Shown: positions 1-64,000 of the stretch, piece after piece
Numbering within the stretch: the first letter of the stretch is position 1
Layout of the letters: every line of letters starts with the position of its first letter
Assembly (NCBI GenBank): GCA_937899725.1
Contig: CALCCA010000041.1
Coordinates: 62,001-126,000, forward strand
DNA: 64,000 bases
Source of the DNA: an uncultured Halomicronema sp.
GTDB lineage: Bacteria; Cyanobacteriota; Cyanobacteriia; Phormidesmidales; Phormidesmidaceae
Reading direction: 5' to 3'
The notes under the pieces: model-generated
The model's input: the letters and a program-made list of their open reading frames with translations, nothing else
What the model was told of the DNA's origin: nothing
Databases searched by the model: none
Program-made: the position numbers and the translations under genes

Positions 1-1
1 T

Positions 2-328
2 GCTGTAGCCCTCATAAATGACGGGCAGGACGAAGCCCACGATCGCACCGACACGATTGATGCCCACTTTCCACCAGTCGTCTTGATACGCAAAGCCATC
101 CTTCGCTTCGGCGATAAACTTTGCGGCGGCTTGAGCAGCCCCGTACTCCGAGACCTTTTTTTGGTCACTGGCATCCAGCGATTGTTCTATCACCTGAGCC
201 ACAAGCGAGATAAAGACACCATCCTCCAACGTTGGAACAGCTTTGTAGGCTAACCGCTCAGGAACCTGTATCGGCGGTCTCGGTTCTTCCCAGGCAAAGG
301 GTTGTTTCCAGTAGGATGCATGGCTCAT
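2..328 (-). CDS. N-terminal part of a GNAT-like acetyltransferase (runs off left edge)
   Basis: An open frame on the minus strand begins at an ATG at 328 and is still open after 109 codons at the window edge, so only the amino end is present. The last visible residues (WWKVGINRVGAIVGFVLPVIY) have the pattern of a GNAT fold core strand, in which a protein describes its own residue context before the acetyl-CoA motif. The acetyl-CoA binding loop itself would lie outside the window. The first 60 residues are unremarkable. The GNAT call is therefore only a resemblance; a hypothetical protein is the safe alternative. Bases 329-581 between this gene and the next hold no gene I can support. Confidence 0.5.
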   Translation of the reverse strand, partial: MSHASYWKQPFAWEEPRPPIQVPERLAYKAVPTLEDGVFISLVAQVIEQSLDASDQKKVSEYGAAQAAAKFIAEAKDGFAYQDDWWKVGINRVGAIVGFVLPVIYEGYS

Positions 329-581
329 GTGCTAATCCTGTAGGGGGTTCTTCAAGAAAACGATGCGCCCAACCTTTCAGCTTCCGCAAGGGTGATCGCG
401 ATCGCCGCTTCCCATTCGCTCAAGCACCTCAGAAAACCAGTCGGGTAGGCTTCCTAGCCTGCCGCCACCACCCGTTCGCTCAAAAGCGATGAACGACTCA
501 GGACGGCCAAGATGGTCATCGGACAAGAGCATACTTACCCCATCGACGCTAGGGCAGGATTTAAAACCCTGCAAGGGTGGC

Positions 582-1931
582 TCAGGTGACGGGCTGAGAG
601 TCTGCGCTCTGCTGACACAGCCGCCGCATCCAGACAAAAGCGCCGATGCCAACGAGCAAATTCGAGACCATGGCTGCTGTGAAAATTCCCGTGGGGCCAG
701 CGACTTGACTGCCCAGGTATGCTAGCGGAATGTAGAGCCCAAACATGTGAATGCCGGTCATGACGATGGAAGGCAAGGGCTTACCCATTGCATTCAGCGC
801 TGCACTCGATACTTGAATAATGCCGATCGCGCCGTAGCTAAACGGCACCAGCCACAGGTAACGCGCCGCCACCGCCACCACCGCCGGATCGGGGTTAAAA
901 AGACTCGTGAGGAACGGGCTGCTAAAGGCGAGGGTAATCAGCATCAACAGCCCCCAACCGACACAAAAGAGATAGCTCTGGCGGAGAGCAAGCTGCACGC
1001 GATCGAGTCGTTGAGCGCCCCAGTTTTGCCCCACAAACGGGCCGATGCTCGACGAGGTGGCGATGATGGCAATCAACGCGAGGGACTCTAACCGCGAGGC
1101 AATGCCAAACCCCGCCACGGTCGAAGCCCCATACACCGCCAAAAAGCTGGTAATGACGCCGACTGAGATGGGGCTGATCATACTGGCAGCAGCGGCGGGC
1201 AGTCCCACGGTTAAAATGTCGCGCCAGCACCACAGAGTTTCCTTGAGATCGGGAATCTGGCTGGAGAGCAGCTTTTCTTGAAAGCGCAGTATCAGCAAGG
1301 AGGCCACCAGGGCGATCGCCCGCGCAATCACCGTGGCCAGCGCCGCGCCCTGCAGCTCTAATCGAGGAAAGCCCCAGGCACCCGTAATCAACAGCGGATC
1401 GAGCAAGATGTTCGTCCCTGCTGAGAGGGTCATGATAATGCTGGGGGTTAGCGTGTTGCCCGCCGCCCGAATGGCACTGTTACCCACCATCGGCACCACC
1501 AAAAACACCATGCCGAAATACCAAATGCGCATGTATTCGTGGATGTAGGGCATGACCTCTGGCCCCGCCCCCAGCGCCCGAAACAGCGGCTCGATGGTGA
1601 ACAGACCCACGGCCACAAAGAGGACGACTGCCGTGAGTGCCAGGGTCAGACTGTTGGTCGTAAAGCGCTGCACCCGGCGCATGTCGCCTTCTCCGATCGC
1701 CCGCGCAATCACCGATGACGTGCCGATGCCCAGGCCAAAGGCCAAGTTGCCCAAGGTCATCACGACAGGAAAAGTGAAGCTCATGGCGGCAAGTTGGGCC
1801 GTTCCAAGCTGGCCGACAAAATACGTATCCACCAGGTTGAAGGTAATCAGAGCAAAGATACCCCACACCATCGGCAGGGTCAGCTTTACGAGCTGCTGGC
1901 CCACAGGCCCTTCGGTTAATCGCTGCGCCAT
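582..1931 (-). CDS. MATE family multidrug/cation antiporter
   Basis: A 449-residue integral membrane protein of about twelve hydrophobic helices, the usual length and architecture of MATE (NorM/DinF-like) exporters, which expel organic cations or other toxic compounds in exchange for Na+ or H+. The two halves resemble each other, each beginning with a typical segment (LVKLTLPMVWGIFA near the start; LTVGLPAAAASMI in the second half). The start ATG at 1931 precedes the family-typical N terminus. It lies on the same strand as the small transporter at 1988-2443, 56 bp downstream of it, so both may respond to the MarR regulator at 2561. The substrate cannot be read from sequence. Confidence 0.9.
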   Translation of the reverse strand: MAQRLTEGPVGQQLVKLTLPMVWGIFALITFNLVDTYFVGQLGTAQLAAMSFTFPVVMTLGNLAFGLGIGTSSVIARAIGEGDMRRVQRFTTNSLTLALTAVVLFVAVGLFTIEPLFRALGAGPEVMPYIHEYMRIWYFGMVFLVVPMVGNSAIRAAGNTLTPSIIMTLSAGTNILLDPLLITGAWGFPRLELQGAALATVIARAIALVASLLILRFQEKLLSSQIPDLKETLWCWRDILTVGLPAAAASMISPISVGVITSFLAVYGASTVAGFGIASRLESLALIAIIATSSSIGPFVGQNWGAQRLDRVQLALRQSYLFCVGWGLLMLITLAFSSPFLTSLFNPDPAVVAVAARYLWLVPFSYGAIGIIQVSSAALNAMGKPLPSIVMTGIHMFGLYIPLAYLGSQVAGPTGIFTAAMVSNLLVGIGAFVWMRRLCQQSADSQPVT

Positions 1932-1987
1932 AAATTGAGTCCTGATGGGGATGGTTCTCAGTAGTCACGGCAGATCAGCCGGCCGCT

Positions 1988-2443
1988 CTACTGCCGAGCA
2001 TAGCCCACTAGCGAAACGCCTAAGACGACCAACACCACCCCAGCGATGCGAGTTGGCGTGGCAGCATGTTTGGCCAAACCGATCGCGCCATAGTGATCTA
2101 AAAACAGGGCGGCAATCATTTGACCGGCGATCGTCAACGCCAGGGCCAGGGCTGCGCCAATCTGCGGCGTAGCAAAAATAGTGGACCAAACATAAAACGT
2201 CCCCAAGCAGCCGCCGACCCACATCCACCAAGCAGTTTGCGAAAGGGCGGTGGTAGCGGGCAAGGGATACCGCGCCAACAAGCAAATCATCAACGACGCT
2301 AGCGCCCCCGCCAGATAAGAAATAAACGTGACCTGCATCGCTTCACCGACATAGCGTCGCAGCAGGGTATTCAACGCGACTTGAATGGGCAGTACCGCCC
2401 CACCGGCCAGAGCTGCCAAGAGATAGATTGTCCGCTCGTTCAT
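1988..2443 (-). CDS. DMT-superfamily transporter, YdcZ/DUF606 type
   Basis: A 151-residue protein with about five hydrophobic helices, matching the length of the YdcZ (DUF606) half-size members of the drug/metabolite transporter superfamily. Family features include the N-terminal LPIQVALNTLLRR segment and the glycine-rich GGCLGTFYVW helix. It is transcribed divergently from the MarR gene at 2561, with a 117-bp shared regulatory gap containing an inverted repeat. It runs in the same direction as the MATE exporter directly downstream. I infer a small efflux operon controlled by the MarR protein. Substrate unknown. Confidence 0.85.
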   Translation of the reverse strand: MNERTIYLLAALAGGAVLPIQVALNTLLRRYVGEAMQVTFISYLAGALASLMICLLARYPLPATTALSQTAWWMWVGGCLGTFYVWSTIFATPQIGAALALALTIAGQMIAALFLDHYGAIGLAKHAATPTRIAGVVLVVLGVSLVGYARQ

Positions 2444-2474
2444 GATGCCTACACCTAATTTACTTATCTCTGCT

Positions 2475-2528
2475 TCAAGATACTTAACAGCAAGATTGTA
2501 TCAGCTGTCTTGGTGTCAAGATAGTTAG
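2475..2528. promoter_or_regulatory. Probable MarR operator, paired sites in divergent promoter
   Basis: Bases 2508-2521 form an inverted repeat TCTTGGTGTCAAGA. The half-site TCAAGATA(C/G)TTA also occurs twice in direct orientation, at 2475-2487 and 2516-2528, 41 bp apart (about four helical turns). TCTTG-N4-CAAGA resembles the TTGACATCAAGAT-type boxes bound by many MarR-family proteins. The position between the YdcZ-type transporter and the MarR gene suits autoregulation plus control of the exporter genes. Binding is inferred, not seen. Confidence 0.6.
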
Positions 2529-2560
2529 CCGTAAGACAATTGCGTTAAGCGAGTAATGAG

Positions 2561-3058
2561 ATGACACCAGATGCCGTTGATCAGATTTTGGCGCAGTGGC
2601 AGCGAGAACGCTCTGATTTAGATGCCGCACCGATGGGGGTGATTGGGCGCATCGCGCGGATCACTAAACATCTTGATCGCTCCATTCAAGCGGCGATCGC
2701 TGAGTTTGACCTCACCTTAGGAGAGTTCGATGCCCTCGCGACCCTCCGCCGTTCCGGAGTGCCCTATCAGCTATCGCCCACCGAACTGTTCAAAGCGCTG
2801 ATGATTTCGTCGGGCACGATTACTCACCGCATTGACCAACTGGAGCAGGCGGCATTGGTGCAGCGCATCCCCGACCCCAGCGATCGCCGGGGGACGTTGA
2901 TCACCCTCACCGACAAAGGATTTCACCTGATCGAACAAGCCGTCGAGGCCCACGTGATTAACGCCGATCGCCACATTCTGAGGGCTTTGGATGATGCCGA
3001 ACGTGATGCGTTAGCGATTCTGCTCCGCAAGCTTCTGTTGTCTTTGGAAGCAGACTGA
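2561..3058 (+). CDS. MarR family transcriptional regulator
   Basis: A 165-residue winged helix-turn-helix protein of standard MarR length. The recognition region is visible as LSPTELFKALMISSGTITHRIDQLEQAALVQR, given here in pieces: LSPTELFKAL, then SSGTITHRIDQLE. The wing carries PDPSDRRGTLITLTDKG, with the family's D-x-R-(G)-x3-(L/V)-x-L-T-x-x-G signature. Helices at both ends would form the dimer interface. Such proteins usually repress a divergent transporter until a small ligand binds, and the divergent transporter pair at 582-2443 fits this. The ligand is unknown. Confidence 0.93.
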   Translation: MTPDAVDQILAQWQRERSDLDAAPMGVIGRIARITKHLDRSIQAAIAEFDLTLGEFDALATLRRSGVPYQLSPTELFKALMISSGTITHRIDQLEQAALVQRIPDPSDRRGTLITLTDKGFHLIEQAVEAHVINADRHILRALDDAERDALAILLRKLLLSLEAD

Positions 3059-3200
3059 GAATGTCACAACTGATCGTGCCGATCCGGCAGTACTCATTGC
3101 GATCGCCCACCCTAGGCTCTGTCTGACAGCGGTTGCGCAACTTCTCCAACCTGGTATAAGTCCTACAGGACAGGAATTAATTTGTGAATGGCCAGCCTCT

Positions 3201-3707
3201 ATGGAAAATATGAAACAACTCAGACGTCTCTTGATTTCGGTAGTTTGCATGGCGATGCTGTGCCTCGCCGCCGCTGAACTGGCCCCCACGCCAGCCGCCG
3301 CCACCGCCCCCATTCCAGGCTTGGTGCCATTTCAAAGCGATTTTTCCGTCGCTGAAACCGGCGATCGCCTCGAAGCCGCCCTCGCTGAGCGGGATCTCAA
3401 TGTGTTTGCTCGCATCGATCACGCCGCCAACGCTGATTCTGTCGATCTAGAGCTGCGCGATACTGAGCTGGTGATCTTTGGCAATCCGAATGTGGGCACC
3501 CAGCTGATGCAGTGCAACCAATCGGCAGCGATCGATTTGCCGCAAAAAATGCTGATCTGGGAGGATGAAACCGGCCAAACCTGGTTGGCGTACAACAGTC
3601 CCATTTATCTGCTGGAACGCCACGCTTTGAGCGACTGTGAGCCGGTCATCAATCGCATCGGCGAAGTTTTAGAAGGTATCGCCCAGGAAACTATTCAAGC
3701 GTCGTAA
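3201..3707 (+). CDS. Secreted DUF302 domain protein
   Basis: 168 residues. Residues 1-30 form a signal peptide (basic start, hydrophobic core ISVVCMAMLCLAAAELA). The rest matches the DUF302 fold: FSVAETGDRLEAALAERDLNVFARIDHA followed by strands with LVIFGNPNVGTQLMQ and a C-terminal part with KMLIWED. DUF302 proteins are small periplasmic or cytoplasmic alpha/beta proteins of unknown biochemical role. The ATG at 3201 gives a complete signal peptide; the next ATG (3210) would also work. The gene stands alone between the MarR gene and a repeat-rich gap. Confidence 0.8.
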   Translation: MENMKQLRRLLISVVCMAMLCLAAAELAPTPAAATAPIPGLVPFQSDFSVAETGDRLEAALAERDLNVFARIDHAANADSVDLELRDTELVIFGNPNVGTQLMQCNQSAAIDLPQKMLIWEDETGQTWLAYNSPIYLLERHALSDCEPVINRIGEVLEGIAQETIQAS

Positions 3708-3775
3708 TCACGATAGGGGGACCGTTCGGTGAGGACGGCAAAGGCCAGTCCTCGCGGTGTATGGACTCCAGAAAT

Positions 3776-3867
3776 CCCCTCTGGGGAGGGGTGCCAAAGG
3801 CGGGGTGGGTATGGCTCCTCCCGCTGAGAGTGGTTCAACCCACCCCATTAGCCCCTCCCCAGAGGGG
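3776..3867. repeat. Nested palindromic repeat element
   Basis: Bases 3776-3791 (CCCCTCTGGGGAGGGG) and 3852-3867 (CCCCTCCCCAGAGGGG) are perfect 16-bp inverted repeats. Inside them GGGGTGGGT (3802-3810) pairs with ACCCACCCC (3838-3846). The whole can fold as one long two-stage hairpin. The arms and the internal GGTGCCAAAGGCGGGGTGGGT-like wording look like a dispersed palindromic repeat rather than a gene. It may also act as a terminator for the DUF302 gene, although no T-run follows the arms. Confidence 0.7.
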
Positions 3868-3895
3868 AAAGAAGCGGGGTTTGCTTTAACCCGAA

Positions 3896-4079
3896 GTGAC
3901 CATCACATCGATCGCCAAAGCCGGCAGATTTTCCATCGCGATGGCGGTTGCCTTGGGCGATATCGGCTGCAGCATTGGCCTTGGCAACCGGGACAGCGAA
4001 TACCAAAATCCCCCACGATGCGGCTCAGCAGATGCAGGCTGCCGGTCACATCACAGGGGATTGGTGGGTGGGTCATTGA
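3896..4079 (+). pseudogene. Possible frameshifted small secreted protein
   Basis: A GTG at 3896 opens a frame with a signal-peptide-like start (MTITSIAKAGRFSIAMAVAL). Skipping one G in the GGG run at 3955-3957 moves into a frame that continues the hydrophobic stretch (ISAAALATGTANTK) and ends in GDWWVGH plus stop at 4077-4079. The restored product would be about 60 residues with a plausible cleavage site. In the unshifted frame the sequence becomes cysteine- and arginine-rich nonsense overlapping the sulfite reductase end. I recognise no family. A single-base insertion or a chance open frame are both possible. Confidence 0.3.
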
Positions 4080-4097
4080 GAGCGCTATCGCCCGGCT

Positions 4098-6050
4098 TTA
4101 CCCATCGGTGGTATCAGCCTGGTACTGAGCGACATAGGCCGCGATCGCATCGGCGGTGATTTGTGACATGGGTCGGCCTTCTTTGGCGACCGCAACTTTT
4201 AACAAGTCATAGGTATCGGCATAGACCCCAATGCGATGGCGCTGGTCTTTTTTGCGCGGCTGGTAGGTGGCCGGATCATAGTCAGCGGTGAATTTGCGCA
4301 GGGCGTCAAAGTTGACGCGATCGCAAAAATCACCAAAGCTTTCGCCCGCTCGGCGCTGATCGCGGAAAAAGACAAACAGCGGCTCTAAAAAGGTTTCCAG
4401 CTCATCAATATGCAGCCGTTCGGTAAACGTGCGCGCCAAGCGCGTCTGATTAGGACAGCCCGCCAGCCACATCTGGTAGCTGTCGGGCGCGGTGCCGACA
4501 AAGCCAAGTTCCGCCATATAGGGGCGAGCACAGCCATTCGGACAGCCCGTCATGCGAATAACAAAGTGCTCATCGGGCAGGCCCACTTTGGTCAGCAGAG
4601 ATCGCACCCGGCCCAAAATGTCGGGAATCACCCGCTCTGATTCGGTCACGGCGAGACCACACATTGGTAACGCCGGGCAGGCCATGGCATGGCGCACCAG
4701 CGGATCGATGTCTTGCGGCTGCGTGATGCCGTGGCTATCGAGAATTTCTTGAATAGCATCTTTGTCTTGGGGCGCAATTTCGTAGAGCACCACGCTTTGA
4801 TTGGCCGTAATCCGCATCGGCACGGTAAAGCGTTCTACAATGGCGCGCAGCGCACTCCTCAACTTCAGGGTGCCGTTGTCATAAATGCGACCGTTATCGA
4901 CATTGACGCCGACAAACCAGTTGCCATCGCCCTGTTCATGCCAACCCAGGTAATCTTCAAACTTCCACGCGGGCAACGTTTTGAACGGTTTCAGAGGCTT
5001 GCCAAAATACTGCTCAAGCTGCTGCCGAAACTTCTCGACGCCCCAGTCATGCAGCAGATATTTCATGCGGGCATGACGCCGATTGTAGCGATCGCCATAA
5101 TCGCGCTGGGTGGCCACAATCGCCTTGACGGCATCAAAGACATCAGCTTTATCCACGTAGCCGATTTCATCCGCCACGCGGGCAAAGGTCTCTTCTTTAT
5201 TATGGGTGCGGCCCATGCCTCCCCCGGCCAAAATGTTGAACCCCTGCAGTTCGCCCGCTTGGTTCGTCATCACCACCAGGGTGATGTCCTGCGTGTAGGC
5301 ATCCACAGAGTTATCGCCGGGCACCGTCACCGCGATCTTAAATTTGCGCGGCATGTAGTGGGTGCCGTAGATCGGCTCCTCACTGTCATGCATCAGGGTG
5401 CCGTTGCCGTTGCGCTGGCGGGCCACCACCACATCGGGGTGCTCTTCGGCGGTGACGGCCTTTTCGCCATCGAGCCAAATTTCGTAGTAGGCCCCGGTTT
5501 GGGGGCGTAGCAGATCAGCAATTTGATCGGCGTAGTCTCGCGCTAACAGATACTCAGGCTTGTGCTTAAAGGGAGCCGGTGGGGCCATCACATTGCGATT
5601 AAGGTCGCCACAGGCGCCCAGCGTCGAGCCGAGATTGCGAATAATCGTGGCGATCGTCGCCTGCAAGTTTTCTTTCAGAATGCCGTGCAGCTGAATGCCC
5701 TGCCGGGTCGTCGCCCGCAGGTTGCCATAGCCATAGCGATCGCTCAGATCATCGAGCGCCAAATACAGCTCCGGCGGAATAAAGCCCCCCGGATTTCGCG
5801 TCCGCAGCATCATGCGGTAGTCCTTTTCCTGACCTTTGGCGCGATTATCCCGGTTGTCTTGCTGATAAGACCCGTGGAACTTGAGGATTTGAATCGCCGG
5901 GTCAGTAAAGTGAGTCGTATCTTGATGTAGCTCAGTGACCAACGGCTCTCGCAGGAAGTTGCTGCGCTCTTTGATGCCTTCTACTTTAGAGACTTTTTGA
6001 CCAGCGACAGCTTGAGAAGACGAGTTGGAACGGATCGGAGTCTGAACCAT
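4098..6050 (-). CDS. sir: Ferredoxin-sulfite reductase
   Basis: Reduces sulfite to sulfide with six electrons from ferredoxin in assimilatory sulfur metabolism. The 650-residue product (from ATG 6050; an in-frame GTG lies at 6095) has the duplicated nitrite/sulfite reductase layout with [12 protein letters not shown] and [12 protein letters not shown] for siroheme contacts. The cluster/siroheme cysteines occur as CPALPMC and CPNGC, about residues 458, 464, 503 and 507. The last 45 residues (starting [18 protein letters not shown]) form an extra tail resembling a ribbon-helix-helix segment beyond the catalytic core. No siroheme or sulfate-uptake gene is adjacent, so it appears to be a single-gene unit. 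Confidence 0.95.
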
Positions 6051-6095
6051 AGGACGCAGGGAATGGAATGTATGGATAGAGAGGGTTTTAATCAC

Positions 6096-6959
6096 CCTGG
6101 CAGCTCGTAAGCGACCCGATAGCCAACGGCCATTAACGGCATTGCCCGGTAACCCGGTCGGGATTTGGGTGAATCATGCTGATTTTAACATTGGATCCCC
6201 GACAAAATTACCTCACAGCGCCAGATTGTCACGATCGCTCATCTAGTCAGCGATCGGCAGGCTAGTCACGCCCCCGTTATCCCAATTCTCTGAAACTGGA
6301 CTACAGATCTTCCTTTCGACTCCGCTCCAGGAACGTCGGCTGAGCGGAGTCGTTCGCATCGCGTCTCCCCGAGGGAGAAAGCCGACTTGTCTGTGTAGCT
6401 GTAATTTGTAGAACTGGTATTACCCCAGAGCGGCGGATTTAAGAGAGGCACCGTGATTCCAGTGAGGGGCAGCGACCGCCCCTCACCCAGCTTGACCTGA
6501 CTTTTCCCGTTATCTTTTTGGGAGAAAAATCTGGCAGGATTTGACCACCCTGGAAGCCTAAAGGCTCGTTGGTGATTCTCAATAGGCACTTCTTGTTGCG
6601 GATCACCTTCACTCCCAGAACCCTTGATATTTGGTCGTCCTAGGACTTAGCAGGAAAAGTCAGAGCTTGACAAGCGCAGCGAAAAGCGTTGGTCTGATTT
6701 TTTTGCGCGCGAAAATCTACCAGCCATGCGATCAGCGAGGCGGGGAGCGACTAACGTCTTAAGTCGATTAACCGTGAACCGGATAGAGCGAGCGCAGCCC
6801 TCACGAGGATCACGATAGGTCGCCGCCATTCGGCAACAGTTCTCAGGCTGCCGGGCAGTCGGTTGGGCAGCTTAAATCACACCAACTCAGCAACGCAAGC
6901 TAACCAGGGCTAAGGCCAGAGGTGCCACTGCAGACCTGGGCTTGCATACAACACTCGAC
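6096..6959. other. Gene-free stretch with a hairpin repeat
   Basis: About 860 bp without a convincing gene; open frames here lack family resemblance and ribosome sites. The one clear structure is the inverted repeat CGACTCCGCTC (6317-6327) and GAGCGGAGTCG (6342-6352), a short hairpin of the kind dispersed in cyanobacterial genomes. Only the 5' leader of sir (just above 6050) and the terminator region of the gene ending at 6960 would be expected here. Confidence 0.5.
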
Positions 6960-7580
6960 TTATTTGAGTAAAAAGTGCGTCATGATGAACGGCTCTTTGG
7001 CATCAATCCTCAGAGTGGTGGCATTGCCGGTACGGAGAGTGATGCCCTGAGTGGGATATTTGGGATCGGGGGCGCTTTGCTCAACCGGTGTCGCGGGTGA
7101 CGCGAGCGTATTGACCAGCGCTCGGCAATGGCCTTGAGCATCTAATAAAGACAGGGCGACCGGCTGACTGCTGATCAACCCAATTTCGATTTCGGCGACG
7201 GCCTCACCGATGCTGATCTTTATGCCCTGTTCACAAGGGGCAGGCATGAGGACAATCGAGCGATCATCGCCGTGAAACTGCGGATTAGAAGGTCGCACCG
7301 CGATCGCCGATTCAAACCATACCTGATAGGCCGCAAACTGGCGATCGACCCACTCAAAATTGTTCAACGCTTTGATCGGCAGGCAGCACCAATCTCTCGC
7401 TGTCGGCGCCGAGGACGGCTTAGCAGCGGGCGAAACGGGTGACGTTAGAGAACCAATTCCTGAAAGGGGCATGGGTTTTAGAGAGGGCAGATAGCCGGTG
7501 GAGTCTCCATGAACTACATCCACCACCTGAGCGATCTCGCAGAAAGCACGGACATCTTGTGACAGTTGTGAGGCTGGCAT
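6960..7580 (-). CDS. Hypothetical protein
   Basis: 206 residues, no family recognised. The N-terminal 50 residues are rich in Pro and Ser after a short helical start (LSQDVRAFCEIAQVVDVVHGD). The C-terminal two thirds read as beta-strands (WVDRQFAAYQVWFESAIAV; IKISIGEAVAEIEIGLISS) ending in ITLRTGNATTLRID. No signal peptide or transmembrane segment. It lies 183 bp downstream of pheA on the same strand. Codon use and the GCGATCGC octamer inside suggest a resident gene rather than a chance frame. Confidence 0.6.
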   Translation of the reverse strand: MPASQLSQDVRAFCEIAQVVDVVHGDSTGYLPSLKPMPLSGIGSLTSPVSPAAKPSSAPTARDWCCLPIKALNNFEWVDRQFAAYQVWFESAIAVRPSNPQFHGDDRSIVLMPAPCEQGIKISIGEAVAEIEIGLISSQPVALSLLDAQGHCRALVNTLASPATPVEQSAPDPKYPTQGITLRTGNATTLRIDAKEPFIMTHFLLK

Positions 7581-7763
7581 AATGTTTGATCCAATCCTGC
7601 AGCAAGAACAGACACGATGCGGCTTCTGGCCTAGCTTAGCTCAACTGGTCTTTACAGTGAGTTGATGCTATGTGAAGTCGCTTTGTCTTTTCTTTACAAA
7701 GCCCAGGCTGAGTCTCCGGAGAATTTCGAGGAAATTTCTACCTGTCATCAAATCATTTTAGAT

Positions 7764-8621
7764 TTAACCCGCTGTAACACCGGTAGCCACGGCATCGGCA
7801 GGAATATTCACGTAGCTGCCAAAAAGTTTCAGGGTTTCCACGCAGTTTTTTACCGCGGCCAGGGTTTCTTGGGTGTGTGCTGATGCGAGGCTAGCCTCGA
7901 GGTCTAAGAAGAAGAGATATTCCCCCAGGGAGCGCTTAGTCGGTCGCGACTCGATGCGACTTAAGTTGATATTGGCTTTGGCAAAAATTTCGAGGGGTCG
8001 TAGCAGCGCCCCTGGGGCATTGATGGGCAGGCTAAACGCTAACGAAGTGTAGTTACCCTGCGGCGATGCCGACTGACTCAGCACCCAAAATTTGGTGCAA
8101 TTGTCGGGTCGATCGTTAATGCCCTGAGCGAGTACGGGCACCTGATAAAGACTCGCCGCCCAGGCCGAGGCGATCGCCGCTGTGGTGGGCGAGTCTTCGA
8201 GATGCTGCAGCGACTCGGTGGTGGAGCGAGTGGGAACGAGCGTGGCCTGGGGACAGTGGTGGTGAATCCACTGCTGACACTGCCCTAATGCCTGGGGGTG
8301 AGAATAAATCGTCTGAATCGTCTCCACCTGCTCGGCATGGCTAATCAGGGTGTGGCGAATCGGCAAGATCAGGGCCTGTTGAATTTGCAGGGTATCGAGC
8401 TGCCACAGAGTATCGAGCGTGACCGCCACACTGCCTTCGATCGAATTTTCAACGGGCACGATGGCCAATGTTGTGTCTTGATCATCAGCAGCTTGAATGG
8501 TCTGCAAGATGCTGGGATAAGCTTGCAGCGGGTGATCTTTGCCCAACCACGCCTGATAGGCTAAAGCGGCCTGTTCTGAGTACGTCCCTTGGGGGCCAAG
8601 ATGGGCGATCGCTGCTGGCAT
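7764..8621 (-). CDS. pheA: Prephenate dehydratase
   Basis: Converts prephenate to phenylpyruvate in phenylalanine synthesis. 285 residues, the stand-alone length without a chorismate mutase domain. Residues 1-185 are the catalytic domain, starting IAHLGPQGTYSEQAA and carrying the VENSIEGSV and STTESLQ motifs. Residues 195-280 are an ACT regulatory domain with the phenylalanine-binding ESRP sequence. The usual catalytic TRF triplet reads TKF here (NCTKFWVLSQ), a conservative change. Phenylalanine feedback inhibition is expected from the ACT domain. Start ATG 8621. Confidence 0.95.
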   Translation of the reverse strand: MPAAIAHLGPQGTYSEQAALAYQAWLGKDHPLQAYPSILQTIQAADDQDTTLAIVPVENSIEGSVAVTLDTLWQLDTLQIQQALILPIRHTLISHAEQVETIQTIYSHPQALGQCQQWIHHHCPQATLVPTRSTTESLQHLEDSPTTAAIASAWAASLYQVPVLAQGINDRPDNCTKFWVLSQSASPQGNYTSLAFSLPINAPGALLRPLEIFAKANINLSRIESRPTKRSLGEYLFFLDLEASLASAHTQETLAAVKNCVETLKLFGSYVNIPADAVATGVTAG

Positions 8622-8716
8622 AGTCTAAAAATCACACTTTCTAATAGCCACTAAGGCCATTAGAGTACAGTAATTTTCAGTTGAGAAATTTAACTGGCGT
8701 CAAAAGCGACCTTGGG

Positions 8717-9151
8717 CTAACGCTCATCCTCGGCTGGAGGCAGCACCTCAACCGTCACCTCGACCGCTTCATCGGCGCGATCGCTGCCGGGAGTCACATC
8801 CACCGCATTTACCTCAACGGTGCCCTCTGGCGTAAAGCGGGCAAAGCCTTCACGGCTGATCTGTAGCGGCGTTCGGCAGTTGGGGCAAACCATCTGAGCC
8901 TGGTTTAACCCGGTCAGCGGCGTATCACACACGGGGCAGGTGCCCTCAATCAGGTTGCGGCTGAGCCACCAGCGAAACCCCATAAACGCTAAAACGGGCG
9001 TCACGATGAGCAGCCCCACCAGCACAAAGATCGATTTCACAACCCACCCGAGGCCCACGGCACCTAGCAGCCAAGCGATCGCGATGACCGTCAGCCAACA
9101 GCCCAGCCCCGAAAAATTAATTCTGTAATTGTTTGATCCTTGGGGATACAC
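8717..9151 (-). CDS. Membrane protein with C-terminal zinc ribbon
   Basis: 144 residues. Two hydrophobic helices (about residues 15-40 and 42-60) are followed by a four-cysteine zinc ribbon, CPVC-x15-CPNC, near residues 71-93. An acidic tail of about 40 residues follows (TVEVNAVDVTPGS and VTVEVLPPAEDE). The pattern is one seen repeatedly in cyanobacterial conserved hypothetical proteins. The ribbon would face the cytoplasm or stroma-like side if the positive-inside rule holds. No function is assignable. It runs in the same direction as pheA, 95 bp upstream of it. Confidence 0.7.
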   Translation of the reverse strand: MYPQGSNNYRINFSGLGCWLTVIAIAWLLGAVGLGWVVKSIFVLVGLLIVTPVLAFMGFRWWLSRNLIEGTCPVCDTPLTGLNQAQMVCPNCRTPLQISREGFARFTPEGTVEVNAVDVTPGSDRADEAVEVTVEVLPPAEDER

Positions 9152-9713
9152 GCTCGTGCCCTCATGCCACGTTATGCGTCTGGTGTAGACGCGATCGACC
9201 GGCTCGCAATGCTGGCGCCGTAATTATTTAGCCGCCTCATTAACCCTCCGCCGATGACTCTAGCCTAAGCCACATGTCTGCCCAATAGGCGGGGTGATGT
9301 CCGAACGTAAACTGAGTCTTGATGGGAGTGAGGAGAGTTTAGAGTGCGGAATTCGGAGTTGGGAATTCGAAGTGCGGAATTTTGCCTTGCTGTATTTCGC
9401 ATTCTGCTTCTTTTGCGGGAAGGGCAGAGCCTTAGGGAGTTCGGAATTTATTAAGTACCCTGGGGCACGGAGAGAGCGACACAGTTTTGCCTGCCGAGTT
9501 TGGCATATCCGCCGGTAAAACGAAGCTTTGCGGAATTAGCCCTGAATGAGGTGGCAGATCTCAAGGCAGGTTCTTACTGAATTCCGCCTGCTGCTGACTG
9601 CAGAACAAAAGTTACACTTCATTACCAACCTGACCGCTTCCCTGCTTGCGGGCAGCGATCGCTCCCACCGTTGAGTAAATTAGGGAAAACACGCTCCCCA
9701 GAGACTTTTATTT
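9152..9713. other. Gene-poor gap with GAATTC-rich degenerate repeats
   Basis: Bases 9330-9440 contain a degenerate short tandem pattern built on GTGCGGAATT / GGGAATTCGAA / TCGGAGTT units, a low-complexity motif typical of intergenic cyanobacterial repeats. An open frame over 9294-9518 covers this repeat and is not convincing. The end of the gap (about 9640-9713) should contain the promoter of the DUF4129 operon. Confidence 0.45.
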
Positions 9714-10307
9714 ATGGCGGCTGACGCATCCATTCAAACCAATAACGTGCCCTGGCAAGTGCGGCAGGGGGGCAAAAACCTCTCGGAATGGATTCAGCTA
9801 CAGCTGTCGCGACGGCAACCGCGCGAGTCCGACCCGTTTAGCTTTGACTGGCCCCCTTGGATTCCCCAATTGATCCTGTGGCTGGTAATTGCAGTAGTGG
9901 TCGTGTGGGTTGCTTGGTTAATCGTGCAGTCGTTAGAACGTTATCTGGCCTACCGCCAGGGGCGGCAGCCTCAACCCCAGGCTCAGACCGTGTCTCAGGT
10001 GCGCGATCGCAGCGCCGCTGATTGGCTGCGTCAAGCCCAGCAGTTTGAACGCGACGGTAATTGGCCTGCGGCCTGTCGTGCCCTCTATATGGCCGCGCTG
10101 CAGGTGTTGGCCGATCTCGATTGGGTGCCTCACCTGCCGAGTCGCACTGACGGTGAATATTTGCAGGCCGTACAGCCTTTGTCGCGACCACGACCGCTGC
10201 AGCTTTTGATTCGCACCCATGAGCGATCGCTGTTTGGCGGCGATCGCTTAACGGCTGAAAACCTGCAGCGCTGCCGCCGTGCCTACGAGGAACTCGATAA
10301 ACGATGA
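9714..10307 (+). CDS. DUF4129 domain membrane protein
   Basis: 197 residues. One transmembrane helix at about 45-68 (PQLILWLVIAVVVVWVAWLI) is followed by a cytoplasmic DUF4129 domain (DWLRQAQQFERDGNWPAACRALYMAAL onward, about 100-195). DUF4129 proteins occur with DUF4350, MoxR and DUF58 proteins in operons of unclear role, probably membrane-linked chaperone or assembly systems. The stop overlaps the ATG of the next gene by 4 bp (ATGA at 10304-10307), implying translational coupling. Confidence 0.9.
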   Translation: MAADASIQTNNVPWQVRQGGKNLSEWIQLQLSRRQPRESDPFSFDWPPWIPQLILWLVIAVVVVWVAWLIVQSLERYLAYRQGRQPQPQAQTVSQVRDRSAADWLRQAQQFERDGNWPAACRALYMAALQVLADLDWVPHLPSRTDGEYLQAVQPLSRPRPLQLLIRTHERSLFGGDRLTAENLQRCRRAYEELDKR

Positions 10308-11431
10308 CCCGCACTTTGCTCGCTAACCGCTACGTCCGCTTGGCCCTAGTGGCTCTAGTGCTCCTCTGTGGCTTATTGGTCCTGCTGGCCCCGGCGACCG
10401 GCCTCAAAACCAGCGGCTCTACCTACAGTCGCGCGCCTGAGGGCTATATGGGATGGTTTGACTATATGCAAGCGCAGGGCACCCCCGCGCAGCGCTGGCG
10501 ACGCCCCATGGCAGAACTTCTGGAGCAGCCGCCCACGGCAGAGCCCCAAACGCTACTGCGCATTTATCCGGGGCTGGTTAATCACTATCAAATCAATTAT
10601 GACGCCTGGATTCAGGACTGGCTCAGCGCTGGCAACACGCTCATTGACCTCGGGCTAGACTCAGAGATTACGGCAGCCCCGTTTACGACTCAACAGTCGA
10701 GTCCGTTTGGGGCGGTCACCATCAAAACTCGTCGTCGCCACAATTTACCCATCAACAGCGATCGCAATTTACTGGGCGATAGCTATGGCGCGATCGTTTG
10801 GCAGCGCGCCAGTGACCAGCCGGGCAAGTCGCTAGTCGTGAATACCCCTCACCTGGCAGCGAACGCTTACCTCGGGGCGCCCGGCAACTATGCCTTTTTG
10901 GCCGATTTAGCCACCCAGGGCGGCGGCACAATCTGGGTAGATGAATACCTGCATGGGTTCAAAGAGGCCGATGTCATCGTCGCCGAAACCGTCAATAACT
11001 GGGGAGCTTATCTGGCGCAAACCCCCGTCAAGGTCGCGGCCATTCAAATCGCGATTTTGCTGGGCATTTTTTTGCTGTCGCAAAATCGCCGGTTAGGCAA
11101 CTTAGCAACGGTTAAAGCCGCTGAGGTCGATAATAGTCAGGCTTATATCGAGGCCCTGGCAGCAGTGCTGCGCAAAGCTGAGAGCACCTCATTTCTAGTT
11201 GATATGATTGCCAAGGCTGAGCGATCGTCCCTGCAAAAAGCCCTGGGGTTCAATGAGGCAACGACTAACGAGGCCGCCCTCAAAGCCGCTTGGACTCAAC
11301 AAACCGGCCAGTCAAATCAGGTCTTGACCCCGCTCACCCAGCCCCCCCAAACGGCTAAGCCACCGAGTGAAGCCACCCTTAAAGCCTGGCTAGCGCAGCT
11401 CCAGCGCATCCGCCAAACGCCCATTCGCTAG
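10304..11431 (+). CDS. DUF4350 domain membrane protein
   Basis: 375 residues. Two transmembrane helices, near 12-32 and 247-265 (VAAIQIAILLGIFLL), flank an external domain that carries the DUF4350 pattern: YSRAPEGYMGWFDYMQ near its start, then a GATase1-like alpha/beta region ending in DEYLHGFKE. About 110 cytoplasmic residues follow. Second gene of the DUF4129-DUF4350-MoxR-DUF58 set; its ATG overlaps the previous stop. Biochemical role is unknown. Confidence 0.88.
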   Translation: MTRTLLANRYVRLALVALVLLCGLLVLLAPATGLKTSGSTYSRAPEGYMGWFDYMQAQGTPAQRWRRPMAELLEQPPTAEPQTLLRIYPGLVNHYQINYDAWIQDWLSAGNTLIDLGLDSEITAAPFTTQQSSPFGAVTIKTRRRHNLPINSDRNLLGDSYGAIVWQRASDQPGKSLVVNTPHLAANAYLGAPGNYAFLADLATQGGGTIWVDEYLHGFKEADVIVAETVNNWGAYLAQTPVKVAAIQIAILLGIFLLSQNRRLGNLATVKAAEVDNSQAYIEALAAVLRKAESTSFLVDMIAKAERSSLQKALGFNEATTNEAALKAAWTQQTGQSNQVLTPLTQPPQTAKPPSEATLKAWLAQLQRIRQTPIR

Positions 11432-11473
11432 TCTGACCGCGTACAATCAATTGTCTCAATCAAGGCCACCCCA

Positions 11474-12424
11474 ATGAATGAACTACAAGGGCACATCCGA
11501 CAAATTGGCCAAACCCTGGGCCAAGTGGTGGTGGGTCAGGCCGGGCTGATCGACCAGTTGCTCGTGGCACTGCTGTCTGGCGGGCACGTCATCTTAGAAG
11601 GAGTCCCCGGCACGGGTAAGACCCTCATGGTTAAGGTGCTGGCGCAGCTCATTCAAGCTGAGTTTTGTCGCATTCAGCTGACCCCTGATATCTTGCCATC
11701 AGACATTTTGGGCACCAACGTGTTTGACCTCAACACGCGCGACTTCACCCTCAAAAAAGGGCCGATTTTTACTCAAGTGCTGCTGGCCGACGAGGTCAAC
11801 CGCACGCCACCCAAAACCCAAGCCGCTCTGCTCGAAGCGATGGAAGAACAGCAGGTTACGTTGGATGGCACGGGGCACCGCCTGCCCGATTTGTTCTGGG
11901 TCATCGCCACTCAAAACTCGCTGGAATTTGAGGGTACCTATCCGCTGCCCGAGGCGCAGCTCGATCGCTTTTTGTTCAAACTGGTGGTCAATTACCCTGA
12001 CCCCCAGGCCGAAAAGCAAATGCTGCAAAATACGCAGTCAGGCTTTGAGGCGCGGCGCGTCAACATTCAAAACCTCAAGCCCATTATCAAAGACACGGCA
12101 ATTTTAGCGGCGCGTCAAGCGGTCAAACAGCTCAAGGTTGAAGAAAATATTCTGGACTATCTCCTGGCCCTAACCCACAAGACGCGGCAATCGCCAGATC
12201 TCTCGCTGGGGGCCTCACCGAGATCGTCGGTGAGTTGGCTGCAGGCCAGCAAAGCCCACGCCTGGCTCCAGGGCCAAGACTATGTCACCCCTGACAACGT
12301 GAAAGCGGTGGCCGCCCCACTGCTGCGCCACCGCTTAATTTTGGGAGCCGAAGCCCAACTCGACGGCCTCACTACCGATAAGGTCATTAACACGTTGCTC
12401 AAGCAAGTTGCCGTGCCCCGATGA
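11474..12424 (+). CDS. MoxR family AAA+ ATPase
   Basis: 316 residues. Walker A is GVPGTGKT at 43-50 and Walker B is VLLADEVN with D106-E107. A sensor region reads TQNSLEFEGTYPLPEAQLDRF, given here in two parts: TQNSLEFEGTYPLP and EAQLDRF with the arginine-finger-like R. The C-terminal lid contains GASPRSSVSWLQASKA. MoxR ATPases act as chaperones that load or activate von Willebrand A-type partners, and the partner here should be the DUF58 protein at 13837. It starts 42 bp after the DUF4350 gene. Normally DUF58 would follow directly, but a two-gene antisense cassette intervenes. Confidence 0.95.
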   Translation: MNELQGHIRQIGQTLGQVVVGQAGLIDQLLVALLSGGHVILEGVPGTGKTLMVKVLAQLIQAEFCRIQLTPDILPSDILGTNVFDLNTRDFTLKKGPIFTQVLLADEVNRTPPKTQAALLEAMEEQQVTLDGTGHRLPDLFWVIATQNSLEFEGTYPLPEAQLDRFLFKLVVNYPDPQAEKQMLQNTQSGFEARRVNIQNLKPIIKDTAILAARQAVKQLKVEENILDYLLALTHKTRQSPDLSLGASPRSSVSWLQASKAHAWLQGQDYVTPDNVKAVAAPLLRHRLILGAEAQLDGLTTDKVINTLLKQVAVPR

Positions 12425-12440
12425 CGCGATCGCGCATCAA

Positions 12441-12821
12441 CTAACTGCGCCAGCTTTCAATTGTGGCCATGACCACCCTGGCATAAGCGTTATCAAGAAA
12501 TTCTGAGATAGCAACTTTGCCACCGGAGGCAATTGCGGCAACAAGTCGTTTTTTAACTGATTTGGGTGTCATTGCCGTGAGCACATCATTAGCCTCAGCC
12601 TGACCCGCATCAGGGTTGTGGCTCTGAAGTTGTTTTAAACAAATTTGCATTTGTTCTAAATCTTGTCGAAGCTGCTTTTCTAGTGAGTTACCAGATTCAG
12701 CACTAGTCGTATTATTAACGTGCATATTTTCAGCGAGCATGTTTTTAACAGCCCCATTGTTAAAAAATTCACCTGAAACGTTGCCGTTGATTTTGATAGA
12801 GTGATCAAACGAATTGCCCAT
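12441..12821 (-). CDS. Hypothetical protein of AT-rich two-gene cassette
   Basis: 126 residues, no family recognised. The start ATG 12821 has a good ribosome site (AAGGAG, 7-nt spacing). The N-terminal 30 residues (SIKINGNVSGEFFNNGAVKN) closely resemble the C terminus of the protein encoded just upstream at 12845 (SVTIGGDLLGTLFNNDAVQN). The middle is a predicted coiled helix (LEKQLRQDLEQMQICLKQLQ). The C-terminal 50 residues are helical (VKKRLVAAIASGGKVAISEFL). It stops 17 bp from the moxR stop, convergent with it. Base composition is visibly AT-richer than the flanking operon, suggesting transfer. Confidence 0.75.
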   Translation of the reverse strand: MGNSFDHSIKINGNVSGEFFNNGAVKNMLAENMHVNNTTSAESGNSLEKQLRQDLEQMQICLKQLQSHNPDAGQAEANDVLTAMTPKSVKKRLVAAIASGGKVAISEFLDNAYARVVMATIESWRS

Positions 12822-12844
12822 GATTTGACTCCTTGGAGATGAAA

Positions 12845-13426
12845 TTAACTTCTTTGACAGTTGTCATACACATTCTGGACTGCATCATTATTGAATAAGG
12901 TACCTAGCAAATCACCTCCTATAGTGACAGAATTATTATGTATAATCCTGTTGTCTGAAAAGCTGATTGTGAAGCTTGAGTTGTTGTAAGGATTCTCAAT
13001 TACTCTGTACAGCGCTAAAACTGCCTCTTCTAGAAAACTGATGTCTTTACTTGCAAAATATCTGACACTACCTGAATTCAGCTCAATCACCAGCAAGTAT
13101 ATGTATGTAGGGCTTCTGAGCTTTTCATCAAAGAACAAAAAGAGACCTACGAGAATGACTAGAAGCGAAATTACTTTGTCTCTTGGCTCTGGCAGATATA
13201 CAGAAAGAGCTGTGCCGACAGCAATCAAAAATAGTATAAAAAAAGGTGATAAAACATCTTTTTCGATGCGCTTCCATTTTCGCACTGTCACACGAGAAAT
13301 ATTGCTGATTTGGTATACAGTATTACCGAAAGTTAGAGCGTTGCTTTCGACCTCTATTTTCTTTGTACTTTCGATATTCTTGAAATTGAAATCTTCTTCT
13401 ACAAAATCGGCGTTGGATACAGGCAT
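12845..13426 (-). CDS. DUF6232-like membrane protein of two-gene cassette
   Basis: 193 residues from ATG 13426 (ribosome site GAGGGG; a GTG at 13432 also lies in frame). Layout: beta-rich start with LTFGNTVYQISNISRVTV, two adjacent transmembrane helices (about 60-100), then a second half reading LLVIELNSGSVRYFASKD. This resembles DUF6232-type, PH-like membrane proteins. The last 30 residues carry the IGGDLLGTLFNNDAV motif shared with the downstream gene. The two genes are 23 bp apart, so are probably one transcript. They lie antisense inside the MoxR/DUF58 operon. Function unknown; an accessory or defence-type role is only inference. Confidence 0.75.
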   Translation of the reverse strand: MPVSNADFVEEDFNFKNIESTKKIEVESNALTFGNTVYQISNISRVTVRKWKRIEKDVLSPFFILFLIAVGTALSVYLPEPRDKVISLLVILVGLFLFFDEKLRSPTYIYLLVIELNSGSVRYFASKDISFLEEAVLALYRVIENPYNNSSFTISFSDNRIIHNNSVTIGGDLLGTLFNNDAVQNVYDNCQRS

Positions 13427-13432
13427 TATCAC

Positions 13433-13836
13433 CCCTCAACATGATCTTCCGCTAAACTCTGGCTCCACCACATAGCGCAGGCTATTACAAACAAAAGTCA
13501 CTTCAAACGAAATGAAGAAATATGTTCAAAATAGAGGACGTAGCGCTAATCAAGAGACGAGCTATTCCAAGTGTCTAGAATTTCTTCTTGAATTTGAAAA
13601 ACAGACTTTCAGGTCTGTTCAAACAAACTTGATTGAAGTTTAAAAGAGTTGATGAGTGAGGGGAATACCGTTTTTTTCAGGTTTCTTCAGGGCTCAGTTC
13701 AGATTTATGGGGGCAAATGTCAAGAATTCTAGATTTATGGAGGATATGCTGATGGAGAGCGCAGCTTGTCTGAGATTGAGAAAACCTATTTCGTTCACAT
13801 TGCTGCCTTGTCCTATGACGCTATTGGCCAATCGCG
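13433..13836. other. AT-rich gap upstream of DUF58 gene
   Basis: About 400 AT-rich bases belonging to the same foreign-looking insert as 12441-13426. It must hold the promoter of the minus-strand cassette and whatever now expresses DUF58. A short direct repeat (AGATTTATGG at about 13700 and 13730) is visible. A 65-codon frame at 13656-13853 has no support. No terminal repeats or target duplication that would define the insert ends could be found by eye. Confidence 0.4.
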
Positions 13837-15159
13837 ATGACTCCAACCCTTAAGTTCTATGGCCTGCTTGCCACCGGGGGCGTCGTGGCCACAGCCCTCA
13901 ATGCCCTGGCACCAACACAAAATATCTTCTCGTTTCCCCTAGAGGGAATGCTGGTGTTTGATGGCGTCATGCTGCTGGTGATGCTGGTGGATTGGGCACA
14001 GGTGAATGGTCAGCAGCGGGCGATCGCCACTCGGACCAAACTCCCCCGTCTCTCCATCGGTCGCGATAACCCGGTCACGATTGAAGTATCGGCACCTAAG
14101 GCAGCGGCCAAGCTGCAGATTTTCGATCGCTATCCTGTGGACTTTGACGAAGTACCCATGCCGTTGACGGTCGATCTGCCCGCCAAAACCACGCAAGAAA
14201 TTACATATCACGTATTGCCCACTCAGCGGGGTGAGTATCAGTGGGGCGACCTGCAGTTGCGGCAGCGAGGGCCTTGGGGGTTGGCCTGGCGCAGTTGGAC
14301 GGTGCCCGCCGCGCAGACTGTGGCCGTGTATCCCGACCTGATCGGGTTGCGATCGCTCTCGATTAAGCTCGCTATCCAATCAACGGGCAACATGCGTCAG
14401 CGCAAACGCATCGGCATCGGCACCGAATTTGCTGAGCTGCGCGAATATGCGATCGGCGATGACCCGCGCTTCATTGACTGGAAAGCCACGGCCCGCCGCA
14501 GCACCCCCCTGATTCGGGTGCTAGAGCCCGAGCGAGAACAGTCGCTGATCATCTTGCTTGATCGCGGGCGCTTGATGACCGCCAATGTGAAAGGACTGTC
14601 GCGGTTTGATTGGGGCTTAAACGCGACGCTATCGCTGGCCTTAGCGGGGCTGCACCGGGGCGATCGCGTCGGCGTCGGCGTGTTTGACCGCACCCTGAGC
14701 ACTTGGGTGCCGCCCACCGGTGGTCGCGCCCACCTACAGCACCTGCTCGAAAAGCTCACCCCCCTGCAACCCGACCTGCTGGAGTCTGACTATCTCGGCG
14801 CGATGACTACCGTCGCGACCCAACAGTTTCGCCGCGCCTTAGTGGTGGTCATCACCGACCTCGTGGATCAAACGGCTTCGGCAGAGCTGCTCACCGCTCT
14901 CACCCGACTCAAAGCCCGACATCTACCCTTTTGTGTCACCTTGCGAGACCCACAGGTGGATGATCAGGCCCACGCCTTTGCGGATGACGTGACAGGAGCC
15001 TACAGCCGAGCCGTGGCCCTCGACCTGCTCGCCCAGCGTCAGATCGCCTTTGCTCGCCTCAAGCAGAGTGGCGTGCTGGTGCTGGATGCGCCTGCCGATA
15101 AAATTTCGGAACCCTTGGTAGAAGACTATCTGCGCATCAAAGCGAGAAATCGCCTGTAG
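13837..15159 (+). CDS. DUF58 (vWA-like) domain protein
   Basis: 440 residues. Two hydrophobic helices at the start (about 5-25 and 32-50), then an Ig-like region with VLPTQRGEYQWGDLQLRQRGPWGL. The DUF58 core follows: GTEFAELREYAIGDDPRFIDWKATARR in two blocks (FAELREY and DPRFIDWKATARR), then a vWA-like fold with LIILLDRGRLM. The metal site is DxG rather than canonical DxSxS, as is usual for DUF58. DUF58 proteins are the expected partners of MoxR ATPases. In this genome it is separated from moxR by 1.4 kb of antisense insert. Confidence 0.93.
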   Translation: MTPTLKFYGLLATGGVVATALNALAPTQNIFSFPLEGMLVFDGVMLLVMLVDWAQVNGQQRAIATRTKLPRLSIGRDNPVTIEVSAPKAAAKLQIFDRYPVDFDEVPMPLTVDLPAKTTQEITYHVLPTQRGEYQWGDLQLRQRGPWGLAWRSWTVPAAQTVAVYPDLIGLRSLSIKLAIQSTGNMRQRKRIGIGTEFAELREYAIGDDPRFIDWKATARRSTPLIRVLEPEREQSLIILLDRGRLMTANVKGLSRFDWGLNATLSLALAGLHRGDRVGVGVFDRTLSTWVPPTGGRAHLQHLLEKLTPLQPDLLESDYLGAMTTVATQQFRRALVVVITDLVDQTASAELLTALTRLKARHLPFCVTLRDPQVDDQAHAFADDVTGAYSRAVALDLLAQRQIAFARLKQSGVLVLDAPADKISEPLVEDYLRIKARNRL

Positions 15160-15304
15160 GGTCAGTCAGGCCAGTTTTTTAGCGGTGAGACAATCAGGCG
15201 AGCATCGTTGATGGCCTCGCGGCTGTAAACGGGTTGAGTATTGGCGATCGCCCCCAAACAGCGCAGACGACGAAAACAGATACCCTGCAACCATCCCACG
15301 ACAA

Positions 15305-15339
15305 AAACTCGGGAAGTGACGGTAACACTCCCCGAGTTT
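15305..15339 (-). terminator. Rho-independent terminator of the repeat protein gene
   Basis: On the minus strand AAACTCGGG (15339-15331) pairs with CCCGAGTTT (15313-15305), with an inner GAGTG/CACTT pairing that shortens the loop, followed by further T residues. It lies 54 bp beyond the stop at 15393. Confidence 0.75.
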
Positions 15340-15392
15340 GATGGGTCAATTTTTCACTCCTATCGGGAGCCATCAGGCTCAGGTAGTGTGGT

Positions 15393-16235
15393 CTACACGA
15401 CTGGGTTGGTTAAGGCGTCTTTGTCCAGATTTTCACGACGTAGCTCATCGAAATTGACGGCATCCTTATCCAGGTTCTCGCGACGCAGTTCGTCGAAATC
15501 AACGCCTTTCACCTGCAGCTCGATCACGGCGTCTTTGTCCAGATTTTCGCGACGCAGTTCATCAAAGTCAACCGCATCTTTGTCCAGGTTTTCACGACGC
15601 AGTTCGTCAAACTTGCTGCCCTTCTCTAAATTCTCTTGGCGCAACTCATCAATGTCGATCGCATCTTTATCTAGATTCTCACGGCGCAGCTCATCAAAAT
15701 CAACGCCTTTCACCTGAATCTCAATCACGGCGTCTTTGTCCAGGTTCTCGCGACGCAGCTCATCGAAATCAACCGCATCTTTATCTAAGTTCTCTTGACG
15801 CAGCTCATCAAAATCAACGCCTTTCACTTGCAGCTCAACCACGGCATCTTTATCTAGATTCTCGCGGCGCAGTTCATCGAAATTGACCGCGTCCTTGTCG
15901 AGGTTTTCGCGGCGTAGCTCATCAAAATCAACCCCTTTGACGTAGATTTCAACTACCGCATCCTTATCCAGGTTTTCTTGACGGAGCTCGTCAAAATCAA
16001 CGGCATCCTTGTCCAGATTCTCACGGCGCAAGTCGTCAAAGCGCATGGTCTTGACTTGAATTTCAGTGACGGCGTCTTTCTCTAGGTTCTCGCGACGGAG
16101 TTGGTCAAAGCTAGCGGCGTCTTTCTCTAAGTTCTCTTGACGCAACTCATCAAAATCGGGAGCGGCGTAGCTAGCGGGCGCAATGGCGAGAGTAACAGCG
16201 GTCAAAGCAGTCAGGGCGAGGGCAATGCGTTTCAT
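15393..16235 (-). CDS. Secreted protein of 38-residue super-repeats
   Basis: 280 residues. A signal peptide (MKRIALALTALTAVTLAIAP, cleavage after ASYA near 24) is followed by fourteen units of FDELRRENLDKDAV. Units alternate between 15 residues and 23 residues, the longer one adding a strand-like VVELQVKGVD tail, so the true period is 38 residues, repeated seven times. The tenth unit is degenerate (IDELRQENLEKGSK). No cysteines. The composition is strongly charged with regularly spaced F, L, A and V. I know no family for it. A good ribosome site (AAGGAGT) precedes ATG 16235 and a terminator follows. Probably periplasmic or extracellular; a structural or ion-binding role would be guesswork. 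Confidence 0.85.
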   Translation of the reverse strand: MKRIALALTALTAVTLAIAPASYAAPDFDELRQENLEKDAASFDQLRRENLEKDAVTEIQVKTMRFDDLRRENLDKDAVDFDELRQENLDKDAVVEIYVKGVDFDELRRENLDKDAVNFDELRRENLDKDAVVELQVKGVDFDELRQENLDKDAVDFDELRRENLDKDAVIEIQVKGVDFDELRRENLDKDAIDIDELRQENLEKGSKFDELRRENLDKDAVDFDELRRENLDKDAVIELQVKGVDFDELRRENLDKDAVNFDELRRENLDKDALTNPVV

Positions 16236-16419
16236 GGTGTGTGAACTCCTTAAAGGGGGTTAGTTGTTTCATCAGCTTGATTTCTATAGTGCGGCCCGCC
16301 CCTGAGCCCTCCCTGACCGCCAAATAAGCCTGACTTAATTGCTACCTGAGAAAACTGAGTCTTGACCTCAATAAACCTGAACCCTGGTGAGGGCGATCAC
16401 CAGCGCTTCGAGATGCCAT

Positions 16420-16449
16420 AAAAAAACCTCCTGACCATTGGTCAGGAGG
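16420..16449 (-). terminator. Rho-independent terminator of small DUF4278 unit
   Basis: On the minus strand CCTCCTGACC (16449-16440) pairs with GGTCAGGAGG (16436-16427) across a 3-nt loop and runs into seven T residues (16426-16420). A textbook strong terminator for the small minus-strand genes at 16523-17131. Confidence 0.9.
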
Positions 16450-16456
16450 CAGACTC

Positions 16457-16506
16457 GCTGTCGTTGTTCTGTTTCAGGAAAGCTGTCGTTGTTCTGTTTC
16501 AGGAAA
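16457..16506. repeat. Perfect 25-bp tandem duplication
   Basis: Bases 16457-16481 and 16482-16506 are identical (each begins GCTGTCGTTGTTC and ends TCAGGAAA). The duplication lies between the DUF4278 stop codon and the terminator, in the 3' untranslated part. It looks recent, as no base differs. Confidence 0.9.
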
Positions 16507-16522
16507 GAAGTTGAGAAATGAT

Positions 16523-16702
16523 TTAGCGGCGATAACGAACGCCGCGATAGATCAGTTCAGTCGTAGGCTGCTGTCGGTGACGGAGGCTGAACTGCTTTTT
16601 GGCAGACTGCTTGCCGAGAGCAGTACCCGTTTCATCTGTTTCAGTAGCTTCAACCACGGGGGTAGAGGTTTCGTAAGATTGACCGCGAAAAGAGAGTTGC
16701 AT
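16523..16702 (-). CDS. Small DUF4278 domain protein (copy 2)
   Basis: 59 residues. It starts MQLSFRGQSYE and ends with ELIYRGVRYRR, the two halves of the DUF4278 signature (strand-YRG-x-x-Y). The middle third is polar and variable. ATG 16702 has the upstream sequence CTTCCTGGAGTCACGCACC on its own strand with a GGAG ribosome site. DUF4278 proteins are small, almost entirely cyanobacterial, and of unknown function. Last gene before the strong terminator at 16420-16449. Confidence 0.85.
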   Translation of the reverse strand: MQLSFRGQSYETSTPVVEATETDETGTALGKQSAKKQFSLRHRQQPTTELIYRGVRYRR

Positions 16703-16766
16703 GGTGCGTGACTCCAGGAAGATTAAGGGGTTTAAGCAGAGGCCATGGGGCCTCAGAAAGGATGGC

Positions 16767-16877
16767 TTAGACTGCCGAGCGATCAGGCAAGACCCACAAA
16801 ACAGCGGGACAGATTACCGCCGTTGATACAGAGATCGTCAGGCAAATCCATAGACCTTGCAGTTGTTCGGGTGTCAT
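16767..16877 (-). CDS. 36-residue single-span membrane peptide
   Basis: Starts at ATG 16877 with a strong ribosome site (AAGGAG, 7-nt spacing) and ends at 16767. The product MTPEQLQGLWICLTISVSTA continues with VICPAVLWVLP and a short polar tail, forming one transmembrane helix at about 8-30. It is sandwiched between two DUF4278 genes on the same strand. I know no family. Support is the ribosome site, the amphipathic start and the clean hydrophobic span. Confidence 0.6.
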   Translation of the reverse strand: MTPEQLQGLWICLTISVSTAVICPAVLWVLPDRSAV

Positions 16878-16954
16878 GGGAGTTCTCCTTAGGGGCGAGG
16901 GGGTTGCTTTGAGTTGAGTGGACTGTTAGGCAATCAGGGTGGGTGTGCAAGCCG

Positions 16955-17131
16955 TTAGCGGCTGTAGCGCACGCCCCGGTAGACGAGTTCTGGAGAGGCT
17001 TGGCGATAGTTCGTTGGCGGCTGTTTGAGGGCATAGCTTTTGCCGAGAAAGAGGCCGCTTTGCTCAGTTTCAACGGTGGAGACACCCGCCACGAGGGAAA
17101 CAAAGGAAATGCCGCGATAGGTGAGTTTCAT
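16955..17131 (-). CDS. Small DUF4278 domain protein (copy 1)
   Basis: 58 residues. It begins MKLTYRGISF and ends ELVYRGVRYSR, matching both ends of the DUF4278 family, with a GLFLGKSYALKQP centre. ATG 17131. Same strand as and upstream of the 36-residue peptide and the second DUF4278 gene, so probably first gene of a mini-operon ending at 16420. The role is unknown. The 320-bp gap upstream (17132-17451) should contain the promoter; I see no gene in it. Confidence 0.87.
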   Translation of the reverse strand: MKLTYRGISFVSLVAGVSTVETEQSGLFLGKSYALKQPPTNYRQASPELVYRGVRYSR

Positions 17132-17451
17132 GGGGGCAGAGCTCTGTGTGTGTTTGCTGTTAATAGAAACAGCCCTTACCGATAGTTTTGCGGTCGCAAA
17201 TGTGTGCGCTTCACCGCATCAGCCATAGATTTAAATCACGCCTCCCTTGTGATACCGTCATGCGACTGACGTCCGCCGGGGCAACGTGACGCATACCATG
17301 CTCTGACAGGCTAGACGGCGGGCACGTTTGATGCTCGACACCGTGACAAAGCTGCCTTGGCTTTTAGAGTTCCCTGCCGTGCCGACAGGGCATCGGCTAT
17401 CTGATCGCTGAGAATGGGGATAACTGTTCACCCTCATCTACGAAAACTGCC

Positions 17452-17721
17452 ATGGGCATGCCGTGCGAAGTTAATACGATTCTCAAGCTCAAACCCTCAC
17501 AGGGCTACCCGGCGCGGCTAGCGATCGACGATCGCCACCAAATCCATAAAGAGGGCTACCGCATCTTTCCGCTTGATGTACCGCTGTGCCTGGTGGATGA
17601 GCACTGGCTGGCCCACGCCGATATCGTGATCGAAAAGCTCACCTGGGAGCAGCAGACTACTCACCTGCAGTTCAGAGTGGCGCGCCTTTATCCCGCTCCC
17701 TTTGCGACGAAATCAGACTGA
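17452..17721 (+). CDS. DUF2584 family protein
   Basis: 89 residues beginning (MG)MPCEVNTILKLKPSQGYP, the characteristic DUF2584 start; the second ATG at 17458 may be the true start. The rest (VPLCLVDEHWLAHADIVIEKL and FRVARLYPAPF) also fits this small cyanobacterial family of unknown function. It lies 118 bp upstream of dnaB on the same strand. Confidence 0.85.
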   Translation: MGMPCEVNTILKLKPSQGYPARLAIDDRHQIHKEGYRIFPLDVPLCLVDEHWLAHADIVIEKLTWEQQTTHLQFRVARLYPAPFATKSD

Positions 17722-17839
17722 CTGGCTCGGCTTCCACTGTGAACCGGCGTTGGCTCCTGCAGCCCTAAAACAGATGTTCCATTCCCGTAGACAATCCGCT
17801 ACGGTAAGGAATACTTAATCGTTCACAGCGGAGCGGCTG

Positions 17840-20677
17840 ATGGTTCAGAATCTCGATTTTCAGGGCTATAGCGATCGCCTACCGCCCCAAAACGTGGATG
17901 CTGAAGAGGCCATCCTGGGCGGGTTGCTGCTTGATCCAGAGGCGATCGGGCGCGTGATGGAGATTTTGAACCCTGACGCCTTTTACATCAGCGCTCACAA
18001 AACGATTTACCGCGCCGCGACGGAACTGCACGCCAAGGGGCTGCCCACCGATCTGATGACGGTCACTGCCTGGCTCAAAGATCGCGAGCTGCTCGAAAAA
18101 ATTGGCGGCCAAAGTCGCATCGCTCAACTGGTCGACCGCACCCTTAGCGCGGCCAACATCGACCAGTACGCCACCCTGGTGATGGAAAAGTTTGTGCGGC
18201 GGCGACTAATTCAAATCGGCGGCGAAATTTCGCAGCTCGGGTTTGAGGCCGAACAGCCCTTAGAACTTTCCTTGGACGAGGCTGAGCAAAAGCTCTTTGC
18301 TATTACCCAAGAGCGCCCTCAGCAAGCCCTGACTTCAACTGCTGATATCCTGATCGAAACCTTTGCCGAGATCGAAGAGCGGGCTGAGGGCATCGTGCTG
18401 CCAGGGATTCCCTGCGGTTTCTATGATCTGGATGCGATGACTCAGGGATTTCAGCGATCTGACCTGATTATCGCGGCGGGGAGACCGTCCATGGGCAAAT
18501 GCTTAAGCGCCGATGCTGAAATTTTGCTCGCGGATGGCAGTCTTCAAACAATTGGCGAGATTTATCAGGCCCAAGCTGCCCAGTTACTCACGTTGGGAAC
18601 TAATTGGCAGTTTCACCAAACTCAACCCAGCGCCTATGTCGATGACGGCATTAAGCCCGTCTACCAAGTCAAAACGAGTACTGGTCGCGTCATCGAGACG
18701 ACCCTGAGTCATCCTTATCTAACGTTGTCGGGTTGGCGATCTCTGGGCGATCTGCAGGTCGGCGACAAAATTGCGGTTCCTCGGCAGCTCCCGGTATTTG
18801 GGACCAAAACGCTCCCAGTTCATCAAGTCAAGCTGTTGGCTTACCTAATTGGTGACGGCTGCTTAATGCAAACAGCGCCTCAGTTCACCAATGAGAATCC
18901 TCAGCTGCAGACAGATTTCATCGAAGCCGCCTTGCAATTCCCCGGCGTCAAGATTCGCGAAGAGAATTCTCACGGTCAACGCACCTCAACCTTTCATGTC
19001 ACAGCTGACAACGCTGAGGTGCAACAACAGCGACAGCGCTTTGGCACCGCGCTACGCCAACATTTAGTGACCGCTAAGCGACCGGCTCGCTGGTTAGCGC
19101 AGCAGTTAAATGTCAGTCCTGGGCTGGTGACTTTATGGCAGCAAGGAGCCTGTGCGCCGCATCCCGACACCTTCGTACAGCTTTGTCAGGTACTGCAGGT
19201 GCCGCCCGAGCAGTTAGCTCCCCAGGGGCTGGCCACCATTCTTTGGATGAGTCAAAACACTCTGACTTTGTGGCTGCAGGAGGTCGGGCTATGGGGCCAA
19301 TCAGCCCACACGAAGACGATTCCGGCCTTAGTCTTTCAGCTAGAAAAACCCCAGCTTGCCCTTTTTCTCAACCGCCTCTTTGCGACTGATGGCTGGGCTA
19401 CCGTGCTCGCCAGCGGTCAGGTGCAGCTCGGGTTTGCGAGCGTCAGTGAAACGCTGGTGCGGCAGATCCAACATTTACTGCTGAGATTTGGCGTCATTGC
19501 CCATCTCAAGGCCCGTTCTGTCAAATACCAAGCCACCCGACGACCCGCTTGGCAACTTGATATCACCGACGCTAACGCCATCAAAACCTTCATCGCCGAC
19601 ATTGGCATCTGGGGCAAAGAAGCAGCCCTGCAGAAAGCTGCCGATGCCCTCTCGGGTCGTCGCTACCAGACTAACCGTGACCTGATTCCTGTCGAAGTTT
19701 GGGAACAAATTCGAGCGGCGAAAGGCCCAGAGACTTGGCGATCGCTGGCGACCCGAGCCGGCTTTCAGAACACGAGCAATATTCACGTTGGCCAACGCGC
19801 TTTGAGCCGCGATCGCCTATTTGCGCTAGCCACTGTCTTAGAGCATGAAGAACTGCAGGCGATCGCCACCAGCAACGTTTACTGGGACGAAATCGTGGCC
19901 ATCACGCCGCAAGGAGCCAAGCAAGTCTATGACCTGACGATTCCTCACACGCATAATTTTGTGGCCAATGACATCTGCGTCCACAACACCGCCTTCGTGT
20001 TGAATATTGCTCGGAATATCGCCAGCACCCAAAAGCTGCCGGTGGCGATCTTCAGCTTAGAGATGTCAAAACAGCAGCTAGTCTATCGTCTGCTCTCTAG
20101 CGAATTAGCGTTAGAAACCAGCCGCCTCCGCACCGGCAGGCTGAATCCCAACGAATGGACAATTCTGGGGCAGGGCATCAACCAGCTCTCGGAAATGCCG
20201 GTGTTTATTGACGACACCCCCAACATTACGGTGAACGAGATGCGCTCTAAGGCACGGCGACTCCAGGCCGAACAAGGCGGCGCCTTGGGGCTCATTCTGA
20301 TTGACTACCTGCAGCTGATGGAAGGCAGCAGTGACAACCGTGTACAGGAATTGTCGAAAATCACGCGATCGCTCAAAGGTCTGGCTCGCGAACTCAATGT
20401 CCCCATCATTTCACTCTCGCAGCTGAGCCGGGGCGTCGAATCGCGCACCAATAAACGTCCCATGATGTCCGACCTACGCGAAAGTGGTTCGATCGAGCAG
20501 GATGCCGACGTCATTATGATGCTGTATCGCGAAGAATATTACGATGCCGACACACCTGATCGCGGCATTGCCGAAATCATCATCACCAAACATCGCAATG
20601 GCCCCACCGGCACGGTAAAGCTGCTGTTTGAACCGCAGTATACCCGCTTCCGCAATTTGGCGCAGGCTCCTGCTTAG
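17840..20677 (+). CDS. dnaB: Replicative DNA helicase DnaB with in-frame intein
   Basis: 945-residue precursor; removing the 496-residue intein leaves 449, the normal DnaB length. N-terminal domain at 1-150 (PPQNVDAEEAILGGLLLDPEA), then the RecA-like domain. Walker A is GRPSMGK plus TAF, split exactly between K220 and T717 by the intein. Later motifs are intact: SLEMSKQQLVYR, LILIDYLQLM (Walker B), SQLSRGVESR and SDLRESGSIEQDADV. The second known intein site in DnaB (RESG/SIEQ) is empty. Because the insertion breaks the ATP site, the helicase is inactive until splicing occurs. Unwinds DNA at the replication fork. Confidence 0.97.
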   Translation: MVQNLDFQGYSDRLPPQNVDAEEAILGGLLLDPEAIGRVMEILNPDAFYISAHKTIYRAATELHAKGLPTDLMTVTAWLKDRELLEKIGGQSRIAQLVDRTLSAANIDQYATLVMEKFVRRRLIQIGGEISQLGFEAEQPLELSLDEAEQKLFAITQERPQQALTSTADILIETFAEIEERAEGIVLPGIPCGFYDLDAMTQGFQRSDLIIAAGRPSMGKCLSADAEILLADGSLQTIGEIYQAQAAQLLTLGTNWQFHQTQPSAYVDDGIKPVYQVKTSTGRVIETTLSHPYLTLSGWRSLGDLQVGDKIAVPRQLPVFGTKTLPVHQVKLLAYLIGDGCLMQTAPQFTNENPQLQTDFIEAALQFPGVKIREENSHGQRTSTFHVTADNAEVQQQRQRFGTALRQHLVTAKRPARWLAQQLNVSPGLVTLWQQGACAPHPDTFVQLCQVLQVPPEQLAPQGLATILWMSQNTLTLWLQEVGLWGQSAHTKTIPALVFQLEKPQLALFLNRLFATDGWATVLASGQVQLGFASVSETLVRQIQHLLLRFGVIAHLKARSVKYQATRRPAWQLDITDANAIKTFIADIGIWGKEAALQKAADALSGRRYQTNRDLIPVEVWEQIRAAKGPETWRSLATRAGFQNTSNIHVGQRALSRDRLFALATVLEHEELQAIATSNVYWDEIVAITPQGAKQVYDLTIPHTHNFVANDICVHNTAFVLNIARNIASTQKLPVAIFSLEMSKQQLVYRLLSSELALETSRLRTGRLNPNEWTILGQGINQLSEMPVFIDDTPNITVNEMRSKARRLQAEQGGALGLILIDYLQLMEGSSDNRVQELSKITRSLKGLARELNVPIISLSQLSRGVESRTNKRPMMSDLRESGSIEQDADVIMMLYREEYYDADTPDRGIAEIIITKHRNGPTGTVKLLFEPQYTRFRNLAQAPA
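18500..19987 (+). mobile_element. DnaB intein with LAGLIDADG-type homing endonuclease
   Basis: Encodes residues 221-716 of the precursor. Splicing residues are visible: Cys1 (CLSADAEILLADGS), block B TLSHPYL with its T-x-x-H, and the C-terminal block ending VHN followed by Thr as the +1 residue. Endonuclease blocks C and E read LAYLIGDG (Asp at residue 339) and LFATDGW (Asp at 517), so both catalytic aspartates are kept. Between them is a helix-turn-helix (WLAQQLNVSPGLVTLWQQG). It occupies the P-loop (DnaB-a) site. Likely still mobile; endonuclease activity is inferred. Confidence 0.93.
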
Positions 20678-20725
20678 ATCTGTGACCGAAGATGCAGGAA
20701 CTAAGATAAACACAGACTGCAACAT

Positions 20726-21421
20726 TTGGGAAAGACCATGACGGTTGCCTCCTCTCAAATTCACTCAACCCCGACTACTGAGCGTGAAACAGAAACGCGG
20801 ATACTGCTGCAGGGTGTTAGCTGGGAAACCTACGAGCGTTTGTTAGCCGAAACGGGAGAAGGGCGACACCAGCGATTCGCCTACTGTGACGGGATTTTGG
20901 AGATTATGGCTCCTTTAGCAGGACATGAAGAGCCGACTCGATTGTTCGACCAGTTTTTAGCAGCGATCGTTGATGAATTGGAGCTAGAGTTTCGCAGTCT
21001 CGGCTCGTTGACGATGAAAAATGCTGTTCAGAAAAAGGGATTAGAGCCCGATGGCTGCTTCTACATTCAGCATGAATCAGTGGTGCGGGGTATCGACACG
21101 CTAGATTTTGCGGTTCATCCGCCGCCTGATTTAGTCGTTGAGGTGGATAACAGCAATTCGTCGCTCAACAAGTTACCGATTTATGTGGCATTGAGAATTC
21201 CTGAAATCTGGCGATTACAGAACGGTGTGCTGACGATTTACCAGTTGAACGAGACTCAATCTGACTATGCCACAACTGAGCAGAGTCTGACTTTTCCACA
21301 ACTACCGATTCGTGAGCTACCGCAGTTTATCGAACAGGCCAAGCTGATTGGCCAGCGAGCGGCGGTGCGATCGCTCAAACAGCGCGTTCAGCAAGTATTG
21401 GCAGATTTAGAAAGCGCTTAG
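20726..21421 (+). CDS. Uma2 family (DUF820) endonuclease-like protein
   Basis: 231 residues (or 227 from ATG 20738). PD-(D/E)xK nuclease-like core: GLEPDGCFYI and PPPDLVVEVDNSNSS supply the acidic residues, then VALRIPEIWRL. Cyanobacterial genomes hold dozens of Uma2 genes whose role is unsettled. It follows dnaB by 48 bp on the same strand but is probably unrelated functionally. A second member lies at 35971. Confidence 0.88.
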   Translation: MGKTMTVASSQIHSTPTTERETETRILLQGVSWETYERLLAETGEGRHQRFAYCDGILEIMAPLAGHEEPTRLFDQFLAAIVDELELEFRSLGSLTMKNAVQKKGLEPDGCFYIQHESVVRGIDTLDFAVHPPPDLVVEVDNSNSSLNKLPIYVALRIPEIWRLQNGVLTIYQLNETQSDYATTEQSLTFPQLPIRELPQFIEQAKLIGQRAAVRSLKQRVQQVLADLESA

Positions 21422-21503
21422 CGCATAGAGAATAGGGTCAATTACGAGTCGTTACAGAGATGTTCGGATGAAATCGTCGGGTTCCTACTGGAGCCTGACA
21501 ACT

Positions 21504-22127
21504 TCAACAGCTGTCGCCATCAGCGCCATCGATCACCCAATCAGCTTGCGCTTGCGGACAATAGTCTCGCACGTATTGATCTTCTTGGGGCATCCATTCC
21601 CCTTCCCAGAGTGGCCGGGCACTCTCGCCGTCGCGTTCGAGGCCACGGCGAAGTCGCACCGCTCGAGGACAAGTCACCCAGATGAGCCGATCGTAAAAGC
21701 AGGCGAGTTCTGGGCGGCTCGAATAGACGCCCTCGACGCAGACAACGCCGACTGGTTTGATGTGAAACGGCTTGCCCATGAGGGCATCGGTGGCCCAATT
21801 GTATTTTTGATAGTTAGCCGCATGGCCCTGATGCAGTGGGAGCAGAACGCTTTCACGCAGTCGTTGCCAATCGAAGTTGGGGCCGATCACGCTGGGCTCC
21901 GCTAACGTGGCCGCCTGCCGTTGAGAAGAGGATCGGTAAAAATCGTCAAAATGCACAACCTGAACGTCAATGCTGAGCGCCGCTAGGGCCGTCTTTAAGC
22001 GACCCGTTAGAGTCGATTTGCCAGCGCCGCCACAGCCATCAATCGCAATCAAAGTCACCGGGTTGGCCGGGCTTAAGGCCGCAATGGCAGTCACCATCTG
22101 ATCAAACATCGTCGCTGAATCAGCCAT
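21504..22127 (-). CDS. Uridine kinase-like P-loop protein
   Basis: 207 residues from ATG 22127; the frame is open further upstream but runs into the small gene at 22153-22341, so the later start is preferred. Walker A is GCGGAGKST at 31-39. A QVVHFDDFYR segment supplies the conserved Asp pair of uridine/phosphoribulokinase folds, and VVCVEGVYSSRPEL the strand before the lid. It closes with a LERDGE-type basic lid segment. Probably a nucleoside or small-molecule kinase; the substrate is not certain. Confidence 0.82.
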   Translation of the reverse strand: MADSATMFDQMVTAIAALSPANPVTLIAIDGCGGAGKSTLTGRLKTALAALSIDVQVVHFDDFYRSSSQRQAATLAEPSVIGPNFDWQRLRESVLLPLHQGHAANYQKYNWATDALMGKPFHIKPVGVVCVEGVYSSRPELACFYDRLIWVTCPRAVRLRRGLERDGESARPLWEGEWMPQEDQYVRDYCPQAQADWVIDGADGDSC

Positions 22128-22152
22128 CTCATCCAACCAGCTCTGTTCGACT

Positions 22153-22341
22153 CTAGCGCACAGGCTCCGCGATCGCCGTTTTGGAGGATTCAGCGGCAGC
22201 GGCCTCAGCTGGCAGTTGGCCCAAAGAATTTGCGAGAAGACCAGCAGCAAGATTTGGGTGGGGCACCGTATCAGCGATGAGCACTGTTATCACAATCGCC
22301 AAAACCAAACGACCGAGCTTAATCTCTTTAAGAACTTGCAT
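22153..22341 (-). CDS. Small membrane or exported peptide
   Basis: 62 residues starting at ATG 22341 with a strong ribosome site (AAGGAG, 8-nt spacing). One hydrophobic segment (LGRLVLAIVITVLIADTV) after a basic start, followed by an Ala/Glu-rich tail. Could be a signal-anchored peptide or a short secreted protein. It lies 25 bp upstream of the kinase-like gene on the same strand and may lead that transcript. No family recognised. Confidence 0.6.
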   Translation of the reverse strand: MQVLKEIKLGRLVLAIVITVLIADTVPHPNLAAGLLANSLGQLPAEAAAAESSKTAIAEPVR

Positions 22342-22512
22342 GAGTCTAGTCTCCTTGGGGGCGTGAGGTGAACTGAACCTGATATCGCCAAGATAAGCGG
22401 GAAACTAGCGGCAAAGAAGGTCAAAACGGGTCAGGGGCATGGCCGAAACCGGCAAGGTTGCATAACTGAGCTGTGGGGCGCGAGGTGGCTGCTCAGGCGT
22501 TATCCCAAAACA

Positions 22513-22544
22513 AAACCGCTACTGACTAATGTAAGCAGCGGTTT
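22513..22544 (-). terminator. Probable terminator downstream of FKBP gene
   Basis: On the minus strand AAACCGCT (22544-22537) pairs with AGCGGTTT (22520-22513), and the arm is followed by TTGTTTTG. It lies 66 bp beyond the FKBP stop. The loop (16 nt) contains additional partial pairing. Confidence 0.65.
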
Positions 22545-22609
22545 CTGATAGGTGCCTAAGCTGAGGCTGAGGGCACGTTGTTATTAATTCACGACCCAAG
22601 ACTCAATGA

Positions 22610-23188
22610 TTAGCCAATGCGGAGCAGCTCAACGTCAAACAGCAGCGTCGCATCAGGCGGAATCACGCCGCCAGCTCCCCGCGAGCCATAACCTAATTCA
22701 GGAGGAATGATCAGATTGCGCTGTCCACCGACCCGCATTGAAGCGACGCCTTCATCCCACCCCTTAATCACCTGGCCAACGCCAATGGTGAATGAAAAGG
22801 GGCGATTGCGATCGCGTGAGCTGTCAAACTTAGTGCCATCTTCTAGCGTGCCGGTGTAGTGAACGGTGACTCGCTGACCCGACTGAGGCATCGCTCCCGT
22901 ACCTTCGACAATATCTTCGTACTGCAGCCCCGACTCTGTGGTTGTGAGCGTTGCTTCCGTAGAGGCTTCTTCACCAGTCATTTCTTCAGACATCTCCTCT
23001 GACATCGTCTCTTCCTCTGCTGTCAAATCTTCAGCGGCCTGAGCAATTTGGGTCTCAGTCACGACTGCCGCGTCAGGTGCGGTCAGATTGGCCGCGATCG
23101 CCTCGGTCTGGCCGCCAGTCACCTGAGCCACCAACAGCACTACGCAAAACGCTGCCAGCACTGCAAAGCTGATTAGAATATCTCGCAC
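22610..23188 (-). CDS. FKBP-type peptidyl-prolyl cis-trans isomerase, membrane-anchored
   Basis: 192 residues from a GTG at 23188, chosen because AGGAG lies 8 nt upstream and the product then opens with a basic start and hydrophobic anchor ([20 protein letters not shown]). An acidic, Glu-rich linker (about 45-90) follows. The FKBP domain runs from [17 protein letters not shown] to the end, with [18 protein letters not shown], the [16 protein letters not shown] pocket and [16 protein letters not shown]. It should fold proteins in the periplasm or thylakoid lumen. Confidence 0.93.
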
Positions 23189-23506
23189 GACGCCCTCTCC
23201 TAAAATCACCGATAGCCAGGCTGCCATTCGAGCTTGGCATAGATCATCCACATCCTACCGAGATTTGAGGCCAAGATAGCCGAGATATCATTACCCATCG
23301 AGGATTTTCATGCCACAGAGTCTGCCCAGCAGCCGTCCCCCCTCGCTAGGTTGAGCGATGAGCAGGGGCCGAGGAGACAGAAGCAGTAGAAGAGTCGTGC
23401 CTACACAACAGGCAGAGCACCGGGCTGTAGCAGGAGTGAACTCGGCTCACCAACGTTGCTGCTTTGGGGCGGTGATGACGGCCCAAAGCGCCCAGCGCTA
23501 TCCGCG
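23189..23506. other. Gene-free gap with short hairpins
   Basis: 318 bp with no gene. Near its right end CTTTGGG and CCCAAAG (about 23470-23497) and GCGCTATCCGCGCTAGCGC (23500-23517) form small hairpins just beyond the phasin-like stop codon, and may terminate that minus-strand gene. The left end carries the FKBP gene leader. Confidence 0.4.
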
Positions 23507-23830
23507 CTAGCGCCACATCTTGTTTTCTAAATCTCGCACTTGCCGCTCGAGGCGATCAAGGCGGCCGCGCAGTTCGTCCATTTCAGCCTGGCGGGGCACG
23601 CCCAGATCCTGCAAGACGTTTCTCAGCTGGCGCTGCACTTGTTCATCAAACGCCGCCGACTCACCCGAAAACTGAGACATAAAATCATCCACAAAGCGAC
23701 TGGCTTGTTCGGGGTTGATGCTCCCTTCTCGCACCCATTCGTCGCTCACCTGGCGAATTCGTTCGGTCACTAATGACGTCGTGCCGATACCAATCATCAG
23801 TAACTGACGCAGCAGGCTGTTGGATTCCAT
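23507..23830 (-). CDS. Phasin-like coiled-coil protein
   Basis: 107 residues from ATG 23830 (ribosome site GGGAGG, 4-nt spacing). The frame is open for 22 more codons upstream but those lack a ribosome site. Entirely helical: LLRQLLMIGIGTTSLVTERI, a middle amphipathic stretch, and a C-terminal coiled coil (AEMDELRGRLDRLERQVRDL). This is the cyanobacterial phasin-family pattern. Phasins coat polyhydroxyalkanoate granules, but in cyanobacteria many members have no proven granule role. Confidence 0.75.
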   Translation of the reverse strand: MESNSLLRQLLMIGIGTTSLVTERIRQVSDEWVREGSINPEQASRFVDDFMSQFSGESAAFDEQVQRQLRNVLQDLGVPRQAEMDELRGRLDRLERQVRDLENKMWR

Positions 23831-24035
23831 ATTGCCTCCCAGAGACCGGTGCTTGTGCACCCAAATTACCGTTACATTGTGACAAAGATTGGTCAAAGCA
23901 CCTGTCTAAACAACCGAACCCCGACGCTGACCCGGCGAACCGGCGACTCAGGGCAACGCGCCGCTGGCTAACGGTTCGCGAAGTTCAGCGACCCAGGGGA
24001 AACCCCGCCTTTGCATTGTGAGTGTGACGAACGAA

Positions 24036-24359
24036 ATGGTAATTGAATGGCTGAAATTTCGTATGCCGGCTGACCAGCGAGAGCGCTACATTCAGCTTGA
24101 TGACGAAATTTGGACTGCGGCACTGCAGCAATATCCCGGTTTTATCTCGAAAGAAACCTGGATTTCCCCCGATGATCCAGAGGTGGTAATTTTTGTCATT
24201 CGCTGGCGCACCCGCGAAGAATGGTTTTCGATTCCTGAGGCAGATCTGGCTGAGATTAATACGCGATTCGACCATGCGCTCGGGTTTGAATACACCTTTG
24301 AAACATCTCAGGAATTTCAAGTGCGGCGCTTTCCCGTGACCAATGAGCCCTCGCGCTAG
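24036..24359 (+). CDS. TIGR03792-type small protein (ABM-like fold)
   Basis: 107 residues starting MVIEWLKFRMPADQRERYI, with EIWTAALQQYPGFISKETW and WRTREEWFSIP, matching TIGR03792, a small cyanobacterial family related to antibiotic-biosynthesis-monooxygenase-like dimeric alpha/beta barrels. A GTG at 24018 is an alternative start adding six residues. No cofactor or substrate known. Confidence 0.8.
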   Translation: MVIEWLKFRMPADQRERYIQLDDEIWTAALQQYPGFISKETWISPDDPEVVIFVIRWRTREEWFSIPEADLAEINTRFDHALGFEYTFETSQEFQVRRFPVTNEPSR

Positions 24360-24388
24360 GATACAAACGGGTTTCGGAATGAAAGATT

Positions 24389-24751
24389 ATGCCGCTTTGT
24401 CCCCGTTGTGAAAATCAGGTCAAACCGACGGATTTGGCCTGTAGTAGTTGTGGACTGCAGCTCAAAGCGCACGGTCATCCCAGCATTGAGCTGCATCAGA
24501 CGACAACTGGCGAAGTGCTATGCCTCACCTGTGCCTATCATGCCGATGATTCTTGCACGTTTCCGCAGCGGCCCCATGCCAAAACCTGCACCCTCTATCA
24601 ATCGACAACGGCTGAGTTAGCGAGAGCCCAAGCCATCCCCTCGCGATCGCCCAGCGTTGCCCTCACCCCGCAAATCATTTGGCAGCGCTATCGAGTCTGG
24701 CTGATTCTACTGGCCATCTTCGGCATTAGCCTGTTGTTGAGCGTTTCTTGA
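24389..24751 (+). CDS. Zinc-ribbon protein with C-terminal membrane helix
   Basis: 120 residues. N-terminal CPRC-x11-CSSC zinc ribbon (residues 4-21), then a second Cys/His-rich region with CLTCAYHADDSCTFPQRP. A tail anchor at about 98-118 (VWLILLAIFGISLLLSV) follows. Located 29 bp after the TIGR03792 gene on the same strand, so likely co-transcribed. Conserved-hypothetical type; function unknown. Confidence 0.75.
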   Translation: MPLCPRCENQVKPTDLACSSCGLQLKAHGHPSIELHQTTTGEVLCLTCAYHADDSCTFPQRPHAKTCTLYQSTTAELARAQAIPSRSPSVALTPQIIWQRYRVWLILLAIFGISLLLSVS

Positions 24752-24959
24752 GCGATTTCCAGCATCAACGCCCCTCGCAGTGGCGGCGCTTGTCGATGCT
24801 GGGTGGCGACAAAATCGAGGTTGCTCGCTAAATCTGCTCAGAACATACCGGCAGGTTCTGGCTCGACAATCGCCTCAGCACGGTCGGGCGCAATTGAGCA
24901 ATCGCGACCCCGAACAACTGGCATACCCGGTTCGCGATCTCAACCACCGCGATCGCGAT

Positions 24960-26141
24960 TTAAGAAACGTCAGCAAAGCGAATTTTCAAGTAGTCATCTT
25001 CCATCTTGGCACCCGCCGGATTCAGCGCCGCCAGCGCTTGCGGCAACACCAAATTGCGGCGATGGTTACCAATGCGAATATTCAGTTCATCCGCCGACTT
25101 ACTCAGTTCCACCTGATCCTTCGGAATCCCCGGCAAATAGACCTCTAGGCTGTAGTCGCGGCCATCTTGCACCACGCGCAGCGTATTCTCTTCGTAGTAC
25201 ACCTGGGCCGGGTCTTCATCACCATACAGGGTGTCTTTCAACCGTTCTAAGGCGGCAATGCCACACATTTCTTCCGAATAGAGCGGAATCTCGCGCACCG
25301 GCAGCGGGTGGAAATCTTCGTGAATCTCTTGGCGATATTGCTGTTGCTGATCCTTCCACCGTTGGAAAAAAGGATCTTCGACCGAGTCGGGAATGATGCG
25401 ATTGGCCACCACCAAATCCGTGCCTACGTTGTAAAGGCTGAGGTAGGCATGGGCGCGCAGCGATTCTTTGATGACCATTTTTTCGGGATTGGTCACCAGC
25501 CGCACTGAGGTCGTTGTCGGATCAGTCAGTACTTTTTCCAGCTCGATTAGCTGCTCATAAAACTCATAGGGGGCATCCATCACCTCTTTGGTCGGCAAAG
25601 AGAACCCTGCCACTGGGCGAAAAAGCGGTTCAACCAGGGGGCGTAATGCGGCTGAAACCGCTTCAAACGGTTTGTAAAAGCGGCGCATATACCAACCAGC
25701 CACCTCGGGCAGGCTCAGCAATCGCAGCGCGGTACCGGTGGGAGCCGAGTCGATGATAAGCACGTCATATTCGCGCTCGTCGTAGTGTCGTTTCATGCGC
25801 ACCAGGCTAAAGATCTCATCCATGCCCGGCAAAATGGCCAGTTCCTCAGCGGCGACGCCATCCAAGCCTCGTGCCTGCAGCACATCCGTGATGTAGCGTT
25901 TCACCGCGCCCCAGTTGCCTTCTAGCTCTCGCAGCGCATCGAGTTCCGCCCCCCACAGGTTGGGCCGCACCGGGCGAGGATCGTGCCCCAGTTCCATATC
26001 AAAGCTGTCGGCTAAAGAGTGAGCTGGGTCGGTACTCAGCACCAAAGTTTTGTGGCCCACCTCAGCGCAACGTAAACCGGTCGCTGCGGCAACAGAAGTT
26101 TTGCCGACTCCGCCTTTGCCGGTCATGAGAATTACGCGCAT
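24960..26141 (-). CDS. ArsA/GET3-family ATPase
   Basis: 393 residues. The deviant Walker A is [10 protein letters not shown] at residues 7-16. [14 protein letters not shown] is the switch I region and [17 protein letters not shown] the switch II region. There is one ATPase domain (about 1-300). The last 75 residues ([20 protein letters not shown]) form an HSP20-like beta-sandwich, the common layout of cyanobacterial ArsA homologues. No arsenite pump (ArsB) gene is nearby, so a role in membrane-protein targeting or another process is as likely as arsenic export. Confidence 0.93.
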
Positions 26142-26432
26142 ATCGTTGCCTCTGCCTTTGTCGAAAACGTTACGTTTTCTTTACTGTATCGGTTTTGACG
26201 GGGATTGGGCGGCAGTTTGCCCAGGAGTGAGGTGACCAACCATTGCCCCACGCAGGCAGATTGTCTCAAGCGTTGCTAGAGGGCTGGAGGAAAATGAGCG
26301 ATCGCCCACCAAATTGGAGGCATAGAAGAATTCGGCAGGCAGCAGGCAGGCAGCGGCTAATCGCTCCCCACCGTCAGTTCCAGATCAATAGCCGGCCCAA
26401 GCAACTGCATACGCCGAGCGCAGACCACTGGC

Positions 26433-27119
26433 CTAAAAATCTCTAGCAACGGACTGCAGGCGATGGTAAAACTCTGAGGCTTCCAACTGAGGGGTGAATT
26501 TTTGAATCGGTGCCGGTTGGTGAAAGCGTGAGACCGGTTGAGGCAGTTCAGCTGCCGATGCCGGGGTCGGGGCGACAACTAAGCGGGATTCACTAGGCGT
26601 CGTGGGGGGAGTCGGCACCGCCGCCGCATCTGGCTCCGCTGGCTCCACCGAGTCGGTGACGTCAGGGGAAGGCGCGATCGGGGGTTCCGGCGGCGATGCC
26701 ACCGGTTCACTGCTGGTCACTGGTTCGCTGCTGGTCGTAGGGGGCAGCGTGGGCTGACGAGTAGTTGATTGAGGGGCCATCAGTTCAGACGGGCGGCGGC
26801 CCGTCAGCGGCGCATACTTGCTAATGAGCGGGTCAATCGGCCCAAATACAATCCGCTCAAATTCACTGTTGAAATGTCGCACGGGATGACCGCGCCGCTT
26901 CCAACCTTGCAAAATTTGCTCGACTGAAAATGCTTTATATCGGCCCTGATAAAGCGCTTCGAGCACCGCCGCCCGAATCCAGCTGGGCTCGATTTTAAGA
27001 TGCTCTTGCCAAATGGCCATGAGCTCGCCGACGCGAAAACCGCTCAAGTCAAAGCTGTACTCTGCCAGTAGCAACTTGGCCTGTTCGAGGGCTCGTTCGG
27101 AAGCGTTGGGCAGCGTCAT
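26433..27119 (-). CDS. Conserved cyanobacterial hypothetical protein
   Basis: 228 residues. The first 125 are a compact helical domain (ELMAIWQEHLKIEPSWIRAA; ALYQGRYKAFSVEQILQGWK) that resembles DnaD/winged-helix-like replication accessory folds, though weakly. Residues 130-200 are a Pro/Ser/Thr-rich disordered linker. The last 20 (FTPQLEASEFYHRLQSVARDF) form a short conserved-looking helix that may bind a partner. No membrane span. The 290-bp gap at 26142-26432 holds nothing I can identify. Confidence 0.7.
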   Translation of the reverse strand: MTLPNASERALEQAKLLLAEYSFDLSGFRVGELMAIWQEHLKIEPSWIRAAVLEALYQGRYKAFSVEQILQGWKRRGHPVRHFNSEFERIVFGPIDPLISKYAPLTGRRPSELMAPQSTTRQPTLPPTTSSEPVTSSEPVASPPEPPIAPSPDVTDSVEPAEPDAAAVPTPPTTPSESRLVVAPTPASAAELPQPVSRFHQPAPIQKFTPQLEASEFYHRLQSVARDF

Positions 27120-27379
27120 AGCATCAATATCTGAACAGCGGGTGGCTGTAGCGCGTGAGGCGTTCTATAGCTAGGTGTCAACGGTGAAGATGGAAGCCGC
27201 TCAAACCAAGGGATGAGGGCTGACCAGCCAGTGTCACCCACGAGCGGCGTCATCGTTAACCTAGCTACTTCTGAATCTTAACGGAACTCCTCTTACTCCG
27301 GTAGTCTGTCGGCGCATTGCCACTGTTTAGCCCAGTTGGCTCACAAGCTATGGTGGAGATTTTGGGCTGGGTAGCAGTG

Positions 27380-28042
27380 ATGGACAGAGCGACTTGGTTG
27401 GCGGCGTTGAGAAAGCATCGCGCGATCGCCATTCTGCGGGCTCCCAGCTTAGAAACCGGCATTCAGATGGCGCAAGCCGTCGTGCAGGGCGGCTTTCGTC
27501 TCCTCGAAGTGACGTGGACCAGCGATCGCCCTGGCGACTTGGTTAATCAGCTGCGCACCACCTTGCCAGAGGATTGTCTGGTGGGGGGCGGCACCCTGCT
27601 ATCGATACCGGATCTGCAGGATGCGATCGCAGCGGGAATTCAGTTTAGCTTGATGCCCCATACGGAGACAGCGCTGATGCAGTTGGGCCAGCACCACGGC
27701 ATTCCCATGGTGCCGGGTGCCCTGACCCCGACTGAAATCATGGCCGCCTGGCAACTGGGGGCCATGGGGGTCAAGGTGTTTCCCTGCCAGGCATTGGGGG
27801 GGCCGGCTTATATTCGTCATCTGCAAGGCCCGCTGGCCCATATTCCGCTCATTCCCACTGGGGGGATCACGCTGACAGATGGCCGCACCTATTTAGAACA
27901 GGGGGCGATCGCGATCGGGGTGGCCAGCAGCTTATTTCCCCAAGCGCTACTGCAGCGTGAAGATTGGCCGGCGGTGGCGGCGCGATCGCGACAGTTTCTC
28001 GCCAGCTTGACCGGCTCCGCCTCTCTACCGAAAGCCCATTAA
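27380..28042 (+). CDS. eda: KDPG/KHG aldolase
   Basis: 220 residues from ATG 27380 (in-frame ATGs at 27317 and 27350 would add non-family residues). TIM-barrel class I aldolase: AIAILRAPSLETG carries the catalytic Glu, VGGGTLLS the phosphate-binding strand, and MGVKVFPCQALGGPAYI the Schiff-base lysine. PTGGITLTDG closes the barrel. Splits 2-keto-3-deoxy-6-phosphogluconate into pyruvate and glyceraldehyde-3-phosphate (Entner-Doudoroff) or acts on 4-hydroxy-2-oxoglutarate. No edd is adjacent. Confidence 0.92.
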   Translation: MDRATWLAALRKHRAIAILRAPSLETGIQMAQAVVQGGFRLLEVTWTSDRPGDLVNQLRTTLPEDCLVGGGTLLSIPDLQDAIAAGIQFSLMPHTETALMQLGQHHGIPMVPGALTPTEIMAAWQLGAMGVKVFPCQALGGPAYIRHLQGPLAHIPLIPTGGITLTDGRTYLEQGAIAIGVASSLFPQALLQREDWPAVAARSRQFLASLTGSASLPKAH

Positions 28043-28116
28043 GCACTCGGCGCTCTCTGTCAGGGTGGGGCAGCGCCCAACCGCCGTGATCTGGGACATT
28101 ATTTCTGAAAAACGCC

Positions 28117-28458
28117 CTAACTGCCCAGCTTAAACGCCTCGACAAAGAGACTATAAATGAGACCGATCTTGAGCGCGTTCAACACTTCTAAAAACAAAGT
28201 TCGACGGCGGGGCAGTTCGGGTGGGGGACGGCGATAGACCAGCCAGTTGACCAATTCGGTCGCCGCGAGCAAAACGGCTGACACCACCACATCGAGTTCG
28301 GCCGCCTGTCCGGCGATCGACGAAATCGCAATGCCGAAAAAATTGCCAAACAGCAGACCAATAATCACCAAAGACAGCCGCCGCCAAGGGTTATATAACC
28401 AGCGGCCAAATTGGTTGGAGACCGACTCAATTAGAGTAGATAGACGAGTGCGCTGCAT
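28117..28458 (-). CDS. ycf20: Ycf20 (DUF565) membrane protein
   Basis: 113 residues from ATG 28458. MQRTRLSTLIESVSNQFGRW and NPWRRLSLVIIGLLFGNFFG are typical of the DUF565/Ycf20 family, with about three hydrophobic segments. Algal and plant relatives affect thermal dissipation of light energy; the cyanobacterial role is open. An insertion element ends 9 bp upstream of this ATG. The frame now extends eight codons into the element's terminal repeat, but those codons are not native. The original ribosome site (AGGA) stayed behind at the end of the gene at 29886. Confidence 0.88.
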   Translation of the reverse strand: MQRTRLSTLIESVSNQFGRWLYNPWRRLSLVIIGLLFGNFFGIAISSIAGQAAELDVVVSAVLLAATELVNWLVYRRPPPELPRRRTLFLEVLNALKIGLIYSLFVEAFKLGS

Positions 28459-28467
28459 GGCCGTTAT
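28459..28467. repeat. Target-site duplication, left copy
   Basis: GGCCGTTAT, identical to 29881-29889, directly outside the left terminal repeat of the insertion element. The 9-bp direct repeat marks the insertion target between ycf20 and the RDD/pentapeptide gene. Confidence 0.9.
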
Positions 28468-28598
28468 CTGGTTGACTGACAAAAGTTGTTCAAAAACGGC
28501 TGAAGCGCTTTTGTTTCAGGGGACTGAGCATTGACAAGAAGCTGGGTGGGAGCCAGCATTCTAAGATTAGATACCACTCACATCCTGGAATGCCGTGA

Positions 28599-28776
28599 AA
28601 AAACTCCCAAATCTACCATGCCTTGGAAAACTGGCTCGGTCAATCACCTGAATGGGCTCATCTGAGTCATTTGAAGACCTACCTACGGATGGTCATCGCC
28701 TTGATTCACAGCGGTGAAGTCAATCTGACGCGATGGCTACCGCACATGCCGTGCCGCGGTGAGCAGGCCCAAAGTA
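28599..28776 (+). pseudogene. Truncated IS4-like transposase, N-terminal fragment
   Basis: Reading from about 28599 gives QIYHALENWLGQSPEWAHLS, then HLKTYLRMVIALIHSGEVNL and LPHMPCRGEQAQSR, the amino-terminal helical domain seen in IS4/IS701-like transposases. The sequence leaves the family pattern exactly where the inner element begins. The DDE catalytic domain is missing. A possible last piece of the carboxyl end (FRVHRSNLPISTRLSFVSQP) is readable at about 29819-29880. Confidence 0.65.
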
Positions 28777-29818
28777 GGCTCAATAGCTGTTTTGCGGAGT
28801 TAGTGTGAGGGCTAGGACGAGCTGCGTTGCTAGAATCCCGCATGAGATGAGCGCTCCCTGTCGATGCTAAGCCTGACACATCGGCTGGAAGAAGCTAAAG
28901 GCTACGAAAGTGTACGCCGTTTGCGTGGGCCTGACGGCACGGTCGAGTGTCCCCACGGCAAGACGGCAAGAGTGATCAAGCGCGGCAGAGATGACAAGCA
29001 TCCCCATCGCCAACGCGACGTTTGTAAAAGCTGTGAGCAGCAGTTTGATGAGTTGACCGGCACGGTGTTTATGGGACGACATCAACCGTTGCGAGTCTGG
29101 ATTGGGTGTCTGTCTCTGATGGGGCCGAATCTTTCAAATCAGCAAATTGCCCCAGAGCTGGACTTGCACAAAGATGCTGTTCACGCCCTGACGACGCAGT
29201 TGCGTCAAGTCATGGTCAACCAGAAACCAGAGGTTCAGCTTTCCAGCACGGTTGAGTGCGATGAGGTGTCCGTGACGGCGGGCCACAAAGGACATCCCGA
29301 AGCCGTGCCAAAAAAGGGCGGGAGGGACGGCGGCGGAAGCTCAAAGGGCTTCGGGACGGCGGTACCCTGACGACGGAAAAGCCACCGGTCTTTGGGATGA
29401 TTCAGCGTAGTGGAGAAGTGGTGATTCGCCTTCTAGAGAACGTACAACAGAAGACGATTGACCCCATTATCAAGGCCACGATTGCTCCCGGCACCTTGGT
29501 CAACACCGACGAGTCCGTCATTGACGCACCGCTTGAAGCTGGGGATTATGGTCACAAAACCGTTTGTCATAGTGCTGGCGAGTATGTCCGTGCTGAAGAT
29601 GGTGACGGTTTTTGCGCAGTTCATGTCAACACGATGGCAGGCTTTTGGTCTCTGCGACGCTCTGGGTTGCGTCCTCATCGAGGCATTTCTCAAGAGAAGC
29701 GGCCACTCTACCTCGGCTTCTTCAAGTTTATGCACAACGCACGAAGGCGAGGCAAAGCCTTGCTTGGTAATCTGTTAGAGACTATCTTGGCCTAGCTCCT
29801 TAAAACGCAGATTGAGCC
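28777..29818 (+). mobile_element. IS1595-family insertion sequence, 1,042 bp
   Basis: Imperfect terminal repeats: left end starts GGCTCAATAGCTGTTTTGCG (28777 on), right end in complement starts GGCTCAATCTGCGTTTTAAG (29818 back). The first 8 bases are identical and about 20 of 27 match overall. It contains one transposase split by a frameshift. No 8-bp target duplication is seen (left flank CCAAAGTA, right flank ATTTCGAG), which suggests an adjacent deletion after insertion. Confidence 0.75.
28864..29795 (+). pseudogene. IS1595-type transposase, interrupted by a -1 frameshift
   Basis: Two frames make one protein. Frame 1 (28864-29370) has a zinc-ribbon-like start (ECPHGKTARVIKRGRDD; DVCKSCEQQFDELTGTVFMG), HTH and first catalytic Asp (TVECDEVSVTAGHKG). 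Frame 2 (to 29795) has LVNTDESVIDA with the second Asp and VNTMAGFWSLRRSGLRPHRG. Shifting -1 at A-AAA-AAG (29310-29316) joins KKG to REGRRRKLKG, the expected family wording. The first ribbon reads CPHG, lacking its second Cys. Either an A was lost from a homopolymer (dead copy) or this is programmed frameshifting. Confidence 0.85.
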
Positions 29819-29880
29819 ATTTCGAGTTCACCGTTCGAACCTTCCGATATCCACCCGACTAAGTTTTGTCAGTCAACCAG

Positions 29881-29889
29881 GGCCGTTAT
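29881..29889. repeat. Target-site duplication, right copy
   Basis: GGCCGTTAT, identical to 28459-28467. It overlaps the stop codon (TAA, 29888-29886) of the RDD/pentapeptide gene, which therefore survived insertion intact. Confidence 0.9.
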
Positions 29890-32105
29890 TCCTGCGTTGA
29901 GACACCACAGGCAGAATGCAAGCCACCTTGAGTGCAGATAAAGCTGAGCTGGGTGGCATCTAAATTCTGACCGCCGCTAAAGTCGACGCCTTGATATTGG
30001 TCGCCCATGCTGAGGTCGGGAATCGCTGCCACAAAATCGTCGTCCGCGCCCCCAGTCGGATTCGTGAACAAAGCCCCGGCAAAATCGACCTGGTTCAGAT
30101 TCGCCCCTTGCAGCCGCAGGTCCCGCAGGTCAGCATCGCGCAGGCTCGCCCCCGCCAGATCAGCACCGCTCAGATTAGCACCCTGCAGCGTCACCCCGGT
30201 CAAGTCGGCACTGCGGAGGTTAGCGCCACTCAAATCGACATCGGTCAGAATCGCGGCGGGGGCCGAGACGCCTTGTAGATTGGCGGCAATCAGGGTGCTT
30301 CCGGCAGCATTGATCGCAGCTAAGCGGGCACCGGCCAGATTGGCCCCAGAGAGCTGAGCCTCAGTCAGATCCGCTTTTGACAGGCGAGCATTAGCCAGCG
30401 TGGCCTGATCCAACACGGTTTGAATCAGGCTGGCATGTTCTAAATTGGCCCCGCTCAAATTGGCCCAGGTGAGATCGGCGCGATTGAAATTGGTGCGGAG
30501 CAGGCCAGCATTCACCAGTTGACTCAACGTCAGATCGGCGCCGGAAAGATTGGCGTCGCTGAGGTCGGCCCCGCTGAAATTAGTGACGCGATCATCGTAG
30601 GTGTTGGGGTGATGATCAGCGCCGAGGCTATAGAACCTCGCCCCTTGGAGCTGCGCCTGGGTTAAGACCGACCCTTGCCATTGAATGCCCGCCAGGTCTT
30701 GATTTTTGAGCACTAGCCGAAATTCACCAGCACCCCCGTGAATCAACCCGAGATGCATGCGAGTCAGGTTGAGGGGACGGGAGCGATCGCCCTCCTCTAG
30801 CATCACCAATTTCGTGAGAATGCGATTGGTGGTCTGCAAGCGTATCAGGGTGGTGTAATGCCGCGTGGGTTCGCCCTGCATCCTTAGGTCAGCGGCGAGC
30901 CCCTGATTCAGCCGCCGCAGGTAAGGAAACGCCTCTGCGCCCCGCGCCACTAACGCCTGCTGCAGCGCATCGAGCCACAGCAAATCATCGGTTTGAGCAA
31001 TCAGATCAACCAAGAGTGGCGTCACGCGCTCATCGGGCAGATTCCCCAGCGCCAGCACGGCGGCCCGGCGGGCCGCCGGGTCTAACTCGGGGTTGGTCAG
31101 GGTGGAGACCAAGTTGACGTATAAATTTTCATCGGGGGTGGCCGCAGCGGTCGAAGGTCGCCCGAGCACAAAGTAGCTCACGCCCCCGGTTAGCCCCCCG
31201 ATGGTCAGCAGCAAGCCTAAGCCCAGCCCCACCTTCGACAGGGTGAGTTCGGAGTCTGGCCAGCCCGGCGGGTGAGGCTTGATCACTACTGACGTGGGCC
31301 CCACCGCCTGAGCCCAGCGGCCTGAGCGCCCCAGCCCTGGCAGCCCCTTCGCTTCAGCGTGCCACAGACTCGACAGATGAATCATCGCGCCCGTGTCTTC
31401 ATCCACTACACAGGTGCCCGCGAGCCAATCATGCCAGGCCCGTCTGGGTCGGTTGCCCAGCCCGGTTAAACTTTCGCCGATGAGGGCGATCGCGCCGAGC
31501 CCTGCCAGCATGCCAATGACGGGAAAGGCCCCACTCAATTGCCACACACCGTAGGCTACCAGCAGCGGACAGCCCCATTTCCCCACACCTTCGCGGAGGA
31601 TGATTCTGGGCCAGCCCGGCATCTGACCATTTAGCGCCAGCACTTGCACCCCCAGCCACTGCTTGGGCCAACTCTGCCCCGAGCGCCCCACCCGATAAAT
31701 GTGGCCAGCGACCAAGATGAGCGGCAGCCCCAACGCCGCAGACCATAGCAGATTGGTCAACGGTGTCACTTGCGTGGGCAGTGATCGCGGCGACAGACCC
31801 AACGCCTTGGCCGCTCCAGTTTGTACCCACTGCAGCGTCGGGGAGAGATCGCGCTTGGGACTATCGAAGGTTTGGTTAGCCTGGCGGCCCAAATAAAAGG
31901 GCAGCGCCACGCTGGTAGTCAGAAGGGCGACTTCTAAGCTCCAGGCGAAGAACCGTCGCCCCAAAGTCGGCACCCGTTTGGCGGCACGGTTGGTTGGGGC
32001 AGTCTGAAGCGGCGATCGCGCCCGGGGAGACTGTTTAATTCGGGTCGAGTTCACCGCAGGTGGAGTAACAGACCGTTTCGATTGCCGTCGGGGAGGAGAA
32101 CTCAT
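29886..32105 (-). CDS. RDD membrane domain plus pentapeptide-repeat protein
   Basis: 739 residues in four parts: a basic, disordered start (1-45); an RDD-type membrane domain with about five helices (50-240; RRFFAWSLEVALLTTS and RPRRAWHDWLAGTCVVDED); an anchor plus HEAT-like helical segment (300-400; PAARRAAVLALGNLPDERVT); then a pentapeptide beta-helix of about 45 A(D/N)LxX units (500-700). Ends with a cysteine-containing cap. Such fusions resemble HglK-like proteins, but the role here is unknown. It originally lay 5 bp upstream of ycf20, now separated by the insertion element. Confidence 0.9.
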   Translation of the reverse strand: MSSPPRRQSKRSVTPPAVNSTRIKQSPRARSPLQTAPTNRAAKRVPTLGRRFFAWSLEVALLTTSVALPFYLGRQANQTFDSPKRDLSPTLQWVQTGAAKALGLSPRSLPTQVTPLTNLLWSAALGLPLILVAGHIYRVGRSGQSWPKQWLGVQVLALNGQMPGWPRIILREGVGKWGCPLLVAYGVWQLSGAFPVIGMLAGLGAIALIGESLTGLGNRPRRAWHDWLAGTCVVDEDTGAMIHLSSLWHAEAKGLPGLGRSGRWAQAVGPTSVVIKPHPPGWPDSELTLSKVGLGLGLLLTIGGLTGGVSYFVLGRPSTAAATPDENLYVNLVSTLTNPELDPAARRAAVLALGNLPDERVTPLLVDLIAQTDDLLWLDALQQALVARGAEAFPYLRRLNQGLAADLRMQGEPTRHYTTLIRLQTTNRILTKLVMLEEGDRSRPLNLTRMHLGLIHGGAGEFRLVLKNQDLAGIQWQGSVLTQAQLQGARFYSLGADHHPNTYDDRVTNFSGADLSDANLSGADLTLSQLVNAGLLRTNFNRADLTWANLSGANLEHASLIQTVLDQATLANARLSKADLTEAQLSGANLAGARLAAINAAGSTLIAANLQGVSAPAAILTDVDLSGANLRSADLTGVTLQGANLSGADLAGASLRDADLRDLRLQGANLNQVDFAGALFTNPTGGADDDFVAAIPDLSMGDQYQGVDFSGGQNLDATQLSFICTQGGLHSACGVSTQE

Positions 32106-32336
32106 AACTCGCAGTAGCAGTCTCTATAGCCCCTGTTGTACCACTCTTGGCCCGATACCGCGCGGGGTGAACGTGACTTTGAGACAAACTTCAATCTGGC
32201 GAAGGCGGTAAAGTGCCGCAGCTCCCGTATGAGCAGCTGCATCTGGCAAGTTCATGACCAATAACGTTGCAGAAGTTGATGAAGCGGTCTCGGCAACACC
32301 CCTCCCCCAGGGAGCTATGCCTCATTAATAAAAGCT

Positions 32337-33017
32337 CTAAACGCTGGACACAGAGGGTTGACGCTGCTGCTCAAGATAATCGAACACGCTCTTGTCGCCA
32401 ATATCAGGGGGAATCGGCTGCACCACTTTCCGGAGGGCAAAAATACCAAAATTGATTGCCCAAAAAGCTAGTAAAAGCGCTTCCCAAACGGGGGGCAAAA
32501 ACTGAAACAAATGCCCCAATAGCAAAAAGGGTACGATCGGGGTCAAAACTTTAGTCTCCACCCGATTGAAACAAAAGGCTTCTTTGAAAAAGATGCCGGT
32601 GAGGGCCGCAAAGGTAAAGCCGACGCCCCATAAAGTAGTCGGTTGATGGTAAACGGTGAGGGTAAACGGCTCTGGTGAAAAATGAGCGATCGCTAAAGAG
32701 GCCGCCCCACCCACGAGCCAAAACGCCTGCAACAGGCGATGCAGCGGCCTCAGGTAAATGTGGATTTTGAGCAGGCTGAGCCCCAGCCCCAGCCAGAAAA
32801 ATGTGTAGAGCACACTCACGCCCTGCACCACCCAGTCCACCTCGCCGTACCGCAAAATACCGAGCGTCCCGAGGCCGAAGCTCAGGGCCGCGATCGCCAG
32901 ACCCGCACGGTACCAAACCACGTCTTGGCGATCCGTCTCTTCAATAGTGAAGGCACCGAATTGGCCTTGATAGGTGATGGGAGGCTGCTCTAGCTCTACG
33001 TTTGCCGTCATACCCAA
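32337..33017 (-). CDS. DUF2301 membrane protein
   Basis: 226 residues with about six hydrophobic helices. Family features are YQGQFGAFTIEETDRQDVVW near the start, ALTGIFFKEAFCFNRVET in the middle and LPPVWEALLLAFWAINFGIF near the end. The ATG at 33011 is an equally good start. DUF2301 is a cyanobacterial/plastid-type integral membrane family of unknown function. The gap 32106-32336 upstream of the RDD gene shows nothing recognisable. Confidence 0.88.
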   Translation of the reverse strand: MGMTANVELEQPPITYQGQFGAFTIEETDRQDVVWYRAGLAIAALSFGLGTLGILRYGEVDWVVQGVSVLYTFFWLGLGLSLLKIHIYLRPLHRLLQAFWLVGGAASLAIAHFSPEPFTLTVYHQPTTLWGVGFTFAALTGIFFKEAFCFNRVETKVLTPIVPFLLLGHLFQFLPPVWEALLLAFWAINFGIFALRKVVQPIPPDIGDKSVFDYLEQQRQPSVSSV

Positions 33018-33259
33018 ACTCTCAATCGCAATTGATAATCCTGTTCAATATAGCGTTCACGCTGGCACCTTCCTGCTGCTGCATGACGGCGGGGGCGATC
33101 ACCGCCGCCCGATGAAGAGCACCAATTCCGCTCGGCGCAACCGGTGCAGACAGGGCTGTAACGATCCCTTAAAATTTGTAGAGGGACAAAACAATACCTT
33201 TCGTAACGAAGCGACGCGGTATTTTGCCCCGTTAACAAAGCAGTTGGGGATAACGAGCA

Positions 33260-33466
33260 ATGGAAACGGTTAACTGTGCTGAAGCCTGTAAAAACGGCTG
33301 CATCCTCGGGGACAAATGCCCCAATCTGGAATACAAAGAAAACGCCGCAAAATTTATTGAAGAAACCTCCCTCGATCAGATGCTGTCAATGGCCGAGGAA
33401 GCCGTTCGCAAAAAGATGATGGAGCGCGCCTCGCAGCCCCCGAAATGGATCTTGCCGGAAGATTAA
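33260..33466 (+). CDS. Small cysteine-rich conserved protein
   Basis: 68 residues. Four cysteines in the first 20 (CAEACKNGCILGDKC) suggest a metal site or iron-sulfur cluster. A helical remainder (SLDQMLSMAEEAVRKKMMER) ends in PPKWILPED. It has the look of a conserved cyanobacterial hypothetical protein. Transcribed divergently from DUF2301 and convergent with nblS. The preceding 240 bp carry its promoter. Confidence 0.75.
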   Translation: METVNCAEACKNGCILGDKCPNLEYKENAAKFIEETSLDQMLSMAEEAVRKKMMERASQPPKWILPED

Positions 33467-33523
33467 TGCCCCTGGGTGATCGCTCCATCCGGAGATCACG
33501 CTTTCAACATGGTGCCAAGGTCG

Positions 33524-35539
33524 TTAATTATCGGTGTTGCTGCCAGCCGACATCAGCTGAGCCGTCGTTGCCGACTCACTCTCATCCGGCATCAGGCTGA
33601 CGACTTTCGGTTCTTCGGGTTGAAAGACGGGGAGGTCAAACCAGAAGGTGGTGCCCACGTTCACCTCACTCACCAGATGCACCCGGCTGCTGTGTTTCTC
33701 AACGATATTTTTCACAATCGACAGGCCGAGGCCAGTGCCTTCCAAGGTGTGAACGCGATTTTCGACTCGGAAAAAGCGATCAAAAATCGCCGCCTGATCC
33801 TCTGAGGCAATGCCAATCCCCGTATCGGCGATTTCGACTCGAATGAATTCATCTAAGTTATCCGGATGGTCGGGATGGGGCAAACGATAGGCCCGAATCA
33901 TCACTTTGCCCCCCGCCTCAGTGAACTTCAGAGAGTTACCCACTAAGTTGCCAAACACCTGCAAGAGCAGATCGTAGTTGCCACGCGCTGGCGGTAGGTG
34001 AGGTTCAACGTCGTGATGCAGCGTGACTTTTTTATCGCGGGCGTTGAGCTGATAGGTGCGCAGCGTTTGCTCAATCGGTTGCTGCAGCTCCACTTCACCA
34101 AACTGATAGCGGCGATTCGATTCCAACCGCGACAGATCGAGCACGTCGTTCACTAGACGGGTTAAGCGATCGGTTTCGTGGTTCGTCGTTTCCAGAAATT
34201 CCTGACGCTCTTCCTGACTCAGCTCATCACCGTATTCATGCAGCGTCTCAATAAACGATTTGATGTTAAAGAGCGGCGTCCGCAGCTCGTGCGAAACATT
34301 GCTAATGAACTGGCTTTTGGCTTCGTTGAGGGCCACCTCGCGAGTCACATCTTGCACGGTAATCGCAATGCCTTTGGCATTTTCGCGCGATTGATCGAAC
34401 ACGGTGTTCAGCATGACGCGAATGGTGCGGCGGGTGGGTTCCGTGAGGATGATGCGAAACTCCATCCCTTCCGATTCGCCCGAGGTAGCCATAAAGAGGG
34501 GGCGGGTCAGCTGTACCCGCACCGCGTTGGGAAAGTGCTGCAGTACGGTGTTGCCCGACAGCTCACGGCTTTCCCAGCCAAAAATCCGGCGAGCAGCGGG
34601 GTTAACCAACACCACATGCATCTCGGTATCCAACAGCATGGCCCCATCGGCAATGGTGGATATCAGGGTTTCTAGTTTGGCTTTTTCGGCGGTGAGTTCC
34701 TCAATGTTTTGCTCTTCGTAGCGCTCTAGGCGCTCAGCCATGTCATTGAAGCTGTAAATCAACTCACCTAGTTCACCACCGAGCGGCAAGTTAATGCGCT
34801 GCTGAAAATTGCCCGCAGCAATGTTTTTCACCCCGGTCAGCAGCTCTTTGATCGGCTGGGTGATGGTGAGGGCGTTGAACACGGCCCCCAAAATCACCAT
34901 GGCCCAAATTGAGACAAACACAGCGACCGCCACGTCGCGGGTGAGATTAGAGGAGGCCACGACGGTGGGGTTCGGATTGATCCCCAAAGCCAAGACGCCT
35001 AAGTAGTTGCCGTCATATTTGATCGGTACAAAGACGTCGGTCACTTGCCCGGCGGGGGTGAGGTGCTGCCGCACAAACGGTAAATTGGCGTTGCGCGCGT
35101 AGTTGTCGGGGAGCTGCATGCGGCGCCGAATGGTCAGCGAGTTTTGCACTGAGGCATCTGAGTAGGGAATGCCAAAATAGATGGCCCCATCTTCATCGGC
35201 GTACAGCATGTATCGCACGCTAGAGGTGCTTTGATAAAAACTGTAGGAAAATCGGGCCAGTTCTTCGCGATCGCCCTCGTACACGAGGGGCGACACATTG
35301 GCCGATAGCAGTAGGCCCAAATCGCGACCAAAGCGCGTATCGTTGAGGCGAGCATCTTGCTGAATCGAATTGACCGCCCAAAAGGTCAGTCCGCTCATCA
35401 ATATCGAGACGACCAGGGTAGCCCCTGCCAACAATCGCGTTTGTAGGGTAAAGTCCCGCCACCAGCGGACGATGACATCACGAACTTGTTTGAGCAGAGT
35501 GATCAACGCTATCTCCAGCCAACTGCTTTTCCTAGACAA
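33524..35539 (-). CDS. nblS: Sensor histidine kinase NblS (Hik33/DspA)
   Basis: 671 residues from TTG 35539; a second TTG at 35506 has a GGAG ribosome site 6 nt upstream and gives 660 residues, closer to known Hik33. Order: TM1 (35-57), extracytoplasmic sensor domain (58-200), TM2 (202-222), HAMP (223-275), coiled coil, PAS (285-400), HisKA with phosphorylated H417 (NVSHELRTPLFNIKSF), HATPase to about 640 (GTGLGLSIVKNIVEKH). NblS is the essential cyanobacterial stress kinase acting through RpaB/SrrA on high-light, cold and nutrient responses. Confidence 0.93.
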   Translation of the reverse strand: MSRKSSWLEIALITLLKQVRDVIVRWWRDFTLQTRLLAGATLVVSILMSGLTFWAVNSIQQDARLNDTRFGRDLGLLLSANVSPLVYEGDREELARFSYSFYQSTSSVRYMLYADEDGAIYFGIPYSDASVQNSLTIRRRMQLPDNYARNANLPFVRQHLTPAGQVTDVFVPIKYDGNYLGVLALGINPNPTVVASSNLTRDVAVAVFVSIWAMVILGAVFNALTITQPIKELLTGVKNIAAGNFQQRINLPLGGELGELIYSFNDMAERLERYEEQNIEELTAEKAKLETLISTIADGAMLLDTEMHVVLVNPAARRIFGWESRELSGNTVLQHFPNAVRVQLTRPLFMATSGESEGMEFRIILTEPTRRTIRVMLNTVFDQSRENAKGIAITVQDVTREVALNEAKSQFISNVSHELRTPLFNIKSFIETLHEYGDELSQEERQEFLETTNHETDRLTRLVNDVLDLSRLESNRRYQFGEVELQQPIEQTLRTYQLNARDKKVTLHHDVEPHLPPARGNYDLLLQVFGNLVGNSLKFTEAGGKVMIRAYRLPHPDHPDNLDEFIRVEIADTGIGIASEDQAAIFDRFFRVENRVHTLEGTGLGLSIVKNIVEKHSSRVHLVSEVNVGTTFWFDLPVFQPEEPKVVSLMPDESESATTAQLMSAGSNTDN

Positions 35540-35970
35540 ACGCGTGTGAGCGACTGCAGGTATGCCCCGTTCAGGGCAAAGATTCCCCGTTCCAACCGCT
35601 GTGTGAACCGGAGTAGCCTCTATTGTGGCACGTTGGCTGAAATTGGCGAACGCTAGACGGCATAGAAGCTGGGAATGCTAAATATCCTAGCGCTTCTATG
35701 GGCAATACCCAGCCGAGCCCAGGCCATGATATCCCCCGTTAAAAAACGGCACAAGCGAGTGACTACTCATCGCCTCCTGATCTACTGGGATGGTTCAGGA
35801 TCAGGGCTCCTAAGGGCCGTCAGCAAAGGTACCAGCACGATATTTCCCCGCCGCCCCTAGTCGCTCACACTGTCTACCATGCAAACGATTGACGGTTTTC
35901 CCAAACCTATTGCCTCAGGCTCGATTTAACGGAGGTTAGGATAGAAACACTCCGTATCGGAACTGTAATT
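35540..35970. promoter_or_regulatory. Divergent leader region of nblS and Uma2 gene
   Basis: 431 bp without a gene. A hairpin is formed by CATAGAAGC (35661-35669) and GCTTCTATG (35692-35700). It lies about 120 bp upstream of nblS and could be a leader structure or a small dispersed repeat. No clear high-light (HLR1) pair was found by eye. Confidence 0.4.
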
Positions 35971-36672
35971 GTGACGGCTGCTCTGCCCCATTCCGACATT
36001 GATGTTGACTACCCCAGTTCAGACGGTGAGCCGGTGGCTGAAACCTTTGCGCATTTTTATGCTTTGTTAGTCACACTGGAAGTGCTACGACAGTATTTAG
36101 CCGAGCAGCAGGTCATTGTCTTAGCCAATCAATTTCTCTACTACGCGCAGGGGATGCCCAAGCTGCGCGTAGCGCCGGATGTCATGGTGATTTGTGATGT
36201 AGAACCGGGGCCTCGAGACAACTACAAGGTTTGGGAAGAGGGGCAGGTACCCAGCGTCATCTTTGAAATGACCTCTCCAGGCACCCAAGCACAAGATCAG
36301 GTCTTCAAGAAAACGCTCTACGAGCAGTTAGGCGTTCAGGAATATTGGCTATTTGATCCGAAAGGCGAGTGGATTGAAAACCAGCTTCAGGGATATCGAC
36401 TGGAACATGGCCTGTTTTATCCGATCACAGATGGTCGCAGCGCCCCCCTGCAGCTACGCTTGCAGGCCGAGGGGCAGCTGATTGGCTTTTATCGCGAAGA
36501 TACGAACGAAAGACTGCTGATTCCAGGCGAGCTAGCTCAGGCTTTGCAGCAAGAATCACTCGCTCGCCAGCAAGCCGAACAGCGCGCCGAACAGGCTGAA
36601 GCCAGATTAGCTGAACTCCAGGCACAACTCAAAGCTCAGGGCATCAAGTTAGATGAGGACATCGAATCCTAA
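35971..36672 (+). CDS. Uma2 family (DUF820) endonuclease-like protein with coiled-coil tail
   Basis: 233 residues from a GTG start. PD-(D/E)xK-like core: RVAPDVMVICDVEPG and GQVPSVIFEMTSPGTQAQD provide the acidic residues, followed by YEQLGVQEYWLFDPKGEW. The last 50 residues are a coiled coil (QQEALARQQAEQRAEQAEAR-like heptads). Same family as 20726-21421 but only distantly similar, so not a local duplication. Role unsettled. Confidence 0.88.
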   Translation: MTAALPHSDIDVDYPSSDGEPVAETFAHFYALLVTLEVLRQYLAEQQVIVLANQFLYYAQGMPKLRVAPDVMVICDVEPGPRDNYKVWEEGQVPSVIFEMTSPGTQAQDQVFKKTLYEQLGVQEYWLFDPKGEWIENQLQGYRLEHGLFYPITDGRSAPLQLRLQAEGQLIGFYREDTNERLLIPGELAQALQQESLARQQAEQRAEQAEARLAELQAQLKAQGIKLDEDIES

Positions 36673-36752
36673 AGCCCTTTCCTCACCCTGGCAAAACAGG
36701 GCTGCCCTGTTCTGAGCCGGGCAGCTCGTGATTTAAGAGTGAGTCTGTCGCG

Positions 36753-36796
36753 ATGTTTTAGGTAGGGAGATTTCGCGCTCGCCCTGCCTAAAACAT
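36753..36796. terminator. Bidirectional terminator between Uma2 gene and purD
   Basis: ATGTTTTAGGTAGGG (36753-36767) pairs with CCCTGCCTAAAACAT (36782-36796), 15 bp with one wobble, 14-nt loop. The A/T-rich outer stem gives T-runs on both strands. It separates two convergent genes. Confidence 0.75.
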
Positions 36797-36821
36797 TGCC
36801 GACTAGCCCCCATTGGCTGGC

Positions 36822-38099
36822 TTAAGATTGGCGAACTCGAAAGCCAATGTCACGGCGGTAATACATGGTGTCAAACTCGATTTCCGCCATCGCGGCATAG
36901 GCCGTTTCCAGCGCATTGTCAAAGGTTTCTCCCACTGCGGTCACCCCCAACACCCGACCGCCACTCGCAGCAATGTGCCCCCCTTTAAGCTGCGTGCCCG
37001 CATGAAACACTAAAGCCCCTTTGGCCGCGGCGGCATCTAACCCGGCGATCGGCATGCCCTTTTGGTAACTGTCGGGATAGCCTCCCGCGGCGGCCACCAC
37101 ACAGGCGGCTGAAGCCGCACGCCACCGCAGGGGCGGCAGCGAGGCCAGGCGCTTCTCTGCACAGGCCAGTAAGACCTCCTCTAGCGGCGTCTCTAGCAGG
37201 GGCAAGACGACCTGGGTTTCGGGATCGCCAAAGCGGCAGTTAAATTCAATCACCGTCGGCTCGCCCTCGGGTGAGATCATCAGCCCCGCATAGAGCACGC
37301 CGCGATAATCAATCTCGCGCTGTTTGAGGAGAGCGATCGCGGGCTCAAGAATCTGTTCCTGCACCTTATCGAGAATTTCCGGGGTAATGACTGGAGTCGG
37401 CGCATAGGTGCCCATGCCCCCCGTATTCGCCCCCGTATCGCCTTCGCCAATTTGCTTATGGTCTTGCGCGGGCATGAGCGGCACAATGGTATCGCCATCG
37501 GTTACGGCCAACACGGAGGCCTCCTGCCCTGTCAAACAGGCTTCGATCACGACCTGATGACCGGCAGCGCCAAACTGCCCCTCAAATGCCGCCTCCACCG
37601 CGGCGACCGCCGCCGCCCGCGTCTGGGCGACCGTGACCCCTTTGCCAGCGGCCAGTCCGTCAGCTTTGACCACGATGGGCAGCGGCTGCGCTTGCAGATA
37701 GGCGATCGCCGCCGCCGCATCCGTAAACACCCGTGCCGCCGCCGTCGGAATCTGGGCTTCGGCCATCAACGCTTTGGCCCAGGCTTTGCTCGCCTCAATT
37801 TGCGCCCCCGCTTGGGTCGGGCCAAAGACCAACAGCCCCTGCTGGCTGAGGTAGTCAGCAATGCCATCCGCCAACGGCTGCTCCGGCCCCACGACAACGA
37901 GGCTCAAATTATTGACCAGGGCCACCCGAGCAATCCCCTCAAAATCGTCGAGCGCGAGCCCCAGGTTGCGGCAGCCCGGCAGGGTGGCCGTGCCCCCATT
38001 GCCGGGCACACACATGATCTCTTCTATCCCTGGCGATTCCAGAAGCTTCCAAGCGAGGGCATGTTCACGCCCCCCGTTGCCGACCACTAACGCTTTCAC
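36822..38099 (-). CDS. purD: Phosphoribosylamine-glycine ligase
   Basis: 425 residues; second step of de novo purine synthesis, joining phosphoribosylamine and glycine with ATP. The start MKALVVGNGGREHALAWKLL is diagnostic, as are VVKADGLAAGKGV (ATP-grasp), KQIGEGDTGANTGGMG and FNCRFGDPETQVVLP (metal ligands). Normal length and complete. It stands alone on the minus strand, with the five-PAS cyclase divergent upstream. Confidence 0.97.
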   Translation of the reverse strand: MKALVVGNGGREHALAWKLLESPGIEEIMCVPGNGGTATLPGCRNLGLALDDFEGIARVALVNNLSLVVVGPEQPLADGIADYLSQQGLLVFGPTQAGAQIEASKAWAKALMAEAQIPTAAARVFTDAAAAIAYLQAQPLPIVVKADGLAAGKGVTVAQTRAAAVAAVEAAFEGQFGAAGHQVVIEACLTGQEASVLAVTDGDTIVPLMPAQDHKQIGEGDTGANTGGMGTYAPTPVITPEILDKVQEQILEPAIALLKQREIDYRGVLYAGLMISPEGEPTVIEFNCRFGDPETQVVLPLLETPLEEVLLACAEKRLASLPPLRWRAASAACVVAAAGGYPDSYQKGMPIAGLDAAAAKGALVFHAGTQLKGGHIAASGGRVLGVTAVGETFDNALETAYAAMAEIEFDTMYYRRDIGFRVRQS

Positions 38100-38454
38100 A
38101 GACGCGCGTCCTTGTTAAAGATCTCTTTTCACAGGGTGACATTTTCCCACGTCGCCGTCGCCCCAATTGGGCCTGAGGCGAATTACTCGCCATCGACGAG
38201 CCCACTGAGCCACAATGAAAATGACTCTTCCATCAGATTACACGCATCTCTCTGGTCTCAAAAATTCATAAAATCACCGGAATTTTCATCCGCGCCCTGG
38301 ATTAATAATGGGGCCCTCTCGCTCACTTGACCACGGCTCGAAGCGTACGAGCTCTACATGTGGTCATGGGTCAGGCGAGGGCTTGTTGTTCAGCAGGCGC
38401 TGAGCAACGTTGACTTGAGACCTTGATTGGCTGTTCGCAGGACTTCATCCCACT
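38100..38454. other. Divergent promoter gap purD / cyclase
   Basis: 355 bp with no gene. An AT-rich stretch at 38215-38300 probably carries promoter elements. No ribosome-site-led small frame or palindrome of note. Confidence 0.35.
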
Positions 38455-41421
38455 ATGACTGAGCGATCATCACTACCGCGATCGGAGGCGGAGGCGGGAT
38501 CTCATCAGGCCATCCCAACCAGTGCCGGGGAAGATGCCCTGCGGCAAGAAATCATTAACCTTAAACGCGAAGCTGCCGACCTTAAGCAGCAGCTCTACGA
38601 ACGCGACCAGCGGCTCCAGGCCACCACCACAGAAATTGGCGATCTTAATCAAAAGTTCATTGCCCAAACCGCCGCCCTCAGGGAATCAAACGACACCTTA
38701 GTGGCAGAGGTAGTCGAACGCAGCCAAGCCGAAACCAAGCTCAGGACGGCCCGTGACCAGCTGCAGGCCATCTTAGATGCGGTTCCTGGCATCGTGTCGT
38801 GGATTAGCGATGACCTGCGCTATCTCGGCGTTAACAATCACTTAGCCCAGACCTTTAACATGCCGGCAGAGGCTTTTACCGGTCAGGATATTGGCTTCCT
38901 GCATACCAGCAACCAGTTCAACACCTTTGTGCAGGACTTTTTTCAAAGTCAGCAGTCCGATGCCTATCGCGAAGTCTCGGCTCAGGTCGCCGGCGACGAA
39001 CGGCGCTTTTTGATCGTGGCGCAAAAATACAATCAGGGCCGGGCGGCCTTTACCGTGGGGATTGACATTAGCGAGCGGAATCGCGCTGAAAAGGCCCTGC
39101 GCGAAGCCGAAGCCAAATATCGCAATATCTTTGAGCACGCCGTTGAGGGGATTTTTCAAACCACCACCGATGGTCGCTACCTCAGCGCCAACCCAGCCCT
39201 GGCCCGCATTTATGGCTATCCGTCGGCCGATACCATGACGGTCGAGTTGACCAACATTCAGCAGCAGCTCTATGTCGATCCGGAGCGCCGTCAAGCGTTT
39301 GCCCAAACCCTACAGCGTGACGGCGCCGTCACCGGGTTTGAATCACAGGTTTACCGACAAGACGGTACGGTGATCTGGATCTCTGAAAATGCGCGCTCAG
39401 TCTACGACAGTACCGGTGACTTGATCTATTACGAAGGCACCGTTGAGGACATCACCCAGCGGAAAGAAGCCGAGGCCGCTCTGCAGCGAGCGAATGAGGA
39501 GCTAGAACAACGCGTCAACCTGCGCACCGCCGCCTTGACCCAGTCCAACCAACGCTTACTGGCAGAAGTGCGCGATCGCCATCGGGCCGAAGACGCACTG
39601 CGGGCTTCGGAGGCTGAGCTGCGGGCCTTGTTTGCCGCAATGACCGATGTGATCACCGTGTTTGATCGCGATGGCCGCTATCTGAATATGGTGACCAAGG
39701 CGCAACTGCTCTACAACCCAGGCACCGAACGCATTGGCCAAACGGTGTATGACATCTTGCCGCCCTATCAGGCAAGTTTGTTTATGCGCCACATTCAAAC
39801 AGCGCTCAACTCCGGTCAGCCCGTGCGCGTCGAATACAGCCTGCCGATTGGCGATTGGCGGCAGGCGGGGGCAGAGTCCAGCGGCCAGGCGGAGCTCGAT
39901 GATTTTGAGAACGCCGTTTGGTACGCGGCGATTATTTCGCCGATGCCCCAGAATCGAGTGATTTGGGTAGCGCGCGACATCTCAGAGAAACGGCGCGCCG
40001 ATATGGCGCTGCAAAAGGCTGAGGAAAAATATCGCAGCATTTTTGAAAACAGTGCTGAGGGGATTTTCCAAGCCAGCCCCGATGCCCGGTATCTCAGTGT
40101 TAACCCAGCCCTGTCGAGAATGTATGGCTATCTCAGCCCAGCTGAAATGATGGCGCAGATTAACAACATCGATCGCCTCTACGTCAAAGAAGAGCACCGG
40201 CGCACCATGCTGCAGCGGTTACATTCTCAAGGGGCGGTGTTTGAGTTTGAGTCACAGGTTTATCGGGCCGATGGGCAGGTGATTTGGGTCTCAGAAAATG
40301 TGCGGGCCGTGACCAACGATCGCGGCGGGGTGCAGTATTACGAAGGTACCGTCGCCGACATTACCCAACGTCGTCAAGCGCAAGAGGCCCTTCGTGAAAG
40401 CCAGCGCACCTTGGCCACCCTGTTGGGCAACCTGGCGGGCATGGCCTATCGGCGTTACTGCGACGCCAATTGGACGCTAGAGTTTGTCAGCGACGGCTGC
40501 TACGAACTCACGGGCTATACTCCAGCGGATTTGCTCCGCCCCGAGGCCTTTCCCTTTGAGCAGCTGATTCACCCAGACGATCGCGACTACGTTAAAGGGG
40601 AGTTGCGGCGATCGCTCCCCAATGGCAGCCCGTTTCAGATGACCTATCGCATTCTGACCACGGGGGAACAAGAAAAGTGGGTACTCGAGAAAGGGGTGCC
40701 AGTTTCGGAACCGACGGCTCAGCCCGCCGTGGTGGAAGGCTTCTTAACGGACATCACCGATCGCAAAGAAATTGAAGAAGCCTTGCGAGTTGAGCAAGAG
40801 CGCTCCGAGCGACTACTGCTCAACATCTTGCCCGCCTCGATTGCCGACCAGCTCAAACGCAACACGCAATCAATCGCCTACCGGTTTGATGCGGTTACCA
40901 TTCTCTTTGCCGACATTGTTAATTTCACCGAGTTGTCAGGGGCAATGCCCCCGACCGAACTGGTCGATTTGCTCAACGAAATCTTCTCCGCCTTTGATCA
41001 CCTTGCCGAACGCCACCGGTTAGAAAAGATCAAAACCATTGGCGATGCCTACATGGTGGTGGGTGGGCTGCCCAGCGCACTGCCCCATCACACGCGGGCG
41101 ATCGCCGAAATGGCCCTCGACATGCAGGCGGCGATCGCTCAGTTTCGTCGGCAAGATCATTCCACCTTTAGCCTCCGCATTGGCATCGACACTGGCCCGG
41201 TCGTCGCGGGAGTCATTGGCCTCAAAAAATTCTCCTACGACCTTTGGGGCGATGCGGTCAATGTGGCCAGCCGCATGGAATCTCAAGGGGTTGCCGACCA
41301 CATTCAAGTCACCGAATCGGTCTATGAGCTGCTCAAAGACGAATACACCTTTGAGGCGCGAGGCATCATTGATGTCAAAGGTAAGGGGCCGATGATGACC
41401 CATTGGCTGCAGGGCCGCTAG
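38455..41421 (+). CDS. Adenylate cyclase with five PAS domains
   Basis: 988 residues, soluble. Coiled coil at 25-110, then PAS domains at about 100-215, 220-345, 385-515, 525-650 and 655-780, and a class III cyclase at 810-985. PAS2 and PAS4 are close relatives (KYRNIFEHAVEGIFQ versus KYRSIFENSAEGIFQ). In the cyclase, metal ligands are FADIVNFT and TIGDAYM. The purine-selecting residues are Lys in EKIKTIGD and Asp in YDLWGDAVN, so it should make cAMP, not cGMP. The stop codon TAG is the first three bases of a mobile element. Confidence 0.93.
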   Translation: MTERSSLPRSEAEAGSHQAIPTSAGEDALRQEIINLKREAADLKQQLYERDQRLQATTTEIGDLNQKFIAQTAALRESNDTLVAEVVERSQAETKLRTARDQLQAILDAVPGIVSWISDDLRYLGVNNHLAQTFNMPAEAFTGQDIGFLHTSNQFNTFVQDFFQSQQSDAYREVSAQVAGDERRFLIVAQKYNQGRAAFTVGIDISERNRAEKALREAEAKYRNIFEHAVEGIFQTTTDGRYLSANPALARIYGYPSADTMTVELTNIQQQLYVDPERRQAFAQTLQRDGAVTGFESQVYRQDGTVIWISENARSVYDSTGDLIYYEGTVEDITQRKEAEAALQRANEELEQRVNLRTAALTQSNQRLLAEVRDRHRAEDALRASEAELRALFAAMTDVITVFDRDGRYLNMVTKAQLLYNPGTERIGQTVYDILPPYQASLFMRHIQTALNSGQPVRVEYSLPIGDWRQAGAESSGQAELDDFENAVWYAAIISPMPQNRVIWVARDISEKRRADMALQKAEEKYRSIFENSAEGIFQASPDARYLSVNPALSRMYGYLSPAEMMAQINNIDRLYVKEEHRRTMLQRLHSQGAVFEFESQVYRADGQVIWVSENVRAVTNDRGGVQYYEGTVADITQRRQAQEALRESQRTLATLLGNLAGMAYRRYCDANWTLEFVSDGCYELTGYTPADLLRPEAFPFEQLIHPDDRDYVKGELRRSLPNGSPFQMTYRILTTGEQEKWVLEKGVPVSEPTAQPAVVEGFLTDITDRKEIEEALRVEQERSERLLLNILPASIADQLKRNTQSIAYRFDAVTILFADIVNFTELSGAMPPTELVDLLNEIFSAFDHLAERHRLEKIKTIGDAYMVVGGLPSALPHHTRAIAEMALDMQAAIAQFRRQDHSTFSLRIGIDTGPVVAGVIGLKKFSYDLWGDAVNVASRMESQGVADHIQVTESVYELLKDEYTFEARGIIDVKGKGPMMTHWLQGR

Positions 41422-41545
41422 AGGCTGTCATCATTTAGCAGCTGAGTCCTGATGCTGAAATCGGTTCAGCCTCTAGCTGTTTACGGAGCGGGCGCGGTAA
41501 TGCCCCTAACGTCAGGCTTTCGAGTTTGATTGATGACACCCCCTA
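41419..41545 (+). mobile_element. MITE-like element, copy A (127 bp)
   Basis: Ends TAGAGGCTGTCATCATTT and, in complement, TAGGGGGTGTCATCAATC, both beginning with TA, which may be the duplicated target. The first 60 bases fold as a hairpin closed by CTAGAGGCTG/CAGCCTCTAG-type arms; the middle contains GGGCGCGGTAATG, shared with copy C. It begins in the cyclase stop codon. No coding capacity. Confidence 0.8.
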
Positions 41546-41849
41546 GGTCACAGGGCCGAAATCAGACCCGATTCCAGCCTTCAGTGGTCATTAGCAACGT
41601 GAGGACATAGAGGAAATAATTGTTGTGGAGGCGAGGCGTCATCCCGTTTCCCAGTTTTGCGCCCCTCATAACCTTTGCCAAGGCCGGGGAGCTGAGGGGC
41701 AGAGGAGCTAAATCTGTGGCGGTGTTTGGGAGAACTAGGATAAAGCGCTGAGATCATTCGGGCAGCCAAAAGTTCGTTCAAATATCTTTGCTGTGGTTAG
41801 CGCTGAACAGTCTGCCTTAAAGATGACCATAAAATGTGACACAAGGTCT

Positions 41850-42020
41850 CGATTTGAATAGGCTGTTGGCTGGTTTTAGTCGGCAAGTGTCGCGGCCTTG
41901 GCCGGGTTAGGGAAACCTATTTGAAATCTCACTATCGTCACTAGAAGCCCGTGAGTCGTATGTTTTTAGATTCACTTTCTCAATCGCTGGCAAGGCACAG
42001 GAGTTTCCTGTGCCTTTTTT
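41850..42020 (+). ncRNA. Candidate small RNA ending in a strong terminator
   Basis: A rho-independent terminator lies about 570 bp beyond the cyclase stop with no gene between, so it should end an independent transcript. Upstream sequence can pair internally (GGGTTAGGGAAACC; CCCGTGAG region). The 5' end is not defined by sequence; 41850 is an estimate. No known RNA family recognised. Confidence 0.35.
41993..42020 (+). terminator. Strong rho-independent terminator
   Basis: AGGCACAGGA (41993-42002) pairs with TCCTGTGCCT (42006-42015) over a 3-nt loop, followed by TTTTT. Perfect 10-bp stem. Confidence 0.9.
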
Positions 42021-42100
42021 GTCGGCGCTCATAGGCCGTCAGTTTTTTCGGGCTATGGCAGGTGTATTCAACCTTAGAAAACCGTTTGATCATCAGTTCT

Positions 42101-42445
42101 ATGCAATACAACTTTGACATCATCGGCATCACCACAGTCTGGGATTTTTTCAGACATCAGCAGCACGTCGAACAGTCGCCCGATCGCAGCTGCGCCTACC
42201 TGGGCAGCTATCAGTGCACGCTAGATGGTTTCATCGCCGCCACCCAAACCATTCAACACAAACCGGCTTGGGATTGGGATGCGATCGCGGCCCAAATGGT
42301 CAATTTTTGGCTGCAGGATGGCGATCGAGTCTCACGCTGGAAAATCGAACTGCAAAAGGCCGAAGAAACGAGCCTCATCGTGGGTCGCGTCGCCAACTTC
42401 AGCAATTTGCGCAATGAGTTTGAGAATTTGCTGGGTGAATCGTAA
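42101..42445 (+). CDS. Hypothetical protein
   Basis: 114 residues from ATG 42101 (MQYNFDIIGITTVWDFFRHQ); the frame is open for 13 codons upstream but crosses no ribosome site. Aromatic-rich N-terminal half, then RVSRWKIELQKAEETSLIVG. No signal, no membrane span, no recognised family. It is bracketed by element copy A upstream (+) and the half copy B downstream (-), an inverted arrangement like that around ccmK3. Confidence 0.6.
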   Translation: MQYNFDIIGITTVWDFFRHQQHVEQSPDRSCAYLGSYQCTLDGFIAATQTIQHKPAWDWDAIAAQMVNFWLQDGDRVSRWKIELQKAEETSLIVGRVANFSNLRNEFENLLGES

Positions 42446-42472
42446 GCTCCATCCAGTATCTCCCTGGTCAAA

Positions 42473-42531
42473 CTAGAGGCTGAACCGCTTTCAGCATCAG
42501 AACTCAGCCGCTAAATGATGACAGCCTCTAG
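42473..42531 (-). repeat. MITE-like element, half copy B (hairpin part, 59 bp)
   Basis: The complement is nearly identical (three to four differences) to the first 59 bases of copy A, from CTAGAGGCTG to CAGCCTCTAG. The remaining 70 bases of the full element are absent. It is inverted relative to copy A. Confidence 0.85.
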
Positions 42532-42605
42532 CAGCTGCGCAAAATTGGCTTGAGATTCTGCAATCTCCTCTGTAGACTCAACATGCAACTTTGATGATGA
42601 GGGTT

Positions 42606-42992
42606 ATGGAAGACGCCACTGGGTTTTCTGAGTTGGGGACGCAAACGGCCGACTATCATCCTGACGAACTGCCGCCAGATGCTTACCTCACCGTCGATGA
42701 CGTGCAAAAGCAGATCAAGCGATCGCGGGCCTCGGTCTACCGGTATGCCAACACCGATCTCGATATTCTCAACCCGCCCTATGACCCTGATCGGCTCAAT
42801 CCCGAAGTGCGGCGCGATCGCGACGAGCCCTTGCAGTTTCACCCCCGCGAGGTGCGGCGATTCGCTCAAGACATTTTGGGGTTAAACCCGACGATTACCG
42901 TACAGCCCTCAGAAGAGACCACCACCCAAGAAATTTTAAAATCAATTTTGGCCGAGCTGAGAGCCATCCGCCAGCATCTAGAATCACAATGA
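42606..42992 (+). CDS. Conserved hypothetical protein with HTH-like region
   Basis: 128 residues from ATG 42606 (in-frame ATGs at 42594 and 42597 are alternatives; GAGG lies just upstream). LTVDDVQKQIKRSRASVYRY resembles a helix-turn-helix of the excisionase/MerR-like type. NTDLDILNPPYDPDRLNPEV follows, then PREVRRFAQDILGL. The C-terminal helix (EEILKSILAELRAIRQHLE-like) may dimerise. Possibly a DNA-binding regulator; the target is unknown. Confidence 0.6.
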   Translation: MEDATGFSELGTQTADYHPDELPPDAYLTVDDVQKQIKRSRASVYRYANTDLDILNPPYDPDRLNPEVRRDRDEPLQFHPREVRRFAQDILGLNPTITVQPSEETTTQEILKSILAELRAIRQHLESQ

Positions 42993-43378
42993 GTCGCCGC
43001 TATGATGCCCCTCTACCGCCTAAGCTTCGGGGCGTGATGTCGGCTCACTACCGGCACTCCTCAGGGCCGCACCCCACATCACGGGCCAGCCAGCTCGCCC
43101 CCCTCTCTTCCGGAATGGCGATCGCCCTCATTGAAGAAAGAATAATGTTAAGTTGATGCAGGCATTTGTTTACACTTCTTGTGTGCATTGTGTGGCTTAG
43201 CTCACAACCGATATCCCAGACGTTCGTTACGGTAGGTTTTAGTTGATTACCAATAGGGAACTCTAAAGTTTCCCTAGGCTTCTTTGCAGATTTATTTCTT
43301 AAGTAAGCTACGCTGAAACTGCTAGGTGCGCGGGTCTGTCACTGCCGTTTTCAATTTAGGTATTGTTACCTCGCCTGT
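42993..43378. other. Gap with AT-rich promoter-like stretch
   Basis: 386 bp without a gene. At about 43256-43278 TAGGGAACT and AAGTTTCCCTA pair imperfectly around CTA, a small hairpin. The AT-rich stretch at 43140-43380 is probably the promoter/leader of the small membrane protein at 43379. Confidence 0.35.
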
Positions 43379-43564
43379 ATGGAATCTGTTAGTCCTTCCG
43401 AGAACCCTCCGGAGCCTCCGAGTAGCCGCTTCTCTCATCTTGTTGGCGCAGTTGTTGCAGTTTTAACGTTGATGCTGCCGGTGCTGGCGATTGCCCATTA
43501 TTCTTCGGCCAATGCGCCGCCCGCGACACTACCGGGCTATCCGTTTTCGCAAACTCGTGAATGA
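43379..43564 (+). CDS. Small single-span membrane protein
   Basis: 61 residues. A polar, proline-rich start (ENPPEPPSSRF), one transmembrane helix at about 21-43 (LVGAVVAVLTLMLPVLAIAH), and a short external tail (PPATLPGYPFSQT). No family recognised. The composition is protein-like and the leader upstream is long; existence is likely but not certain. 216 bp upstream of ppa on the same strand. Confidence 0.55.
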   Translation: MESVSPSENPPEPPSSRFSHLVGAVVAVLTLMLPVLAIAHYSSANAPPATLPGYPFSQTRE

Positions 43565-43780
43565 TTGATGAGGATACTGAGCGGTTCTGCAGTCAAGTGA
43601 ACGTCTTCGCCTAAAATGCAAAGCGAAGAGTTGCCCAGCTGCGTCAAGGGGATTACATCAGTTCGCCCAGATTTACTCCCAGGACACGGGTTCAGGGTGT
43701 ATTTGATCTGAGTAGGCGGCGTTGGCGTCTTGCGCAGAGGCAGCTCCAGAGTGTTTTAGGCCCATATCTGGAGACGCATA

Positions 43781-44290
43781 GTGGATTTATCTCGTATTCC
43801 TGCCCAACCTGAACCGGGGTTGCTCAACGTCCTCGTCGAAATTCCTGCTGGTAGCAAGAACAAGTACGAGTTTGATAAGGACATGGGTGCCCTCATTCTT
43901 GACCGGGTGCTTTTTTCTTCAGTGCAATACCCTTACGACTATGGGTTTGTGCCCAATACCCTCGCTGATGATGGCGATCCGCTCGATGGCATGGTACTGA
44001 TAGATCAGCCGACTTTTCCGGGCTGCGTCATCGCCTCTCGCCCCATTGGCATGCTGGAAATGATTGATGGCGGCGATCGCGACGAAAAAATCCTCTGCGT
44101 CCCGGCTGAAGATCCCCGCTTTGCCCAAGTCAATTCTTTAGACGACATTGCCGCCCATCGCCTAGATGAAATTGCTGAGTTCTTCCGTAGCTATAAGAAC
44201 CTCGAGAACAAGGTCACGGAAATTCTCGGCTGGCAAAATGTCGACAAGGTGAAACCGCTCGTTCAGCAATGTATCGAAGCCGTGAAATAA
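43781..44290 (+). CDS. ppa: Inorganic pyrophosphatase
   Basis: 169 residues from a GTG start (product [20 protein letters not shown], the family's usual beginning). Family I soluble enzyme hydrolysing pyrophosphate to phosphate. Active-site residues are visible in [31 protein letters not shown] and [11 protein letters not shown] (metal-binding aspartates), and [11 protein letters not shown]. Complete. A structured segment follows the gene at 44311-44419. Confidence 0.97.
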
Positions 44291-44310
44291 CCCTTGCCGC
44301 GTAGGTTCAT

Positions 44311-44419
44311 TCAGGTAGTGGGGATGGGTACTGTAAGCAGGAGAGGTGCTTCTAGCGATTTTGCTCAGGTTCAGACATTGTCCTGCTCACACGCTACAGC
44401 CCCTGTGCCAACTACCTGA
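44311..44419 (+). ncRNA. Candidate structured RNA element (109 nt)
   Basis: Nested pairings: TCAGGTAGT (44311-44319) with ACTACCTGA (44411-44419), CTGTA (44331-44335) with TACAG (44395-44399), and AGCAGGA (44336-44342) with TCCTGCT (44381-44387). They form a long closed stem with a 38-nt terminal loop containing GCTTCTAGC. Located between ppa and the MBL gene, both on the plus strand. No poly-T follows. Could be a processing/stability element of the ppa transcript, a leader of the next gene, or a mobile hairpin. Confidence 0.4.
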
Positions 44420-44581
44420 TTGGCTGTCAGTCACTTTTTTAGAAGCGGGTTTGCCCTTAAGTTATAAAAACTACTAAAACTTCCTGAGGATATTTAAATC
44501 CATCAGAATATATAGCAATAGCTAATCGAATTCCACCGCTGGTGGGCCTTTACCATTTATTAAAATCGATAAGTACGATTG

Positions 44582-45535
44582 ATGACCGCTAATCGTCCCA
44601 TGCCAGATGCAGAAGCTTCTATGCTGACTCAACATCCCTCAAACCCTTCAATTCATGGAGGTCTTTCAGCGGTGTCATCGTCTGACTCATCCCAAGGGTT
44701 TACAGTGCAGTTCTGGGGGGTGCGGGGCAGTGTGCCCACCCCAGGTGCCGACACCGTGCGATATGGCGGCAATACCGCCTGTGTTGAAGTTTTGTTGGGT
44801 CAGGATCGCATCATTTTTGACGGTGGTACGGGGCTACGGGTTTTAGGCAAGCATTTGCTGCAGCAAGACCACCCCGTGACCGCCCAAATCCTCTTTACTC
44901 ATACCCATTGGGACCGCATTCAGGGATTTCCCTTTTTTGGGCCGGCCTTCATTCCCGGCAATCAGTTCGATATTTATGGCGCAACGGCGGCGAACGGCGC
45001 TTCGATCAAACAGCGGCTAACCGACCAAATGCTGCGGCCCAACTTTTTTACGCCGTTGCAAAAAATGTCGGCGACGATGTCGTTTCATACGATGATCGCG
45101 GGCAATATTATTACGCTGGAAAATGGGGCCACCATTGAAACCGTCACGCTGAATTCGCGTACCAGTGCGTTGGGCTTCCGCATCACTTACCAGGGGAAGT
45201 CGTTGGTCTACGCCACCGATAGCAATACCACTGCTGCTGGCCCTGATCCCAACTTGCTCTATCTGTCTCAGGGGGCCGATTTGCTCATTTATGGCGGCGC
45301 TTATTCAGAAACGGTCGATCTAGATGTCGAACGCGATGCCGCGATGCCCTGTGACCAAAATATCGAGATCGCCGAAAAGACTCAAGTCAAAGAAATGGTG
45401 CTGTTTCACCATAATCCGCTCCATGATGACGACTATCTAGACCATGTTGAGATGGAAATTCATAATCGCTGCCCGCAGCTACGACTGGCCCGCGAAGGCA
45501 TGATTATGCAGCTCGCAGCTCACCGGCTGCACTAG
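44582..45535 (+). CDS. MBL-fold metallo-hydrolase
   Basis: 317 residues (ATG 44582; a TTG precedes it). After about 40 disordered residues: FTVQFWGVRGSVPTPG and RYGGNTACVEV, typical of the PhnP/RNase Z-like MBL branch. The metal motif reads HTHWDRIQGFPFF: the usual second His after Asp (HxHxDH) is Arg here. Later ligands are YATDSNTT and LFHHNPLHDDDYLD. Probably a hydrolase of phosphodiester or cyclic-nucleotide-like substrates, but with one metal ligand changed. The upstream 160 bp are AT-rich and promoter-like. Confidence 0.85.
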   Translation: MTANRPMPDAEASMLTQHPSNPSIHGGLSAVSSSDSSQGFTVQFWGVRGSVPTPGADTVRYGGNTACVEVLLGQDRIIFDGGTGLRVLGKHLLQQDHPVTAQILFTHTHWDRIQGFPFFGPAFIPGNQFDIYGATAANGASIKQRLTDQMLRPNFFTPLQKMSATMSFHTMIAGNIITLENGATIETVTLNSRTSALGFRITYQGKSLVYATDSNTTAAGPDPNLLYLSQGADLLIYGGAYSETVDLDVERDAAMPCDQNIEIAEKTQVKEMVLFHHNPLHDDDYLDHVEMEIHNRCPQLRLAREGMIMQLAAHRLH

Positions 45536-45857
45536 CTGGCATCAGCGGTTAATCAGCCCAGCCCTCACCCGCTGACCAATAAGCACTAGAGTGGCCATGA
45601 GCCTTGTTAAGGGTCAGTACACGACTTGACATGGCAGAATTCGGAATGCAGAAGCCCATCGGATGGGGATTTCAGCCATCTGAAGTGGCCCCATCAAACT
45701 GCGGCTGGCGACAGCAGTCGCCAGTCAGGTGAGGAAAAGACGACGGAGTCATCGCAGACGGCGGAATTCAGAGGGCGGCATTTGGCCGGTGTTCTATCCC
45801 AGTCAGCCCGACACCGCTGGCTGGCTGGGATAACGAAGTGGCATTGTCTGGGTAACG
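45536..45857. other. Gap between convergent genes
   Basis: 322 bp with no gene. It contains the hairpin at 45795-45832 (listed separately) and a short CTGGCGAC/GTCGCCAG hairpin at about 45703-45722. Confidence 0.4.
45795..45832 (-). terminator. Hairpin terminator-like structure after 45858 gene
   Basis: TATCCCAGTCAGCC (45795-45808) pairs with GGCTGGCTGGGATA (45819-45832), 13 of 14 positions, 10-nt loop. Located 26 bp beyond the minus-strand stop at 45858. No clear T-run. Confidence 0.5.
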
Positions 45858-46883
45858 CTATCCACTGCTGGGAGGCAACTGGGGCAAGATCGCCTCGGTC
45901 GATTCAGACGCGTCTGAGGCCGTGGCAGCGATCGCTAAATTCCACCGTTCGTCGAGCACGGCCACCCCGGCGCCCAGCACCTCGGCCAGGGTACTGTTGA
46001 GCCGGTAAAGGGCCACAGCCCCCAGCACGATCGCCGCCGGAAACGTGGGGGTCAAGACCGTGAGCACAGTCGCTTCAAAAACGCCCAGACCACTGGGGGC
46101 ACCGGGCACCACCAGACCGAGCAGCCAGGCTAGGCTAAACGCCCCCAAAATTCGCCAGATATCGGTCAGCCCCAGGGAACCGAGCGCTAAAAAACACAGT
46201 AGAAATCCCACCCCGCGAAAGACGACAAAGCCGATCTCACCCAAGAGCGGCCAGAGGGGATAGCGCTTGAGTTCAGGAATGTTAGTTTCCGCCTCGGCAG
46301 CGGTCGGCTGGATTGCGGTCGGCTGGATTTCTGTTTGCTTGATCTTGGCCTGCGCTAACCACTTCAGCACCGGGTTCAAAACACGGGGGTGAATGGCCAC
46401 GAGGACACCCACCAAAATCAAACCCTGCAGCCAATTAGCGGGCAAGCTCACCATGGCGATCGCGAGCGCCGCCACGGCCATCAATAACGGTTCCAAAATT
46501 ACGCCGGTAATCGCCGTACCCGTGGACGTATCAGCGGCCCTTAAAAATTGAATGCGCCCGACAAAATGCCAGACATTACCGGGCAGATATTTGCCGAGGT
46601 TGGTCTTCAAATAGGCAATGATCGCTCCCTCTCTGGGAATTGGTGCCGCCAATAGCCGCAAAATCCAATACCACACCCAACCCGACCAGATGTGGGCCAA
46701 CAGCGTGACTCCCAAAGCCAACAACAGCTGGGCGATCGCATAGGGTGCCAACCGTAATGACAAGACCTGTTGCCAGTTCTGGCGCAGGGTATGCAGCACA
46801 AACCCCAGCGTCAACGCCAGCACGAACCAGCGCAGATAAGGCTTCGCACGCTTGAGCAGGGGTTTGAGCGACGATATATTCAC
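45858..46883 (-). CDS. Lysylphosphatidylglycerol-synthase TM-region-like membrane protein (UPF0104)
   Basis: 341 residues with about eight hydrophobic helices. Family wording includes YLKTNLGKYLPGNVWHFVGR and VVPGAPSGLGVFEATVLTVL, as in the flippase half of MprF-type proteins and their many stand-alone relatives. The lysyl-transferase domain is absent. A cytoplasmic loop near 185-205 contains a short IQPTAIQPTA duplication. Possibly a lipid or glycan carrier flippase; unproven. Confidence 0.85.
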   Translation of the reverse strand: MNISSLKPLLKRAKPYLRWFVLALTLGFVLHTLRQNWQQVLSLRLAPYAIAQLLLALGVTLLAHIWSGWVWYWILRLLAAPIPREGAIIAYLKTNLGKYLPGNVWHFVGRIQFLRAADTSTGTAITGVILEPLLMAVAALAIAMVSLPANWLQGLILVGVLVAIHPRVLNPVLKWLAQAKIKQTEIQPTAIQPTAAEAETNIPELKRYPLWPLLGEIGFVVFRGVGFLLCFLALGSLGLTDIWRILGAFSLAWLLGLVVPGAPSGLGVFEATVLTVLTPTFPAAIVLGAVALYRLNSTLAEVLGAGVAVLDERWNLAIAATASDASESTEAILPQLPPSSG

Positions 46884-47093
46884 AGACTGTTTCCTGAGGC
46901 GGTGACCGCTATTCTAGGGTGCGTCATCGGTAAATTGCCAGGCCCTAGTGAGACTAGCCTTACCAGCCCGCGCCACAAACTCAGCTCGGGGCGGAAGCCA
47001 TTGTGGTACCGACATTGAGCCGCTAACTGATGATTTCTCAGCTTATGTTGCCCGACTCATGCGGAGCAATTGCGGCAGCAGCCAGCCCGGCCA

Positions 47094-47810
47094 TCAGCGG
47101 CAAGGCATGGGCAGCCCAACAGGCTGATAACTGCGGGTGACCCGCCCGGCCCCGCGAAGCTGACGGTAATAAAAATAGCTAATCGGATCTTGCAAATTCA
47201 CAATTGAGTCGATGCCGACGCCGTTTCTCCCGTGATCGCGGCCCGAACTGTGCAGATAGTTGCCCTGGCCGATGTAGAGCGCCACGTGAGTGGTGCGATC
47301 GCCCGCCCCAAAAAATAGCAAATCGCCTGGCTGTAGGGCTCCCCCAGCCACCGGCTCGGTGAAATCTTGCTGCTGATAGGAATCTCGCGGCAGCCTGATG
47401 CCCGCTGAGGCAAAGGCCGTCTGCACCAATCCAGAGCAGTCAAAGTCAGGCCCCACCGTGCCCCCCCATAGGTACGTATTCGGCGGGCTGGTAGCGTTGT
47501 AGGCAAACCGCATCACAGCCGGTAGAGCCGCCGCAATGGTTTGAGCGGTAGCGGTGGGGGGCTGATAGGGCTGTGGGGCCAACGCTAACGCCGCCACCGA
47601 TGCAGCGGGTAACCAACCGGCATAATCGTCTTCACAGAGGCAGACCTGAATCGCCTTCGCCAGGGGCGACTCGGGCTGGTGAATCAGCCGCAATTGCCGA
47701 CCGGCTCGCGCTTGAGTCACCAGCCCCTGACAGGCTTCAGAACCATATAAATTGAGGTTGGCAACGCAGCGGTATTCTGCGCCTATTTGAATCTCAGTAA
47801 TACAAACCAT
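47094..47810 (-). CDS. NlpC/P60 cell-wall endopeptidase with SH3b domain
   Basis: 238 residues. N-terminal SH3b-type domain (1-80; GAEYRCVANLNLYGSEAC), then the NlpC/P60 papain-like domain. Catalytic residues are C125 (DFDCSGLVQTAF), H175 (THVALYIG) and H187 (NYLHSSGRD). Length and order match the cyanobacterial gamma-D-glutamyl-diamino acid endopeptidases known structurally from Anabaena/Nostoc. It trims murein peptides. No signal peptide, as in those relatives. Confidence 0.92.
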   Translation of the reverse strand: MVCITEIQIGAEYRCVANLNLYGSEACQGLVTQARAGRQLRLIHQPESPLAKAIQVCLCEDDYAGWLPAASVAALALAPQPYQPPTATAQTIAAALPAVMRFAYNATSPPNTYLWGGTVGPDFDCSGLVQTAFASAGIRLPRDSYQQQDFTEPVAGGALQPGDLLFFGAGDRTTHVALYIGQGNYLHSSGRDHGRNGVGIDSIVNLQDPISYFYYRQLRGAGRVTRSYQPVGLPMPCR

Positions 47811-47932
47811 CGGGATCCGGTTACTCTGGCAATCGTTACTTTAAGCAAACATCTGCCGGCCTCCTGCACGATCGCCCCAGTCCCAGCCGACAATAGAGAA
47901 TTATAAAAGACCACTCTCAATTGTTGAAGGCC

Positions 47933-49102
47933 ATGACATCGACCCGCCCCCTCCATCGCCCTACCGTGAGTCCGGCCCCGCCACCCTCGCTGGCTCCTCT
48001 AGCGGTGCCCGCTCGGTTACTGCTGGGGCCGGGGCCATCGAATGTCGAGCCCTCAGTGGTCGCCGCGATGAACTGCCAGCCCATCGGCCACCTCGACCCA
48101 GCTTATTTGCAAATGATGGATGAGGTGCAGACGCTCTTGCGCTACACCTGGCAAACCGAGAATGAGCTGACCTATGCCGTGGCCGGTACTGGTTCCGCTG
48201 CGATGGAGGCGACGCTAGCCAACGTGGTTGAACCCGGCGATCGCGTGCTGGTGGGCGTCATGGGCTATTTTGGGCATCGCTTGGTCGATATGGCCGGTCG
48301 CTATGGGGCCGACGTGCGCACCATGCAAAAACCCTGGGGTCAGGTTTTTGCCCTGGCAGAAGTGCGAGCCGCGCTAGAGCAGCAGCGGCCAGCGGTGCTC
48401 GCCCTCGTCCATGCGGAAACCTCGACCGGGGCGCGACAACCGCTTGAAGGCATCGGTGAGTTATGTCGAGAATTTGACTGTTTGCTGATTGCCGATACGG
48501 TCACCAGTTTGGGGGGCGTCCCCATTTGGCTCGACCAGTGGCAGGTGGATTTGGCCTATAGCTGCAGCCAAAAAGGATTGAGCTGCTCCCCCGGCATTTC
48601 GCCTTTCACCATGGGGCCGCGGGCGATCGCCAAAATGGAGCGGCGTCAAACCCCAGTCGCGAATTGGTACTTAGATGCGGGGCTGCTGCGCCGCTATTGG
48701 GGCAGCGATCGCGTCTACCACCACACGGCGCCAGTCAATCTGACGTTTGCCCTGCGGGAAGCGCTGCGTCTGCTGGCCGAAGAGGGGCTGGAGGCCCGCT
48801 GGCAACGGCACCAGACCACGGCAGAAGCCTTGTGGTCGGGACTCGAATCACTAGGCCTGGCCTGTCACGTTGAGCGCGACTATCGGCTCCCGACTCTGAC
48901 CACCGTCAAGGTGCCAGCAGGCATTGATGCGAAAGCCGTGATCCGCACCTTATTGCACGATCACAACATCGAGATTGGCGGCGGCTTAGGGGAGCTCGCC
49001 GGCCAGGTCTGGCGCGTCGGCTTGATGGGGGCCAACAGCCACCCTGACCGGGTTGAAACCCTGCTGACAACCTTGGATCAAGTTCTGCATGAGCTGAAGT
49101 AA
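47933..49102 (+). CDS. Class V aminotransferase (alanine/serine-glyoxylate type)
   Basis: 389 residues from ATG 47933 (a TTG at 47921 is in frame). PLP-dependent: LLLGPGPSNVEPSVVAAM start, AVAGTGSAAMEATLANVV cofactor region, LIADTVTSLGGVPI, and the Schiff-base lysine (about K214) in YSCSQKGLSCSPGISPF. Probably transaminates glyoxylate to glycine in photorespiration. Serine, alanine or aspartate as donor cannot be decided. It is followed after 16 bp by a universal stress protein gene, probably one transcript. Confidence 0.93.
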   Translation: MTSTRPLHRPTVSPAPPPSLAPLAVPARLLLGPGPSNVEPSVVAAMNCQPIGHLDPAYLQMMDEVQTLLRYTWQTENELTYAVAGTGSAAMEATLANVVEPGDRVLVGVMGYFGHRLVDMAGRYGADVRTMQKPWGQVFALAEVRAALEQQRPAVLALVHAETSTGARQPLEGIGELCREFDCLLIADTVTSLGGVPIWLDQWQVDLAYSCSQKGLSCSPGISPFTMGPRAIAKMERRQTPVANWYLDAGLLRRYWGSDRVYHHTAPVNLTFALREALRLLAEEGLEARWQRHQTTAEALWSGLESLGLACHVERDYRLPTLTTVKVPAGIDAKAVIRTLLHDHNIEIGGGLGELAGQVWRVGLMGANSHPDRVETLLTTLDQVLHELK

Positions 49103-49118
49103 CCGCCAGGAGGTGGCG

Positions 49119-49619
49119 ATGTACGGCAAGATTCTAGTGGCCTTCGGCGAAGAAGACCCGCTTAATCAAAAGGTCCTATCAGAGGCCAGCGCGATCGCGG
49201 TGGCCGAGCATGGTGTCCTGAATTTGCTCCATGTTTTATTGCCGGCGGAGGCGGGACTGCCTGATACGGGCTATGTCACCGCCGACGGCATCAATGCTAC
49301 GGCGAAGGTCGAAGCCTTTCGGCTTTATTTAGAGCAGTGGCAAGGGTGGCGGCAGCAAAATCAGCAATCGCTCAGGGAGCAGGTCAACCAGCTGCAAGCC
49401 CAGGGGGTGACCGCTGAGTGGTCGCAAGCCGTCGGAGATGCCGGACGACAAATTTGCCGCGTGGCTAAAGACTGGTCGGCCGATGTCATTGTGCTAGGTC
49501 GCCATCAACGCTCAGGTATTCAAGAGATCCTGCTGGGCAGCGTCAGCAACTATGTGATGCACCACGCCAGCTGTTCTGTGCTCATTGTGCAAAATGTCGA
49601 GGCCGCTGCTAGCGCTTAG
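49119..49619 (+). CDS. Universal stress protein (UspA family)
   Basis: 166 residues from ATG 49119, placed 6 nt after a perfect AGGAGG ribosome site that overlaps the GTG at 49113. KILVAFGEEDPLNQKVLSEA start and the ATP-binding C-terminal motif VIVLGRHQRSGIQEILLGSV followed by SCSVLIVQ are characteristic. A helical insertion (LYLEQWQGWRQQNQQSLREQ) sits between the halves, common in cyanobacterial members. ATP-binding stress protein; the partner is unknown. Confidence 0.93.
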   Translation: MYGKILVAFGEEDPLNQKVLSEASAIAVAEHGVLNLLHVLLPAEAGLPDTGYVTADGINATAKVEAFRLYLEQWQGWRQQNQQSLREQVNQLQAQGVTAEWSQAVGDAGRQICRVAKDWSADVIVLGRHQRSGIQEILLGSVSNYVMHHASCSVLIVQNVEAAASA

Positions 49620-49782
49620 GAACGACTCACTCAACGACTCGCGCAAAATCAGCAGGGGCGACCCACTTTGCCCTGACTAGGAACGGAGTGTAATAGCATA
49701 GACGAGCCCGGCAAAGGGCGATCGCGAGCGCTGATGCCTCCGTCATCGAGCCATTGTCAGACCTTAATTATTCTCTGCCCCT

Positions 49783-50259
49783 ATGGATGAGCTACAGCAA
49801 CAAATTCAGACACTGATTCAAGATGCCCCAAATGATGGCGTCACTGGCCCCACCGTAGAAGCGATTTCACCCGTATTAGTCGCGATCGCTGAGCGGCTCA
49901 AGCAGCCTCAATACTATATTTTGCAAACCCTGAGTCAAAGCTGGGTCATGACGACCCTCAGCAACCGACAACAGGCCAGCGTCCGGAAAAATGTGCTGTA
50001 CGCCTTTCCGACCCTGCAGGATGCGGCGGCTGATCCGCAGACTTCAAAAAACCCGCAAATCATGGCATTGCCGACGCCAGTAACCCACATTCTGTTTCAG
50101 ATGTTGGCGCTCAAAAGCCTTGATAGCATTATCTTCTTTGACATTCCTGGCAATCTCAAACAGGGCACGGAAGTCCAAAGACAAGAGTTTCAGGCGATGG
50201 TGCAAACGCATCTTCAAGAGTCGCAGGGGTATGTTGACCCGAATGCCAATATTGGCTAG
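49783..50259 (+). CDS. Conserved hypothetical protein
   Basis: 158 residues, soluble, no family named with confidence. ELQQQIQTLIQDAPNDGVTG start, PQYYILQTLSQSWVMTTLSN and VLYAFPTLQDAAADPQ middle, DSIIFFDIPGNLKQGTEVQR end. It has the look of a resident cyanobacterial protein in codon use. 163 bp after the stress protein gene. No motif suggests an activity. Confidence 0.65.
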   Translation: MDELQQQIQTLIQDAPNDGVTGPTVEAISPVLVAIAERLKQPQYYILQTLSQSWVMTTLSNRQQASVRKNVLYAFPTLQDAAADPQTSKNPQIMALPTPVTHILFQMLALKSLDSIIFFDIPGNLKQGTEVQRQEFQAMVQTHLQESQGYVDPNANIG

Positions 50260-50621
50260 AGATCGTAAACGCCCCCGTTTCAAATGAGCCCCAAAACGCC
50301 CCCAATCGGCAGATATGGTGGCAACGACTGGTGAGATTGCTGCCTTTTGAACCAGCGTCATCGCTTAATAACCGCTAATCATGGCTGGGGAGATCCTCAC
50401 CTGCTAGTGACCATCAACCGGCTGCGCCTTTGCTAGGGTAGCGGTGAAGATACTGACTCAACGGCATCGCTGATCACCAGCGTTGGCCAGATGGCGTTTA
50501 AGGCGGCTGGCTAAACGTTGCCAGCTGCCCAAAAGCGACAGCCTGCCGACAACTGGGTCGGCCAGAAATTGCCGTTGTTTAGCCAACAGCTCAGAGATAG
50601 TTTAAGGAGTGGGTGGCGATT
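50260..50621. other. Gap, nothing recognised
   Basis: About 360 bp without a gene, palindrome or repeat of note. The right end is the leader of the rhomboid gene with its AAGGAG ribosome site at about 50603. Confidence 0.4.
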
Positions 50622-51317
50622 ATGGCCTCTCGTAGCGATCGCGAATTGCAAGAAGAAATGCAGCGTCTGATGGCAGAAGTTGAAGCCGGTTCACCACCGG
50701 CATCCAGAGAGCAGCCAGCAACGTCGTCATCGGCCCCTCAACCGCAAAAGCCTCAGGGATTTTTGACCCAGGTAAAAGCTAATTTTTTCTTGCCGTTGTG
50801 GATTGTGGCCATTCCTTGGACCCAGGAAATTGTAGACCAGGTGTTCTTTAACGGCCAGTGGAATCTACCCTTACATCCCCGCAGCCTAGACGGCATTCCA
50901 GGAATTTTCTTGTCAGCGGTTTCCCACAGTGGCTTCGTCCACTTGATCAGCAACACCATCGGATTCGTTATTTTTAGCTGGTTGATTTTAGCGAAGAGCC
51001 GTCGCGATTACTGGATCACCCTGCTGATTGGCTGGCTGGGGGGGGGCATCGTAAGCTGGCTGCTAGGTCCGAGCAGCGTTCATGGACTCAGTGGCGTGGT
51101 GTATACCTTATTTGGCTACCTGTTGGTCATCGGTTGGCTAGAACGGCGCGTGGTCCCACTGCTGATTTCTGTCTTTGTGTTGATCAATTACAGCGCTACG
51201 CTTTGGGGCGTATTGCCCACACAGCCCATGGTCGCTTGGTGGGGACACCTGATTGGCCTGGTGCTCGGTATTATTGCTGCGTTTGGCGTGTATCAAGAAC
51301 CGCAATCGAAGTCATAA
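50622..51317 (+). CDS. Rhomboid-family intramembrane serine protease
   Basis: 231 residues from ATG 50622 (an in-frame GTG at 50613 overlaps the ribosome-site spacing). A 50-residue polar, Pro/Ser-rich start, then about six helices. Rhomboid landmarks: HLISNTIGF (His-x-x-x-Asn), GLSGVVYTLFGY (catalytic Ser in GxSG) and WWGHLIGLVLG (catalytic His). It should cleave transmembrane substrates. The catalytic pair is intact. Confidence 0.92.
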   Translation: MASRSDRELQEEMQRLMAEVEAGSPPASREQPATSSSAPQPQKPQGFLTQVKANFFLPLWIVAIPWTQEIVDQVFFNGQWNLPLHPRSLDGIPGIFLSAVSHSGFVHLISNTIGFVIFSWLILAKSRRDYWITLLIGWLGGGIVSWLLGPSSVHGLSGVVYTLFGYLLVIGWLERRVVPLLISVFVLINYSATLWGVLPTQPMVAWWGHLIGLVLGIIAAFGVYQEPQSKS

Positions 51318-51517
51318 TTGCACTGATTAAACTCAGCCTCAGAAACTGTTCTCACTCCTTGGTTAGTCAACTTTAATCCTTGATAAGTTGACGATAACCT
51401 CTTCTTTAAGAAGCGATGGTAGCTTAAAGGGCGTGATGTGTTAAACGATACGAATCTCCTGTATTGATGCATCCTCAGGGCATCTGCGTTCATCGCATCA
51501 TCAATTTTGAGAGCATC

Positions 51518-53032
51518 ATGACCGGGCTGCAGATCCATTCCACACTGGCGGACTTAGAGCTCTACCAGTATGCGGTTAAGGCGCCTTGTCTTGGCCGGAG
51601 CGTTTATCAAGTTTTAGAGAATAACTCACTGCTGCCAGGCGTTATTTTACTGACGACCACCGGCGAATTTTGGGGCATGATTTCGCGGCGGCGATTTTTA
51701 GAAGCCATGAGTCGGGCCTACGGACGAGAGCTGTTTTTGAAGCGGCCGATCGCGGTGTTATCCCGTTTCGTGGTGCAGGACGCACTGAAACTGCCGGGTC
51801 ACACGCCCATCACGGCGGCAGTTCAACAGGCGATCGCGCGCGCCCCTGAAATGCTGTATGAGCCCATCGTTGTGGAGTGTCATACCGCCGAGTCGTGCCA
51901 CTACGCCATGATCGACATGCAGGATGTCTTGCAGGCTCAGTCAGTGATTCATCAAGTCACGGCGCAGCTATTGCAAGAAAAAACGCGCACCGAGATTATG
52001 CAGACAGAAAAAATGGCGAGTCTCGGCAAGATGATGGCCGGGGTGGCTCACGAAATTCGCAATCCGGTGAATTTTATTTGGGGCAACCTCAACTACGTCG
52101 CCGAGTACTTACAGGAGCTAGCGACCCTGGTCAGAGCATTTGATCAGGAAGTCGTCAAACCCAGTCAAGAACTCCGTCAGCTGAAGAAAAAAATTGATTT
52201 GGAGTTTGTCTTAACCGATCTGCCCCACGTGATCCAAAGCATGGAAACTGGGGCCGATCGCCTACGCAATTTAGTTACGAGCCTGCGGACGTTTTCGCGC
52301 ATGGATGAGGTCAGACGTGAGCCTCTTGACCTGCATCACAGCCTCGATAGCACGCTACAAATTTTAAATAACCGCCTTAAAGAAGGCGTCATTGTGCAAA
52401 AGCACTATGCCGACAATCTGCCCAAAGTGGCCTGCTATGGCGGTCAAATTGGGCAGGTTTTTATGAACGTCATCAGCAATGCCATTGATGCCCTATTGGA
52501 ACATGAAGCATCGCTGCCCCCCGAGGCGCGGCTCAACTTTATCGCCGCTGACGACTCAACCTTTGGCCCAGTCGCTATTTGGGAACCCTGTATCACCATC
52601 GTGACTGAGCGATGCGATCGCCTCCCCGCTGGGGTGCACCCGATGCCGGAGCGCCAGGTCGCCCCGGCAGAGCATTCTCCCTGGGTCTCGATTCGCATTC
52701 GAGACAACGGCCCAGGTATTCCCCCCGAGATTCAATCGCGGGTGTTTGAAGACTTCTTTACCACGAAGGCTGTGGGCGATGGTACCGGCTTAGGATTGCC
52801 CATTACTCAACAGATCGTGGTCGAAAAACATGGCGGCCATTTGATTTTGCGATCGCCCTGTGAGCCCAGCGCCCGATCCACCAACGCCGGTACAGAGTTT
52901 GAAATTTTGCTGCCGCTGATGCTGGCCGAAAGCCTCCCTCTGAGCAGGCCACCGGAATCCCTGGAGGCTCATCAACAGACCAGAAATTCGCCCTCAGCCA
53001 TAGCGGCTACAGTTTCTCTATCACCAACGTGA
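51518..53032 (+). CDS. Sensor histidine kinase, cytoplasmic
   Basis: 504 residues from ATG 51518. No membrane helix. Residues 1-150 form a CBS-like or partner-binding input region (PGVILLTTTGEFWGMISRRR; DALKLPGHTPITAAVQQAI). HisKA has the NtrB-type box GVAHEIRNPVNFIWGNLNYV, and a long helical insert follows. HATPase motifs are NVISNAIDAL (N), IRDNGPGIPPE (G1), DGTGLGLPITQQIV (G2). About 45 loop residues interrupt the ATP domain. No response regulator is adjacent, so it is an orphan. Confidence 0.9.
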   Translation: MTGLQIHSTLADLELYQYAVKAPCLGRSVYQVLENNSLLPGVILLTTTGEFWGMISRRRFLEAMSRAYGRELFLKRPIAVLSRFVVQDALKLPGHTPITAAVQQAIARAPEMLYEPIVVECHTAESCHYAMIDMQDVLQAQSVIHQVTAQLLQEKTRTEIMQTEKMASLGKMMAGVAHEIRNPVNFIWGNLNYVAEYLQELATLVRAFDQEVVKPSQELRQLKKKIDLEFVLTDLPHVIQSMETGADRLRNLVTSLRTFSRMDEVRREPLDLHHSLDSTLQILNNRLKEGVIVQKHYADNLPKVACYGGQIGQVFMNVISNAIDALLEHEASLPPEARLNFIAADDSTFGPVAIWEPCITIVTERCDRLPAGVHPMPERQVAPAEHSPWVSIRIRDNGPGIPPEIQSRVFEDFFTTKAVGDGTGLGLPITQQIVVEKHGGHLILRSPCEPSARSTNAGTEFEILLPLMLAESLPLSRPPESLEAHQQTRNSPSAIAATVSLSPT

Positions 53033-53054
53033 GCGCTCTCACCCCTACTGCCGT

Positions 53055-54458
53055 TTAAGACATCCCAATAACTTTCTTAAGAAAGCCGAGCTTGTTGGCA
53101 TAGGGCGCATAGCGCCAAGCGAGATCAAACCAAAAGGGCTTTTTAAGCACGCTCTTGCCGTGAGAGAACGTCTCGAAGCTGGCTTTGCCATGATAGGCTC
53201 CGATACCGCTGTCACCGACGCCCCCAAAGGGCAGCCCCCAAATTGCTACCTGCAGAAAAACATCATTTAGACAAACGCCCCCCGAAGAGGTTGCGCTCAG
53301 CACCCGCGCTTGGAGGGCCTGATTGCGAGTAAACAGATAGAGCGCCAGCGGTTTGGGACGGGCATTGATTTGGGCGATCGCCGTCTCAATATCGCGATAG
53401 CTCATGATCGGCAAGATCGGCCCAAAAATTTCCTCTTGCATAATTGGCGCTTCCCAACTGACCCCGTCGAGCAGGGTGGGGGCGATGTAGCGGCTCGCAC
53501 GATCGGTGTCACCGCCGACCAACACCGACTCATTGGCCATCAGCGCTGTGAGTCGATCAAATTGGCGATCGCTAACGATTCGAGCTAAGTCGGGGCTCTG
53601 AGCGGGCTGATCGCCAAAAAACACCTGCAGTGCCGCTTGCAGCGCGACCAGAAATTTAGCCTTGATGTCTTCGTGCACCAGCAGATAGTCAGGCGCGACG
53701 CAGGTTTGCCCAGCATTGACAAACTTGCCCCAGACAATGCGCTTAGCAGCCACCTCAACGTTGACATCGAGGTCGACAATACAAGGACTTTTGCCACCCA
53801 GTTCTAACGTAACGGGGGTAAGCTGTTGCGCTGCCGCCGCCATCACGATCTGACCAATGCGGGTGCCGCCCGTAAAAAAGATGTGGTCAAACTTTTGCTT
53901 GAGTAGGGTTTGAGCCGTTTCTACACCGCCTTCTACCACGGCGACATAATGGGGCGAAAAGGTCGCACTCACGAGGTCAGCCACGACCTGAGAGGTCGCT
54001 GGGGCAATTTCAGACGGTTTGATGAGGGCGCAGTTACCCGCAGCGATCGCGCCAATCAGCGGCGACATCACCAGTTGAAAGGGATAGTTCCAAGGGCCGA
54101 TGATCAGCACCACGCCGAGGGGGTCGGGCTGCACCCAGGCAGAGCCCGGTAGCTGCGCCAGCGGCAGGCTAACTCGTCGCGGCTGGGCCCAGCGGGCAAA
54201 TCGTTTCAACACATACGTCAGCTCGTCTAGCACCCCGATCTCAAAGTATCCTTCATATTCGGGGCGGCCAAGATCCGCTTTAACCGCATCAACAATCTCA
54301 GTCTGACGCTCTAAAATGGCAGCTTTGAGACGGATTAACTGCTGCCGCCGAAACTCAATGGATTGGGTTTCGCCAGTCGCAAAAAAGTCTCGTTGCGATA
54401 GCAACAGCTGAGCGATGTTGGCATCTACAGGGACATCAGGGGGCGAGAGGGCAGTCAT
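53055..54458 (-). CDS. Aldehyde dehydrogenase (fatty-aldehyde type)
   Basis: 467 residues from ATG 54458 (ribosome site GGAAG; another ATG lies at 54491). NAD(P) binding: GPWNYPFQLVMSPLIGAIAA and FTGGTRIG. General base Glu about 219 in TLELGGKSP and nucleophile Cys about 253 in NAGQTCVAPDYLLVH. The C terminus is hydrophobic/basic (AWRYAPYANKLGFLKKVIG), as in membrane-associated class 3 enzymes. Probably oxidises long-chain aldehydes to fatty acids, competing with alkane synthesis. Confidence 0.92.
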   Translation of the reverse strand: MTALSPPDVPVDANIAQLLLSQRDFFATGETQSIEFRRQQLIRLKAAILERQTEIVDAVKADLGRPEYEGYFEIGVLDELTYVLKRFARWAQPRRVSLPLAQLPGSAWVQPDPLGVVLIIGPWNYPFQLVMSPLIGAIAAGNCALIKPSEIAPATSQVVADLVSATFSPHYVAVVEGGVETAQTLLKQKFDHIFFTGGTRIGQIVMAAAAQQLTPVTLELGGKSPCIVDLDVNVEVAAKRIVWGKFVNAGQTCVAPDYLLVHEDIKAKFLVALQAALQVFFGDQPAQSPDLARIVSDRQFDRLTALMANESVLVGGDTDRASRYIAPTLLDGVSWEAPIMQEEIFGPILPIMSYRDIETAIAQINARPKPLALYLFTRNQALQARVLSATSSGGVCLNDVFLQVAIWGLPFGGVGDSGIGAYHGKASFETFSHGKSVLKKPFWFDLAWRYAPYANKLGFLKKVIGMS

Positions 54459-54605
54459 CACACTTCCACAGTTAGCGACTTCAATAATCATAGAAAAAGT
54501 TCGCTAGACCTGTCATTGCCTTCTAGGGGTGATGCCCATAGAGCATAGGGTGTAGGCGGCCCTGCACAGCACCTGTGGCCCATTCCAAGCCTCACTTGAG
54601 GACAC

Positions 54606-55220
54606 TTAATCGGAGCGCACGAACTGGGAGAACAGTACGGGTCCCAGCAGATAGGCGTGCCGTTCGCACCGCAATCCAGCGGCTTGGCCCAGGGCCGCTC
54701 TCGCCTCAGCACTGTAGAACCGCACCCCACCGGGCATAACGTGAGTGACGACCGGCTCCACACTGGCCCAGCGCGGTGGCGTGAAGTCAGCCAAGAAAAA
54801 CCGCCCCCCCGGCTTTAGCACCCGCCGGATGGAGCGCAGCGCTTGCTCGGGCTCGGCATAGTGCAGAAAACTGATAGCGCAAAAGACACCGTCGCAGGTG
54901 GCATCAGCCCACGGCAGCGAGACCACATCGCCTTTAAGAAATTGCAGGCGATCGCGATAGCGTGATTTTTGCTGAGCCTGGCGCAACATCGCCGCCGAGT
55001 AATCAACCCCAATCCCTCTAAGAGTCGGGAAGTTCACTGCTAGCCGTTGCAGGAGTTTACCGGTACCGCAGCCCACGTCTAACACCGTTGCGGGCACTGG
55101 CAACTGCACGGAGTCTAAGAGGCGCACGTGCACGGCCTGATAAAACACCGACGGCAGCAGGATGTCGTAATGGGGAGCCCAGCGATCGAAAAAGGCTCTT
55201 TTTTCCGGAGTCGTCAACAT
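54606..55220 (-). CDS. Class I SAM-dependent methyltransferase
   Basis: 204 residues. KRAFFDRWAPHYDILLPSVF start resembles UbiE/MenG-like enzymes. SAM motif I is VLDVGCGTGKLLQRLA, motif II GDVVSLPWADATCDGVFC, motif III SIRRVLKPGGRFFLADF. The substrate is unknown; a quinone or lipid acceptor is possible. 148 bp upstream of the aldehyde dehydrogenase and on the same strand. Confidence 0.9.
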   Translation of the reverse strand: MLTTPEKRAFFDRWAPHYDILLPSVFYQAVHVRLLDSVQLPVPATVLDVGCGTGKLLQRLAVNFPTLRGIGVDYSAAMLRQAQQKSRYRDRLQFLKGDVVSLPWADATCDGVFCAISFLHYAEPEQALRSIRRVLKPGGRFFLADFTPPRWASVEPVVTHVMPGGVRFYSAEARAALGQAAGLRCERHAYLLGPVLFSQFVRSD

Positions 55221-55373
55221 CAGCTCTGCCCTCAGGAAACGTATGCGGCGGTGCTGCGATCAACTTCACCCTCAGGACTGGTCGCTCGCAACACCGTCTC
55301 AGACAGTCAGATTTTTGGCCGAGCTGGGCGATACTCACCCCAGCGATCGGCAGCTTTTTTTGGGCGCACTGGC

Positions 55374-56366
55374 CTAAGCGTGCACACTTCCATCGGGCAT
55401 CGTCGTCCCCGTTAACACCGTGTCGATAAAGGTCGCACTGCTGATTTCGGCACGGGCCAAGACGGCGTTAGTCAAATCGGCCTGGCCGAGGTTAGCACGA
55501 CCTAAGTAGGCTTCCACCAAGGTTGCCGCCGTGAGATCAGCGCGAGTGAGATTGGCACGGCTGAGGTCAGCCCGATTGAGATTAGCGCGGGTCAAGACCA
55601 CATCTTGCATTGAGGTTTCGGCCAGCAACGCTTCCGCGAGCCGAATATCGTGCAGCAGCGCTTGATCAAGATGAGCCTGGGATAAATTCACTCGATTAGC
55701 GAGCACATTCGTCAGGTCAGCCTGCTCCAGATTCGCGTCTGCCATCAGCGCATCGCTCAGATTGGCACTCTGCAGATACGCCCCCTGCAGATTGGCGCCA
55801 TGCAGATCCGCCCCCTGCAGGCTCACATTTGCCAAGTTAGCTTCGCTCAGATCGACATAGGCCAAATCGGCTCCGCGCAAATTGGCCCCTTCGAGGTCAG
55901 CCTGCCGCAGATTGGCGCCCCGTAGATTGGCGATGTACTTGCGGTCTTCTTGCCGAAAGTTGGCTCCGCGCAAACAGGCCCCCGTCAAGTTAGCACCACT
56001 CATGTCGGCATTTCTCAGATCCGCTTCGATCAGATTGGCATCCATGAGATCGGCCAGCGGTAGCTGCGCACTGCGCAGATCAGCCCCCTGCAGGCTAGCC
56101 CCATGCAGATTCGCGTCACTCAGATTGGCTTGGGTCAGATTGGCCTGGTTAAGATTGGCCCCAGCCAGCTGAGCCCGCGCTAAGTTAGCGCGCCGAAAGT
56201 TAACGCGGGTCAAATAAGCCAGCGTGAAGATAGCATTTTCTAAATTGGCCAACTGTAGATTGGAGCCAATAATGTCAGCTTTAGAAAGATCGATCCCGGC
56301 GAGGGAAAACCCTTTAAAGTTCCTCTTGCCTGAGGCGTAACATTCCAGAAAGTCTTGTGGGGTCAT
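55374..56366 (-). CDS. Pentapeptide-repeat protein
   Basis: 330 residues, almost wholly A(D/N)LxX pentapeptides, forming a right-handed quadrilateral beta-helix of some 50 units. The first 25 residues (TPQDFLECYASGKRNFKGFS) are the common cyanobacterial cap with a Lys/Arg-Asn-Phe turn. One non-repeat interruption (FRQEDRKYIANLRG) lies near residue 145. No signal peptide or membrane anchor, so cytosolic. Function unknown. Confidence 0.92.
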   Translation of the reverse strand: MTPQDFLECYASGKRNFKGFSLAGIDLSKADIIGSNLQLANLENAIFTLAYLTRVNFRRANLARAQLAGANLNQANLTQANLSDANLHGASLQGADLRSAQLPLADLMDANLIEADLRNADMSGANLTGACLRGANFRQEDRKYIANLRGANLRQADLEGANLRGADLAYVDLSEANLANVSLQGADLHGANLQGAYLQSANLSDALMADANLEQADLTNVLANRVNLSQAHLDQALLHDIRLAEALLAETSMQDVVLTRANLNRADLSRANLTRADLTAATLVEAYLGRANLGQADLTNAVLARAEISSATFIDTVLTGTTMPDGSVHA

Positions 56367-56434
56367 GAGGGGGAAAGTACTAAGGCCGCCGAGCGCTAAG
56401 CCGAGAGAGACTCACTGATTAATGGACACCTTCC

Positions 56435-58177
56435 CTAAGGATAGAACGGTTTCATCGCTTGCAAAATGGCCCCCGCTGCTTGAATATTCTCGCCGACGTT
56501 GCCAACACAGTGAGACATAATAGTGAGCTTACTTTCTAAATCAGAAAAGGTTTGGCAGTATTGAAAGGTCGTCTTAATCAAATCATCTAACGATTTTGAC
56601 TTCAGCGTCAGCCAGTCTTGCGGCGTTGCCGTAAAAGGACTGCGCACCGTTGACAACAGCAAGATCTTCGCCCGTAGGGGATTGGTATATCGCATGATCT
56701 CCAATCGCAGCGCATAGAGATTAGCCCGATCATGGATTTTTGCATCCTGAGGCCCCTCAATCGGGCAGACGTTCGCGATCGCGAGCTGGCTGCTATGAAC
56801 GCTCGTCTGTCCGTCTGAGAGGACAGAGCTTTGCCAGCCAGTGAGAGAAGTCAACCCTTCATCAATCACGGGCTTATCACTGCCAAACATCATCGTGTGG
56901 CCGTCTGCTAAGGGCTCTGCAGACAGTTCGGTCACCATGGGAGCCGCTTCAGCAGGGGAGCCGTAGAGCGGGTGAAACGCTTCGCTAATGATCAGGGCCA
57001 GCTGCGCATAGTGATTGTGGCGATTGAGCCGTTTAATAATGCGCTCAAGGTGATAGCTTAAGTCGGCCTCAGAAGGGGCAATTTGGTGCACATCTGTGAC
57101 CAAATCGGCCAGCGTGTGCAGCGCCAAAACGGCCTGATCATTTTCCCAAGCCGTATGAATCACGGCATAAAGCAGCTTCTTGATGCGCAAACGGTCAGTC
57201 TGCTGGGCCAGGGTTTCGGCGATTTCGTTGTAGCGATCGCGCAGGCTCGATCGCGAAGCCACTTCCCCATCGGAGGCCGAATCTTCTGCTTCCGTATAAA
57301 CGGGCTCGAGAGCCTGCAAAATGGTATCGGCCACAGCGAGATATGCCGATTTGTGATTGAGCCGCGCGGCCATCGTTTGCAGCGCCTTTTCCAGAGAAAT
57401 CAGGGTGCGGTGGCGCTGATACAGCTGCTTTAATAGCGGCAGCAGATCAAATTGCATCAGCACCTTAGGGTCGTTTTCCCAGACGCCTTGATAGGTACCA
57501 AAAATCAACTTTTTGATGCGACGAATTTGCGGCGCTTGCTCTAGGGTCGCCGCCGCGATCGCTAACGGCGAGAGGTCAGTGACCACAGGTTGCCCCGCTA
57601 ATTGCGGCACCACCATCGTCGCCGATTGCCCAAAAGGCGGAATTTGAAACGCCGCCACCGGTTCTTGAATGTTCTTCAGCTTCAGGGGACCGAGGAAGGT
57701 GGCATTAATATCGATGCGGGCCTTGACCACATCGTAGACCGTTTGTGAGATGCAGACGCCACCAGGGGCTGATTTGGCCTGTAGCCGAGCCGCAATATTG
57801 ACGCCGTTACCGAGGACATCCTGGTGACGGAACAAGACATCCCCTAAGTGCACGCCAATCCGATGCTGCAAAGACTCGCCCGCAGCTGAACTTTCAGCCA
57901 GTTTGGCCAGCTGCTTTTGCACTTCTTGACTACACAGCACTGCCTGTACAGCACTGTAAAAAGACATCAGCAGCCCGTCACCGGTAGACTTTAAGACCTT
58001 GCCGCCGAAGCATTCACATTGTTCAGCAATCAGCTCTAAATCACGCTGAATGAGCATCAGCGTTCCCTCTTCATCGACTGACATCCGAGCGCTAAAGCTA
58101 ACTGCATCGGTGAGCACGATGGCAGCTAAGGCTCTTTCAGTTGTCGATGATTGGGCGCTGCTTGGCTTCATGCTCAT
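56435..58177 (-). CDS. Adenylate cyclase-type protein with long C-terminal helical region
   Basis: 580 residues from ATG 58177. The cyclase domain is N-terminal (about 15-190): IVLTDAVSFSARM and KSTGDGLLMSF supply the metal aspartates. The purine-selecting residues are Lys in VLKSTGDG and Asp in QDVLGNGVNIAARL, pointing to cAMP. The remaining 390 residues hold two related helical blocks (IRRIKKLIFGTYQGVWENDP versus LRIKKLLYAVIHTAWENDQA), an internal duplication of unknown role. Second cyclase of the window. Confidence 0.88.
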   Translation of the reverse strand: MSMKPSSAQSSTTERALAAIVLTDAVSFSARMSVDEEGTLMLIQRDLELIAEQCECFGGKVLKSTGDGLLMSFYSAVQAVLCSQEVQKQLAKLAESSAAGESLQHRIGVHLGDVLFRHQDVLGNGVNIAARLQAKSAPGGVCISQTVYDVVKARIDINATFLGPLKLKNIQEPVAAFQIPPFGQSATMVVPQLAGQPVVTDLSPLAIAAATLEQAPQIRRIKKLIFGTYQGVWENDPKVLMQFDLLPLLKQLYQRHRTLISLEKALQTMAARLNHKSAYLAVADTILQALEPVYTEAEDSASDGEVASRSSLRDRYNEIAETLAQQTDRLRIKKLLYAVIHTAWENDQAVLALHTLADLVTDVHQIAPSEADLSYHLERIIKRLNRHNHYAQLALIISEAFHPLYGSPAEAAPMVTELSAEPLADGHTMMFGSDKPVIDEGLTSLTGWQSSVLSDGQTSVHSSQLAIANVCPIEGPQDAKIHDRANLYALRLEIMRYTNPLRAKILLLSTVRSPFTATPQDWLTLKSKSLDDLIKTTFQYCQTFSDLESKLTIMSHCVGNVGENIQAAGAILQAMKPFYP

Positions 58178-58761
58178 CAAGTAATGCGGTGATGCAAGGC
58201 AATGAGAAGGGTCCTTTCCATGGTGCCCGATTGCCCGGTTCATGATGCGGGCAATCCCACTGAACTCTAAAATAACGGCGGATACTTCCGCCTCAATCCT
58301 TTGGGAAAGATTACTGACTCAAGTTTAAGCAACTTGGCTCAGATGGCAAGTCGATCGCGGGGATTGCTCGTTCTTCCTAGAGCTCAACAGACATCTCATC
58401 CCCATAGTCGCAGCGACAGCGTGGCCGTTCCCGTTTCCGCTCCTTAGCCCGCGCCGTTGGTGAGCGCCACTGCGCCCCTACCCCTCCAGTACGGGGGCAT
58501 CGCCAGGGCTCAACAAGGAGCTTGATTCAGGGGAGCATCCGGCATTTGCTTGTTGTATCGTTTCAGTCCGTGATCGTCGTACCGCTCAAATCGCACTCAT
58601 CCCGTTGGGGCCATGAGGTCAGCGCTGGGGCAAGGAGCCTTCGTTCCATCAGCATCTGCGGCAATGCCGTAAGCCACCGTTTAGGCAATGCTTTGATCGC
58701 GTTAAAGAATCTCGCTGTAGGGTGACAGATCACCGTGGTCAGGTTGGTCTGATGTGAAGTT
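58178..58761. other. Gene-free gap, possible coding relic
   Basis: 584 bp. On the minus strand 58563-58745 reads without stops as TARFFNAIKALPKRWLTALP and on to LLAPALTSWPQRDECDLSG, protein-like but lacking a start and a family, and overlapping chlD's 3' end only by extension. It may be a decayed gene fragment. Otherwise nothing is seen. Confidence 0.35.
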
Positions 58762-60807
58762 CTAGGATTTGAGGTCAGCAATGGCATTCCGGGCCATCGA
58801 AGCGATCGCCTGGTCGGTTGCCTTGGGTAACTGATAGTATTTCCCCCCGGCAGTCTTGGCGAGTTCTTTGCCAAAACCGGTCGAGACAAATTTACGTTCT
58901 GTATCAATTACCAGCAGTTGAAAACCGGTGGCGCGAATGCGGCTGGCAATGTCTAGCAGTTCTTGCTTAATATCCGGTTTCTCTTCACCCTCCAGGGGTT
59001 CGCCCAGCGATCGCGCCAGGGGAATGTTGCCGCGTCCGTCAGTAATCGCCACAATCACCACATTGCCAATGTCGCCCGACTGTTGGGCATTGGTGCCGAC
59101 CCGCACGGCCTGCGTCAGGCCATGCGCTAGGGGCGAACCGCCGCCACAGGGCATGCGCTCTAAGCGCCGCCGCGCCATCGAAATCGAGCGCGTCGGCGGT
59201 AGCAACACCTCCGCCTGCTCCCCCCGAAAGGGGATCAGCGCCACCTCATCGCGATTTTGGTAAGCATCATTTAACAGCTGCATCACCGCCCCTTTCGCCG
59301 ACTGCATCCGATTCAGAGCCATCGACCCCGAAGCATCGACCACAAATACAATGAGGGACCCCGCTTTGCGCGCCAGCTTTTTGGCTCTGATATCGCTTTG
59401 CTCCACAATGACTTTGCGGTGGGGCTGCCGCGCCCGCCGCGCTTTTTGATACGGCGCCGCGGCGCGCAGCGTCGCATCCACTGCAATCCGGCGTACCGGC
59501 CCTTGGGGCAGCATCGGTTTGATATAACGGCCCCGATCGTCCGAAATGACTGTGCTCTGGCTGCCCGATTTACCCTGCTGAGTCAGCGATTGCGCAAACA
59601 GTAGCAAGGACGGATCAAGCACAATCCCTTCTGGATCAAAGACAAACTCCTCAGGCACACTGGGGGGCGGCTCATCGGGCTGATCATCGTCATTGTCGTT
59701 CTCCGCGTCCTCATCTTGGTCATCTTCAGACTCATCGGTGGGCTCGTCGGGCTCTTGATTTTGCGGCGGCGGTGGGGGCGGCGGGGCCGATTCATCGTCG
59801 GGCGGCGGCAGAGGCACCGAGCGAGGCAAAATCACCAGCTCTACGGCCACTCGCAAATCGTCAGCACTCACGGTTGCCCGGCCATCCAGAGCGGCATGGG
59901 CCTTGGCCACCCGCACCGCAAACAACTCGGCGCGGTGCCCCTGCACCCCACCTCGCAGCGCTTCGGTAACCAGGTACTGCACCTGCTCACGAGTAATGGT
60001 GACGTCTTTGAGCCATTCTCGCGCCAGAATGATCTGGGTCTTGAGATCATCCAGCTCATCGGCATAGTCAGCCAAAAACGCCTGCGGCTCGTTCGCAAAT
60101 CGCGTGGCTTGCTCAACGACGGCCACGCGACTCTCTAAGGTAAGGGCTTGATCCGCAGACAGGGCGATCGCAATGCGATCGAGCAGATGATCGCGTAGAG
60201 GCCCTTCGTCGGGGTTGTAGGTCGCGATCAGCAGCGGCGCACAGGGATGCTGAAAACTGATTCCTTCGCGCTCAATTTGATTACGTTGCTCAGTGAGGGC
60301 TGCCAGCAACAGGTTGCTGGTTTGCTCTTCCAGCAGGTTGATCTCATCAATGTAAAGGACGCCTTGGTTCGCCTCGGCCAGTAACCCCGGTTGAAACACC
60401 GTCGCCCCCGCTTGCACCGATTTGGCCACATCAACGGCACCGATCAGCCGATCTTCAGTCACCCCCAGCGGAATTTGCACAAACGGCGCGGGCTTGACCT
60501 GAGTCGGCAGCACCGTCAAATCTGGCGGCTCTGGCCCAAAGCGCGCCAGGGTCTCATCATCCCAAAGCTGGGGATTGGTCGGATCAGCATTGCAGCAAGA
60601 GCCGGTCATCACCTCGATCGGCGGCAGTAACTGGTGAATCGCCCTGGCCATAACCGATTTTGCCGTGCCGCGCCGTCCCGCAATGACCACCCCACCGACG
60701 CCCGGATCAACGGCCGCCAGCAGCAGCGCCAGCTTAATTGCAGCTTGATCAACAACCGCAGTGAGCGGATAAACCGTGGGCAATTCTGGGCGTTCCGCCG
60801 TTTTCAT
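58762..60807 (-). CDS. chlD: Magnesium chelatase subunit D
   Basis: 681 residues from ATG 60807 (ribosome site AGGAG, about 9 nt upstream; the frame continues to 60858). Part of the ChlHID complex inserting Mg2+ into protoporphyrin IX, the first committed step to chlorophyll. An AAA+ domain (1-340) has Walker [11 protein letters not shown] at 42-51. A proline stretch and an acidic linker follow (about 345-400). The C-terminal vWA domain has its MIDAS as [11 protein letters not shown] and binds the ChlI/ChlH partners. No chlI or chlH adjacent. Confidence 0.95.
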
Positions 60808-61460
60808 GACTCTATCTCCTGGTTCTACCAGGCGCTGGGTAATTCGGGTCAGTTTCACTCGTCAATCCCTTGAGGGGAAAAGCCTGAAGAGATGACTGCC
60901 GCCTTTCACATTATCAGGAATTCTTGAGCGCCAGGGCAGATATCGCAGTCGCCAATCCGGTGAGAACCAGACCGCGAAACCACTTTACTAATGTGCGAAG
61001 GATCAGCGTGCTCCCAGGTGTCCTCAGCACAGTGGCCAACGCCATAACAGGGACCCTTGGCAGCGCTGTGCTGCCAAGGGTCTCACCCACTTTTCTGCCC
61101 ATCCTGATGGGAAATAGAGAGGACGTGCGTCAGACTAGTAGAGGCACTTTCGGCAACCCCTCCCTCACAATTAGGTAGCGACCCTCGCCACCTGCCTTGC
61201 CCGTCACCAGTGCAGCGATCGCGGGCAGGAGCGTGGGTGTGGCCAGCATGCCGCACCGGGGCATGATGGCAAGCGTGACGCCGCACCGCAAAACGGCGAC
61301 ACACTGCGCCGGAAACAACGTTACCAATTGTTACGGACTGGGTATTCTGGGTAAGTCGTTGGGCAGCAATTTTGGACATCGCTCCTTCAGCTGTTGACCC
61401 CGCTACGCCTCCTGTCGTTTTTCCTCACAATAATACTGGCCTGTGCTAACTTCACCCACC
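60808..61460. other. Divergent gap with a perfect hairpin
   Basis: 650 bp between chlD and the plus-strand gene at 61461. The one clear structure is the 13-bp hairpin at 61052-61082 listed separately. Open frames of 60-100 codons here show no family or ribosome-site support. Promoters of chlD and of the next gene must lie inside. Confidence 0.4.
61052..61082. repeat. Perfect 13-bp hairpin
   Basis: GACCCTTGGCAGC (61052-61064) pairs with GCTGCCAAGGGTC (61070-61082), 5-nt loop GCTGT. It lies about 245 bp upstream of chlD with no gene ending nearby, so it is not an obvious terminator. Possibly a small-RNA end, a protein site or a dispersed repeat. Confidence 0.75.
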
Positions 61461-62054
61461 ATGACTTTGACTGCTGCCGGCAACGACCAACTACCACAAC
61501 CAACTAAGTTGTTAGCCCAGCGTGACGATTACACGACTTGCCACATTTATCTGCCTGACGAGCCGCAGCGACTTCCGGCGATCGCCTTGGATGGCAACTT
61601 TTATAGCTTCTTTCGATCGTTACAGGATGCCGCTAAAACCCTGAGCATTTTGCGCAAACTGTCGGCCAAAGGGGAGCAAACGGTCATGACCCCAACTAAG
61701 CGGGGCTACGCCATTTGGGTATATGAATCAGATGCCGTTTTGGCCACGGGTCGAGGTTCCAAGACTCGTAATTTACCGCCTTCTTTTGGGCCGGCCAACA
61801 GCTGGATTGTGAGCGATGATCAGGCAGGCTACAACACCTGTTCGCTCAAGGTGCCTGATCTGCCCGACGTGGTGCCCGGTCTCGCCAATGGCCAGCGACT
61901 ATTTAGCCTTTACCGCCGAGAGAGTGATCCGAAGACGGCACTGTCGCTGGGCTCGCGGCTATCGCAACGAGGTGACGAGATTGTCATTTTGGTGGGCGAT
62001 GCGGGCTATGCCATCTGTGTCTATGAACCCAGCGCGACCATCGTTCGCACTTAG
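61461..62054 (+). CDS. Conserved protein with two tandem 70-residue repeats
   Basis: 197 residues from ATG 61461 (a GTG at 61443 is in frame). Two copies of one domain: YTTCHIYLPDEPQRLPAIAL...RGYAIWVYESDA (about 24-92) and YNTCSLKVPDLPDVVPGLAN...AGYAICVYEPSA (about 123-191). Each has YxTC, a proline turn, FYSFF/LFSLYRR, then (A/S)-x(2)-G(E/D)-x(2)-V and GYAI-x-VYE. No family named. Convergent with ccmK4 and separated from it by a perfect palindrome. A carboxysome link is only a suggestion from position. Confidence 0.75.
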   Translation: MTLTAAGNDQLPQPTKLLAQRDDYTTCHIYLPDEPQRLPAIALDGNFYSFFRSLQDAAKTLSILRKLSAKGEQTVMTPTKRGYAIWVYESDAVLATGRGSKTRNLPPSFGPANSWIVSDDQAGYNTCSLKVPDLPDVVPGLANGQRLFSLYRRESDPKTALSLGSRLSQRGDEIVILVGDAGYAICVYEPSATIVRT

Positions 62055-62098
62055 ACAACTGCCACGCTGCTCCCATTTGAGCCAGTTTCAATTGAGTG

Positions 62099-62142
62099 AT
62101 CAAAGCAGCGCAAGCCCATCGATGGGCTTGCGCTGCTTTGAT
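62099..62142. terminator. Perfect 44-bp palindrome between convergent genes
   Basis: 22-bp arms without spacer: the left arm starts ATCAAAGCAGCGCAAGCCC, the right arm ends GGGCTTGCGCTGCTTTGAT, centre ATCGAT. Lies 45 bp after the 61461 gene and 141 bp beyond the ccmK4 stop. As RNA it folds as a strong hairpin from either strand. Most likely a bidirectional terminator, although T-runs are short. Confidence 0.7.
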
Positions 62143-62282
62143 TAGTGCCCATGCGCGACAGTAAGGCGTTTGCAGCCAGTTGGAGAAGAGCGCTGGGTAA
62201 GCATCATCACCACCTGTCCCAGTTGCCGCTTGGCACAAATAAAAAAGGGGCTCAGGGCTAAATTCAGCTCAAGGCGGCGGCG

Positions 62283-62630
62283 TTATCGGCCGTTACTACC
62301 CGGCAGAATCGGCTGTTCTACGGCCTCGCGGAATCTCGTCACATCCTCACCAAACTCGATAGGGAGAACAGCAACCACGTTTTCGTGCGGCCGGGGAATG
62401 ATCACCCACGTCTCTAAAACACCGCCAGGGGAATTTTCGGCGGCGGCCACACCCGCTTCCATCGCGGCTTTCACTTCAGAAATATCACCCCGAATGTTGA
62501 TGCAAAACCGAGCACTGCCAGCTCGAATGTAGTTCACCAAGGTTACTCGCCCTGCTTTAACCATTGCATCTGCCGCCGCCAAAACAGGCGGAAAGCCTTT
62601 TGTCTCCAGCGAGCCAACTGCCTGAGGCAT
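62283..62630 (-). CDS. ccmK4: Carboxysome shell hexamer protein CcmK4
   Basis: 115 residues, one BMC domain. AVGSLETKGFPPVLAAADAM, AGRVTLVNYIRAGSARFCIN (pore-side loop RAGS) and GVLETWVIIPRPHENVVAVL match CcmK4. It forms hexameric tiles of the beta-carboxysome shell and, with CcmK3, mixed hexamers that are thought to tune metabolite passage. Second gene of the satellite pair; ccmK3 lies upstream, 260 bp away because an element of about 130 bp sits between them. Confidence 0.93.
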   Translation of the reverse strand: MPQAVGSLETKGFPPVLAAADAMVKAGRVTLVNYIRAGSARFCINIRGDISEVKAAMEAGVAAAENSPGGVLETWVIIPRPHENVVAVLPIEFGEDVTRFREAVEQPILPGSNGR

Positions 62631-62763
62631 TGCCTTTCTCCTAAAAATTAAGCCTGTACTTAAAAATCATTGTACGAGGCTCGTGAACTCTAACGCGATC
62701 GCGAGGGAGGCTTTTTCCCGGACTGATGCATTCTTTACCTTTGTCAAAGTTCGGTTACAGAAT

Positions 62764-62893
62764 TAGGGGCTGTCATCATTTAGCGGCTGAATCCTTTCGC
62801 TGCAAAGCAATCAGCCCCTAGCTAGTTAATTGGGTGCGGGCGCGGTAATGTCTATCGTCAAAGCGTTCTGGATTTAATTGATGACGCGCCCTA
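62764..62893 (+). mobile_element. MITE-like element, copy C (130 bp)
   Basis: Ends TAGGGGCTGTCATCATTT (left) and, in complement, TAGGGCGCGTCATCAATT (right). The hairpin arms here are TAGGGGCTG/CAGCCCCTA where copy A has GAGGCTG/CAGCCTC, a matched change on both sides. Contains GGGCGCGGTAATG. The right end provides the ccmK3 stop codon (TAG, 62893-62891). Confidence 0.85.
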
Positions 62894-63235
62894 AAAACCT
62901 GGCATACGATTCCCCCGGATTTCTTCAATCCAAAACTCTTCAGACGCTTCAGTGAAGTCAATTGGCAATACCGTCTCCAGATTTTCCGGGGGGTTAGGCA
63001 CAATGTAGTGTGTCGTGACGCACCCCTCATTGGGCAAATCGCTACCGACGATCAGTCCCGCTTCTACAGCGCGATTGACTTCAGACACGGGACCTCGGAT
63101 GCAGACAAACTGGCGTCCACTATCGGCTTGTTCGTATTTCACAATTGTGACTCGGCCGGCCTTGACCATGGCATCGGCCACTGCCAACATGGCGGGAAAT
63201 CCGTAAGTTTCGATCACACCAACAGCAAACGGCAT
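62891..63235 (-). CDS. ccmK3: Carboxysome shell protein CcmK3
   Basis: 114 residues, one BMC domain. AVGVIETYGFPAMLAVADAM, YEQADSGRQFVCIRGPVSEV (pore loop differs from RAGS/KIGS) and VTTHYIVPNPPENLETVLPI fit CcmK3. It is known to assemble into shells only together with CcmK4 rather than alone. The C-terminal tail (EEFWIEEIRGNRMPGF) ends in a stop supplied by element C. Copy D lies just upstream (start codon 63235), so the gene is bracketed by inverted elements. Confidence 0.92.
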   Translation of the reverse strand: MPFAVGVIETYGFPAMLAVADAMVKAGRVTIVKYEQADSGRQFVCIRGPVSEVNRAVEAGLIVGSDLPNEGCVTTHYIVPNPPENLETVLPIDFTEASEEFWIEEIRGNRMPGF

Positions 63236-63278
63236 AGACCTATCTGTCCACCAAAACGGTAATTAAGTAAATAGTCGC

Positions 63279-63408
63279 TCAGGCGCGTCATCAATTAAGC
63301 TCAGAAGTCTTGAGGCACCAGCACTCCTGCGCCCGCATCAACTGCACTCGCCAGGGGCTGGAACGGCTTGACAGAGAAACCTAGCAGCTAAAGGATGACA
63401 GTCCCCAA
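63279..63408 (-). mobile_element. MITE-like element, degenerate copy D
   Basis: Read on the minus strand: GGGGACTGTCATCCTTTAGC at one end, a CAGCCCC closing arm (63360-63354), TGCGGGCGC in the middle, and TTAATTGATGACGCGCC at the other end, the same order as copy C. The terminal TA pairs are partly lost and several bases differ, so this copy is older. It occupies the region just upstream of ccmK3, where its promoter would be. Confidence 0.7.
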
Positions 63409-63438
63409 TACAAAGACTGAAGTATTTCAGCTTTCGGA

Positions 63439-64000
63439 TCATACCTTGATTGAGCTAGGCTCAGCGATCGCCGCAATGATTCGTTCACACCCCGAGTCTG
63501 GCCGCGCCCAATCGTAATGACACACTTTGGGATCCCCCCAACAGAGGCGCAAATACAGCTCTGAGCGCGTGGCATCTACCTCGGCCCATTCGACTTCAGC
63601 AATCCAACGGTTGATGGTAGTCAGCTCTAACGGCAGGGGCGGCGCGCCGGAATGCCAGAGCCGCAAATTGGCAATCGACGATCGCCAAAACGCGATCACC
63701 TCGGCTTTGGCCGCCGTCAGAACAGCCTTATCCTGCGCGGTAGCAATCAGCTGCGGATGCAGTTCTGGAAACCGGTGCGATCGCCCTTGAAAGCGACAGG
63801 TATGCCACACCAACCCGGACACCAGATGTTCGCGCTGATACTGGTGAATCTGGTCACGAAAATCTTGCACCGCAAAGACTTTGCTGAGCTTTTCAGTGCC
63901 AATCGCCTTCGCAATGACGGGGTCGAGCCGCTGACTCGACGATAAAACCACCCGCTCGCCGCGCCAGGCCGCCCGTAACTCTTGATCGAGAAAGTCAATC
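63439..64000 (-). CDS. C-terminal part of a hypothetical protein (runs off right edge)
   Basis: The frame is open from the window edge to the stop at 63439, at least 187 codons (IDFLDQELRAAWRGERVVLS visible at the edge side), so the GTG at 63951 is probably internal. Motifs: VFAVQDFRDQIHQYQREHLV, SGLVWHTCRFQGRSHRFPEL, LRLCWGDPKVCHYDWARPDS. The compact, aromatic-rich end has no recognised family. No membrane span in the visible part. Confidence 0.65.
   Translation of the reverse strand, partial: IDFLDQELRAAWRGERVVLSSSQRLDPVIAKAIGTEKLSKVFAVQDFRDQIHQYQREHLVSGLVWHTCRFQGRSHRFPELHPQLIATAQDKAVLTAAKAEVIAFWRSSIANLRLWHSGAPPLPLELTTINRWIAEVEWAEVDATRSELYLRLCWGDPKVCHYDWARPDSGCERIIAAIAEPSSIKV

Follow-up and report, generated by a model that had tools for sequence, protein, structure and literature searches.

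What separated ycf20 from its upstream partner gene at this locus, and what did the separation mean for ycf20? By the window we mean the whole stretch of DNA that was analysed, 64 kb in length. In it, an insert of 1413 bp (28468-29880) lies between the two genes, enclosed by copies of the 9-mer GGCCGTTAT, which as an exact sequence has two occurrences in the window (28459-28467 and 29881-29889). The 20-bp ends of the insert, CTGGTTGACTGACAAAAGTT and CTGGTTGACTGACAAAACTT, match with one mismatch. A preliminary description of this DNA had reported perfect 9-bp repeats and such ends, and the exact sequence agrees with it. The genes and duplications are as follows.

28117-28458, reverse strand: ycf20 (DUF565, 113 aa), ATG at 28456-28458; Pfam PF04483, E=2.7e-24
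28459-28467, no strand: left target-site duplication, exact GGCCGTTAT; one copy with one mismatch at the empty site of relative G002
29881-29889, no strand: right target-site duplication, GGCCGTTAT; includes the TAA of the RDD/pentapeptide gene (reverse strand, 29886-29888)
29886-32105, reverse strand: gene for a 739-aa RDD and pentapeptide-repeat protein, partner of ycf20 on its upstream side; Pfam RDD and Pentapeptide

When the flanks were joined without the insert, they gave CGCAGGAATAACGGCCATG, in which the TAA stop is followed by 5 bp and the ycf20 ATG, with AGGA nine bases 5' of that ATG. The base-level claims made earlier about this junction were all correct. An empty site had also been predicted in a close relative, and it is present in G002, the nearest relative and of the same genus. 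The G002 junction, CGCAGGAATAACCGCCATG, is uninterrupted, with the RDD/pentapeptide TAA, 5 bp and the ycf20 ATG. The joined flanks and G002 are identical at 744 of 795 aligned bases, and the 9-mer is found there as one copy, GGCGGTTAT, with one mismatch to GGCCGTTAT. Transposition with a 9-bp target duplication is supported as the event that parted these two closely spaced genes of the same direction.

The two parts of the insert

The insertion is real. As a nested IS insertion it is ordinary, apart from a few unusual details, and it is not the single insertion element first described: an IS4-type remnant holds a whole IS1595-family element. In a search of its own genome, query bases 1-321 and 1366-1426 matched one kind of repeat and bases 319-1368 another. 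Alignment with continuous relatives of the outer part ruled out a single-element reading.

28468-28776, forward strand: IS4-type left part, 309 bp; 20-bp terminal repeat and N-terminal transposase frame from 28623
28777-29818, forward strand: complete IS1595-family element, 1042 bp; ends GGCTCAAT.../...ATTGAGCC
29819-29880, forward strand: IS4-type right part, 62 bp; carries the right terminal repeat and the final codons of its transposase (FEFTVRTFRYPPD*); aligned to the right ends of C57, G081, G014 and G435 elements

The left 309 bp are 69-72% identical to the left ends of elements on contig C57 of the same genome, in G081 (two copies) and in G014, and the right 62 bp match the C57 copies at 79-80%. 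These relatives are continuous, 1316-1322 bp long, and have the same ends. The window copy is without the ~945-951 bp middle that they possess, so that 309 + 62 = 371 bp are left; of the transposase gene, this includes some 50 codons at the N-terminal end and the very last ones. In a related copy on C57 the transposase frame is open over 382 aa, and it matched NCBIfam NF033591 (transpos_IS4_2) at 3.6e-38 with a score of 131.6, under the model cut-off of 152. Its YREK-type motif, YGWRFDIEEAFLDDQ, reads Y..R...E......Q, with Y, R and E present and Q for K; this region is deleted in the window. The 9-bp target duplication of the outer element lies within the ~8-12 bp of the IS4 family. Two more insertions of this kind in the genome have the 9-bp repeats GGCCTGTGT and CTCTGTACC, with the flanks exchanged between copies: at L003, L004 and L005 (contigs C57 and C156), IS4-type ends carry 9-bp flanks that pair across copies. 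Such cross-pairing points either to copies that have recombined with one another or to a misjoined assembly.

Both ORFs of the inner element match NCBIfam NF033547 (transpos_IS1595). The Pfam domain PF12762 (DDE_Tnp_IS1595) was found at 46.3 bits, against a cut-off of 27, and at 63.8 bits in the whole-genome search. A second copy, 100% identical, lies 76 kb off on the same contig (G000:C41:14186-15227, reverse strand), and the search of the genome revealed no further IS1595 transposase. The second copy has the 8-bp duplication as well as the domain: ATTTCGAG stands on both sides of it (C41:14178-14185 and 15228-15235). The window copy has ATTTCGAG at the right only (29819-29826), where it runs on into the IS4-type end, and its left flank is IS4-type sequence ending CAAAGTA. 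A one-sided octamer is the expected trace of an IS-adjacent deletion or of two inner copies having recombined.

The same octamer thus adjoins both inner copies, at sites that are unrelated. We considered target-specific insertion as a reason for this and rejected it, because the seven IS1595-family copies in other genomes that carry 8-bp repeats have varied octamers. The second copy does not lie in a further outer IS either, as the sequences flanking it are unrelated to that element.

Other repeats were seen in the course of the analysis. A cyanobacterium of another family (G084:C56) carries a 141-bp element (L148:4149-4289) with similar ends, CTGATTGACGGACAAAA...TTTGTCAGTCAACCAG, 76 bp upstream of ycf20. 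Its flanking repeats, GGTCATCCC and GGTCATTCC, are near-identical, and it is an independent insertion near ycf20. Within the window, a MITE-like repeat of ~130 bp lies at about 41418-41548, with an inverted partial copy 1 kb off at about 42473-42532; there are dozens of copies of it in the relatives G002 and G005.

ycf20 before and after the insertion

Orthologues of ycf20 were present in 85 of 97 relatives. The RDD/pentapeptide gene stands directly before it in 23 of the 29 relatives examined, with a gap of 2-137 bp. Because this gene order is widely conserved, ycf20 was probably read together with its neighbour. Translational coupling of the two, suggested by the 5-bp gap, is plausible.

The preliminary description went further. 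It held that a single element took the ribosome site and the promoter from a translationally coupled ycf20 and so may have changed its expression. The 5-bp stop-start gap at the empty site, the short gaps in many relatives and the AGGA at -9 in G002 agree with that account. However, the insert is two elements, and the AGGA is not conserved as a ribosome site. We looked for AGGA, GAGG or GGAG within the 16 bases examined 5' of the ycf20 start. Such a Shine-Dalgarno-like motif was found in 5 of 29 relatives, where chance alone would give 2.7 (P=0.13), and in none of the four other co-generic relatives. Loss of a ribosome site is therefore weakly supported by these sequences, and the locus warns against taking a lone AGGA for a ribosome site in cyanobacteria.

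The state of the gene also speaks against that account. The window ycf20 has no stops and no indels, and the changes on the window branch are 1 nonsynonymous and 6 synonymous; the encoded Ycf20 protein itself is intact. In contrast, codon 47 of ycf20 is an in-frame TAG in G002 (L008:340-681), which has no insert and an uninterrupted junction; this stop is counted among the 3 nonsynonymous changes of G002. It may be an error of the draft, which consists of 1050 contigs, or ycf20 may be dispensable in this clade. In PMC9548191, ycf20 is described as non-essential in some photosynthetic organisms, and the link of Ycf20 to energy dissipation is credited there to Arabidopsis work (Jung and Niyogi 2010). 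Taken with its evidence on both sides, we regard the loss of a ribosome site and promoter by way of a single element, with a resulting change in ycf20 expression, as doubtful.

The ycf20 frame does run into the terminal repeat, as had been described; it is open upstream as far as a TTG at 28482. A consensus scan of the insert on the ycf20 strand found no promoter-like site. This result fits the loss of a promoter, and it led us to reject an outward promoter supplied by the insert. Now that ycf20 lies behind ~1.4 kb of foreign DNA with no evident promoter, it probably depends on read-through or on a weak internal start.

Probable order of events at the locus

The empty site, the 9-bp duplication, the two-part structure, the missing middle and the one-sided octamer are seen directly; from them we infer the order of events and the mode of deletion, in a history to which we give a probability of roughly 0.8. 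An IS4-type IS of ~1.32 kb would have entered the 5-bp gap between the RDD/pentapeptide gene and ycf20, duplicating 9 bp, after the split from G002. Related IS4-type copies persist in the genome. An IS1595-family element would next have inserted near the end of the IS4-type transposase gene, at ATTTCGAG. The IS4-type DNA from this site to base 309 would then have been lost, either by IS-adjacent deletion or by recombination between IS1595 copies. The product would be the present 371-bp IS4-type shell enclosing a whole IS1595-type element. Against this history, the octamer common to both IS1595 copies is not explained by simple independent insertion, and the outer element has no close intact copy among the sequences compared, the best being 70-72% identical.

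Alternatively, the hybrid might have formed elsewhere and moved into the ycf20 gap as one non-autonomous unit of 1413 bp, with an IS4-type transposase, for example that of C57, acting in trans. Its terminal repeats are both intact and match the genome's other IS4-type copies, its 9-bp duplication is perfect, and the C57 copy has an open frame for the transposase. However, this route takes one event more than the data require, and searches of its own genome, of 386 genomes from the phylum and of plasmids gave no second hybrid. We consider it improbable.

It is possible that an assembly join falls inside the repeated IS1595 element, since the source genome is a draft of 216 contigs and the inner copies are letter-identical, on one contig and both beside ATTTCGAG, but a wrong join that put the IS1595 element inside the IS4-type element is very unlikely: the outer ends share only ~70% identity with the other copies in the genome, so that reads from them are unlikely to have been confused, the boundary coincides exactly with the last base of the inner element, and the empty-site comparison agrees with a simple history. 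Under the stepwise history of IS4-type insertion, nesting and loss of the middle, the locus is a base-precise case of nested insertion and deletion reshaping a conserved gene pair.

The inner transposase and known insertion sequences

The transposase of the inner element is split between two frames.

28864-29370, forward strand: ORF1, N-terminal and first catalytic part of an IS1595-type transposase; NF033547 positions 2-93
29310-29316, forward strand: slippery heptamer A_AAA_AAG, in register with ORF1
29397-29795, forward strand: ORF2, catalytic C-terminal part; PF12762 E=6e-12, NF033547 positions 101-215

Of the 115 columns with 90% or more conservation in relatives, the window transposase deviates at 24; relatives without gross decay deviate at 1 to 8 of them. 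One change, E259A, removes a Glu that 13 of 14 relatives have and that is presumed from the family alignment to be catalytic. C32G (a zinc-finger-type Cys) and W22G are further conserved losses. The set of presumed catalytic residues is not intact, which bears on the activity of this copy and not on its ancestry. The inner transposase is probably dead.

The base changes behind this decay are of an uneven kind. Among window-private changes at conserved bases (28864-29795), 19 of 32 are A>C or T>G (59%). In relatives the figure is 31 of 208 (Fisher P = 2e-7). The same class makes up 15 of 122 changes on the host branch (12%) and 1 of 11 in the outer IS remnant. With values this low, neither an A:T>C:G bias throughout the genome nor sequencing error of a general kind explains the scarring. 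Both frames stay open because A:T>C:G transversions cannot create stop codons. The scarring may date from a mutT-like phase in a previous host, or it may be an artefact confined to the inner repeat. We put forward only tentatively that the inner element passed through an A:T>C:G-biased phase in a mutT-deficient-like host, where missense changes would have ruined its transposase without closing the frames, and that it still managed to spread or be copied within this genome, leaving the same octamer beside both copies. An element scarred in this way is a testable record of mutator history.

A predicted -1 shift at A_AAA_AAG would fuse ORF1 and ORF2 into a product of 310 aa; the ORF2 frame is open from the heptamer onward. 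This heptamer was the most shift-prone among those compared in E. coli, according to PMC5009743. We asked for RNA structure 3' of it that could stimulate frameshifting and rejected this, as the stability of the fold does not exceed that of shuffled sequences (z -0.86). Several IS1595-family relatives are single-frame. An A run and a frame split occur at the same place in L038, L039, L041, L063, L067 and L068-L072. Among split-frame relatives, the run has 6 A in G372 and 8 A in Thiodictyon, five Latescibacteria copies, G080 and G384, the last two being otherwise decayed. The shift is -1 where there are 6 or 8 A, and +1 in Thiocapsa and a Thiotrichaceae MAG, which have 7. Each of the five Latescibacteria copies has its own 8-bp repeats, and these different target repeats indicate that split-frame IS1595-family elements can move.

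Three comparisons place the locus among known systems. The outer element is like the IS4 family, and IS10 in particular, in its 5'-CT ends, the 1316-1322 bp of its continuous relatives and its 9-bp duplication; the IS10 subgroup has CT ends, 1200-1350 bp and a 9-bp duplication (PMC2266710). It differs in that the C57 profile score is below the cut-off, Q replaces the K of YREK, and the window copy has just 309 + 62 bp. The element appears to fit the IS10 subgroup by size, ends and duplication, but we left the subgroup unassigned on account of the Q for K. The inner element shares with the IS1595 family (ISXO2-like) an end-to-end profile match of both ORFs and 8-bp duplications, and its GGCTC... 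terminal repeats are the same as in the relatives L061, L067 and L068-L072. Unlike the family, it has a transposase split in two frames at an A run and changed at many conserved residues.

The third comparison is with IS that use -1 frameshifting or slippage. Those with a slippery run at the ORF junction need the fusion product, according to PMC5009743, PMC1088944 and PMC4066793; IS1595 is not named among them in the text consulted. The heptamer or 8 A at the ORF junction is common to the IS1595-type split elements and to such IS of the IS1, IS3, IS5 and IS630 families, including Deinococcus and Nostoc IS with 8-9 A, and here too a slippery run at the ORF overlap is kept alongside split frames. 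The difference is that shift direction varies among the IS1595-family relatives, -1 with 6 or 8 A and +1 with 7. Varying direction is given as a sign of transcriptional slippage in PMC3711429, and it points to such slippage in members with longer A runs. The split frames of the IS1595 family across cyanobacteria, purple sulfur bacteria and Latescibacteria suggest that slippage is used here too.
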